Assembly (NCBI GenBank): GCA_902594485.1
Contig: CACJMJ010000007.1
Coordinates: 1 to 37,993 of the forward strand
Reading direction: 5' to 3'
DNA length: 37,993 nucleotides
Source of the DNA: an uncultured Bacteroidota bacterium
GTDB taxonomy: Bacteria; Bacteroidota; Bacteroidia; Flavobacteriales; Flavobacteriaceae
Positions 1 through 37,993 of the stretch are shown here, piece after piece (position 1 is the stretch's first letter; every line of letters starts with the position of its first letter). Below the pieces are notes generated by a model, which was not told the origin of the DNA, ran no database searches, and was given only the letters and a program-made list of their open reading frames with translations. The translations under genes were made by a program, and so were the position numbers.

Positions 1-1
1 T

Positions 2-304
2 ATGCTCGAATTAGAGATTTCAAAACTTGAAGAGACGCTTTCAAATGCTAGAATTATTGATGAATCAAAATTAGACTCTTCAAAAGTACTTGTTCACTCA
101 ACAGTAAAGATTAAAAACCTAACTAATTCAGCTGTTATGGAATATAAGCTCGTTGCCCAAAGTGAAGCAAACCTTGCTCAAGGAAAAATATCAGTTGATT
201 CTCCAATTGGTAAAGGATTATTAGGCAAAAAGACAGGTGATATTGCAGAGATAGTGATACCAAGTGGGAATGTTAAATTTGAAATTCTAGAAATTTCAAG
301 ATAA
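2..304 (+). CDS. greA: Transcription elongation factor GreA, C-terminal part (5' end outside window)
   Basis: GreA binds in the RNA polymerase secondary channel and stimulates cleavage of backtracked RNA. The visible 100 residues cover the end of the N-terminal coiled coil (ISKLEETLSNARIID) and the whole FKBP-like C-terminal domain, including the family signature around SPIGKGLLGKKTGD and the closing VKFEILEI strand. GreA is normally about 157 residues, so roughly 55 residues lie upstream of base 1, and the first Met seen here is internal. The stop codon shares a base with the start of the next gene (TAATG), so the two are probably translated from one message. GreA rather than GreB is inferred from general similarity; the acidic tip region that would help is outside the window. 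Confidence 0.93.
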   Translation: MLELEISKLEETLSNARIIDESKLDSSKVLVHSTVKIKNLTNSAVMEYKLVAQSEANLAQGKISVDSPIGKGLLGKKTGDIAEIVIPSGNVKFEILEISR

Positions 305-693
305 TGGCATCAATTTTTTCTAAAATAATATCAGGAGAAATACCATCATTTAAAATTCATGAAGATGACAATTTCCTTGCATTCTTGGATATAAATCCAA
401 ATGCTTTAGGTCATACTTTATGTATACCCAAAAAAGAAATTGATCAAATATTTGATTTAGATGATGAAACTTTGTCAGAGTTAATTATTTTTTCGAAAAA
501 AGTTGCTAACGCAATAAAAAAAGCTGTAGTTTGCGAGAGAGTAGGTATGAGTGTCATTGGACTTGAGGTTCCCCATGTTCATGTTCATCTTATTCCGATA
601 AATAATATGAATGATATGTCTTTTGATACTAAAATAAGTATGACAGAGAGTCAATTTAATGAAACTATGAACAAAATAAAATCTTATATATAA
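304..693 (+). CDS. HIT family protein (Hint-like nucleotide hydrolase)
   Basis: This is a 129-residue histidine-triad protein. The catalytic triad HVHVHLIPI is near residues 95-103, and the N-terminal FSKIISGEIPSFKI and FLDINPNALGHTL stretches are typical of the bacterial Hint/HinT branch. Such proteins hydrolyse purine nucleoside phosphoramidates or acyl-adenylates in the cytoplasm. Length is normal and all triad histidines are present. The start ATG overlaps the greA stop by one base, and its own stop overlaps the next start in the same way, so the three genes form a coupled cluster. The greA-HIT pairing is common in Flavobacteriia. The physiological substrate cannot be read from the sequence. 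Confidence 0.93.
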   Translation: MASIFSKIISGEIPSFKIHEDDNFLAFLDINPNALGHTLCIPKKEIDQIFDLDDETLSELIIFSKKVANAIKKAVVCERVGMSVIGLEVPHVHVHLIPINNMNDMSFDTKISMTESQFNETMNKIKSYI

Positions 694-1061
694 TGGAATT
701 ACTAGGAAAAATAAAACTTATTGGAGATATAAAGACATACGGAGACAATGGCTTTCGTAAAAGAGAACTAGTATTAACTACTGAGGATCAATACCCTCAG
801 CACATATTGATTGAATTTGTTCAGAATAATTGTGAGCTTCTTGATAACTTCAGTATTGGACAAACAGTTAGGATAGGTATAAACATTAGAGGAAGAGAGT
901 GGGAAAGCCCAGATCAAGGTACAAAATATTTTAATTCTATCCAGGGATGGAGAATCGAGTCTTTAGATGATCAAGTTATGGACTCAGCACCAGCTGATTT
1001 ACCTATGGAACCTGACACAGATTCACCAAGTGATTTAACGGAAGATGACTTACCATTTTAG
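693..1061 (+). CDS. DUF3127 protein, OB-fold-like, with an SSB-type acidic C-terminal tip
   Basis: This 122-residue protein matches the DUF3127 family found in Bacteroidota. The core (about residues 1-95) is beta-rich: an opening GKIKLIGDI strand, a GFRKRELVLTTE strand, an IEFVQNNCELLD segment, then a VRIGINIRGREW strand. This pattern resembles a single OB fold. The last 25 residues are low-complexity, Pro/Asp/Ser-rich and disordered in appearance, and end in EDDLPF. That closely resembles the C-terminal tip of single-stranded DNA-binding protein (DDIPF in E. coli). A role in ssDNA binding or docking of SSB-interacting proteins is inference; the family has no function I can name with certainty. 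The start overlaps the HIT gene stop by one base, and the stop abuts the convergent tsf gene with no gap. Confidence 0.9.
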   Translation: MELLGKIKLIGDIKTYGDNGFRKRELVLTTEDQYPQHILIEFVQNNCELLDNFSIGQTVRIGINIRGREWESPDQGTKYFNSIQGWRIESLDDQVMDSAPADLPMEPDTDSPSDLTEDDLPF

Positions 1062-1883
1062 TTAGACAAGACCTACTCTAGAGAAATCAGTTACTTCAAC
1101 TGAATCAGAATAACTTTTAAGATATTGTGAGATACTTAATTTACTATCTTTTATAAACTGCTGGTTTATAAGGGTGTTTTCTTTGAAGAACTTTTTTAGC
1201 TTCCCTTTGGCAATGTTTTCTAACATTTCCTCTGGTTTACCTTCCTGTCTTAATTGATCTTTTGCAATTTCAATTTCTTTTGCAATCACGTCTTGGCTTA
1301 CTCCATTTTCATCTATCGCTACAGGATTCATTGCTGCTATTTGCATTGATAAATCTTTACCAACATCACCTGCATTATCAAATTTCTCTGATAAACCAAC
1401 AATTGAAGCTATTTTATTACCTGCATGAATGTAAGATCCAACAAAGCCAGCAGATATGTGCTCAAAAGAACCTATTTCAATCTTTTCACCTATAACACCA
1501 GTCTGTTCTAACAATTTTTCAGAAACTTTCATTCCATTAAAATCAGATTCTAAAAAGGAATCCTTATCAGTAAAGTTGAGTGCATGATCAGCTAATTTCT
1601 GAGCCAATTGAATATAATCATCATTTTTTGCTACAAAATCGGTTTCACAGTTAAGTGAAATTATAACTCCAGAGGTGCAATCTGCATTAACCTTAGCAAG
1701 CACAACACCTTCTGATGATTCCCTATCAGCTCTATTTGCAGCAACTTTTTGACCTTTTTTTCTAAGAATTTCTATTGCTTTATCAAAATCTCCATTGGAT
1801 TCTTCTAGAGCTTTTTTACAATCCATCATTCCAGCTCCTGTAGATTGTCTTAGCTTATTTACATCAGATGCAGTAATTTTCAA
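1062..1883 (-). CDS. tsf: Elongation factor Ts
   Basis: EF-Ts is the guanine-nucleotide exchange factor for EF-Tu in the cytoplasm. The N-terminal UBA-like module carries the family signature (KLRQSTGAGMMDCKKALEE, about residues 10-28). A first core subdomain with NCETDFVAKNDDY follows near residues 78-90, then the second core repeat. At 273 residues it has a normal length for Flavobacteriia. It is the last gene of rplM-rpsI-rpsB-tsf, 21 bases after rpsB. The only usable start is TTG at 1883-1881, giving MKIT. A stop codon lies seven codons upstream with no ATG or GTG between, and the protein then begins where the family begins. A TTG start in a highly expressed translation factor is unusual and may lower its initiation rate. 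Confidence 0.97.
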   Translation of the reverse strand: MKITASDVNKLRQSTGAGMMDCKKALEESNGDFDKAIEILRKKGQKVAANRADRESSEGVVLAKVNADCTSGVIISLNCETDFVAKNDDYIQLAQKLADHALNFTDKDSFLESDFNGMKVSEKLLEQTGVIGEKIEIGSFEHISAGFVGSYIHAGNKIASIVGLSEKFDNAGDVGKDLSMQIAAMNPVAIDENGVSQDVIAKEIEIAKDQLRQEGKPEEMLENIAKGKLKKFFKENTLINQQFIKDSKLSISQYLKSYSDSVEVTDFSRVGLV

Positions 1884-1904
1884 TTTGGTAAAATTTAGAG
1901 GTTA

Positions 1905-2681
1905 TTATTCTTTTTCAGAAGCATCAATATCTGCGGCTTCAGTTGCTGCTTCAGCTTCTTCTAATTTTTTTTGTTCAGCAATCTCCTTCTCCTTTTTTCT
2001 TTCTTCTAAAGACTCTTGAATTGCATTACATACGATATCTAAGATCTTCTCAATAGACTTTGATGCATCATCATTTGAAGGAATAATAAAATCAACTTCG
2101 TTAGGATCAGAATTAGTATCAACCATTGCAAAAATTGGAATATTTAATTTCTGAGCTTCTTGAACTGAAATTTTCTCATTTAATGTATCGACAACAAAGA
2201 TAGCTCCTGGTAATCTTGTCATATCAGATATTGAACCAAGATTTTTTTCCAATTTGGCTCTTTGCCTGTCAACTTGAAGTTTCTCTTTTTTAGAAAGTGT
2301 TTCAAATGTGCCATCAGCCTTCATTCTATCAATAGCATTCATCTTTTTTACAGCTTTTCTTATTGTAACAAAGTTTGTTAGCATTCCACCAGGCCATCTT
2401 TCAGTAATGTATGGCATATTAACTGAATCAGCTTTTTGAGCCACGATATCTTTTGCCTGTTTTTTTGTAGCAACAAAAAGTATCTTTCTTCCTGAAAGAA
2501 CTATTTTTTTAATTGCATTGACAGACTCCTCAAGTTTTGCAGCAGTTTTATATAAGTTAATAATATGGATACCATTGCGCTCCATATATATATATGGTGC
2601 CATATTAGGATTCCATTTTCTAGTTAAATGTCCAAAGTGAACACCTGCGTCCAATAATTCTTTAACGTCAGTCTTAGCCAT
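1905..2681 (-). CDS. rpsB: 30S ribosomal protein S2
   Basis: S2 is the ribosomal protein on the solvent side of the 30S neck that bridges head and body. The sequence opens with the canonical LLDAGVHFGHLTRKWNP, contains FVATKKQAKD, ERWPGGMLTNF and PGAIFVVDT, and has the NIPIFAMVDTNSDP motif near residue 185. The 258-residue length includes a C-terminal tail rich in Glu, Ala and Lys after about residue 225, as in other Bacteroidota. It lies three bases after rpsI and 21 bases before tsf, the conserved bacterial rpsB-tsf pair. Confidence 0.98.
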   Translation of the reverse strand: MAKTDVKELLDAGVHFGHLTRKWNPNMAPYIYMERNGIHIINLYKTAAKLEESVNAIKKIVLSGRKILFVATKKQAKDIVAQKADSVNMPYITERWPGGMLTNFVTIRKAVKKMNAIDRMKADGTFETLSKKEKLQVDRQRAKLEKNLGSISDMTRLPGAIFVVDTLNEKISVQEAQKLNIPIFAMVDTNSDPNEVDFIIPSNDDASKSIEKILDIVCNAIQESLEERKKEKEIAEQKKLEEAEAATEAADIDASEKE

Positions 2682-2684
2682 AAT

Positions 2685-3071
2685 TTATCTTTTTGAGAAT
2701 TGGAATTTTTTTCTTGCTTTCTTCTGACCAAACTTCTTTCTTTCAACCATTCTAGGATCTCTGGTCATTAACCCCTCTGATTTTAAAACAGACTTAAATT
2801 CCTCATTGAATTCAACTAAAGCCCTGGAAATAGCAAGTCTAATAGCTTCAGCTTGTCCATTTACACCACCACCTTTAACACTTACTGATAAGTCGAATTT
2901 ATCTTTTGTTTCAGTAAGATTGAAAGGCTGAAGGATTTTATATTGTAATGTTGCAGTGCTAAAAAAATCTGAGTACGCTTTCTTATTAACCGTAATGCTA
3001 CCTTTACCTTTAGACATGTATACCCTAGCAACTGATGTCTTCCTTCTTCCTATTTTATGAATTACTTCCAT
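2685..3071 (-). CDS. rpsI: 30S ribosomal protein S9
   Basis: S9 is a 128-residue protein of the 30S head whose C-terminal tail reaches the P-site tRNA. Visible marks are the N-terminal IGRRKTSVARVY, the GGGVNGQAEAIRLAISRAL segment near residue 67, and the basic C-terminus RKKFQFSKR, ending in the invariant SKR. It follows rplM with a one-base TAATG overlap, so translation is probably coupled to L13; this gives equal amounts of two proteins that enter different subunits. The rplM-rpsI pair is conserved across bacteria. Confidence 0.98.
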   Translation of the reverse strand: MEVIHKIGRRKTSVARVYMSKGKGSITVNKKAYSDFFSTATLQYKILQPFNLTETKDKFDLSVSVKGGGVNGQAEAIRLAISRALVEFNEEFKSVLKSEGLMTRDPRMVERKKFGQKKARKKFQFSKR

Positions 3072-3526
3072 TATATTTTACTATTAACGTCAATTAATTT
3101 TGGTTTTTGTGCTTCGTGATTATGGTCAGACCCTGGAAAAACTTTTAAGTTTCTGTATAATTCAGCACCAAGCTTATTCTTTGGAAGCATACCTTTGACA
3201 GCTTTCTCAACAAGCTTAATATTGTTTTTTTGATGAAGCTTTTCAGCAGATATAATTCTTTGTCCCCCAGGATATCCTGTATGACTAATATATTGCTTTT
3301 GGCTCCATTTATCACCTGAGAGTTCAACCTTATTAGCATTAATAACAATAACATTATCACCACAATCAACATGCGGTGTAAAGTTAGTCTTATGCTTTCC
3401 TCTTAAAAGGGTAGCAACTATAGATGCAGTCCTTCCCAATGGAAGCTCAGCAGCATCAACAAGAACCCATTCCTTATTAACTGTTTTACTATTAGCTGAT
3501 ATAGTTTTATAACTCGTTTTAGTCAT
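3071..3526 (-). CDS. rplM: 50S ribosomal protein L13
   Basis: L13 is an early-assembly protein of the large subunit. The 151-residue sequence has the usual WVLVDAAELPLGRTAS start of the core (about residues 20-35), LRGKHKTNFTPHVDCGD, SHTGYPGG and the C-terminal KGMLPKNKLG. It is the first gene of the ribosomal operon. The start ATG at 3526-3524 is preceded by a perfect TAnnTTTG box about 22 bases upstream, leaving a very short leader. I see no room for an r-protein leader structure, so any feedback control would have to act on coding sequence. Confidence 0.98.
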   Translation of the reverse strand: MTKTSYKTISANSKTVNKEWVLVDAAELPLGRTASIVATLLRGKHKTNFTPHVDCGDNVIVINANKVELSGDKWSQKQYISHTGYPGGQRIISAEKLHQKNNIKLVEKAVKGMLPKNKLGAELYRNLKVFPGSDHNHEAQKPKLIDVNSKI

Positions 3527-3547
3527 AATAGATTAAATCTAGGCGTG

Positions 3548-3555
3548 CAAATGTA
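3548..3555 (-). promoter_or_regulatory. Putative -7 promoter box of the rplM-rpsI-rpsB-tsf operon
   Basis: On the minus strand this reads TACATTTG, an exact match to the Bacteroidota -7 consensus TAnnTTTG. It lies 21 bases before the rplM start codon. The expected -33 TTTG is only represented by a run of T (minus-strand reading of 3573-3579) at about 17 bases spacing. A start site near 3541 would give a leader of about 15 nucleotides. Confidence 0.5.
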
Positions 3556-3570
3556 CAATTATAAAAATTT

Positions 3571-3590
3571 TTAAAAAAACTTTTTTTTAA
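3571..3590 (-). terminator. AT-only perfect inverted repeat between polA and rplM
   Basis: Reading along the minus strand just after the polA stop codon, a nine-base TTAAAAAAA arm is followed by two bases and then its exact complement, and soon afterwards a second A/T tract. It could form a weak hairpin followed by T residues and act as a modest terminator for polA. There is no GC pair in the stem, so a canonical intrinsic terminator is doubtful. The same tract overlaps the expected -33 region of the rplM promoter and may instead act as an UP-like or bendable element. Confidence 0.3.
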
Positions 3591-6362
3591 TTAATGTGCC
3601 TCTAACCAGTTTTTCCCGAATTCTAAATCAATTTTAAGAGGAACAAGCAGCTTAACAGCTGATTCCATTGTGTCTTTGACAATAGTCTTGACTATATTTT
3701 TTTCTGATTTACAGACATCAAAAACAAGTTCATCATGAACCTGAAGTAACATTTTTGATTTTAAAGATTGTTCTTTAAACTTTTCATGAACTCTAATCAT
3801 AGCAATTTTGATAATATCCGCTGCACTTCCTTGAATAGGAGCGTTGATTGCATTTCTTTCGGCACCACTTCTTAGCATGTTATTCTGTGAGTTAATATTT
3901 TGTAAATATCTTCTTCTTCCCATTATAGTTTGAACATATCCATTGTTTCTTGCAAAGTCAATTTGACTTGACATATAATCCTTTAGCCCAGGATAATTTT
4001 CAAAGTAGCTGTCTATCATAATCTTAGATTCAGCTCTTGATAAGTTTGTTTGTTGACTGAGACCAAAGGCTGAGACACCATATATTATCCCAAAATTGAC
4101 AGTCTTAGCATTCCCTCTCTGTTCTCTTGAAACATCATCTGGATCTACATTATAAATTTTAGCGGCAGTTATAGTGTGAATGTCCTGATTTTTAATAAAT
4201 GCATCAACCATATTTTTGTCTTTACTAATAGAAGCTATAACTCTTAACTCAATTTGAGAGTAATCAGCTGCTAAGAGCTCAAATTCTTCACTTCTGGGAA
4301 TAAATGCTTCTCTTATTTTTTGACCATTCAGTGTTCTAATTGGAATATTTTGCAAATTAGGATTGTTACTGCTTAAACGACCTGTTGTAGTAACAGTCTG
4401 ATTAAATTTTGTATGAATTCTTCCTGTCCTTTTATTTACTTCATTTGGAAGGGATCTCACATATGTGTTCTGAAGCTTGTCAAGCGATCGCCATTCTAAT
4501 ATATTTTTAATAATCTCGTGTTCACTTGCTAAACCAGATAATACCTCTTCAGAGGTTGAGTATTGACCAGTTTTAGTTTTTTTTGGTTTTGAGACTAATT
4601 TTAGCTTTTCAAAGAGTATATCCCCAAGTTGTTTAGGAGAATTTAGGTTAAACTCTTCACCAGACATTTCAAAAATGCCTCCTTTTAATTTACTAAGCTC
4701 AATCTCAAATTCTTTATTCAATTTACTTAGGTATGAGCTATCTATATTAATTCCCTCTTTCTCCATATCTGCAAGGACATTTATAATAGGAATTTCTATA
4801 TCATTGAAAATATCTTTAACTCCATTTTCATTTAACTCTTTGTCAAAAATTTTTTTTAATTGAAGAGCGAGATCTGCATCTTCTGATGCATAATCTGTGA
4901 CTTCTTCAGCTGGTACATCTCTCATTGACCCTTGACTCTTTCCTTTTTTACCTATTAATGTTTCAATAGATATTGGGGAATAATTCAAATAAGATTCTGA
5001 TAATGTATCAAGGTTATGCCTCATATCAGGATTGATAAGGTAGTGAGCTACCATAGTATCATACAAAGGCCCAGAAACTGAAATATCATATTTAAACAAC
5101 ACCTTAATATCAAACTTTAGATTATGCCCAACTTTTATTATCTGATCGTTCTCAAAAAAAGGTCTCAAAATATCAAAGTATTCTTTTTGAAGAGATTTAT
5201 TATTAGCAATAGGTACATAAAAACCTTTATTTTCTGTCCATGAGAATGAAATACCCACTATTTCAGTATCTAGTGAGTTTAAACTTTCTGTTTCTGTATC
5301 AAATGCTACTACTTTCTGGATTAAAAGCTTTGTCATTAAATACTCTAACTCTTTATTTGAATCAATTATTTGATAGTATGAATTACTGCTAATAAGGTCT
5401 GATTTATCTTGTACTAAATCATTACCACTAAATAAGTCACCCTGAATAAGTTCTTGATCTTTCCCTTTAGTCTCATTAAATCCAAAAATTTTGAAAAAAG
5501 TTTCTTTAACTCTCTTAAATTCTAATTCATCAAAAATTTTCATGACACTTTTGTTATCAGGATCCGATAGTTTGAAGTCATTCAATTTATATTCAATGGG
5601 GACATCAAGAATTATTCGTGCTAATTTTTTTGATAAAATACCTAGCTCTTTATTATTCGTAATTTTTTCTCCCAGTTTTCCTGTTATTTCATATGATTTT
5701 TCGAGAAGTGTCTCTAAATTTCCATATTGTTTTATAAATTTTTTTGCAGTTTTATCTCCGACACCAGGCAGTCCAGGAATATTATCAACAGAATCTCCCA
5801 TCATGCCTAGATAATCAATTACTTGTTCAGGTGAATCTACTTCAAACTTATCCTTAACTTCATCAACTCCCCATATTTCCATGCTATTTCCCATTCTAGC
5901 TGGCTTACAAAGAAAAATATTATCAGATACAAGCTGAGCAAAATCCTTATCAGGAGTTACCATATATACCTTAAAATTATTGTTCTCAGCATCTTTAGCA
6001 ACAGTTCCAATTACATCATCAGCTTCGTAGCCTTCTTTCTCAAGAACCGAGATATTCATTGATTTTAGAATTTCTTTGATGTAGGGTATTGCAATAAGGA
6101 TTGGCTCTGGTGTTTTATCTCTGTTGCTTTTGTACTCTGTAAACATCTCAGATCTAGTTACTGAACCTCCTTTATCAAAAGCAACTGCAATGTAATCAGG
6201 ATTTTGAGTCCTTATTATTTCTAAAAGAGAGTTCATGAATCCTAATATTGCAGAAGTATCAGTCCCTTTTGAATTGATCCTAGGATTTTTTATGAAAGCA
6301 TAATAACCCCTGTATATTAGTGCATAAGCATCAAGTAAAAAAAGCTTCTTTGAACTTTCCAT
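3591..6362 (-). CDS. polA: DNA polymerase I
   Basis: This 923-residue family A polymerase has all three domains. The N-terminal 5'-nuclease (about 1-290) shows GYEADDVIGT and the helix-hairpin-helix region NIPGLPGVGDKTAKKF. The 3'-5' exonuclease (about 330-520) keeps its catalytic carboxylates: Asp355 and Glu357 in FDTETE, the NLKFD aspartate and YASEDAD, so proofreading is probably active, unlike in Taq-type enzymes. The polymerase domain has motif A around Asp700 (ADYSQIELR), motif B NFGIIYGVSAFGL and motif C with Asp877 (VHDELVFD). It acts in Okazaki fragment maturation and excision repair. It is a single gene, separated from rplM by 64 bases and from the divergent tadA by 80. Confidence 0.98.
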   Translation of the reverse strand: MESSKKLFLLDAYALIYRGYYAFIKNPRINSKGTDTSAILGFMNSLLEIIRTQNPDYIAVAFDKGGSVTRSEMFTEYKSNRDKTPEPILIAIPYIKEILKSMNISVLEKEGYEADDVIGTVAKDAENNNFKVYMVTPDKDFAQLVSDNIFLCKPARMGNSMEIWGVDEVKDKFEVDSPEQVIDYLGMMGDSVDNIPGLPGVGDKTAKKFIKQYGNLETLLEKSYEITGKLGEKITNNKELGILSKKLARIILDVPIEYKLNDFKLSDPDNKSVMKIFDELEFKRVKETFFKIFGFNETKGKDQELIQGDLFSGNDLVQDKSDLISSNSYYQIIDSNKELEYLMTKLLIQKVVAFDTETESLNSLDTEIVGISFSWTENKGFYVPIANNKSLQKEYFDILRPFFENDQIIKVGHNLKFDIKVLFKYDISVSGPLYDTMVAHYLINPDMRHNLDTLSESYLNYSPISIETLIGKKGKSQGSMRDVPAEEVTDYASEDADLALQLKKIFDKELNENGVKDIFNDIEIPIINVLADMEKEGINIDSSYLSKLNKEFEIELSKLKGGIFEMSGEEFNLNSPKQLGDILFEKLKLVSKPKKTKTGQYSTSEEVLSGLASEHEIIKNILEWRSLDKLQNTYVRSLPNEVNKRTGRIHTKFNQTVTTTGRLSSNNPNLQNIPIRTLNGQKIREAFIPRSEEFELLAADYSQIELRVIASISKDKNMVDAFIKNQDIHTITAAKIYNVDPDDVSREQRGNAKTVNFGIIYGVSAFGLSQQTNLSRAESKIMIDSYFENYPGLKDYMSSQIDFARNNGYVQTIMGRRRYLQNINSQNNMLRSGAERNAINAPIQGSAADIIKIAMIRVHEKFKEQSLKSKMLLQVHDELVFDVCKSEKNIVKTIVKDTMESAVKLLVPLKIDLEFGKNWLEAH

Positions 6363-6442
6363 TAAAATTTTGAAAATATTTTTTGTTAATATACGAAGAT
6401 ATCTATTCGAAAATCAATACACCTATTTTGTAAATTAGCTAG

Positions 6443-6880
6443 ATGAAAAAAGATCATAACTATTTTATGAAAAAAGCATTTGAAGAAGCAAAATATGCAT
6501 TTTACAAAGATGAAGTTCCAGTTGGTTGTGTTATAGTTTATGAAAATGAAATAATTTCTAAATCATCAAACATGGTTGAGTTACTTAATGACTCAACTGC
6601 ACATGCTGAGCTTATTGCAATTACATCTGCACAAAACTTTTTAAACACAAAGAATCTGAATAAATGTATTCTCTACTGCACTCTAGAGCCATGTTTAATG
6701 TGTTATGGTGCAATATACTGGTCTAAAATTGACACTATTGTTTATGGAGCGTCAGATAATAAAAGAGGCTTTACAAGTTATAATTTAGAAATGGATAGAA
6801 ATATCAAAACAATTTCAGGAATTATGGAGAGTGAGTCAAAAGATTTATTAAATAAATTCTTTAAAAAAATTAGAGATTAA
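6443..6880 (+). CDS. tadA: tRNA-specific adenosine deaminase
   Basis: This 145-residue protein belongs to the cytidine/deoxycytidylate deaminase fold. The zinc-site motifs are present: AHAELIAI (His ligand and catalytic Glu, about residues 53-60) and CTLEPCLMCYGAI (two Cys ligands, about residues 81-93). The N-terminal FMKKAFEEAKYA helix and the DEVPVGCVIVY strand are typical of TadA, which converts A34 to inosine in tRNA-Arg(ACG). Other small nucleobase deaminases share the fold, but length and motif spacing favour TadA. It is divergent from polA and its stop codon is shared with the convergent small membrane protein gene through a TTAA. Confidence 0.92.
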   Translation: MKKDHNYFMKKAFEEAKYAFYKDEVPVGCVIVYENEIISKSSNMVELLNDSTAHAELIAITSAQNFLNTKNLNKCILYCTLEPCLMCYGAIYWSKIDTIVYGASDNKRGFTSYNLEMDRNIKTISGIMESESKDLLNKFFKKIRD

Positions 6881-7119
6881 AAATCATCTGCTTTTTCTCT
6901 CATCTTTTTTAAATTTTCTTCACTTAGAGTATAATCTTTTAATTTTTTCCCTTTCCATCTATGCGCAAGGAATAAGGGCATAAACACACAAGTTCCTACA
7001 AGTACAGAGACACCTAAAATAATATTACCAATTTGGTCTCCAATAATTTCTTTAATAAAGATTCCAGCAAAGACTCCAACAAAAACTAGGTAAGACAATA
7101 TTTTAACTAAAATTCTCAA
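6877..7119 (-). CDS. Small two-helix membrane protein of unknown function
   Basis: I do not recognise a named family. The 80-residue protein has two hydrophobic stretches (about residues 5-24 and 31-52) separated by a short KEIIGDQIG loop, then a basic HRWKGKKLKDY patch and a charged helical tail SEENLKKMREKADDF. This is consistent with an inner-membrane hairpin and a cytoplasmic C-terminus. The start is TTG at 7119; no in-frame ATG exists before the tail. It begins five bases after the aspS stop, so it is probably co-transcribed with aspS. Similar short proteins are frequent downstream of aspS in Flavobacteriia as far as I recall, which supports it being real. Confidence 0.7.
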   Translation of the reverse strand: MRILVKILSYLVFVGVFAGIFIKEIIGDQIGNIILGVSVLVGTCVFMPLFLAHRWKGKKLKDYTLSEENLKKMREKADDF

Positions 7120-7124
7120 ATATC

Positions 7125-8861
7125 TTAATTTGATAGATCCTTTAATTGTTCTTTAGTTAATTTAGATGGTGCGTCTATCATTAGATCTTTACCAGAGTTG
7201 TTTTTTGGGAATGCTATAAAATCTCTGATTACATCTTTTCCTTTAAAAACTGCAGCAAGTCTATCAAGTCCAAAAGCAATTCCCCCATGAGGTGGAGCGC
7301 CATACTTTAAAGCATCAATTAAAAATCCAAATTGACTAGTGTATTCTTCTTTACTCATACCTAGAAGCTCAAATATTTTCATTTGAGTATCAAAATCATG
7401 AATTCTTATTGAACCACCACCAATTTCATTTCCATTAAGAACTAAATCATATGCATTTGCAATCACTTTATCTGGTTCCGTATCTAGTAAATCTAAATAT
7501 TCAGGTTTTGCTGATGTGAATGGATGATGCATTGAAAAAAATCTTTTTTCATCTTCATCCCATTCAAAAAGAGGAAAATCAGTTACCCATATTGGACATG
7601 TTTTTTCATAATCTATTAATTCAAATCTTTTTGCAAGTTCTATTCTTAAGGAACCCATTTGCATCAAAGATTCTTTTTTATTGCCTGATATAATAAATAA
7701 TATATCCCCTGGTTTTGATGATGCTCTATCCAAAATTACTTTTAAATCTTCTTCAGAAAAAAACTTATCAAATGAAGATTTAATTGTAGAATCTGAATTA
7801 TGTCTAATCCATAAAAGTCCAGATGCTCCAATTTGTGGTCTTTTAATCCAATCGGTTAAATTGTCAATTTCCTTTCTTGTAAGTTCAGACTTATTTTCAA
7901 CCTTAACACAACATGAAAAATTATTATTATCAAAAACCTGAAAACCTTTACCTTTTGTTTCATTTGTTATATCATTAATTCTTAAGTCATATCTAAGATC
8001 AGGTTTGTCAATTCCATAGTTTTCAATTGCATCATTATAAGTCATCCTTTCAAACTTAACATTTTCTTGATTTAAAAATTTAGAGAATAACCTTGACATT
8101 AATCCTTCAAACTGTCTAAATATGTCTTCTTGATCAACAAAAGACATTTCACAATCAATTTGAGTAAATTCAGGCTGTCTATCAGCTCTTAAATCTTCAT
8201 CTCTAAAACATTTTACAATTTGATAGTATTTATCAATTCCGCCTATCATCAATAATTGCTTGAATATTTGAGGTGATTGAGGTAGAGCATAATAATGCTC
8301 TGGGTTTAGTCTACTTGGAACAATAAAATCTCTTGCACCTTCTGGTGTGGATTTTATTAAACAAGGTGTCTCTATATCAATGAATCCATTTTTAGAAAGA
8401 AAATTCCTTACTTCCAATGATAACTCATGTCTAAACATTAAATTTTCTTTTACTGGTTGTCTTCTAATATCAAGATATCTGTACTTCATTCTTAATTCCT
8501 CACCACCATCAGATTCATTTTCAAGAGTGAAAGGTGGAACGAGAGACTTATTTAAAATCTTCATACTAGACACAAGAATTTCTATTTCACCTGTACTTAT
8601 TTTTTCATTAATATTTTTTCTTTCAATTACATTTCCTTCAACTTCGATTACAAACTCTCTTCCAAGCTCAGCAGCAGCAGAAAATAATTCTTCACTAGAT
8701 CTTTCTTTATCAAATACTAATTGTGTAATGCCATATCTATCTCTTAAGTCAACCCAAATAATAAATCCTTTCTCTCTAACCTTATTTACCCAGCCAGAGA
8801 GTTTGACATTTTGATTTAAATTAGTTTTTGATAATTCCCCGCAATTGTTAGTTCGATTCAT
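7125..8861 (-). CDS. aspS: Aspartyl-tRNA synthetase
   Basis: This class II synthetase of 578 residues charges tRNA-Asp. The N-terminal OB anticodon-binding domain (about 1-110) includes VKLSGWVNKVREKGFIIWVDLRDR. Class II motif 1 lies near MKYRYLDIRR, motif 2 is FRDEDLRADRQPEFTQIDCE near residue 220, and motif 3 is GIAFGLDRLAAVF near the C-terminus. The bacterial GAD insertion lies between motifs 2 and 3 (about 290-410). Length is normal. The start is ATG at 8861, only 21 bases after the RND permease stop on the same strand; that gap contains TATATTTA, a one-mismatch -7 box. It may therefore be read both from the efflux operon and from its own promoter. Confidence 0.98.
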   Translation of the reverse strand: MNRTNNCGELSKTNLNQNVKLSGWVNKVREKGFIIWVDLRDRYGITQLVFDKERSSEELFSAAAELGREFVIEVEGNVIERKNINEKISTGEIEILVSSMKILNKSLVPPFTLENESDGGEELRMKYRYLDIRRQPVKENLMFRHELSLEVRNFLSKNGFIDIETPCLIKSTPEGARDFIVPSRLNPEHYYALPQSPQIFKQLLMIGGIDKYYQIVKCFRDEDLRADRQPEFTQIDCEMSFVDQEDIFRQFEGLMSRLFSKFLNQENVKFERMTYNDAIENYGIDKPDLRYDLRINDITNETKGKGFQVFDNNNFSCCVKVENKSELTRKEIDNLTDWIKRPQIGASGLLWIRHNSDSTIKSSFDKFFSEEDLKVILDRASSKPGDILFIISGNKKESLMQMGSLRIELAKRFELIDYEKTCPIWVTDFPLFEWDEDEKRFFSMHHPFTSAKPEYLDLLDTEPDKVIANAYDLVLNGNEIGGGSIRIHDFDTQMKIFELLGMSKEEYTSQFGFLIDALKYGAPPHGGIAFGLDRLAAVFKGKDVIRDFIAFPKNNSGKDLMIDAPSKLTKEQLKDLSN

Positions 8862-8882
8862 ATTAATTATATGTAAATATAA

Positions 8883-11800
8883 CTAGATATTTTTTAGTTT
8901 GATTCTGCCTAAATGAATCAAGTAATACATTGATGGAACTATTACTAAAGTCAAAAATGTTGCAAATGTAATTCCAAATATAACAGTCCAAGCTAATGGG
9001 CCCCAAAATATTACATTATCTCCACCAAGGTAGATATTAGGGTTAAAATCAGATAATAATGTGAAGAAATCAATATTTAGTCCAACAGCAAGAGGAACTA
9101 AACCAAAAATTGTTGTAATAGCAGTTAAGAGAACTGGCTTGAGTCTAGCTTTTCCTGCAATTTTAACCAATTCAAGAGCTGAACTTTTGTCAATTAATTC
9201 GTCTTTAGAAAGATTTAAATCAATTTTTTTTCTTTTAAATAATAGATCTGTATAGTCAATTAGTACAACGGCATTGTTAACAACAATCCCAGCTAATGAG
9301 ATTATACCTAACATCGTCATTAAAATGCTAAAGGTTAGATTAAAGATTACTATTCCTAGGAAAACACCTGTAAAGCTTAATACTATTGATAGTAATACAA
9401 TTAAAGGTTTAGAAATTGAGTTAAACTGGAAAACTAGTAACAAAACAATTAAAGATATAGCAGTTAATAAAGCGGATGAAAGGAACTCTTGGTTTTCATC
9501 TTGTTCTTTTATCTCTCCAGTAAATTTAAAAGAAACACCCTCTTTAGTCTCAAATCCACTTAAGGCAATTTCCGCTGTATTAACTATCTGATTTGCATTT
9601 GAACCTGCTAATATTGATGAATATAGGGTAACAACTCTTTGTAAGTCAATATGCTTTATAGCATTAAATGATGCTATATTCTTTTCTTCAACTATTGATG
9701 CAACTGGTATATCCTTCATCCTACCGGATGATTGGTCTCTAAAAGTTATATTCTGATTTAGAATTGAGTTAAAGTCATTTTTAAATTCATTATCAAAACG
9801 GACATTAATCTCATAGTCTTCTCCATCTTGTTTATAAACTCCAGCTTTTGTTCCAATTATCGAGTTTCTGATTGTTTGACCAACTAGACCAGCTGGAATC
9901 CCTAGTTCTCCAGCCTTCATTTTATCAACATTAAATTCAAGTCCTGGTTTACTTTTAGTTACATCAATTTTTAGCTGTTCTATCCCCTCTATGTTTTCTT
10001 GATCTAAGAAATTCTTCATAGAGATTGCAGTTTCAATTAGTTCTTCATAATCATCTCCATATATCTCTATATTAACCGGGTAACTAGAGGGTGGCCCCTG
10101 CGAATCTTTTTCTACAAGTATGGCTACACCAGGAAATTTATCAATTAAATTAAGTTGAATTTCTTTTCTTAAATCTTCACTTGACATTCCCCTTCTATAC
10201 TTGAACTCTCTCATGGTCATAGTGATTAAAGATTTATGAGGAGTACCTGATCCTGAAGAAGAAACTGATGCACCTTCTCCAACATTTGTAATTGACGATT
10301 CAACAATGAAATTATAACCATTGTCATTATATTCGGGCCTATCTATAACCTTATAGATCTCCTTTTCAACTAGTTTTGAAGTTTCATTAGTCTTTAAAAT
10401 ATCTGTTCCTTCAGGGTACTCAATTGATACTAATATTTGTTGAGGCTCATTATCAGGAAAAAACTCAATTTTAGGTGGGAATACGCCCATTAATACAATA
10501 GAAAAAATAAAGAGTAAAAAAGTACCAGATAAAAATATAAATGGTCTCATACCAGATAAAGCATATGTCAAGAATTTAGAATAATTATTTTCTAAAACAG
10601 GGAGAACTTTTTCTCTGAATATAAATAGTTGATTTTTTAAAAAATATTTATAAAGCCATAAAAATAAACATATCAGTAAAAAAATTGATCCAAAGATTCT
10701 AGTACTACTAAAAATCATAAAAATTATACCCAGTGTACCTAAAAAATATGTTGATCTAAATAAAAATTTATTTGAAAAATTGTCTTCATCGGTACTCATA
10801 AAGCTTGACACTAACATTGAGTTGAAAAAGATTGCCACTATTAATGATGAACCTAATATTGCAGATAGTGTTATTGGAAAATAAATCATAAACTCACCAA
10901 TAATACCTGGCCAAGTTCCAAGTGGAATAAATGCAGCAATTGTTGTTGCAGTTGAAACAATAATTGGTAGCGCAACCTCGCCAATACCAAGTTTTGCAGC
11001 CTTAATCCTCGATAGACCCTCCTCTTTCATCAGCCTGTAAATATTATCGACAACTACGATTCCATTATCTACAAGTAGTCCAAGCCCCATAACTAATCCA
11101 AATAAAACCATTCTATTTAATGTAAAACCAAATAATGATAGAAAGAACAGAGATAAAAACATTGACATTGGAATAGCAAATCCAACAAAAAGAGCATTTT
11201 TAATTCCCAGAAAAAATGTAATAACAGTTACTACTAGTATTATTCCAAAAATTAGATTATTCATTAAGTCATTGACTGAGTTTATTGTATAATCTGATGA
11301 ATCATTTATTACATTGACATCAAGATTATTTGGAAGGAAATCTATCTTAGCCTTATCTATAATATCTCTTATTGAGTTTGATGCAAAAATTGCATTTTCC
11401 CCACCTCTTTTAATTACTTCAAGTCCTATTGTCTTACTATTATAATATCTAACAAAAGATGTAGCTTCTTTCTCTTTAAAAGAAACAGAAGCAATATCTT
11501 TTAGATAAACAGGCCCATTGAAATTATTGACTATTATGTTTTCTAATTCTGAGGGTCTAGAAATCTCACCAACAATTTTTACATTTCGCCTTTGACCATC
11601 TGAAACTATATTTCCAGCAGAAATTGTAACATTTTCTTGAGAGATTGCTGATATTATATTACCAAAACTTGTGTTCGTAGAATTCATCCTGTATGGATCT
11701 ACTGCTACTTCAACTTCAAAGTCTTGTAACCCCCTAATCTCTACAGATTTAATTTCTGGGAGTCTCTCTATTCGGAGCTCAAGGTACTCAGCATACCTTT

Positions 11801-12296
11801 TTAACTCTTCTACTGTATAGTCTCCAATTAATGTTATATTAAGTACAGGATATCTTTCAGCGAAATCAAATTCTGTTACACTGGGGTCAATTTTTGAATT
11901 ATTAAAAGTTGGCCAGTCATCTCTTACTGTAACATTGTCTACTAAATCTTTTACTCTTTGTCTGGCAACTTCAATGGGTACCTCATCGTCAAACTCAACA
12001 TTAATTACAGACACACCCTCATAAGAGCTTGATTCAACCTCTTCAAGACCTTTTACACCCTTAATCTCTTCCTCTAATGGATTAGTAACTAATTTTTCTA
12101 TTTCTTCTGCACTGTTACCTGGAAAAACTGTTGATACAAACACATTTGTAGTATTTATTTCAGGGAATGGCTCTCTTGGCATAGTATTATATGCATTAAT
12201 TCCAGACACTAAAAATATTACCATGAGAATGTATATGATGGTCTTATTCTCAATTGCCCAAGACGATAAGAAAAACTCTCTATTCTTTTTATTCAT
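8883..12296 (-). CDS. RND-family multidrug/solute efflux permease (AcrB-like)
   Basis: This is the inner-membrane proton-driven pump of a tripartite efflux system. It has 1137 residues with the RND layout: TM1 near residue 20, a periplasmic porter domain with the start INAYNTMPREPFPEI, a TM2-6 block around 340-520, a second porter domain and a TM8-12 block. The TM4 proton-relay motif reads LVDNGIVVVDNI with Asp410 kept and the second Asp of AcrB replaced by Asn411. The TM10 motif is GIVVNNAVVLIDY. The extra length lies in a hydrophobic, Phe-rich stretch around residues 505-560. It is two bases after the adaptor stop on the same strand. The substrate cannot be predicted. Confidence 0.95.
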   Translation of the reverse strand: MNKKNREFFLSSWAIENKTIIYILMVIFLVSGINAYNTMPREPFPEINTTNVFVSTVFPGNSAEEIEKLVTNPLEEEIKGVKGLEEVESSSYEGVSVINVEFDDEVPIEVARQRVKDLVDNVTVRDDWPTFNNSKIDPSVTEFDFAERYPVLNITLIGDYTVEELKRYAEYLELRIERLPEIKSVEIRGLQDFEVEVAVDPYRMNSTNTSFGNIISAISQENVTISAGNIVSDGQRRNVKIVGEISRPSELENIIVNNFNGPVYLKDIASVSFKEKEATSFVRYYNSKTIGLEVIKRGGENAIFASNSIRDIIDKAKIDFLPNNLDVNVINDSSDYTINSVNDLMNNLIFGIILVVTVITFFLGIKNALFVGFAIPMSMFLSLFFLSLFGFTLNRMVLFGLVMGLGLLVDNGIVVVDNIYRLMKEEGLSRIKAAKLGIGEVALPIIVSTATTIAAFIPLGTWPGIIGEFMIYFPITLSAILGSSLIVAIFFNSMLVSSFMSTDEDNFSNKFLFRSTYFLGTLGIIFMIFSSTRIFGSIFLLICLFLWLYKYFLKNQLFIFREKVLPVLENNYSKFLTYALSGMRPFIFLSGTFLLFIFSIVLMGVFPPKIEFFPDNEPQQILVSIEYPEGTDILKTNETSKLVEKEIYKVIDRPEYNDNGYNFIVESSITNVGEGASVSSSGSGTPHKSLITMTMREFKYRRGMSSEDLRKEIQLNLIDKFPGVAILVEKDSQGPPSSYPVNIEIYGDDYEELIETAISMKNFLDQENIEGIEQLKIDVTKSKPGLEFNVDKMKAGELGIPAGLVGQTIRNSIIGTKAGVYKQDGEDYEINVRFDNEFKNDFNSILNQNITFRDQSSGRMKDIPVASIVEEKNIASFNAIKHIDLQRVVTLYSSILAGSNANQIVNTAEIALSGFETKEGVSFKFTGEIKEQDENQEFLSSALLTAISLIVLLLVFQFNSISKPLIVLLSIVLSFTGVFLGIVIFNLTFSILMTMLGIISLAGIVVNNAVVLIDYTDLLFKRKKIDLNLSKDELIDKSSALELVKIAGKARLKPVLLTAITTIFGLVPLAVGLNIDFFTLLSDFNPNIYLGGDNVIFWGPLAWTVIFGITFATFLTLVIVPSMYYLIHLGRIKLKNI

Positions 12297-12297
12297 T

Positions 12298-13461
12298 TTA
12301 ATTAATTAGTTTAACCCTTTGAAGATCCTCCACTAAATTTGCACCTTCCAATACAATTATTTCCCCAAAATTTAAGCCCTCAATTACTTCGGCATCAGTA
12401 TTACTTTTGTTACCAATCTTTATTACAGCTTTTCTAGTTATATATACACCATCTTTTTTATCTTCATCCATTACGTATATATAATTTTTTCCTTCAGAAT
12501 CTTCTCTGATTATTCTAAGTGGAACAACGATAGCATTATCCTTTTTATATGTATTTATCATAATCTTAGCATCTAAATTTTGTTTAATTCTTCTATCAGG
12601 ATTATCAACTGGGATTTCTATTCTAAACGTCCTATTATTTGGATCAATAAAGTTCCCTGTCTGTGTAACTTCAGATTGTATCTCTTTATTTAAAAGAGGA
12701 ATTTTTACTAATGCCTCTGTTCCGTTACTAATACTTGAAATATACTTTTCAGAAACAAATGCCTCTGCATATACATCATCTAAGTTTACTAGCCTAAGAA
12801 TATTGGTCACACCTGGAATTAGATTTGATCCTTGGTTAGCTATAATTTCATCAACAACTCCTGCAAAAGGAGCATAAATTTTTGTCTTTGAGAGCATATC
12901 TCTCATCTGATCAACACCTTTTTGAATTGATTCAAAATCTGACTTACTTTTTAGAAATTGAATTTCTGAACCAATATTGTTTTCCCATAATCTCTGGATT
13001 CTTTCATAATTTTCTTTTGCAAAGTCTCTTTGAATAATGAGTTGATCTAACTGTTCTTTAAGACCTGAGTCGTTTATTTCAGCCAGAAGCTTACCTTTTG
13101 AGACATTCTGTCCCTCATCTACATATATTTTTTCTAAGGTTCCTTGAAATTCTGGAAGAATTAAAATATTTTTTCTTGTTTTTAGATTTGCTTGTGCCTC
13201 TATATAACTAGTAAACACTTGTTCTTTTATTTCATATTTTGATACTAGAGTAAGCCTTTCATTCTCATCTAAAAACGCAATTCCAGAATTAATTTCATTT
13301 AGCTCAACTTTCATAGCATTCATAGCGTTTACATATTCATCTTTCCTTTTTTTAAGTTCATCTAAGTCTTTATTCTCTATTAGAGATTCAATAGATATAC
13401 TTCCAGAAGAGTTACAGCCAATAATTACTGTGATTAATAAAATTGTATAAAATTTATTCAT
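12298..13461 (-). CDS. RND efflux periplasmic adaptor (membrane fusion protein)
   Basis: The adaptor links the inner-membrane pump to the outer-membrane channel. The 387-residue protein has a lipoprotein signal with lipobox VIIGC (Cys at about residue 16) and a Glu/Lys-rich helical stretch before the core. The first half of the lipoyl domain is FQGTLEKIYVDEGQNVSKGKLLAEI (only partly typical), followed by an alpha-helical hairpin (about 130-185), the second lipoyl half IYAPFAGVVDEIIANQGS, and beta-barrel and membrane-proximal domains to the end. It lies two bases after tolC and two before the RND gene. The predicted N-acyl anchor would hold it on the periplasmic face of the inner membrane. Confidence 0.94.
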   Translation of the reverse strand: MNKFYTILLITVIIGCNSSGSISIESLIENKDLDELKKRKDEYVNAMNAMKVELNEINSGIAFLDENERLTLVSKYEIKEQVFTSYIEAQANLKTRKNILILPEFQGTLEKIYVDEGQNVSKGKLLAEINDSGLKEQLDQLIIQRDFAKENYERIQRLWENNIGSEIQFLKSKSDFESIQKGVDQMRDMLSKTKIYAPFAGVVDEIIANQGSNLIPGVTNILRLVNLDDVYAEAFVSEKYISSISNGTEALVKIPLLNKEIQSEVTQTGNFIDPNNRTFRIEIPVDNPDRRIKQNLDAKIMINTYKKDNAIVVPLRIIREDSEGKNYIYVMDEDKKDGVYITRKAVIKIGNKSNTDAEVIEGLNFGEIIVLEGANLVEDLQRVKLIN

Positions 13462-13463
13462 GA

Positions 13464-14789
13464 TTAATTGTTATAAAGTGTTTCTAATTCTGTTTTTATT
13501 GAAATCAATTCAAGAACGGAGTTCAAATATTTTTGCTGAGAATCTAGTAATTGAATTTGTGCCTGTCTTAGTTCAAAAGATGTTACTAAGCCTTCAAAAA
13601 ACTTCATTGAGTTTTTTTCTTCAATGGATATAGAGAGATTCATGGTCTGCTCGTTGACATCTAGAGATTTGAGAGCTAACTGGTAGGCATTTAATTTTTG
13701 TAATACTTCAGCTTGTGTTCTCTCTTGTTGTTCTTCTAGGCTTGTTCTAGCTTTTTCCATTGCAATTTTTGCCTTTTGGGATGATACATTCATCCTATTT
13801 GCATTAAATAATGGTATTTCAAGATTAACACCTACAACAGAGGAGCCAAACCAATTTTGTGATTTATCAGTGAAATTAAACTCATTATTATAACCAGTAT
13901 ATGTTCCGCTTATAAAGCCAGATACTTTTGGCAACTGTTTAGATCTTTCTAATTTGTATTCAATTCTTTTTGTGTCAAACATATTCTGTGAAATCTTTAT
14001 ATCAACATTTCTGTCAGTATTAAAATCTTCAAAAGAATTAGCAAAGACTACATTCTCCCCTATAAAATCTTCTACAGAAGTGACAAGTATAAGTTTATCT
14101 TTCATGTTGATCCCTAAAACTAACTTTAGTAGATTTAATTGATTGTCACGAGTTTTTCTTGCCTGCAGTAATGAGAGTTCTGCTTGAGCCAATGTTATTT
14201 TAATTTGCTCAACATTTTCTTCTTCCTGAAATCCATTTTTATATAATTCGGTTACTTCATTAAGATCTTTTTTAAAGTTATCAAGAGTGTCCTCTAAAAT
14301 AGAAATTCCTTCATTCAGGGTAGCCACAAGACTATATAGTTTAACAATAGCCTCCCTAACCTCAAGTAAAGTTTTTTCATAAAAATTTTCGGATGTTGCA
14401 AGATATATTCTACTATACTCTAAGCCCACTAACCAGGAACCATCAAATAATAATTGTTCCATTCTTACAGATCCGATTGCAGATTGTTCTGTTCCAAACT
14501 GAATCTCAGAAAAATCTCCTTTATTACCACCAAAAAATTCAGCAGGAATTAGCGATGTAGGAAGCTCTAGATTATTTAGATAGTTTAAATCTAATGAAAC
14601 GTTTGGTAATCCGATTGCAATTGTTTTCCACCTTTCTTGATATGCCATTTGAATTTCCCTCTCAGCATTTTTCAAATTTCTATTATTCTCAATCCCATAT
14701 TTTACAGCGTCCTCTATATTTAAACTAACTATATCTGATTGAGAATAACATAAGTTTGATATAAATAGTGCTAATAAAAGTTTCTTCAT
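13464..14789 (-). CDS. TolC-family outer-membrane efflux channel
   Basis: This is the outer-membrane exit duct of the efflux system, 441 residues long. It has a cleavable signal peptide ending near CYSQ (residue 17), then two structurally repeated OEP domains rich in long helices. The first contains IEDAVKYGIENNRNLKNAERE, of which the EDAVKYGIENN part is the family start; the second has KKIR-type helices and the EKARTSLEEQQERTQAEVLQ segment near residue 345. The start overlaps the tetR stop by four bases (ATGA), indicating translational coupling. Position in the tetR-tolC-adaptor-pump order matches many Bacteroidota efflux operons. Confidence 0.94.
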   Translation of the reverse strand: MKKLLLALFISNLCYSQSDIVSLNIEDAVKYGIENNRNLKNAEREIQMAYQERWKTIAIGLPNVSLDLNYLNNLELPTSLIPAEFFGGNKGDFSEIQFGTEQSAIGSVRMEQLLFDGSWLVGLEYSRIYLATSENFYEKTLLEVREAIVKLYSLVATLNEGISILEDTLDNFKKDLNEVTELYKNGFQEEENVEQIKITLAQAELSLLQARKTRDNQLNLLKLVLGINMKDKLILVTSVEDFIGENVVFANSFEDFNTDRNVDIKISQNMFDTKRIEYKLERSKQLPKVSGFISGTYTGYNNEFNFTDKSQNWFGSSVVGVNLEIPLFNANRMNVSSQKAKIAMEKARTSLEEQQERTQAEVLQKLNAYQLALKSLDVNEQTMNLSISIEEKNSMKFFEGLVTSFELRQAQIQLLDSQQKYLNSVLELISIKTELETLYNN

Positions 14790-15391
14790 TTTTTAATCAT
14801 TTGTAATATCCATTGTGGAATTAATTTTTTACGCTCATGCATCATGTCATTAAATTCTTTTCTGTTAAATTTTTTCATCTTAATTATTATGGGGCTGCTT
14901 ATAAATGGAAATACAATTAAGCTTAAAATATTTGTCACAAAATGAATAGGATCTATTTTTTTATAAACTCCTTTTTTAACACCATCATTATATTGATCAA
15001 CTAATTTAGATTCCATTATCTGACCTTTCAAAATCTTCAATATAGAAGATGGATTGTTTTTCAATTCATTTACAACAAATGTAGGCAGGTGAGGCTCTGC
15101 AATTATCATATCAATATATTTTGAACTTGTTAACTTAAGCTTCTCCTCAAGAGTACTCTTTTCGTCATTATATACTTCAACCATTTTACTAATAAAATCA
15201 TAGAAAGTCTCAAGCATTATAATTTCAAATAGTTTCTTTTTACTGGTGAAGTAATAGTTTAACAGAGCAAGATTAATATCAGACTCTTTAGAAATATCTC
15301 TTGTAGTCGTAGCGCTGTATCCTTTTCTTAAAAAAAGAGATTTTGCAGCAGTCTTAATTTTTATTTCAGTTTCAGAATATTCTTTTTTCAT
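14786..15391 (-). CDS. TetR/AcrR-family transcriptional repressor
   Basis: This 201-residue regulator has the N-terminal TetR helix-turn-helix (about residues 8-55), with LFLRKGYSATTTRDISKES followed by LALLNYYFTSKKKLFEIIM, the recognition-helix part. The C-terminal ligand-binding domain is not conserved enough to name a ligand. As first gene of the efflux operon it most likely represses its own transcription until a pump substrate binds. A perfect 7-4-7 palindrome 40 bases upstream, lying over the predicted -33 element, fits an autorepression site. The stop overlaps the tolC start by four bases. Confidence 0.93.
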   Translation of the reverse strand: MKKEYSETEIKIKTAAKSLFLRKGYSATTTRDISKESDINLALLNYYFTSKKKLFEIIMLETFYDFISKMVEVYNDEKSTLEEKLKLTSSKYIDMIIAEPHLPTFVVNELKNNPSSILKILKGQIMESKLVDQYNDGVKKGVYKKIDPIHFVTNILSLIVFPFISSPIIIKMKKFNRKEFNDMMHERKKLIPQWILQMIKK

Positions 15392-15408
15392 TTTAATTAA
15401 AATGAATG

Positions 15409-15440
15409 CAAATTAAATTTAAACAATTGAATTAAACAAA
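15409..15440 (-). promoter_or_regulatory. Predicted promoter of the tetR-efflux operon
   Basis: On the minus strand TTTG (15440-15437) is followed, after 20 bases, by TTAATTTG (15416-15409). This agrees with the Bacteroidota promoter form TTTG-N17-23-TAnnTTTG apart from one base in the -7 box. The tetR ATG is 17 bases further on, leaving a leader of roughly 10 nucleotides. The -33 box lies inside the palindrome annotated as operator. Confidence 0.5.
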
Positions 15441-15448
15441 TGTTTAAT
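15431..15448. promoter_or_regulatory. Candidate TetR operator palindrome
   Basis: ATTAAAC and its exact complement GTTTAAT flank the four bases AAAT. An 18-base site with 7-base arms is the size commonly bound by TetR-family dimers. It lies between tetR and the divergent polyprenyl synthase gene and covers the predicted -33 box of the efflux operon, where a bound repressor would block RNA polymerase. The AT-rich setting raises the chance of accidental palindromes. Confidence 0.5.
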
Positions 15449-15496
15449 AAAAAATTAACAATAAATTAAATAGTATATTTATTTTTAAATCAGTAA

Positions 15497-16468
15497 ATGA
15501 TAATGACGGAATACAATAAATTTTTTGAGGATTATCTAAAAAAAGTATTAAAATATAACAAACCAGAAAGCCTATACGATCCTGTAAAGTATATTTTAGA
15601 GTCTGGAGGAAAAAGATTAAGACCCTTGATTACTCTATATATATCAGAACTATTTAATGGAAAGAGAACAGTTGCACTTCCAGCAGCAGCTGCTTTAGAA
15701 ATTTTTCACAACTTTACTTTAGCACACGACGATATAATGGATAATTCTTCCATCAGAAGAGGTAAGAAAACTATTAATGCAAAATGGGATGATAATACTG
15801 GAATTTTATCTGGAGATGTAATGCTTATTATATCGTATGAGATTCTTAACCAATACGAAGATTCAAAATATGTACTATTTTCAAAAAAACTAACTGAAAT
15901 ATCAAGACTCGTTTGTGAAGGTCAACAAGCTGATATGGATTTTGCATCTAAAAATGACATTACGGAAAATGAATATTTTGAGATGATTAAAAATAAAACA
16001 GCAGTTCTCATAGCCTGTTCATTTATGTTTGGTGGCATTGCCGCAGAAACAAATACTTCAAATACTGATTTATTATATAAAATTGGATTGAATTTAGGTA
16101 TAGCTTTTCAACTAGAAGATGATTTACTAGACTGCTTTGGAGATGAGGAAAAGTTTGGAAAAAAAATAGGAGGGGATATTTTAGAGAAGAAGAAAACCTT
16201 ATTATACCTTTTCACATATTCAAAATTAGAATCAGAAAAGAAATTAGAATTTGAAAATATTTTTAATTCTAATGAAATTGAAGAGTTACAAAAAATCAAT
16301 TCTATTAAATCATTTTATGAAACTTCAGGAGCTTTAAAATATCTCAAAAATAAAGTTAGAGTTTATTTTAATGAAGCGGAGATGCTAATTGATAAGTTAG
16401 AATTAGATAACGATACTAAGAAAAAATTAAACCTATTTTGTAAGACTCTATTAAATAGAGAGATTTGA
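15497..16468 (+). CDS. Polyprenyl diphosphate synthase, probably geranylgeranyl-type
   Basis: This trans-isoprenyl diphosphate synthase elongates allylic diphosphates with isopentenyl diphosphate. The 323-residue protein shows GGKRLRPL (about residues 40-47), the first aspartate-rich motif in LAHDDIMDN (about 79-87, DDxxD without insertion) and the second in FQLEDDLLD (about 205-213). Phe and Thr sit five and four residues before the first DDxxD; this alone does not fix chain length. Convergent linkage with lycopene cyclase supports a C20 product for carotenoids, but a quinone-tail role is possible. ATG codons occur at 15497 and 15503 in frame; either could be the start. The 3' end overlaps the cyclase gene by 18 bases. 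Confidence 0.93.
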   Translation: MIMTEYNKFFEDYLKKVLKYNKPESLYDPVKYILESGGKRLRPLITLYISELFNGKRTVALPAAAALEIFHNFTLAHDDIMDNSSIRRGKKTINAKWDDNTGILSGDVMLIISYEILNQYEDSKYVLFSKKLTEISRLVCEGQQADMDFASKNDITENEYFEMIKNKTAVLIACSFMFGGIAAETNTSNTDLLYKIGLNLGIAFQLEDDLLDCFGDEEKFGKKIGGDILEKKKTLLYLFTYSKLESEKKLEFENIFNSNEIEELQKINSIKSFYETSGALKYLKNKVRVYFNEAEMLIDKLELDNDTKKKLNLFCKTLLNREI

Positions 16469-17602
16469 TATTCTTTTAAATAGTGACCTTACAAAGGTCA
16501 TTATGTTAACCGAAATAAATATTCTAATCTCTTCAAAAATATTAGTTTTTTCACCAAGAAACTTAAATAGTAAAAGTGGATCATTGTTTCTAAATAAATC
16601 TGAGAAAACTTTACTTCCCTTGCCTTTTGAATCATAAAGTACATCAAGAAATAAAACATCATAAAACCAAAACCTATTTTTAAATTTTATTTTTGAGAGT
16701 GGTTTATCCTGCTTTAAATGCTCAATAATTATATCAATTTTTTCTATTGAATTTTTCACTGTATAGCCAGTACTAGGCTTTGTCCAGCCTCCAGAAGTAC
16801 CAATTTTTATAAAATGATCAGTATTTTCATTAAAAAAAGGGTAGCATGTCATTGGAATCACTCCTTTCTCCCTTTCCACAATCTTGAAATTTTCTATACC
16901 TTCATTTTTTAAGTACTTCTTAATCTCCTTTTCATATTCTGAATTTTTCATTATGTCACCACCAAAAAATGTATATTCAAATAGTGCAGAATTTTTTGAA
17001 AAAGGGAGCACATACATAAACCTGGTCTCTTCATGCTGTTCAATGCTAAAATCCATGAATCTAATTTTATTTTCATCAAAAAAATCATTCTCAGTCTCAA
17101 TTGTCCATCCTAAAAAGTGTTGATTCAAAAGAGGATATTTTTTGAAATCATATTTTGTAGCTTCATATATACTTGAAAAAACAATAGTACATAGAAAATC
17201 TCCATGATCTGTTTTGACATTGTTGTGATTAGAGTCCTTATCAATACCTTTAACAGTTGCATTTAAATAAGTAAAGTTTGATGCTCTATCAATTTTTTTC
17301 CTCATATAAGAGTAGAATCTATCAGATCTAACCATCTTATATTTATATGGGCTAAGATTAAAAGAACTACTAAATTCAGAATCTTTAAACTCTGCTTTTT
17401 CCCATGATTTGAATACTATTCTATCAAGAATATTACTTTGATTATCCCAGAAACTGAAAGTTTTATCATTATCAACCTTTGCTTCTTTTTCAATTATTAG
17501 AACTTTTTTATCATCAAAGAATCTATCTGAAATCAAAGCATTTGAAAGTAATAATCCAGATGCACCACCACCGCAAATAATGTAATCATAATCTTTCTTC
17601 AT
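16451..17602 (-). CDS. crtY: Lycopene beta-cyclase (CrtY-type)
   Basis: The enzyme converts lycopene to beta-carotene. The 383-residue protein opens with a Rossmann motif, YDYIICGGGASGLLLSNAL (about residues 5-23), with the acidic end of the second strand at LIIEKE. It then has TFSFWDN, which corresponds to the conserved S-W motif of the family, and GTSGGWTKPSTGYTV near residue 268. The length is normal. Members need the flavin in reduced form but do no net redox chemistry. Products would feed zeaxanthin-type pigments or retinal for a rhodopsin; neither crtZ nor a rhodopsin gene is in the window. It converges on, and overlaps, the polyprenyl synthase gene and is 49 bases from the divergent ZIP gene. 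Confidence 0.92.
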   Translation of the reverse strand: MKKDYDYIICGGGASGLLLSNALISDRFFDDKKVLIIEKEAKVDNDKTFSFWDNQSNILDRIVFKSWEKAEFKDSEFSSSFNLSPYKYKMVRSDRFYSYMRKKIDRASNFTYLNATVKGIDKDSNHNNVKTDHGDFLCTIVFSSIYEATKYDFKKYPLLNQHFLGWTIETENDFFDENKIRFMDFSIEQHEETRFMYVLPFSKNSALFEYTFFGGDIMKNSEYEKEIKKYLKNEGIENFKIVEREKGVIPMTCYPFFNENTDHFIKIGTSGGWTKPSTGYTVKNSIEKIDIIIEHLKQDKPLSKIKFKNRFWFYDVLFLDVLYDSKGKGSKVFSDLFRNNDPLLLFKFLGEKTNIFEEIRIFISVNIMTFVRSLFKRISNLSI

Positions 17603-17651
17603 ACAATAATTTTGTTGTTATTTTGCAATTGATGATTTCTAATATACAAAG

Positions 17652-18467
17652 ATGGACCAAATTATTGAGTATTTTTCAGGATTAAACCCTGTTGTAGGTG
17701 CTTTATATGCTACTCTATTTACATGGGGATTAACTGCTTTGGGAGCTTCAACAGTTTTTCTATTTAAGACAATGAGTAGAATGGCCCTAGATGGAATGTT
17801 AGGATTTACAGGAGGCGTTATGGTTGCAGCTAGTTTTTGGAGCTTACTATTTCCTGCTATTGAAATGAGTGCTGGAGAAGGATTTATAAAAGTTATGCCC
17901 GCAGCTATTGGTTTTGGTCTAGGTGCATTATTTATATTTGGAATTGATAAAGTTCTACCTCACATTCACATAAATTTTAAAGAGCCAGAGGGTATAAAGA
18001 CTCCATGGAGAAGAACAACTCTTCTTACACTTGCAGTAACTCTTCACAATATTCCAGAAGGTCTTGCAGTAGGAGTATTATTTGGTGGAGTAGCAACTGG
18101 TATTCCAGAAGCATCAATTGCAGGAGCGGTTGTATTAGCATTTGGGATTGGACTTCAAAATTTTCCAGAGGGGATTGCTGTAGCAATGCCGCTAAGAAGA
18201 TCAGGATTAAGTAAACGAAAAAGTTTTTGGTATGGACAATTATCGGCAATTGTTGAGCCCATAGCAGGAGTTATAGGTGCAATTGCCGTTACCTTTTTTA
18301 CACCCATACTTCCATATGCTTTAGCATTTGCTGCAGGAGCGATGATTTTTGTTGTTGTAGAAGAAGTAATTCCAGAGACTCAATTAGATAAATATACCGA
18401 TATCGCAACTCTTGGTTTTATAGGTGGTTTTATAGTGATGATGACACTTGATGTAGCTTTGGGTTAA
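17652..18467 (+). CDS. ZIP-family divalent metal transporter, GufA-type
   Basis: This inner-membrane carrier, probably for zinc or related divalent metals, has 271 residues and about eight membrane helices. The two metal-site motifs are HNIPEGLAVGVLFGG (TM4, about residues 133-147) and LQNFPEGIAVAMPLRR (TM5, about 166-181). The second has Gln where many ZIP proteins have His, which is usual for the GufA branch. EE in VVVEEVIPE near residue 237 completes the typical pattern. No histidine-rich loop is present. The stop codon shares a TTAA with the convergent thiL. No metal-responsive operator is evident upstream. Confidence 0.92.
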   Translation: MDQIIEYFSGLNPVVGALYATLFTWGLTALGASTVFLFKTMSRMALDGMLGFTGGVMVAASFWSLLFPAIEMSAGEGFIKVMPAAIGFGLGALFIFGIDKVLPHIHINFKEPEGIKTPWRRTTLLTLAVTLHNIPEGLAVGVLFGGVATGIPEASIAGAVVLAFGIGLQNFPEGIAVAMPLRRSGLSKRKSFWYGQLSAIVEPIAGVIGAIAVTFFTPILPYALAFAAGAMIFVVVEEVIPETQLDKYTDIATLGFIGGFIVMMTLDVALG

Positions 18468-19516
18468 GCACTACTGCTAAAGGAATCCCAACCAGAACTA
18501 TTAATATTAATCTTCTGACCTAAACTTGTGATCATACAGTTATCATTCTTTTTATCTATGCAACTTCCTATAATTGATAGGTGCTGAGACTGTTCAATTT
18601 TTTTTAAATTTCTTTTTGAAGTAGTAAATAAAAGCTCATAATCCTCACCACCATTAAGTGAAGCTATAGAGTGATCAATTTTAAATTCATCACATATAGT
18701 TTTTGTATCATCGGATATTGGAATTTGGCTCTCATTTATATGAAATGATAAACCCGAAGACCTAGATAAATGGTTAATCTCAGTGGATAAACCATCACTT
18801 ATATCAATCATAGAACTTGGAATAATTTTCAACTCATCTAGATAATTAATAACATCTATCCTTGCTTCAGGTTTTAACTGTCTTTGAATGCAGTAAGTAT
18901 ATTGACTTAAGTCAGGTTGAGAACTTGGGTTAACTTCAAATACATTCTTTTCTCTTTCTAAAACTTGAAGGCCCATGTAGGCTGCTCCCAAATCTCCAGA
19001 TACTACTAGTAAGTCATCAACTCTAGCACCATTTCTTTCTATAACTTTTCTACTTTTTGTATTACCAATGCATGTAACGGATATCATTAAACCTTTATTT
19101 GAAGATGTAGTATCGCCTCCAATTAGATCAATATTATAATTTGAACAAGCTAATTTGATTCCTTCGTATAATTCTTCAAGGGCATTTATTTTAAATCTGT
19201 TAGAAACTGCTATTGAGACTAAAATGTGTGAAGGCTTTACATTCATCGATATAATATCTGAAATGTTAACTACTACACTTTTATAACCTAAATGTTTGAG
19301 AGGTACATAAGATAAGTCAAAGTGGACTCCCTCAACCAAGATATCTTGTGAGATTGTTACATTGGTTTTGTCAAACCTTAACAATGCAGCATCATCCCCA
19401 ATATCGATAATTGTTGACTTATTACTATTCTTGAAAGATTTAGTAATTCTTTTTATTAGCTCAACTTCGCTAATATTAGAAAGTTCATTTTCTTGTTGAT
19501 TATTTGTATCATTCAT
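18464..19516 (-). CDS. thiL: Thiamine-monophosphate kinase
   Basis: ThiL phosphorylates thiamine monophosphate to thiamine diphosphate, the active cofactor. The 350-residue protein is in the AIR synthase-related fold: IDIGDDAALL (metal-nucleotide aspartates, about residues 41-50), LVEGVHFDLSY, DIISMNVKP, LIGGDTTSS near residue 137, DISDGLSTEINHL near residue 243 and GGEDYELLFT near residue 291. All family motifs are present. It is alone on its strand. A minus-strand TAAATTTG at 19528-19521 matches the -7 box but lies only four bases from the ATG with no good -33 partner. Confidence 0.95.
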   Translation of the reverse strand: MNDTNNQQENELSNISEVELIKRITKSFKNSNKSTIIDIGDDAALLRFDKTNVTISQDILVEGVHFDLSYVPLKHLGYKSVVVNISDIISMNVKPSHILVSIAVSNRFKINALEELYEGIKLACSNYNIDLIGGDTTSSNKGLMISVTCIGNTKSRKVIERNGARVDDLLVVSGDLGAAYMGLQVLEREKNVFEVNPSSQPDLSQYTYCIQRQLKPEARIDVINYLDELKIIPSSMIDISDGLSTEINHLSRSSGLSFHINESQIPISDDTKTICDEFKIDHSIASLNGGEDYELLFTTSKRNLKKIEQSQHLSIIGSCIDKKNDNCMITSLGQKININSSGWDSFSSSA

Positions 19517-19597
19517 TATTCAAATTTAAGTCAAATGATCAGTTAAATTAGGGTGTAATTTCTAAGATAATTATAGATTTATTAACACTTAAAAATA

Positions 19598-19628
19598 TTT
19601 AAAAAACCTTGATTTAATTGTATATTTG
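19598..19628 (+). promoter_or_regulatory. Predicted promoter of the suf operon
   Basis: TATATTTG at 19621-19628 is an exact TAnnTTTG -7 box. TTTA at 19598-19601, 19 bases upstream, is a one-mismatch -33 box. The sufB ATG follows 20 bases later. The 132-base region shared with thiL contains no evident IscR-type or Fur-type site that I can recognise. Confidence 0.5.
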
Positions 19629-19648
19629 CGAAAGTTTAAAGGTTATTT

Positions 19649-21094
19649 ATGGCTTACACTGAAGAAGAATTAAAGAAACAGCTTGAAACTAAAGAATACG
19701 AATATGGTTTCTACACAGATATTGACTCTGAAACCTTTCCTGTAGGACTTAGTGAAGATATTGTAGTTGCTATTTCAAAGAAAAAGAATGAACCAAAATG
19801 GATGACAGAATGGAGATTGGATGCATTCAAAATATGGAAAGAAATGAAAAAACCATCATGGTCTAATCTTAAATATAAAGAGCCTGATTATCAAGGAATT
19901 TCATATTATTCAGCTCCAAAGAAAAAGCCAGATCTCAAATCTTTAGATGAAGTTGATCCAGAGCTTATCAAGACATTCAATAAATTGGGGATTTCTATTG
20001 ACGAACAAAAAAGATTAAGTGGAGTAGCAATGGATGTTGTAGTAGACTCTGTTTCAGTTGCCACCTCTTTTAAGGACACATTAGAAGAAAAAGGAATAAT
20101 TTTTTGCTCAATTTCAGATGCCATAAAAAACCATCCTAAACTTGTTAGAAAGTATATAGGGACAGTGATTCCTAAAAGAGACAATTATTTTGCTGCACTT
20201 AATTCTGCAGTCTTTTCTGATGGATCATTTTGTTACATTCCTAAAGGAGTAAAGTGTCCAATGGAGTTATCTACCTATTTTAGGATTAATCAAGCTGGAA
20301 CTGGACAATTTGAAAGAACTCTGCTAATTGCTGACGAATCGAGTTATGTAAGTTATCTTGAAGGATGTACGGCACCATCAAGAGATGAAAATCAGCTTCA
20401 TGCTGCAGTTGTAGAATTAATTGCTTTAGATGATGCTGAGATAAAATATTCAACTGTACAAAATTGGTTTCCTGGAGATAAAAATGGAAATGGTGGAGTA
20501 TTTAATTTTGTAACTAAAAGAGGTATTTGTCATGATAGATCAAAAATTTCTTGGACTCAGGTAGAAACCGGTTCTGCTGTAACTTGGAAATACCCGTCAT
20601 GTGTTCTAAAAGGAAATGATTCAATTGGTGAGTTCTATTCCATTGCTGTTACAAATAATTTTCAACAGGCTGATACTGGAACAAAAATGATACACATAGG
20701 AAAGAATACAAAAAGTACAATTATTTCAAAAGGAGTTTCAGCTGGAAAATCACAAAATAGCTACAGGGGGTTAGTAAAAATATCACCCATGGCTGAAAAT
20801 GCTAGAAACTTTTCTCAATGTGATTCACTATTGATGGGTAACGAATGTGGTGCTCATACATTCCCTTACATTGAAGCACAAAATAAATCTGCTCAGATTG
20901 AGCATGAAGCTTCTACAAGTAAAATTGGCGAGGACCAAATTTTTTATTGTAATCAAAGGGGTATCGATACAGAAAAGGCTATAGCTCTAATTGTTAACGG
21001 ATTTAGTAAAGAAGTACTAAATAAACTTCCTATGGAATTTGCTGTTGAGGCTCAAAAACTATTAGAAATATCATTAGAAGGTTCTGTTGGTTAA
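19649..21094 (+). CDS. sufB: Fe-S cluster scaffold subunit SufB
   Basis: SufB forms the SufBC2D scaffold on which iron-sulfur clusters are built in the cytoplasm. The 481-residue protein keeps the family landmarks: [19 protein letters not shown] (about 206-224), [21 protein letters not shown], of which EGCTAP is characteristic, and FYCNQRGI with Cys434, matching the conserved FYCxQRG cysteine near the SufB-SufD interface. The C-terminus [18 protein letters not shown] is canonical. It is the first gene of the operon. No LAGLIDADG intein, which sometimes sits in sufB, is present. Confidence 0.97.
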
Positions 21095-21104
21095 AAAAAT
21101 ATAT

Positions 21105-21851
21105 ATGTTAGAAATAGATAATTTACATTGCAAGATAGACGGAAAGTCAATTCTAAAAGGAGTTAACTTAAAGATTAAAAAAGGTGAGATACATGCTATA
21201 ATGGGCCCGAACGGTTCTGGTAAGAGTACTCTTGCAAATGTGATTTCTGGACATGAAGATTATGAAGTTACTAAAGGGACAATCTATTTTGATGAAAAAG
21301 AAATAAATGATCTTGGTGTTGATGAAAGAGCTCATGAGGGTATCTTTATGTCATTTCAATACCCTGTTGAAATTCCTGGTGTAACAGTAACCAATTTTAT
21401 CAAGACTGCAATTAACGAGACTAGAAAATCTCAAGGGCTTGATGATATGTCATCAAGTGAGATGTTAAAAAAAATTAGAGAGAAAGCAAATCTGCTTGAC
21501 ATGGATTCAAATTTTTTATCAAGGTCATTAAATGAAGGCTTTTCCGGCGGAGAAAAAAAGAGAAATGAAATTTTTCAAATGGCAATGATGGAACCAAAAT
21601 TGGCAGTTCTTGACGAAACTGATTCTGGATTAGATATTGACGCTTTAAAAATAGTTGCGAACGGTGTTGTTAAATGTAGTAATGATGATAATTCTGTGCT
21701 TGTTATTACACATTATCAAAGGCTCTTAGATTATATAGTGCCTGATAAAGTTCATGTCATTATGGATGGTAAAGTAGTTAAATCAGGAAATAAAGATCTT
21801 GCAAAAAAAATTGAAGATGTTGGATATGACTGGTTGAAAAAAAGTAATTAA
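21105..21851 (+). CDS. sufC: Fe-S assembly ATPase SufC
   Basis: SufC is the ABC-type ATPase that drives conformational change of SufB/SufD. Walker A is GPNGSGKSTL (about residues 34-43), the signature loop is GFSGGEKKRNE, and Walker B is LAVLDETDSGLDIDAL, the SufC-specific DSGLD form. The switch His occurs in VITHYQRLL. The reading frame is open back to a TTG at 21087 inside sufB, but I use ATG at 21105, which gives 248 residues and the family N-terminus MLEIDNLHCKI, ten bases after the sufB stop. No membrane domain partner is present, as expected. Confidence 0.96.
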   Translation: MLEIDNLHCKIDGKSILKGVNLKIKKGEIHAIMGPNGSGKSTLANVISGHEDYEVTKGTIYFDEKEINDLGVDERAHEGIFMSFQYPVEIPGVTVTNFIKTAINETRKSQGLDDMSSSEMLKKIREKANLLDMDSNFLSRSLNEGFSGGEKKRNEIFQMAMMEPKLAVLDETDSGLDIDALKIVANGVVKCSNDDNSVLVITHYQRLLDYIVPDKVHVIMDGKVVKSGNKDLAKKIEDVGYDWLKKSN

Positions 21852-21856
21852 TAATT

Positions 21857-23173
21857 ATGAGCTTTCAAGATAAATTACTGGATTCTTTTATTGCCTTTGA
21901 GCAAGTCATAGACCTTGAAAATCCAATACATACAGACAGGAAAAATGCATTAAAGAGATTTGAGAGTAAAGGCTTTCCTACAAAAAAAGATGAACTCTGG
22001 AAGTATACATCTCTTAAATCAATTATACAAAAAGATTATAGTTTATCCGTTAAAAGCAATCCAAATATTGGATTAAAGGATATAAAAAAATATTCAATTA
22101 ATGATATTGATTCATTTAAAATAGTTTTTGTTGATGGTGTTTTTAATCCCTTCTTGTCAAATACAACTCATGATGGTAAGGACATATGTGTACTATCTGC
22201 TGCTTTAACAAAAAGTAAGTATAAAAAAACAATTAAAAAATACTTCAATAAAATAGTTCCTGAAGACCAGAGTTTGGCTTCATTAAATACCTCCTATACC
22301 CAGGAAGGAGCATATATTCACATACCAAAATCTGTTTTACCAGAGGATCCTGTTCAGATATTGCATTTTTCTTCAGGAAAAAATAAACCTCTATGGCTTC
22401 AGCCAAGGAATTTGATTATAGTTGAAGAAAATGCTAGAGTTGAAATAATTGAAAGACACCAAAGTTTGAGAGCTCATGATGGAGTTACTAACTCATTGAC
22501 TGAGATATATGCCGAAAAGAACTCATTTGTTGATTACTACAAAATTCAGAATGATTTAGAAACTTCAAATTTAATTGATAATACATTTATTGATCAGCAA
22601 AGGGACAGTAATGTTAGGGTTCATACTTTTTCCTTTGGTGGAAAACTAACTAGAAATAATTTAAATTTCTACCACAAAGGTGAGAATATTCAATCCACAT
22701 TAAAAGGCCTTACAATACTTGAAAGTGATCAACATGTAGATCATAATACACTTGTGAATCATGCTCAACCAAATTGTGAAAGCCATCAGGACTATAAGGG
22801 AATTTTTTCTGAAAGATCTGTCGGTGTTTTTAATGGAAAAATACTAGTTGATCAAATTGCACAAAAAACAAATGCATTTCAGCAAAATAATAATATACTG
22901 ATTGATAATAAAGCTAAGGTTAACTCAAAACCTCAATTAGAAATATTTGCTGATGATGTCAAGTGTTCTCATGGATGTACAATTGGACAACTTGACAAAG
23001 AAGCACTTTTTTATCTAAAATCTAGAGGTATTCCAGAAAAAGAAGCAATTGCTCTTTTAACTTATGGATTTGCAAATAGTATTCTTAAAAGTGTAAATAT
23101 CCCTAGTCTAAAGAAAAGAATTAACTCACTAATATCAAAAAAACTAGGTGTTGACTTAGGATTCGATTTATAA
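21857..23173 (+). CDS. sufD: Fe-S cluster assembly protein SufD
   Basis: SufD is the SufB paralogue in the scaffold and helps iron entry. The 438-residue protein has the N-terminal helical region with KKDELWKYTSLK (about 43-54). The right-handed beta-helix follows, and the C-terminal conserved stretch VKCSHGCTIGQLD (about 373-385) carries the His that is functionally important in the E. coli protein. The end ALLTYGFANSILKSV is typical. It starts five bases after sufC and abuts sufS with no gap. Confidence 0.95.
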   Translation: MSFQDKLLDSFIAFEQVIDLENPIHTDRKNALKRFESKGFPTKKDELWKYTSLKSIIQKDYSLSVKSNPNIGLKDIKKYSINDIDSFKIVFVDGVFNPFLSNTTHDGKDICVLSAALTKSKYKKTIKKYFNKIVPEDQSLASLNTSYTQEGAYIHIPKSVLPEDPVQILHFSSGKNKPLWLQPRNLIIVEENARVEIIERHQSLRAHDGVTNSLTEIYAEKNSFVDYYKIQNDLETSNLIDNTFIDQQRDSNVRVHTFSFGGKLTRNNLNFYHKGENIQSTLKGLTILESDQHVDHNTLVNHAQPNCESHQDYKGIFSERSVGVFNGKILVDQIAQKTNAFQQNNNILIDNKAKVNSKPQLEIFADDVKCSHGCTIGQLDKEALFYLKSRGIPEKEAIALLTYGFANSILKSVNIPSLKKRINSLISKKLGVDLGFDL

Positions 23174-24388
23174 ATGCTGGATGTATATAAAATAAGAGAA
23201 GACTTTCCAATACTTGGTAAAAAGGTCAATAATACTGACTTAATTTACTTTGATAATGCAGCTACATCTCAGACTCCAAATCAAGTTATTGATGTTATAT
23301 CAGATTACTATAAACAGTATAATTCAAATATTCATAGAGGCTTACATTCACTTAGTGCAGATGCTACTAATAAATATGAAAATTCAAGGACACTAATTAA
23401 AAATCATTTTGGAGCTTCTCATGAACATGAAATAATTTTTACATCAGGAACCACACATGGAATAAATATTATTTCCTCGGGTCTTGAAAAACTAATTTCT
23501 TCAAAGGATGAATTAATCGTATCAGAGATGGAGCATCACTCCAATATCGTTCCATGGCAAATGCTTTGTGAAAAAACTGGTTCAAAACTCAAAGTAATAC
23601 CAATTAATGATGATGGCACACTTAATATGGATGAATATAAATCATTACTTACTCCTGCAGTTAAATTTGTTTTCATAAATCATGTGTCAAATACTCTAGG
23701 TATTGTGAATCCAGTTAAAGAAATTATAGATCTTGCTCACAAGAATAACAGTAAAGTTCTGATTGATGGTGCCCAAGGTGCCGCTCATTTCAAGATTAAC
23801 TTAAAGGAGTTAGATGTAGATTATTATGTTGCCTCAGCACATAAATTATGTGGTCCAACTGGAGTTGGATTCTTGTATGGAAAATCGGAGTTGCTAAATT
23901 CACTTCCACCATACCAAGGTGGAGGTGAGATGATATCTACTGTAACCTTTAACAAAACCGAGTATGCTGACCTTCCTCATAAATTTGAAGCAGGAACCCC
24001 AAATATTGCAGGTGTTATTGGGTTTGGTGCTGCAATAGAATATATGAACTCAATTGGTTTTGATAATATAGAAGTGTATGAAAAAGAACTTTTAGATTAT
24101 GCCACAGAAAATCTAAAAAAAATTGAGAACATTATAATATATGGAGATGTAGATGATAAAATATCTGTTATTTCTTTTAATGTAGGTAATCACCATCCAT
24201 CTGATATTGGTTCTATTCTTGATCAATATGGGGTTGCAGTCAGGACAGGACAGCACTGCACGCAGCCTATAATGGATCATTTCAATATTCCAGGAACAGT
24301 TAGAGCCTCCTTCTCTTTTTACAATACCAAAAGTGAAATAGATTTATTTATTGATGCCCTAAAAAAGGCATCAAAAATGTTGGGATAA
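23174..24388 (+). CDS. sufS: Cysteine desulfurase SufS
   Basis: SufS removes sulfur from cysteine, using pyridoxal phosphate, and passes it to SufE. The 404-residue class V aminotransferase-fold protein shows YFDNAATSQTPNQV near residue 24, HHSNIVPWQ near residue 124, the PLP-binding lysine in ASAHKLCGPTGVGFLYG (about residues 220-236) and the catalytic persulfide cysteine in RTGQHCTQPIMDHF near residue 361. This is the group II (SufS/CsdA) arrangement. The start ATG directly follows the sufD stop. Confidence 0.97.
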   Translation: MLDVYKIREDFPILGKKVNNTDLIYFDNAATSQTPNQVIDVISDYYKQYNSNIHRGLHSLSADATNKYENSRTLIKNHFGASHEHEIIFTSGTTHGINIISSGLEKLISSKDELIVSEMEHHSNIVPWQMLCEKTGSKLKVIPINDDGTLNMDEYKSLLTPAVKFVFINHVSNTLGIVNPVKEIIDLAHKNNSKVLIDGAQGAAHFKINLKELDVDYYVASAHKLCGPTGVGFLYGKSELLNSLPPYQGGGEMISTVTFNKTEYADLPHKFEAGTPNIAGVIGFGAAIEYMNSIGFDNIEVYEKELLDYATENLKKIENIIIYGDVDDKISVISFNVGNHHPSDIGSILDQYGVAVRTGQHCTQPIMDHFNIPGTVRASFSFYNTKSEIDLFIDALKKASKMLG

Positions 24389-24398
24389 TTGCTTAATT

Positions 24399-24827
24399 TT
24401 GAACGTGCAAAGCATTCAACAAATACAGGACCAAATAATTGAAGAGTTTGATTTTTTTCAAGATTGGTCAGAAAAGTATCAATATTTAATTGATCTTGGC
24501 AAAAATCTACCTGAATTTAATGATAGTAACAGAGTCGATTCTAATCTTATAAAAGGCTGTCAAAGTAAAGTGTGGCTAAACTCATCTTTTGATAATAACA
24601 TTGTTATATTTGAAGCGGATAGTGATGCAATAATCTCTAAGGGAATCATATCTCTTTTAATTAGAGTTTTCTCTGGTCATACACCAGATGAAATTATTGC
24701 AGCTAATATCGATTTTATCGAGAAAATAGGTTTAAATAGTCATCTTTCGCAGACTAGGGCAAACGGTCTACTTTCAATGATAAAACAAATCAAAATATAT
24801 GCTTTAGCGTATCAAGCAAAAAACTAA
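24399..24827 (+). CDS. sufE: SufE-family sulfur acceptor
   Basis: SufE accepts persulfide sulfur from SufS and delivers it to SufB. The 142-residue protein has the family N-terminus IIEEFDFFQDW, the LIDLGKNLPEF segment, and the active-site loop IKGCQSKVWL with Cys54 (counted from the TTG). The C-terminal ANGLLSMIKQIKIYA helix is typical. No ATG exists upstream of the conserved region; the start must be TTG at 24399 or GTG at 24405. The gap to sufS is ten bases from the TTG. The sufE-after-sufS order is normal for Flavobacteriia. Confidence 0.94.
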   Translation: MNVQSIQQIQDQIIEEFDFFQDWSEKYQYLIDLGKNLPEFNDSNRVDSNLIKGCQSKVWLNSSFDNNIVIFEADSDAIISKGIISLLIRVFSGHTPDEIIAANIDFIEKIGLNSHLSQTRANGLLSMIKQIKIYALAYQAKN

Positions 24828-24828
24828 A

Positions 24829-25149
24829 ATGACAAAAATGAATACACAAGATTTAGGCGAAAAAATTGTAAAAGAATTAAAATCAATATTTGATCCTGAA
24901 ATACCTGTTGATATTTATGAGTTAGGATTAATCTATGATGTTTTTGTAAATGAGGATAATGAAGTAAAAATTCTTATGACACTTACTTCACCAAACTGTC
25001 CAGTTGCTGAATCATTACCCCAGGAAGTCGAAGAAAAAATAAGGTCAATTGATGAGGTTAAAACTGCAGAGGTTGAAATTACATTTGACCCACCTTGGAC
25101 AAAAGATTTAATGAGTGAAGAGGCAAAACTTGAATTAGGATTTTTGTAA
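24829..25149 (+). CDS. SUF-linked DUF59 (MIP18-type) protein, SufT-like
   Basis: This 106-residue protein is a stand-alone DUF59/MIP18 domain. It shows FDPEIPVDIYELGLIYDV (about residues 18-35), the conserved cysteine in TLTSPNCPVAESLP (about 49-62) and EITFDPPWTKDLMS (about 82-95). Related proteins (SufT, PaaD, eukaryotic Cia2) help maturation of Fe-S proteins. Its place one base after sufE, inside the suf operon, supports a role in cluster assembly or delivery. The exact biochemical step is not settled by the sequence. Confidence 0.92.
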   Translation: MTKMNTQDLGEKIVKELKSIFDPEIPVDIYELGLIYDVFVNEDNEVKILMTLTSPNCPVAESLPQEVEEKIRSIDEVKTAEVEITFDPPWTKDLMSEEAKLELGFL

Positions 25150-25156
25150 TCATTTC

Positions 25157-26035
25157 ATGAAACAAAATTTTCTTTTATTTTTTTTGATATTTTCTATAAA
25201 TACTTTTTCTCAAGAAGAAGCAAAAAAAGATTCTCTTTGGACAACTAGAGGAAATGTTGCCATTCTTTTAAACCAAACAGGATTCAGTGATTGGGTGGGA
25301 GGAGGAACAAATAATTTTTCTGGTACATTAAAATTTGACTATGAGTGGGAGTACAGAGATAAGGGTTGGGACTGGTTGACTAACTTTGAATCTGCTTATG
25401 GATTAGCTAAATATAAAAATGCTCCATTTGCCAGAAAAATTGATGATAGAATTTTAATTCAATCAATAGTTGGTAAAGAATTTACCAAAAATTTATCTTT
25501 CTCTGCTTTCTTTAACTTCACATCTCAACTTGGAAATGGGTATAAATACAAAAAGGATTCAAATAATAATGAGATACGTGAATTGACAACTAGAATATTT
25601 TCTCCTGCGTACTTTCAATTAGGATCAGGATTCCTTTGGAAAAAAGATGAGACATTATGGGTCAATTATTCTCCTATTGCTACAAGATTAATCTTAGTTA
25701 GTAAAAAATTTACTCAAGACTTAACCGGTAATGATACTTATTTCGGTGTGTTACCTAATGAATCATCTAGATATGAGCTTGGAGCTAATTTAACTTTCCA
25801 TTCAGAGGGGAACCTACTTGAAGATATAAAGTATAAACAAGATTTAAAGCTTTTCTCTAACTATTTGGAAGATGCCTCAAACATAGATCTAGATTATCTA
25901 GTGCAAATTGAAGTTGATATAAACCCTCTTCTCTCAACTCAACTAATTTTTCAATTAATTTATGATGATAATGCTATTTCAAGACTTCAAGTAAGAGAAG
26001 TGTTTGGCGTTGGGGTTCAACTTAAATTAGATTAG
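25157..26035 (+). CDS. DUF3078 protein, probable outer-membrane beta-barrel
   Basis: The 292-residue protein begins with a signal peptide ending at NTFSQ (about residue 18). It continues as alternating amphipathic strands rich in Trp, Tyr and Phe (for example GNVAILLNQTGFSDWVGGG and WLTNFESAYGLAKYK) and ends in a strand closing VGVQLKLD. The opening and the GFSDWVGGGTNNFS motif identify DUF3078, a family common in Bacteroidota. About ten to twelve strands would make a small outer-membrane barrel. No function is known to me. It starts seven bases after the DUF59 gene stop and so is likely co-transcribed with suf, without an evident functional link. Confidence 0.88.
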   Translation: MKQNFLLFFLIFSINTFSQEEAKKDSLWTTRGNVAILLNQTGFSDWVGGGTNNFSGTLKFDYEWEYRDKGWDWLTNFESAYGLAKYKNAPFARKIDDRILIQSIVGKEFTKNLSFSAFFNFTSQLGNGYKYKKDSNNNEIRELTTRIFSPAYFQLGSGFLWKKDETLWVNYSPIATRLILVSKKFTQDLTGNDTYFGVLPNESSRYELGANLTFHSEGNLLEDIKYKQDLKLFSNYLEDASNIDLDYLVQIEVDINPLLSTQLIFQLIYDDNAISRLQVREVFGVGVQLKLD

Positions 26036-26036
26036 C

Positions 26037-27332
26037 TTGGATAATTTAAATATTTTAATCATTACTTACTACTGGCCACCATCTGGGGGTTCAGGAGTTC
26101 AAAGATGGATGTTCTTTGCAAAATATCTCAAGCAACTTGGACATAATCCTATAGTTTTGACTGTTGATCCAAAATATGCCTCTTATAATTTAATTGATAA
26201 TTCACTCACAGATCAAGTTAAAGATATTAAGACACATAAAACATATAGCTTTGAGATCTTGAAATTATATTCACTATTAAAGTCGGGTAATAGAACTAAA
26301 GTAATACCTCAGTCTTATATTCCGAATCAATCATTATTTGATAAAATAACATCATTTATCAGATTAAATTTTTTTATACCAGATTCAAGAATCGGGTGGA
26401 ATTATTTTGCATTTAAAAAAGCTAAAAAAATTATAGAAAACAATAATATTAACTGTGTAATTACTACAGGCCCTCCACATTCAACTCATTTAATTGGTAA
26501 AAAAATTACTGAAAAATTCAAATTAAAATGGGTAGTTGATCTAAGAGATCCTTGGGCTGAAATCTTTTATTTAAAAGATAAATTTAGATTTAAATACGCT
26601 AAAAAATTAAATCTAAAATTTGAGTCAGATGTTCTTAATTCTGCTGATTCAATTATAACAACTGTTGGTGACAGATATCAAAATATCTTAAAAGAAAAAT
26701 TATCAAATTCTAAGAAAATTCATAAAATTTACAATGGATATGATAAATCAGTTTATGATAAAATTAAAGAGATTAAGCCTTCTAGCTTTAATATTGTATT
26801 TACAGGTATTCTTTCTAAAAATCATAATTATCAAGTTTTTTACGAAGTATTAAGCTACTTAAAAGATGAGTTTAATGACCTAAATATGATTTTCACTTTC
26901 GCAGGTAAAATTGACAAAGAGATTAAAAAACTTTATTCACAAAAAATTAATTTTATTGACAACGGTTATGTAATCCACGAAACAGCAATTGAGATTATAA
27001 AGTCATCTCATTTATTAATTAATTTTAATTACTTAAACACAGAAAAAACTGATATGGTGTCAGGGAAGCTTATAGAGTATCTTGCCTCAGGTTCTCCAAT
27101 TATAAACTTTTCAAATTCGGCAGAAGAATCAAGTTCCCTATTGAAAAACTCCACAAAATCTTTTAATGCAGACAGTAATGATACAATTAAGGTTGTAAAC
27201 TTTATAAAGAAAGAATATGACAGTTGGTTAGATGGAAACTATGAAAAAGATATCCCAAAAAATATAGAGTCTCTTTCAAGGAAAAAATTAACAAATGATT
27301 TAGCTGAATTGATAAAAAACTTATTTAATTAA
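26037..27332 (+). CDS. Glycosyltransferase family 4-like protein
   Basis: This 431-residue GT-B-fold enzyme probably adds a sugar to a surface polysaccharide or lipid. The N-terminal donor-independent domain begins LIITYYWPPSGGSGVQRW (about residues 6-23), a glycine-rich acceptor loop common in such proteins. VVDLRDPWAE lies near residue 168. The C-terminal domain has NIVFTGILSKNHNY near residue 255 and the loosely conserved nucleotide-sugar region KLIEYLASGSPIINF near residue 345. There is no signal peptide. The start is TTG at 26037, one base after the DUF3078 stop; the next in-frame ATG would remove the acceptor loop. It overlaps the convergent nadD by 12 bases. Confidence 0.88.
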   Translation: MDNLNILIITYYWPPSGGSGVQRWMFFAKYLKQLGHNPIVLTVDPKYASYNLIDNSLTDQVKDIKTHKTYSFEILKLYSLLKSGNRTKVIPQSYIPNQSLFDKITSFIRLNFFIPDSRIGWNYFAFKKAKKIIENNNINCVITTGPPHSTHLIGKKITEKFKLKWVVDLRDPWAEIFYLKDKFRFKYAKKLNLKFESDVLNSADSIITTVGDRYQNILKEKLSNSKKIHKIYNGYDKSVYDKIKEIKPSSFNIVFTGILSKNHNYQVFYEVLSYLKDEFNDLNMIFTFAGKIDKEIKKLYSQKINFIDNGYVIHETAIEIIKSSHLLINFNYLNTEKTDMVSGKLIEYLASGSPIINFSNSAEESSSLLKNSTKSFNADSNDTIKVVNFIKKEYDSWLDGNYEKDIPKNIESLSRKKLTNDLAELIKNLFN

Positions 27333-27893
27333 TTTAAAGTATTCCAAAACCTCTTTTGGCACCAATGTGTCAATTTTTTTCTTCGACTTGATTAACTCTC
27401 GAATATGGCTACTAGAAATTTTCACTTTAGGGGCATCTACCAACTTAATATTAGAATTAGATAAAATTTCTTCAGGAATTTTTTGGTCAGTATCTCTTGG
27501 GTAGACATATACTTCAGCAATTTCAATAATTTTTTTATAATCTTTCCACTTATTAAACCCTACTAAATTATCTTCTCCAATTAATAGAATCAACTTATTG
27601 TACTTATGTCTTTTTTTAAATTCCTTTAAAGTATCAATTGTAAAATTAGGCTTAGACATTTTAAACTCAATATCTGATACTCTAACATTATCAAACTTTT
27701 TAAATACAGTTTCAGCCATCTTTAGTCTATCTATGTCACTTATTAATTCATCTTCCTTTTTAAAAGGACTTTGAGGGCTAATAACAACCAAGACCTCATC
27801 TAATTCAGATAGGTTTGAAAAATATTCAGCTAATGTAACGTGACCATTATGTATAGGGTTAAAAGTTCCTAGGTAAAGACCCACATTACTCAT
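27321..27893 (-). CDS. nadD: Nicotinate-nucleotide adenylyltransferase
   Basis: NadD joins nicotinate mononucleotide with ATP to form deamido-NAD in the cytoplasm. The 190-residue protein has the nucleotidyltransferase signature GTFNPIHNGHVTLAEYF (about residues 9-25, HxGH at His15-His18) and the PFKKEDELI substrate-binding region. LLIGEDNLVGFNKWKDY follows near residue 102, and the C-terminal ISSSHIRELI motif is near residue 160. It is the last gene of yicC-gmk-nadD and overlaps the gmk stop by eight bases. Confidence 0.95.
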   Translation of the reverse strand: MSNVGLYLGTFNPIHNGHVTLAEYFSNLSELDEVLVVISPQSPFKKEDELISDIDRLKMAETVFKKFDNVRVSDIEFKMSKPNFTIDTLKEFKKRHKYNKLILLIGEDNLVGFNKWKDYKKIIEIAEVYVYPRDTDQKIPEEILSNSNIKLVDAPKVKISSSHIRELIKSKKKIDTLVPKEVLEYFKLIK

Positions 27894-28452
27894 CTATAAA
27901 TTCTTTTATTAATGTAAGGGCAATTTTTTTTGACTCTTCAAGATCGTTATTAATGATAATATTATCAAATTTTGATGCATAATCTAATTCACTTTCAGCT
28001 TTTTTAATTCTTATATCAATTTCTTCTTTAGAAACATCACCTCTTTCAATTAATCTTCTTTTTAAGATATCGATACTTGGCGGCATAACAAATATGGAGA
28101 GAGTCTCATTTGGAAACATACCCTTTATATTAGCACCTCCAACAACGTCTAAATCAAAAATTGCTATTTTTTTATCTTTCCAAATCCTATTTAATTCAGC
28201 TTTAAGTGTACCATAATAGTTACCTCCGTAAACCTCTTCATACTCAATAAATTCATCATTTTTAATTCTAGCCTTAAATTCTTCGCTGCTTAAAAAATAA
28301 TAATCTTTTCCCTCCTTTTCTTCACCTCTTGCTTTTCTTGAAGTTGCGGAAATTGAAAATTCGATTTCACTAAAAGTTTTAAGTATATACTTTACTAAAG
28401 TGGTTTTGCCTGCACCTGAAGGAGCTGAAAAAACAATAAGCTTTTTAGTCAT
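27886..28452 (-). CDS. gmk: Guanylate kinase
   Basis: Gmk phosphorylates GMP to GDP. The 188-residue protein begins with the P-loop FSAPSGAGKTTLVKYIL (about residues 8-24) and has SATSRKARGEEKEGKDYYFL for GMP binding (about 35-54), EYEEVYGGNYYGT near residue 71 and FDLDVVGGANIKG near residue 98. The C-terminal lid contains RLIERGDVSKEEIDIR. Length is normal. The ATG overlaps the yicC stop by one base (TAATG). Confidence 0.97.
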   Translation of the reverse strand: MTKKLIVFSAPSGAGKTTLVKYILKTFSEIEFSISATSRKARGEEKEGKDYYFLSSEEFKARIKNDEFIEYEEVYGGNYYGTLKAELNRIWKDKKIAIFDLDVVGGANIKGMFPNETLSIFVMPPSIDILKRRLIERGDVSKEEIDIRIKKAESELDYASKFDNIIINNDLEESKKIALTLIKEFIDE

Positions 28453-29306
28453 TATGCTATATTAAAAATATTTTGCTTTATTTTTTCATTTTCTTCTTTC
28501 ATATTGACTACCATACATTGAATCTTAAAATTGTTAGCCTTTGAACCAATTGTATTTATCTCTCTGCCAATTTCTTGAGAAATGAAAGAGAGTTTCTTTC
28601 CTTGAGCATATTCTGAATTAATTTCCGAAATGAAAAATTTTAAATGATTCCTTAATCTAATTATTTCTTCATTAATATCTAATTTTTCAATATAATATAT
28701 AATTTCCTGTTCAAGTCTAGATTTATCAAACTTATTTTCAAGTTCTTTTAGATAGGTTTTAATTTTATTTTTCTTTTCCTTAATTCTTGATGGTTCAATT
28801 GAGGTGATTTTTTTAATATAGTTATCTATTTTTGAGATACTTTTTTTAAGGTCTTTACTTATAGCTTCGCCTTCCTTAATTCTATACTTATTTAATTCTT
28901 CAATAGACTTATCTATCATTAACTTAACCCTTTTTTTATCATTTTTATTAAGTTTTATTTCGGACTCTATAACCTTATCGCTACTTAACAAACTTGAGAT
29001 TATTTGAGATTCATTAATATCAAAATCTTTTTTTAATTCCTTGATGTAGCCTTTAACTTTTTGAGTGTTAAATGGAATGACTAATCCATTATTGGAGTTA
29101 TTAATAGTTATAGATACGTCAATTTTGCCCCTAATAATTTTTTGATTAATTGACTTTCTTAAATATTCGTCAATGAATAAAACAGGATCATCAATTTTTA
29201 AATTTAAATCGAGTGTTTTTGAATTTAGTGAACGAATTTCAATGACTACATTATGATTATTTATGAGCTTCTCATCTTTCCCAAAGCCAGTCATTGAATA
29301 GATCAT
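28452..29306 (-). CDS. YicC/YloC-family endoribonuclease
   Basis: The 284-residue protein starts with the characteristic MIYSMTGFGKDE and ends in the DUF1732 region, FISQEIGREINTIGSKANN (about 245-263). The YicC N-terminal domain spans about 1-155. YicC of E. coli has been reported as an RNase acting on small RNAs, and the gene is widely linked to gmk, as here. Lysine content is very high, as expected for this AT-rich genome. It starts nine bases after the stop of the DUF1080 lipoprotein gene, so it may be read from the upstream sugar operon; no separate promoter space exists. Confidence 0.93.
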   Translation of the reverse strand: MIYSMTGFGKDEKLINNHNVVIEIRSLNSKTLDLNLKIDDPVLFIDEYLRKSINQKIIRGKIDVSITINNSNNGLVIPFNTQKVKGYIKELKKDFDINESQIISSLLSSDKVIESEIKLNKNDKKRVKLMIDKSIEELNKYRIKEGEAISKDLKKSISKIDNYIKKITSIEPSRIKEKKNKIKTYLKELENKFDKSRLEQEIIYYIEKLDINEEIIRLRNHLKFFISEINSEYAQGKKLSFISQEIGREINTIGSKANNFKIQCMVVNMKEENEKIKQNIFNIA

Positions 29307-29315
29307 ATTTAAATA

Positions 29316-30035
29316 CTATAGTTCTCGAATTTTTATATTCCTGAATTTAACATCTGTACTATGATCTTGTAATGCTATTTTTCCAGTTTTAAATTTACCA
29401 AAATCAGGAGCATATGTTGCATCTGAGCGTTCACTTCCAAGAGCAAACTTTGATTTGGATACCAATTTATCCCACTCAGTTCCTGATAGAGGATATGTGA
29501 AGGCAAGCTCACCATTAAACTTTACAGTTCCTAAATTATTCTGATGATCAATTTTGAGAATAACATGATTCCAACTTCCGTAACTGTTAACTTTTAAATT
29601 TGAATTATTTGATTTAACAAGGTCAAAAAGTGATGGAGCATATTCAAGATCAGAACCAGCATAGCCATTATCATTATCTAAAATCTGTATTTCAGGACCT
29701 GTAGAAAATGCAGAGAATTCAGGAATCTGTTTTACTCCATAAAAAATACCACTATTGCCCCCTTTTGATACATTCCATTCAAGAGAAAGCTCAAAGCTTG
29801 TGTATTCCTTATCTGTTAGAATATCATGTCCTGATTCATCATCATTATTTGTAAAGATTAATTCTCCATTATTTATTGACCATTGACTTCCAACTGGATC
29901 ACCGTCATATGAATGCCATCCATTAAAAGTTTCACCATCAAAAATATATGTCCATTCGTCATTACTTTTTTCAGAACAACTAATGAATAAAATCAATAGA
30001 GTTATTGTAGATAGTCTACATACTAAATTTTTCAT
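29316..30035 (-). CDS. DUF1080 (3-keto-disaccharide hydrolase family) lipoprotein
   Basis: Pfam names this concanavalin-like domain the 3-keto-disaccharide hydrolase family. From the chosen start the protein has 239 residues. A lipoprotein signal has its lipobox at LFISC (Cys20), and the domain runs from WTYIFDGETFNGWHSY to the closing DVKFRNIKIREL. Inner landmarks are SLEWNVSKGGNSGIFYGV, GPEIQILDNDN and GSWNHVILKIDH. An in-frame ATG at 30068 would add 11 residues (MKNSKILSSLR) and an unusually long n-region; I prefer ATG at 30035. It is a paralogue of the next gene upstream but lacks an insertion of about 12 residues near the C-terminus. It would be anchored in the periplasm or on the cell surface. 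Confidence 0.88.
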   Translation of the reverse strand: MKNLVCRLSTITLLILFISCSEKSNDEWTYIFDGETFNGWHSYDGDPVGSQWSINNGELIFTNNDDESGHDILTDKEYTSFELSLEWNVSKGGNSGIFYGVKQIPEFSAFSTGPEIQILDNDNGYAGSDLEYAPSLFDLVKSNNSNLKVNSYGSWNHVILKIDHQNNLGTVKFNGELAFTYPLSGTEWDKLVSKSKFALGSERSDATYAPDFGKFKTGKIALQDHSTDVKFRNIKIREL

Positions 30036-30144
30036 TCTTAACGATGATAATATTTTACTGTTTTTCATATAATTTTTTATCTTAATTTATTGATAAATTG
30101 TATTAATATAAAAAAATGTATTACTGCATTAGCACTGCTTAAAA

Positions 30145-30870
30145 TTATAATTCTTTGATTTTAATATTTCTATATTTTACAGTGAATCCATGATCTTGGA
30201 GACCAATACTACCTGTTTTAAATTTTCCAAAAAAAGGTGCATATGTAAAGAAAGGGTGCGCAGGAGTTAAGTTTTCAAAATAACTATCACCATTAAATTT
30301 AGACCTACTAACCATCTTATCCCATTCTGGACCATGCAAAGGAAAGTCATACACTTTCTGACCATTAAATGTTATAGAACCAATATTTTCGTTATGATCA
30401 ATTCTTAAAACTAAATGATTCCACTCACCATATTTATTATACTTAACTCTTCTTAATGGCTTCAAATCATATAGTGCAGGAGCCTTATGCCATCTATTTG
30501 CTTCAAAATTTTCATTATCTAAAACTTGAATCTCAGGCCCAGTCTTCCATGGAGTATTTACCTCGGGAATTTCAACTACCTTAAAAAAGATACCACTGTT
30601 ACCACCCTTACTAATATTCCACTCTAGTGATAATTCAAAATTTGTAAATGTTTCATCAGTAACAATGTCTTGTCCTCTACTCTGATTGTCATTTGGTGCA
30701 GTAAAAACAAGTTCTCCATCATTAACTGACCAATTCTTGCTTATTTCATCACCATTATATTCGTGCCATCCATTTAAAGTTTTTCCATCAAAAAGATAAG
30801 TCCAATCAGAGTCTTGAGAAAACCCAATGCATGTTGTTAAAATTAAAAATGTAGTTAATATTTGTTTCAT
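30145..30870 (-). CDS. DUF1080 (3-keto-disaccharide hydrolase family) secreted protein
   Basis: This 241-residue member of the same family has a type I signal peptide (cleavage after GFSQ, about residue 19) and no proper lipobox, so it is probably soluble in the periplasm. The domain begins WTYLFDGKTLNGWHEYNGD. It contains SLEWNISKGGNSGIFFKV, GPEIQVLDNEN, HKAPALYDLKPL and the C-terminal FGKFKTGSIGLQDHG and VKYRNIKIKEL. Family members cleave glycosides whose sugar carries a 3-keto group; specificity here is unknown. It starts two bases after the TIM-barrel gene stop, within the operon. The 109 bases between it and the lipoprotein paralogue's chosen start hold no clear promoter or terminator. 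Confidence 0.9.
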   Translation of the reverse strand: MKQILTTFLILTTCIGFSQDSDWTYLFDGKTLNGWHEYNGDEISKNWSVNDGELVFTAPNDNQSRGQDIVTDETFTNFELSLEWNISKGGNSGIFFKVVEIPEVNTPWKTGPEIQVLDNENFEANRWHKAPALYDLKPLRRVKYNKYGEWNHLVLRIDHNENIGSITFNGQKVYDFPLHGPEWDKMVSRSKFNGDSYFENLTPAHPFFTYAPFFGKFKTGSIGLQDHGFTVKYRNIKIKEL

Positions 30871-30872
30871 AT

Positions 30873-31925
30873 TTATATATTTAAAATGTTTCTTAAATCT
30901 TCATCATTTGTTTTACCCCCTGCAAAGTCATCAAATTTTTTATCGGTACAATTAATAATTAGATCTTGAATTATTTTTGCACCTTCAGTTGCACCTTGTT
31001 CAGGACTTTTAATACAACATTCCCATTCTAAAACTGCCCATACATCACACCCATATTGAGTCAATTTGGAGAAGATAGTTTTAAAATCAATCTGACCATC
31101 ACCAAGTGATCTATACCTTCCAGCCCTATCAGCCCAATCTAGGTATCCTCCAAAAGCACCCTTTTTACCAGTAGGATTAAATTCAGCATCTTTTACATGA
31201 AAAGATTTTATGAACTCATGGTAATGATCAATGTATGTTATATAGTCAAGCTGTTGCAAAATAAAATGACTGGGATCGTATAATATATTTACTCTTTTAT
31301 GGTTATTAGTTGCTTTTAGAAATCTTTCAAAAGTTACTCCATCATGAAGATCTTCCCCCGGATGAATTTCATAGCAAACATCAACCCCATTCTCATCAAA
31401 TACATCTAAAATTGGAAGCCATCTTTTTGCCAATTCTTCAAATCCCATTTCAACCAATCCTTTTGGAGCTTGAGGCCATGGGTGCCATGTATGCCATAGC
31501 AATGCTCCAGAAAAAGTTGCATGAGCTTTTAGACCAAGTCGCCTGCTGGCAATTGCAGCTTTTTTAACTGTATCCACTGCCCATTTAGTTCTTTCTTTTG
31601 GATTCTTTTTTAAATTATCAGGTGCAAAATTATCAAACATCAAATCATATGCAGGATGAACTGCAACAAGCTGACCTTGAAGATGGGTAGATAATTCAGT
31701 TATCTCAAGACCGTAGGATCTAACCTTTCCAATTAATTCATCACAGTAATCTTGACTATCAGATGCTTTATCCAAATCAATTAGTGAGCTTTCCCATGTT
31801 GGTATCTGAATTCCCTTATATCCTAATTCTGAGGCCCATTTACAGATTCCATCAAGAGAGTTAAATGGTTCAGATTTATCTACAAATTGAGCGAGAAAAA
31901 CTGCTGGTCCTTTTATTGTCTTCAT
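30873..31925 (-). CDS. Sugar phosphate isomerase/epimerase-like TIM-barrel protein (cytoplasmic)
   Basis: The 350-residue protein belongs to the xylose isomerase-like TIM-barrel superfamily (AP endonuclease 2 domain). Probable metal ligands are Glu186 in CYEIHPGED, the Asp and His of YDPSHF, the His of SFHVKDAEF and the final Glu of VLEWEC. It has no signal peptide, so it should act in the cytoplasm on an imported sugar. Relatives lie beside Gfo/Idh/MocA oxidoreductases in many Bacteroidota sugar loci. It starts one base after the oxidoreductase stop. The substrate, possibly a keto-sugar or its reduction product, is inferred only from neighbours. Confidence 0.9.
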   Translation of the reverse strand: MKTIKGPAVFLAQFVDKSEPFNSLDGICKWASELGYKGIQIPTWESSLIDLDKASDSQDYCDELIGKVRSYGLEITELSTHLQGQLVAVHPAYDLMFDNFAPDNLKKNPKERTKWAVDTVKKAAIASRRLGLKAHATFSGALLWHTWHPWPQAPKGLVEMGFEELAKRWLPILDVFDENGVDVCYEIHPGEDLHDGVTFERFLKATNNHKRVNILYDPSHFILQQLDYITYIDHYHEFIKSFHVKDAEFNPTGKKGAFGGYLDWADRAGRYRSLGDGQIDFKTIFSKLTQYGCDVWAVLEWECCIKSPEQGATEGAKIIQDLIINCTDKKFDDFAGGKTNDEDLRNILNI

Positions 31926-31926
31926 T

Positions 31927-33063
31927 TTAATTTAATTTTACCCATGTGTTACCCTTATTGTGAGATTCAACAGCTTTTTCTATAAATAACATCCCTCTTA
32001 AACCATCATTTAGAGTAGGGTACTCTCCCTTAAATTCTTTATCTCCCCTTATCTCTCTTGCTACACCGTTATATATATTTGCCATAGAGTCAAACATACC
32101 TTCAGGATGTCCAGGTGGTAATTTAGTCGAAATTTTTGAAAAATTAGAATTATAATCATGACCTGGTTTGAGAACTTGAAGTGGTTTTGAATCACTTAAA
32201 TAATTAAGATAATTTGGATTTTCTTGTTGCCATTTTAATCCACCTCTTCTTCCATATATAGCAACTGTAAAGCAATTTTCTTCACCTGTTGCAATTTGAC
32301 TAGCTCTAATTACACCTTTTATTTTATCCGAAAACCGAATTAGAATAGTACCGTCAACATCCATTGGATTATCGTCATAAACATAATTTAAATCAGATAA
32401 GAGCTCCTGGACTTCCATTCCAGTTACATATTCTAACATATCAAAAGCATGCGTACCAATGTCACCAATACAACAACTGATTCCTGACTTATCAGGCTGA
32501 AGTCTCCAAGTTTCGGACCTTTTATTACTATCGTGAATTATTGGATTAATCCATCCTTGATAGTACTGAAGATCAACTCTTTGAATATCTCCAATTACAC
32601 CCTCTCTTATCATCTCCTTCATTTGCCTTATCATGGGGTATCCAGTATATGTATATGTTACAGCAAAAGTTAATTTTTTAGATTTATAAATTCGTTCTAG
32701 ATCCTGAGCCTCTTCATAAGTAGTTGTCATAGGTTTCTCACAAATAACACTAAAATTATTTTCAAGAAGCTTTTTAGCCATAGGATAGTGAAGAAAGTTT
32801 GGGGTTAATATTGAGACAACTTGCATCCTCTCACTCTCATCCAATTTTAACTCTTGTTCAATCATTTTGTCATAGTCTTCATAGACTCTAGTTTCATCTA
32901 GACCTATTTCCTTTGCAAATTTTAAGTTCTCGGAATAGTCTGGGTTAAAAACACCACCAATAATAGAATAGCTATCATGCATAGATGAAGCAATCCTGTG
33001 AACAATTCCAATTAGAGAATCTCCTCCTCCTCCAAGAATACCTAACCTAATTTTACTTTTCAA
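31927..33063 (-). CDS. Gfo/Idh/MocA-family NAD(P)-dependent oxidoreductase
   Basis: The 378-residue protein has the N-terminal Rossmann fold starting IRLGILGGGGDSLIG (about residues 5-19) and the catalytic lysine Lys110 in ICEKPMTTTYEEA. The C-terminal alpha/beta domain contains GWINPIIHDS and GDIGTHAFDMLEYVTG, where the His corresponds to the usual active-site histidine. No signal peptide is seen. Such enzymes oxidise or reduce sugar hydroxyl/keto groups; here reduction of a keto-sugar in the cytoplasm is plausible. The start is TTG at 33063; the next in-frame ATG falls after the glycine loop. It overlaps the end of the MFS gene by 11 bases. Confidence 0.92.
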   Translation of the reverse strand: MKSKIRLGILGGGGDSLIGIVHRIASSMHDSYSIIGGVFNPDYSENLKFAKEIGLDETRVYEDYDKMIEQELKLDESERMQVVSILTPNFLHYPMAKKLLENNFSVICEKPMTTTYEEAQDLERIYKSKKLTFAVTYTYTGYPMIRQMKEMIREGVIGDIQRVDLQYYQGWINPIIHDSNKRSETWRLQPDKSGISCCIGDIGTHAFDMLEYVTGMEVQELLSDLNYVYDDNPMDVDGTILIRFSDKIKGVIRASQIATGEENCFTVAIYGRRGGLKWQQENPNYLNYLSDSKPLQVLKPGHDYNSNFSKISTKLPPGHPEGMFDSMANIYNGVAREIRGDKEFKGEYPTLNDGLRGMLFIEKAVESHNKGNTWVKLN

Positions 33064-34261
33064 TTTCTATTTTTTCGTTTTTAAAAGTTAAAATAAAAAT
33101 AACAAGAACTACTGCTGCAAAAATTGCAGGAATAATCCAAATCTGAGTCCAATCATGGCCTGGATCAAGTGCAAATTGATCAGTAACCCTTCCGGCTAAT
33201 CTAAATCCAATAAGCATACCCAAGCCATATGTTGCCAAGGCAATTAACCCTTGTGCTGCACTTTTGTATTTTTCACCAGCTTTAAAATCTGTATAAATCT
33301 GTCCTGAAACAAAGAAAAAGTCATAACATATACCATGAAGAACAATTCCAAAAATTAGCATCCATATGTTAGAGCCCGTATCACCAAAAGCAAACAAAAC
33401 ATACCTTAAACTCCAAGCAAACATACCTACAATTAAAGTTTTCTTTATACCATATTTATTTAAAAAAATTGGTAATAAAAGAATAAATAATGCCTCAGAA
33501 ATTTGCCCTAGAGTCATTACTCCTGCTGCATTTTTCATACCTAGCTCATTAAGAAATAAATTAGCATCTTGATAATAAAAAGCAAGAGGGATACATATTA
33601 GTATAGATGAAATAAAGAATATAAGATATCTGGAGTCATTTAAAAGTTTCAATGCATCAAGACCAAGTATTTCCCTTATACTAGGGCTTTCGTTAGTAGC
33701 TTTAGGAGGTGTTTTAGGTAAACTAAAGCTAAATAAACCTAGTGCTACAGAAACTATAGCTGCAAGATAGAATGTATATTCTAATTTCTGACTTGCTTCC
33801 CAACCAACACCATAGCTAATTACAAGCCCTGCAACTATCCAACCAATAGTTCCCCAGACTCTAATCTTTGGAAACTCCTTAGAAGGATCTTTCATCTGTC
33901 TAAATGCTATAGAGTTTACTAATGCTAAAGTTGGCATATATAAAATCATATAAATTAGAATGTATGGGTAGAATTTATCAAATCCAAGTGCAATAGAACA
34001 CATAAATAAAAGTCCTCCACCCAAAATATGAATTAATGCAAGAATCTTTTCAGCATCAAAATATCTATCCGCAATAAGTCCAATTATAAATGGAGCAATT
34101 ATTGCTCCCCATGATTGAGTTTCATAAGCTAAAGCAATTTCACCTCCAGATGCACTAAATGCTTGAGTCAAGAATGTACCCATAGTCACGAACCAACAGC
34201 CCCAAATAAAAAATTCGAGGAACATCATAATACTTAGTTTAGTATTTATTATTTTATCCAT
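33053..34261 (-). CDS. MFS transporter, nucleoside:H+ symporter-like permease
   Basis: This 402-residue inner-membrane carrier has about twelve hydrophobic helices. The N-terminal stretch MMFLEFFIWGCWFVTMGTFL and the loop GLIADRYFDAEKIL (about residues 61-74) resemble the NupG/XapB-type nucleoside:H+ symporter branch of the major facilitator superfamily. That branch is often found in Bacteroidota sugar operons and annotated there as a sugar permease. Embedded between isomerase and oxidoreductase genes, it most likely imports the sugar product formed in the periplasm. It begins six bases after the exported TIM-barrel gene and overlaps the oxidoreductase start by 11 bases. Confidence 0.9.
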   Translation of the reverse strand: MDKIINTKLSIMMFLEFFIWGCWFVTMGTFLTQAFSASGGEIALAYETQSWGAIIAPFIIGLIADRYFDAEKILALIHILGGGLLFMCSIALGFDKFYPYILIYMILYMPTLALVNSIAFRQMKDPSKEFPKIRVWGTIGWIVAGLVISYGVGWEASQKLEYTFYLAAIVSVALGLFSFSLPKTPPKATNESPSIREILGLDALKLLNDSRYLIFFISSILICIPLAFYYQDANLFLNELGMKNAAGVMTLGQISEALFILLLPIFLNKYGIKKTLIVGMFAWSLRYVLFAFGDTGSNIWMLIFGIVLHGICYDFFFVSGQIYTDFKAGEKYKSAAQGLIALATYGLGMLIGFRLAGRVTDQFALDPGHDWTQIWIIPAIFAAVVLVIFILTFKNEKIEIEK

Positions 34262-34267
34262 AATGAT

Positions 34268-35218
34268 TTAAATTGATTGCCCAACTTTTATTAATAAATC
34301 TCTAGTTGCAATTATTCCATCTTCTTCAGACAGCCTATCACCTTCATATTCAACTCCAATATAACCTGTGTATCCAAAGCTTTTCACAATCTTTAACATC
34401 CTAGTATAATCTATAGTTTTTTCATCACCATTTTCATCAAAATCATTAGATTTTGCACTTACAGCAAATGCTTTTGGCATCATTTCTTCAACCCCTTTGT
34501 AGAAATCATACATCGTTTCACAAGTTCCATCAAAGACAGATCCATAACCTTCATCAGCCATACAGAAATTTCCAAAATCTGGAAGAGTTCCAACATTTTC
34601 CATATTTACACCATTTATTACATTCATAAGCTCAGGAATATTTGAAGTGATTCTTCCATGATTTTCAACAATTACATTAAGGCCTGAACCTTTTGCATAT
34701 TCTCCTAATCTGCCAAGACTTTTTATTGATAGAGCTTTCCATGTTTCAATATCTTTTGAGCCATAAAGATTTAGCCTTACTGATGAGCAATTCATTTCTG
34801 CAGCTGCATCAATCCATAATTTATGGTTATCTATAGCTTGCAATCTTAATTCTTCATTTTCATCTGCAAGATCCCCTTCATCATCAATCATAATAAGGAC
34901 ATTTTCCAAACCATTATCAGATGCAAGTTGATTACTTTTTTTGATAAAATTTTTAACACTTGATGATTTATCATCACTCTTCATTACATCATCGTATAAT
35001 TGATTTACATATTCAAGACCAGTAAATCCGAGATTTTTTGATTTTTCTGCAAATAAATAAGGAGACATTTCTCCTCCATTTATTGCTTTATTTAATGACC
35101 ATTGAGCAAGTGATAATTTAAAAAAAATTTCTTTTTTAGATTGGCATGAAATATATCCCAAAGAGGATATACCTAGTGCTCCTGTTGAGGCTAGTTTGAT
35201 AAATTCTTTTCTTTTCAT
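34268..35218 (-). CDS. Exported TIM-barrel sugar isomerase/epimerase-like protein
   Basis: The 316-residue protein belongs to the xylose isomerase-like superfamily but, unlike its relative downstream, carries an export signal. MKRKEFIKLASTGALGISS resembles a Tat signal with Lys-Arg in place of Arg-Arg, and SLGYISC offers a lipobox with Cys at about residue 25. Candidate metal ligands are the Glu of IVENHG, the Asp of LPDFGNF and the Glu of VEYEGD near the C-terminus. The usual HVKD strand reads AVSAKSNDFD. Tat export would fit folding around a metal before transport. It is the first gene of the minus-strand operon, 97 bases from the divergent GMC gene. Confidence 0.88.
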   Translation of the reverse strand: MKRKEFIKLASTGALGISSLGYISCQSKKEIFFKLSLAQWSLNKAINGGEMSPYLFAEKSKNLGFTGLEYVNQLYDDVMKSDDKSSSVKNFIKKSNQLASDNGLENVLIMIDDEGDLADENEELRLQAIDNHKLWIDAAAEMNCSSVRLNLYGSKDIETWKALSIKSLGRLGEYAKGSGLNVIVENHGRITSNIPELMNVINGVNMENVGTLPDFGNFCMADEGYGSVFDGTCETMYDFYKGVEEMMPKAFAVSAKSNDFDENGDEKTIDYTRMLKIVKSFGYTGYIGVEYEGDRLSEEDGIIATRDLLIKVGQSI

Positions 35219-35250
35219 ATTAAGTGGTTTTATATACTATAAATATAAAT

Positions 35251-35282
35251 TTAAATAATTAATTATGATTTAAATTATTTAA
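35251..35282. repeat. Inverted repeat in the divergent promoter region of the sugar loci
   Basis: TTAAATAATT (35251-35260) and its exact complement AATTATTTAA (35273-35282) are separated by 12 bases in the 97-base region between the two divergent operons. The 22-base centre spacing would put both arms on one face of the helix, as for a dimeric regulator. It is wholly A/T, so chance is a real alternative, and no regulator gene lies nearby. Confidence 0.35.
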
Positions 35283-35315
35283 TGTTAATTTAGAATTGAT
35301 TTCTAATTAAATAAT

Positions 35316-37028
35316 ATGGAGAATACATTTGATGCTATTGTTGTTGGAACAGGTATAAGTGGTGGATGGGCAGCTAAAGAACTAACTGAAAAAGGACTAA
35401 AAACTCTTGTGTTGGAACGTGGTAGAATGATTAATCATATAGATGATTATCATACTGCTAATATGGATCCATGGGACTTCAAAGGGGGTGACAATATTAC
35501 TCAAGATGCTTATAAAAGACAACCAAAGCAAAGTAGGACAGGATATGTAAATAAAGAGTCATCTAGACACTTTTTTGTTGATGACTTAGATCACCCTTAT
35601 AACGACGATGAAAATAAATTTAATTGGATAAGAGGGTATCATGTAGGTGGAAGATCCTTAACATGGGGAAGACATACGTATAGACTTAGTGAATTTGATT
35701 TTGAGGCTAACTTAAAAGATGGGGTAGCTATTGACTGGCCTATAAGATATAAGGATATTTCTCCTTGGTATGACTATGTTGAGCAATACATTGGTGTTCA
35801 GGGAAGATATGAGGGCTTACCTCAGTTTCCAGATGGAAAATTTCTCAAACCATTTGAATTAAATATTTTAGAACAACATATGCGTGAGAGTATTTCTAAG
35901 AACTTTAATGATGGAAGAATACTTTCAAATGCTCGTACTGCTCACATTACTGAAGGAACAAAACCAGGACTAGGGAGAGTTACATGTCAATACAGAAATA
36001 GATGTATGCGAGGATGTCCATATGGCGCATATTTTAGTAGTAATTCTTCTACATTGCCAGCTGCAGAGGCAACTGGAAATATGACATTGATGCCAAATTC
36101 AATTGTCCACGAGATAATTTATGATGAAGATAAAAAAAGAGCAAAAGGTGTTAGGGTAATTGACGCTGAAAATAATAAATCTTATGAGTATTATGCCAAA
36201 GTAATTTTTTTATGTTCGTCAGCAATTGGATCTACATCTATTTTAATGCAGTCCAAATCCAATAGATTTCCAAATGGAATGGGGAATGATTCTGGTGAAT
36301 TAGGACATAACCTTATGGATCATCATTTTCAAACCGGGGCTAGAGGTACTTTTGATGGATTTAAAAATAAAACTACTTATGGAAGAAAGCCAGCAGGATT
36401 CTTTATACCTAGATTTAGAAATATTGGAGGTAACACAAATAGAAAAGATTTCATTAGAGGATATGGTTATCAAGGTGGAGCTGGAAGAGGCTCTATGAGT
36501 ATAGCTAATAGCAAGGAGGAACTTGCAGCATATGGAAAAAGTTTTAAGGAAATTATTGTTCAGGAAGGTGAGTGGTCAGGATCAATGGGTGCTTTTGGTG
36601 AAATTTTACCATATCATGATAATCAAATGTCTTTAAATTATGATAAACTAGATAAATGGGGACTTCCAACGGTTACATTTAATGCAACAATTAGAGAGAA
36701 CGAGATAGCAATGAGAAAAGATATGAAACAACAAGCAGTTGAAATGCTTGAAAGATCTGGTTTTAAAAATGTAGTTGGAACAGGGTCTGATGATAACTAT
36801 GTTTTTGGAAATGGAATTCATGAGATGGGTACTGCTAGAATGGGAAGAGATCCCAAAACATCTGTTTTAAACGGAAATAATCAAATTCATAGTGTTAAAA
36901 ATGTATATGTCACTGATGGTGCATGTATGACATCAGCAGGAAATCAAAACCCTTCAATAACTTATATGGCTTTAACTGCAAGAGCTGCAAATCACGCCGT
37001 AGAAGAATTAAACAAACAAAATATATAA
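35316..37028 (+). CDS. GMC-type FAD sugar dehydrogenase, catalytic subunit
   Basis: This 570-residue glucose-methanol-choline oxidoreductase resembles the catalytic subunit of membrane-bound gluconate/glucose/fructose dehydrogenases. FAD binding is shown by IVVGTGISGGWAAKEL and LVLERGR (about residues 9-39) and by GGRSLTWGRHTYRL near residue 111. The catalytic pair is His502 (HEMGTARMG) and Asn545 (GNQNPS), 43 residues apart as in other GMC enzymes. Cys224, Cys230 and Cys234 (CQYRNRCMRGCP) lie where FAD-glucose dehydrogenase holds its Fe-S cluster. It has no signal peptide and would be exported with the Tat-signal small subunit encoded two bases downstream. Substrate and regiochemistry (C3 oxidation is suggested by DUF1080 neighbours) are inferred. 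Confidence 0.93.
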   Translation: MENTFDAIVVGTGISGGWAAKELTEKGLKTLVLERGRMINHIDDYHTANMDPWDFKGGDNITQDAYKRQPKQSRTGYVNKESSRHFFVDDLDHPYNDDENKFNWIRGYHVGGRSLTWGRHTYRLSEFDFEANLKDGVAIDWPIRYKDISPWYDYVEQYIGVQGRYEGLPQFPDGKFLKPFELNILEQHMRESISKNFNDGRILSNARTAHITEGTKPGLGRVTCQYRNRCMRGCPYGAYFSSNSSTLPAAEATGNMTLMPNSIVHEIIYDEDKKRAKGVRVIDAENNKSYEYYAKVIFLCSSAIGSTSILMQSKSNRFPNGMGNDSGELGHNLMDHHFQTGARGTFDGFKNKTTYGRKPAGFFIPRFRNIGGNTNRKDFIRGYGYQGGAGRGSMSIANSKEELAAYGKSFKEIIVQEGEWSGSMGAFGEILPYHDNQMSLNYDKLDKWGLPTVTFNATIRENEIAMRKDMKQQAVEMLERSGFKNVVGTGSDDNYVFGNGIHEMGTARMGRDPKTSVLNGNNQIHSVKNVYVTDGACMTSAGNQNPSITYMALTARAANHAVEELNKQNI

Positions 37029-37030
37029 AT

Positions 37031-37576
37031 ATGAATAGAAGAGAGGCAATAAAAAATATCAGTATTTCTTTTGGTTCAATAACCCTGTCAACAGGTGTAT
37101 TGAGTATGATTCAGTCATGTCAAACAGATAATATTGATTGGTCTCCTGATTACTTCAAAAAAAATCAAATCAATTTTATAGATAGGATATTTGAAATAAT
37201 TATTCCAGAGACTGATACACCAGGTGCTATTTCATTAAAGCTTTCAAGATTTGTAGATGCCTATATTTCTAGAAATGTTCCAAAAGAAAATCAAACCGAA
37301 TTGAATGCAGGAATAAATGAATTTATTGATGTTATATTAAAAAATGAAAACAAAAGAAGACTTAATGAAATAGATAGTATTTCACTTGAGAAACATTTAT
37401 CTAATCATTTAGATTCTGAAAGCTATATAGATTCTAATGGAAAGAATTATTCACAGCTTTGTGGTTTATTCAGAGAAATGTCTGTCAGAGCATATAAGTT
37501 AACTGAATATGTAATGACAAATAAGCTAGGTTATGTCCCAATACCTGGATATTATGATGGAAATGTTGATGTTTAA
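37031..37576 (+). CDS. Gluconate 2-dehydrogenase subunit 3 family protein (small subunit)
   Basis: The small subunit is required for export and stability of the GMC partner. I use ATG at 37031, two bases after the GMC stop, giving 181 residues; the frame is open further upstream only inside the GMC gene. The N-terminus MNRREAIKNISISFG is a twin-arginine signal, and IQSC at about residue 32 is a lipobox-like site, so a lipid-anchored periplasmic protein is likely. The domain follows from FIDRIFEIIIPETDTPGA (about residue 49), the family hallmark, through the helical body to LGYVPIPGYYDG. It ends in a TTAA shared with the convergent azurin gene. Confidence 0.92.
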   Translation: MNRREAIKNISISFGSITLSTGVLSMIQSCQTDNIDWSPDYFKKNQINFIDRIFEIIIPETDTPGAISLKLSRFVDAYISRNVPKENQTELNAGINEFIDVILKNENKRRLNEIDSISLEKHLSNHLDSESYIDSNGKNYSQLCGLFREMSVRAYKLTEYVMTNKLGYVPIPGYYDGNVDV

Positions 37577-37993
37577 ACTACTATAAACTCACCCATCATT
37601 AGTTGATAATGACCTGGAAAAGAACAAATAAACACATATTTACCTGGCTCAGGGGCGTCAAAAGTAATTGAATCACTTTCTCCACCTCCTAGCATTTTAG
37701 TGTAAGCTATCTCATTATCTCCTTCAGGAATATATTCAGAGTTTCTTGCACCTGCTGCTCTTAATGCATATTCATTTACATCAACATCTTTTTTTATTAA
37801 TACAAAATTATGACCCATTGAGCTGGCTGGGAACCTTCCATTATGGTTGAGTGTAAGTGTTACTTTTTGATTAGCATTTACTCTAATAATTTTTTTATCA
37901 AATTTCATTTGATCATTTGAATTAAGAATAACATTATTAGACGTTGTATTACTTTGGACAGTAGTAGCCTCTTCTTTTACTCTTTCGTATTGA
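37573..37993 (-). CDS. Azurin-like blue copper protein (N-terminus outside window)
   Basis: Azurin is a one-electron carrier of the periplasm. The reading frame continues upstream of the Met at 37908 to the window edge without a stop, and NSNDQMKF includes the azurin NDQM motif, so that Met is internal and the gene is cut at its 5' end. The type 1 copper ligands are all present: Gly-His in SMGHNFVL, and Cys, His and Met in FICSFPGHYQLMMG with azurin spacing. Only one Cys is visible; both cysteines of the Cys3-Cys26 disulfide of Pseudomonas azurin are absent. The part before NDQM (KEEATTVQSNTTSNN) looks like a linker after a signal or lipoprotein anchor. It may accept electrons from the neighbouring dehydrogenase. 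Confidence 0.93.
   Translation of the reverse strand, partial: QYERVKEEATTVQSNTTSNNVILNSNDQMKFDKKIIRVNANQKVTLTLNHNGRFPASSMGHNFVLIKKDVDVNEYALRAAGARNSEYIPEGDNEIAYTKMLGGGESDSITFDAPEPGKYVFICSFPGHYQLMMGEFIVV

Follow-up and report, generated by a model that had tools for sequence, protein, structure and literature searches.

Among the described systems that most resemble the locus reported here, LacB of Caulobacter crescentus is a cytochrome c and GlycDH of Agrobacterium is a member of the GMC family. One of these systems is the C. crescentus lacABC cluster together with CCNA_01705/01698 (PMC9007349, in its available text). The same portion of that source names three Bacteroidetes with LacA-like proteins and DUF1080 (Pedobacter, Indibacter, and Algoriphagus) and designates BT2157 of B. 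thetaiotaomicron a 3-ketotrehalose hydrolase. According to the accessible part of PMC10628242, the Agrobacterium GlycDH operon also encodes an eliminase (AtOGE), a hydratase (AtHYD, preliminary there), and a Gfo reductase, and its flavin-type glycoside dehydrogenase is expressed with a TAT-pathway protein, as the probable one of our locus would be. Levoglucosan is broken down by oxidation, elimination, hydration, and reduction, as in the LgdA-B1-B2-C pathway of Bacillus smithii (PMC7676230, as excerpted).

Here we describe a locus in a 37,993-nucleotide stretch of DNA (the window; positions 1-37,993 of the forward strand of contig CACJMJ010000007.1, assembly GCA_902594485.1) from an uncultured Flavobacteriaceae bacterium. 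The host is a marine, small-genome bacterium of a very reduced lineage. Judging from sequence, we consider it likely that the locus encodes a two-compartment, non-hydrolytic, oxidation-first glycoside pathway. Whereas Caulobacter has a cytochrome c component, the window has azurin beside the dehydrogenase, and its two arms are divergent. Like the Agrobacterium operon, it combines a Gfo-family protein, here a probable reductase, with a probable hydratase step (63.5% identity to PDB 8ro4, which we infer to be AtHYD). However, it has an MFS permease inside the operon, and in place of an AtOGE-like eliminase, which is absent by sequence, it has DUF1080 proteins and an exported barrel. The B. smithii pathway shares the proposed step order and a Gfo-family protein, a probable reductase in our locus, with the window but has a different first enzyme (the accessible part of its source does not name GMC/subunit 3) and no DUF1080. 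BT2157-type pathways share the single-domain DUF1080 enzyme, yet BT2157 has Gfo-type 3-dehydrogenases next to it (BT_2158 and BT_2159, by their NCBIfam names); the window Gfo protein scores 32.4 and 21.5 against these two models, versus cut-offs of 750 and 650.

The initial annotation of this DNA proposed that glycosides are oxidized to 3-keto forms, cleaved outside the cell, imported, and then reduced and isomerized, and it presented this route as an alternative to classical hydrolysis. Oxidation first remains the best reading, with the two arms linked, although cleavage is probably a β-elimination followed by hydration. Because the chemistry and clusters of such make-up have been published (PMC9007349, PMC10628242, and PMC7676230, in the portions available), the pathway is not new.

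Gene layout and proposed route

The minus arm encodes, in order of transcription, an exported TIM barrel, an MFS permease, a Gfo/Idh/MocA protein, a cytoplasmic TIM barrel, and two DUF1080 proteins (Table 1). Divergent from it, the plus arm encodes a GMC protein and then its Tat small subunit (subunit 3), beyond which lies the azurin gene, on the minus strand and cut by the contig end. Open reading frame (ORF) positions and family profiles bear out this content, order, and strandedness as originally annotated. The first five minus genes, for which gaps of at most six bases had been given, are separated by 6 bp, an 11-bp overlap, 1 bp, and 2 bp, the overlap being that of the Gfo/Idh/MocA gene, which has a TTG start, with the MFS gene. 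The two DUF1080 genes are 76 bp apart. The subunit 3 ORF opens at 36923, and its likely start is the Met at 37031, directly before NRREAIKN. Export signals were judged by eye: N-termini are Tat-like and lipobox-like on the exported TIM barrel and on subunit 3 (an RR signal and a lipobox-like Cys in the latter) and of signal or lipoprotein type on both DUF1080 proteins; neither the cytoplasmic barrel nor the Gfo protein showed an export signal.

Table 1. Features of the locus, in window coordinates
Feature	Position	Strand	Basis
DUF1080 protein 2, exported, putative periplasmic 3-keto-glycoside lyase/hydrolase	29316..30068	-	PF06439, 126.8 bits
DUF1080 protein 1, exported, putative periplasmic 3-keto-glycoside lyase/hydrolase	30145..30870	-	PF06439, 152.7 bits
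Cytoplasmic TIM barrel, probable 2-hydroxy-3-keto-glucal hydratase	30873..31925	-	PF01261; 8ro4 match E 1.3e-157
Gfo/Idh/MocA, cytoplasmic, probable 3-keto-glucose reductase	31927..33063	-	PF01408/PF22725/PF02894
MFS permease, nucleoside:H+ symporter family, putative importer of cleaved keto sugar	33053..34261	-	PF03825, 397.3 bits
Exported xylose-isomerase-like TIM barrel, putative second periplasmic 3-keto-glycoside eliminase, or epimerase	34268..35218	-	PF01261
AT-rich motif in 97-bp divergent gap, candidate shared control element	35238..35265	.	genus conservation
GMC flavoprotein, probable glycoside 3-dehydrogenase catalytic subunit	35316..37028	+	PF00732/PF05199
Tat small subunit of dehydrogenase, subunit 3 family	37031..37576	+	PF13618
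Azurin, contig-end truncated, probable electron acceptor	37573..37992	-	PF00127; TIGR02695 E 6.1e-30

In the route that we propose, the Tat-exported GMC/subunit 3 pair would oxidize C3 of a glucoside or disaccharide in the periplasm, and the electrons would pass to azurin or, in relatives, to a small cytochrome c. The resulting 3-keto-glycoside would then be cleaved, mainly by β-elimination, by the DUF1080 proteins, possibly aided by the exported TIM barrel, and the permease would take up the released keto sugar, either 2-hydroxy-3-keto-glucal or 3-keto-glucose. In the cytoplasm, the second TIM barrel would hydrate the enone, and the Gfo/Idh/MocA protein would convert 3-keto-glucose to glucose by reduction.

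Assignment of the individual steps

Both GMC domains (PF00732 and PF05199) exceed their cut-offs, and the adjoining Tat-exported subunit 3 partner scores 58.4 bits against a PF13618 cut-off of 23.4. The pair is probably a glycoside 3-dehydrogenase. A c-type cytochrome component, a feature of LacABC, was not found in the visible stretch of the cluster, where subunit 3 is followed directly by azurin and then by the contig end; a cytochrome may lie elsewhere. The cytochrome of the Hymenobacter cluster, used as a query, had no counterpart in the genus at E 1e-6 (0 of 17 positive genomes). A glucose 3-dehydrogenase has been attributed to Cytophaga marinoflava (PMC7676230, available text); this species is now Leeuwenhoekiella marinoflava, and the cluster is present in two further species of Leeuwenhoekiella.

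Both DUF1080 proteins are over the PF06439 cut-off of 26.8 bits, and protein 2 has solved relatives (3hbk, 3h3l, 8v31, 3osd, and 8rr2). A C-terminal QDH histidine is kept in both, and Q-x-H is present in all 60 DUF1080 proteins longer than 200 aa from named loci (54 QDH, 3 QHH, 2 QYH, and 1 QNH). The H275N variant of a B. thetaiotaomicron lyase is reported to be deficient in hydration (PMC13273386, in the part available), and therefore the parent lyase hydrates. We infer that the lyase in question belongs to the DUF1080 family and that the QDH histidine corresponds to H275. DUF1080 and AP_endonuc_2 are broad families, which counts against a firm assignment of function. The AtOGE structure 8bvk, whose presence in the PDB copy searched is assumed, is absent among the matches of either barrel at E 1e-3, and thus the cleaving enzyme is identified at the level of family only.

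A predicted model of the exported barrel (pLDDT 92.6) matches 4ovx first, and ranks 2-14 are all C-glycoside deglycosidases (DgpB-C, DfgA-B, and CGD), at 14-20% identity. Close behind come an isomerase and sugar 3-epimerases, the latter with scores almost as high. In a profile alignment with a probability of only 1.6%, His243 of the hydratase aligns with Ser254 of the exported barrel. This protein is putatively a second periplasmic 3-keto-glycoside eliminase, or else an epimerase.

The cytoplasmic barrel aligns with 8ro4, titled "2-hydroxy-3-keto-glucal hydratase," over 348 positions, and it is best read as that hydratase rather than as the isomerase suggested earlier. Its kinship to 8ro4 makes oxidation, β-elimination, hydration, and reduction the likely order of steps. 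An IolE-type dehydratase was also considered and rejected, because its TIGR04379 score is 58.3 bits where the cut-off is 290, and 8ro4 is a far closer match. The Gfo protein, a probable 3-keto-glucose reductase by its family, has no functionally named close homolog; its closest PDB entries bear no stated function, and the nearest, 3v5n, is titled only "Oxidoreductase."

Glycoside hydrolase families gave no match in the 29 ORFs scanned among the 31 window ORFs of at least 150 aa (all except 27886-28452 and the overlapping 8347-8814). The earlier statement that classical glycoside hydrolases are lacking thus holds for the scanned ORFs but not for the genome, which carries a GH3 piece outside the window. 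Among 25 genomes of the genus, only 2 of which are at least 90% complete, GH3 occurs in 21 (host included), GH97 exceeds its cut-off in 4, and GH13 and GH31 were each found in none. Given the counts for GH13, GH31, and GH97, oxidation may be the main way in which this lineage opens α-glucosides, for example sucrose or trehalose, although the substrate is a guess.

Linkage of the two arms

Across 149 relatives (25 in the genus and 124 outside), hydratase and GMC occur together in 47 genomes and are both missing from 94, with hydratase only in 2 and GMC only in 6. The corresponding counts for hydratase and DUF1080 are 49 with both, 88 with neither, 0 with hydratase only, and 12 with DUF1080 only. 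Outside the genus, the pattern is 27 both, 1 hydratase only, 5 GMC only, and 91 neither for the first pair, and 28 both, 0 hydratase only, 8 DUF1080 only, and 88 neither for the second. Gene order was compared at 65 GMC loci with at least 7.5 kb upstream, and genes for the TIM barrel, Gfo, hydratase, and DUF1080 lie on the divergent strand at 45 of them. The other 20 have at least one of these genes missing from that strand, including 12 with no window-like arm gene there; two of these 12 have such a gene upstream but on the GMC's own strand, one for DUF1080 (L137) and one of the Gfo family (L092). Hymenobacter and Pseudoalteromonas plasmids carry the same gene types, rearranged. Because the arrangement is conserved across the family, it is beyond chance. 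The comparison of gene orders called for in the initial annotation therefore links the arms and supports the view that they belong together.

The AT-rich motif recurs in the shared divergent gap of 16 of the 17 genus stretches showing the gap, and it is a candidate control element of both arms. Two more places in the genome match it at 3 mismatches, versus 0 for a reversed control pattern. One of these (L186) lies between divergent ORFs that by eye resemble recG and uvrD, and so the motif may be a general divergent-promoter feature.

It could be argued that the GMC pair oxidizes sugar for energy through the respiratory chain, and that the minus genes are a separate polyol/keto-sugar operon placed next to it by chance. 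The nearest PDB chains to the GMC protein are indeed fructose and glucose dehydrogenases, none of them a proven 3-dehydrogenase; the Gfo protein and cytoplasmic barrel match inositol-pathway models, albeit weakly and far below cut-offs; and the 12 loci without an arm gene on the divergent strand point the same way. This explanation is nonetheless improbable in view of the mere 8 genomes discordant for hydratase and GMC, the arm facing GMC at 45 loci, and the identity of the barrel to a named hydratase. A possibility that we take more seriously, without favoring it, is that the DUF1080 proteins both eliminate and hydrate outside, that 3-keto-glucose is imported, and that the cytoplasmic hydratase only salvages enone. 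The hydration defect of H275N and the retained QDH histidine are consistent with this. However, the hydratase shows strong conservation (in 48 of 49 genomes the best full-length match is 68-100% identical, the copy in G017 being split) and accompanies DUF1080 in all 49, which suggests a main-line role.

A carrier slot beside the small subunit

Azurin scores 104.1 bits against the TIGR02695 cut-off of 105.1, with its N-terminus missing at the contig end. The initial annotation named it without a role; here it is probably the electron acceptor of the dehydrogenase. Within 700 bp of the small subunit, 72 rows hold azurin in 18 cases, a small cytochrome c in 11, both in 5, and neither in 38, and at five genus loci the small cytochrome c stands alongside azurin. 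An EamA gene lies within 3 kb in 29 of the 33 filled slots of named loci (Pfam-confirmed in all 4 proteins tested, otherwise named by eye). This slot looks new: the article titles and abstract openings surveyed for azurin tie it to no GMC/subunit-3 dehydrogenase, which is weak evidence of novelty because subscription journals are mostly uncovered.

Alternatively, neither azurin nor the small cytochrome c may have a part in the route, both being bystanders from an old azurin/cytochrome/EamA neighborhood that abuts the cluster and loses genes at random. We consider this rather unlikely, although several observations agree with it. The cluster is kept at loci with an empty slot (L182, L125, L098, and L105). 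In 10 of 38 genomes, azurin stands at a distance of more than 6 kb or on a different contig. In L172, it lies about 2.9 kb from an EamA gene, with the GMC of that genome on another contig. Azurin also adjoins a di-haem peroxidase gene in two order-level genomes (L175 and L177) and thus can serve other partners. Furthermore, 34 of the 38 rows without a carrier also lack EamA within 3 kb, and the slot is therefore confined to one part of the tree. On the other side, a single slot is shared in alternation by azurin and homologous small cytochromes, and in many cases the same EamA gene comes next; a c-type cytochrome gene also stands within the Hymenobacter cluster. A general habit of azurin genes to sit beside such clusters is rejected, since the ten azurin loci of genomes without detected GMC or hydratase (L164, L165, L166, L169, L170, L171, L175, L176, L177, and L178) have no window-like cluster gene nearby.

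Speculatively, and with considerable doubt, marine flavobacteria might use one periplasmic sugar 3-dehydrogenase with interchangeable carriers, copper azurin or iron cytochrome c, kept or lost between the small-subunit and EamA genes, and import 2-hydroxy-3-keto-glucal through a permease that would be an enone importer. We know of no other importer of an enone sugar. Within this compact and widely conserved gene set, the cytoplasmic barrel can now be given a specific probable step, and the question arises of which keto sugar the permease carries. Phototrophs swap plastocyanin and cytochrome c6, and the slot, if the proposal is true, would be a heterotroph's counterpart of that swap. Through the slot, one can test directly which carrier GMC/subunit-3 dehydrogenases use and whether the supply of copper or of iron is the selector in the ocean.

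Gene content and linkage of the two arms

All nine genes of the cluster were found by ORF and profile searches with the families given in the initial annotation, and its reported tight packing of the first five minus-strand genes was confirmed (an 11-bp overlap between the second and third, and spacers of 6, 1 and 2 bp at the other three junctions). The first and second DUF1080 genes are 76 bp apart, and the divergent gap ahead of the GMC dehydrogenase gene measures 97 bp. The window is contig C7 of a genome of 860,652 bases that is 57.7% complete, and the genus is represented by marine single cells and metagenomes.

Coordinates of the cluster and of related features (named loci are the best 80 of 588 confirmed GMC loci)
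Feature	Location	Remark
Sugar cluster	window 29316-37993	
nadD-, gmk- and yicC-like genes	window 27321-29306	immediately downstream of the cluster; found again in 39, 40 and 34 of the 80 named loci
Third DUF1080 gene	G000:C6:33233-33931	elsewhere in the window's genome (G000)
Second GMC paralog	G002:C18:2037-3728	about 33-35% identity; example from one genus genome (G002) among many

The proposal that the two arms belong together is supported by gene-order and co-occurrence comparisons. Hydratase and GMC are concordant in most of 149 relatives (47 both, 2 hydratase only, 6 GMC only, 94 neither), as are hydratase and DUF1080 (49, 0, 12 and 88 in the same order), and the 124 relatives outside the genus give 27/1/5/91 and 28/0/8/88, respectively; these relatives are akin to one another, and neither the co-occurrence nor the locus counts are independent. 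The hydratase is present in 21 of the 25 genus genomes.

Among the 80 named loci (the best 80 of 588 confirmed), subunit 3 occurs somewhere in the stretch in 75, Gfo in 58, the exported barrel and the hydratase in 56 each, the permease in 53, DUF1080 in 51 and azurin in 32. Divergent barrel, Gfo, hydratase and DUF1080 genes accompany GMC in 45 of the 65 named loci with at least 7.5 kb upstream. The arm is incomplete in the other 20, and 12 of these lack window-like arm genes on the divergent strand altogether. Four of the 12 were inspected (L092, L103, L120 and L137): just upstream of GMC lie a Gfo-family gene in L092 and a DUF1080 gene in L137, both on the GMC strand, and an S15 peptidase gene in L120. 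GMC/subunit-3 pairs without a divergent arm were also noted in L097 and L106. Because some GMC loci lack the arm, the presence of GMC by itself does not predict this particular pathway.

Related gene sets lie on a Hymenobacter plasmid, where they include a c-type cytochrome and DUF1080, and on a Pseudoalteromonas plasmid. Croceicoccus carries hydratase, Gfo, subunit 3 and GMC with no DUF1080 listed, and in Phyllobacterium, where the stretch shows no GMC, hydratase and Gfo adjoin an ABC transporter.

The divergent gap holds a stretch, TATAAATATAAATTTAAATAATTAATTA, that is conserved across the genus (13 sequences aligned; the L125 copy differs). The window has a single match to it at up to 3 mismatches, whereas shuffled sequence gives a mean of 0. 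Thirty of 183 loci each carry one copy of the stretch's 14-base core, several of these loci representing one genome fetched twice. By script, 28 of the 30 copies fall in the interval that separates the barrel gene from GMC, and coordinates place those of L122 and L183 there as well. Sixteen of the 17 genus stretches showing both genes have the core, the exception being L048. The stretch is a candidate shared control element of both arms; with two further 3-mismatch copies elsewhere in the window's genome, it may not be specific to this gap.

Enzymes and probable order of steps

Both window DUF1080 proteins score well above the PF06439 cut-off, with solved DUF1080 structures among their matches. 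A C-terminal Q-x-H motif is present in all 60 DUF1080 proteins longer than 200 aa from the named loci (54 QDH, 3 QHH, 2 QYH and 1 QNH; best 80 of 588). For the exported barrel, a model built from 36 sequences (mean pLDDT 92.6) has 4ovx, an entry with no function in its title, as its top fold match. Ranks 2-14 are exclusively C-glycoside deglycosidases (Dgp, Dfg and CGD entries), followed at slightly weaker E-values by an isomerase, IolI and sugar 3-epimerases. C-glycoside deglycosidases use 3-keto-glycosides, as described for one member (PMC13273386), and with low confidence we regard the modeled barrel as a putative second eliminase.

Imported sugars had been proposed to be reduced and isomerized inside the cell. 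Reduction is retained, but hydration replaces isomerization because the cytoplasmic barrel matches PDB 8ro4 ("2-hydroxy-3-keto-glucal hydratase"; E 1.3e-157, 63.5% identity over 348 positions) and because a four-step order is already known. In Agrobacterium, oxidation by GlycDH is followed by beta-elimination by AtOGE and hydration by AtHYD, which is termed preliminary, and a Gfo enzyme then carries out the reduction (PMC10628242); levoglucosan degradation proceeds by four steps in identical order (PMC7676230). The cytoplasmic steps would therefore be hydration by the second barrel and then reduction. In one genome (G017; loci L050 and L126), hydratase and GMC are each broken into two ORFs, and the second piece of GMC contains one TAG; sequencing error and decay are candidate causes.

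The Caulobacter lacABC cluster comprises DUF1080, a transporter, two epimerases and a reductase, and similar Bacteroidetes clusters are also described (PMC9007349); that description leaves the fate of the 3-keto sugar open. Cytophaga marinoflava, which is Leeuwenhoekiella marinoflava in the NCBI taxonomy, is credited with a glucose 3-dehydrogenase (PMC7676230), and the cluster is present in two other species of that genus, L. blandensis and L. aequorea (among the best 80 of 588 loci). Given that lacABC-type clusters and this dehydrogenase are in print, the window cluster is a variant of an already described pathway.

Azurin and cytochrome beside subunit 3

The slot tail to tail with subunit 3 can hold azurin or a small c-type cytochrome. 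The 16 cytochromes in this slot are all mutual homologs by phmmer, and PF00034 was found in 10 of 10 tested. The window azurin, at 37573-37992, is incomplete, cut at the contig end; in AG-447-E18, the closest named relative (GMC 97% identical; among the best 80 of 588), a 498-bp azurin ORF ends at subunit 3 and is followed by an EamA gene.

Within a 700-bp limit, 72 rows including the window (best 80 of 588) comprise 18 slots with azurin, 11 with cytochrome, 5 with both and 38 with neither. A quick 80-row GMC tree requires 12 changes of slot state versus a shuffled mean of 30.5, or 6 without empty slots. With a 2.5-kb limit and at least 1 kb downstream (best 80 of 588), loci with the exported barrel in view include 14 with azurin, 11 with cytochrome, 5 with both and 23 with none, versus 6, 1 and 13 with azurin, cytochrome and none where the barrel is not in view. 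An EamA gene is found no more than 3 kb from subunit 3 in 17/17 azurin, 7/11 cytochrome, 5/5 double and 4/38 empty loci (best 80 of 588), and directly against subunit 3, with the slot empty, in L098, L105 and L125; Pfam upheld the EamA assignment in 4 of 4 proteins tested. Double loci read subunit 3, cytochrome, azurin, EamA, and therefore much of the pattern fits loss of one member of an ancestral pair no less well than it fits swapping. Both courses imply that one carrier can do without the other.

Judging from this gene order, azurin or the slot cytochrome probably serves as electron carrier for the dehydrogenase. Of the 38 genomes with both azurin and GMC, 28 have them no more than 6 kb apart (19/21 in the genus, 9/17 outside). 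That the two proteins are merely bystanders of the cluster seems rather unlikely, even though many relatives have a carrier-free slot beside the cluster, azurin in L172 sits close to EamA and a DUF1080 gene apart from GMC, and in two order-level relatives (L175 and L177) it immediately follows a MauG-type di-haem peroxidase gene. Against the bystander explanation, ten azurin loci from genomes without GMC and without hydratase have no cluster genes nearby. At the level of titles and abstract openings, we found in the literature neither azurin as a partner of a GMC/subunit-3 dehydrogenase nor its alternation with cytochrome c beside one.

Glycoside hydrolases in the genus

The pathway had also been suggested as an alternative to classical glycoside hydrolases, and GH3, GH13, GH31 and GH97 were searched for across the genus. 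GH13 and GH31 were each found in 0 of 25 genomes, and GH97 exceeded its cut-off in 4 (7 at E 1e-5), with 2 of the 25 genomes at least 90% complete. However, GH3 is common (21 of 25, including a piece in the window's genome). Two large alpha-glucosidase families thus look absent from the genus, and the pathway may find its greatest use on alpha-glucosides, although this substrate is a guess.
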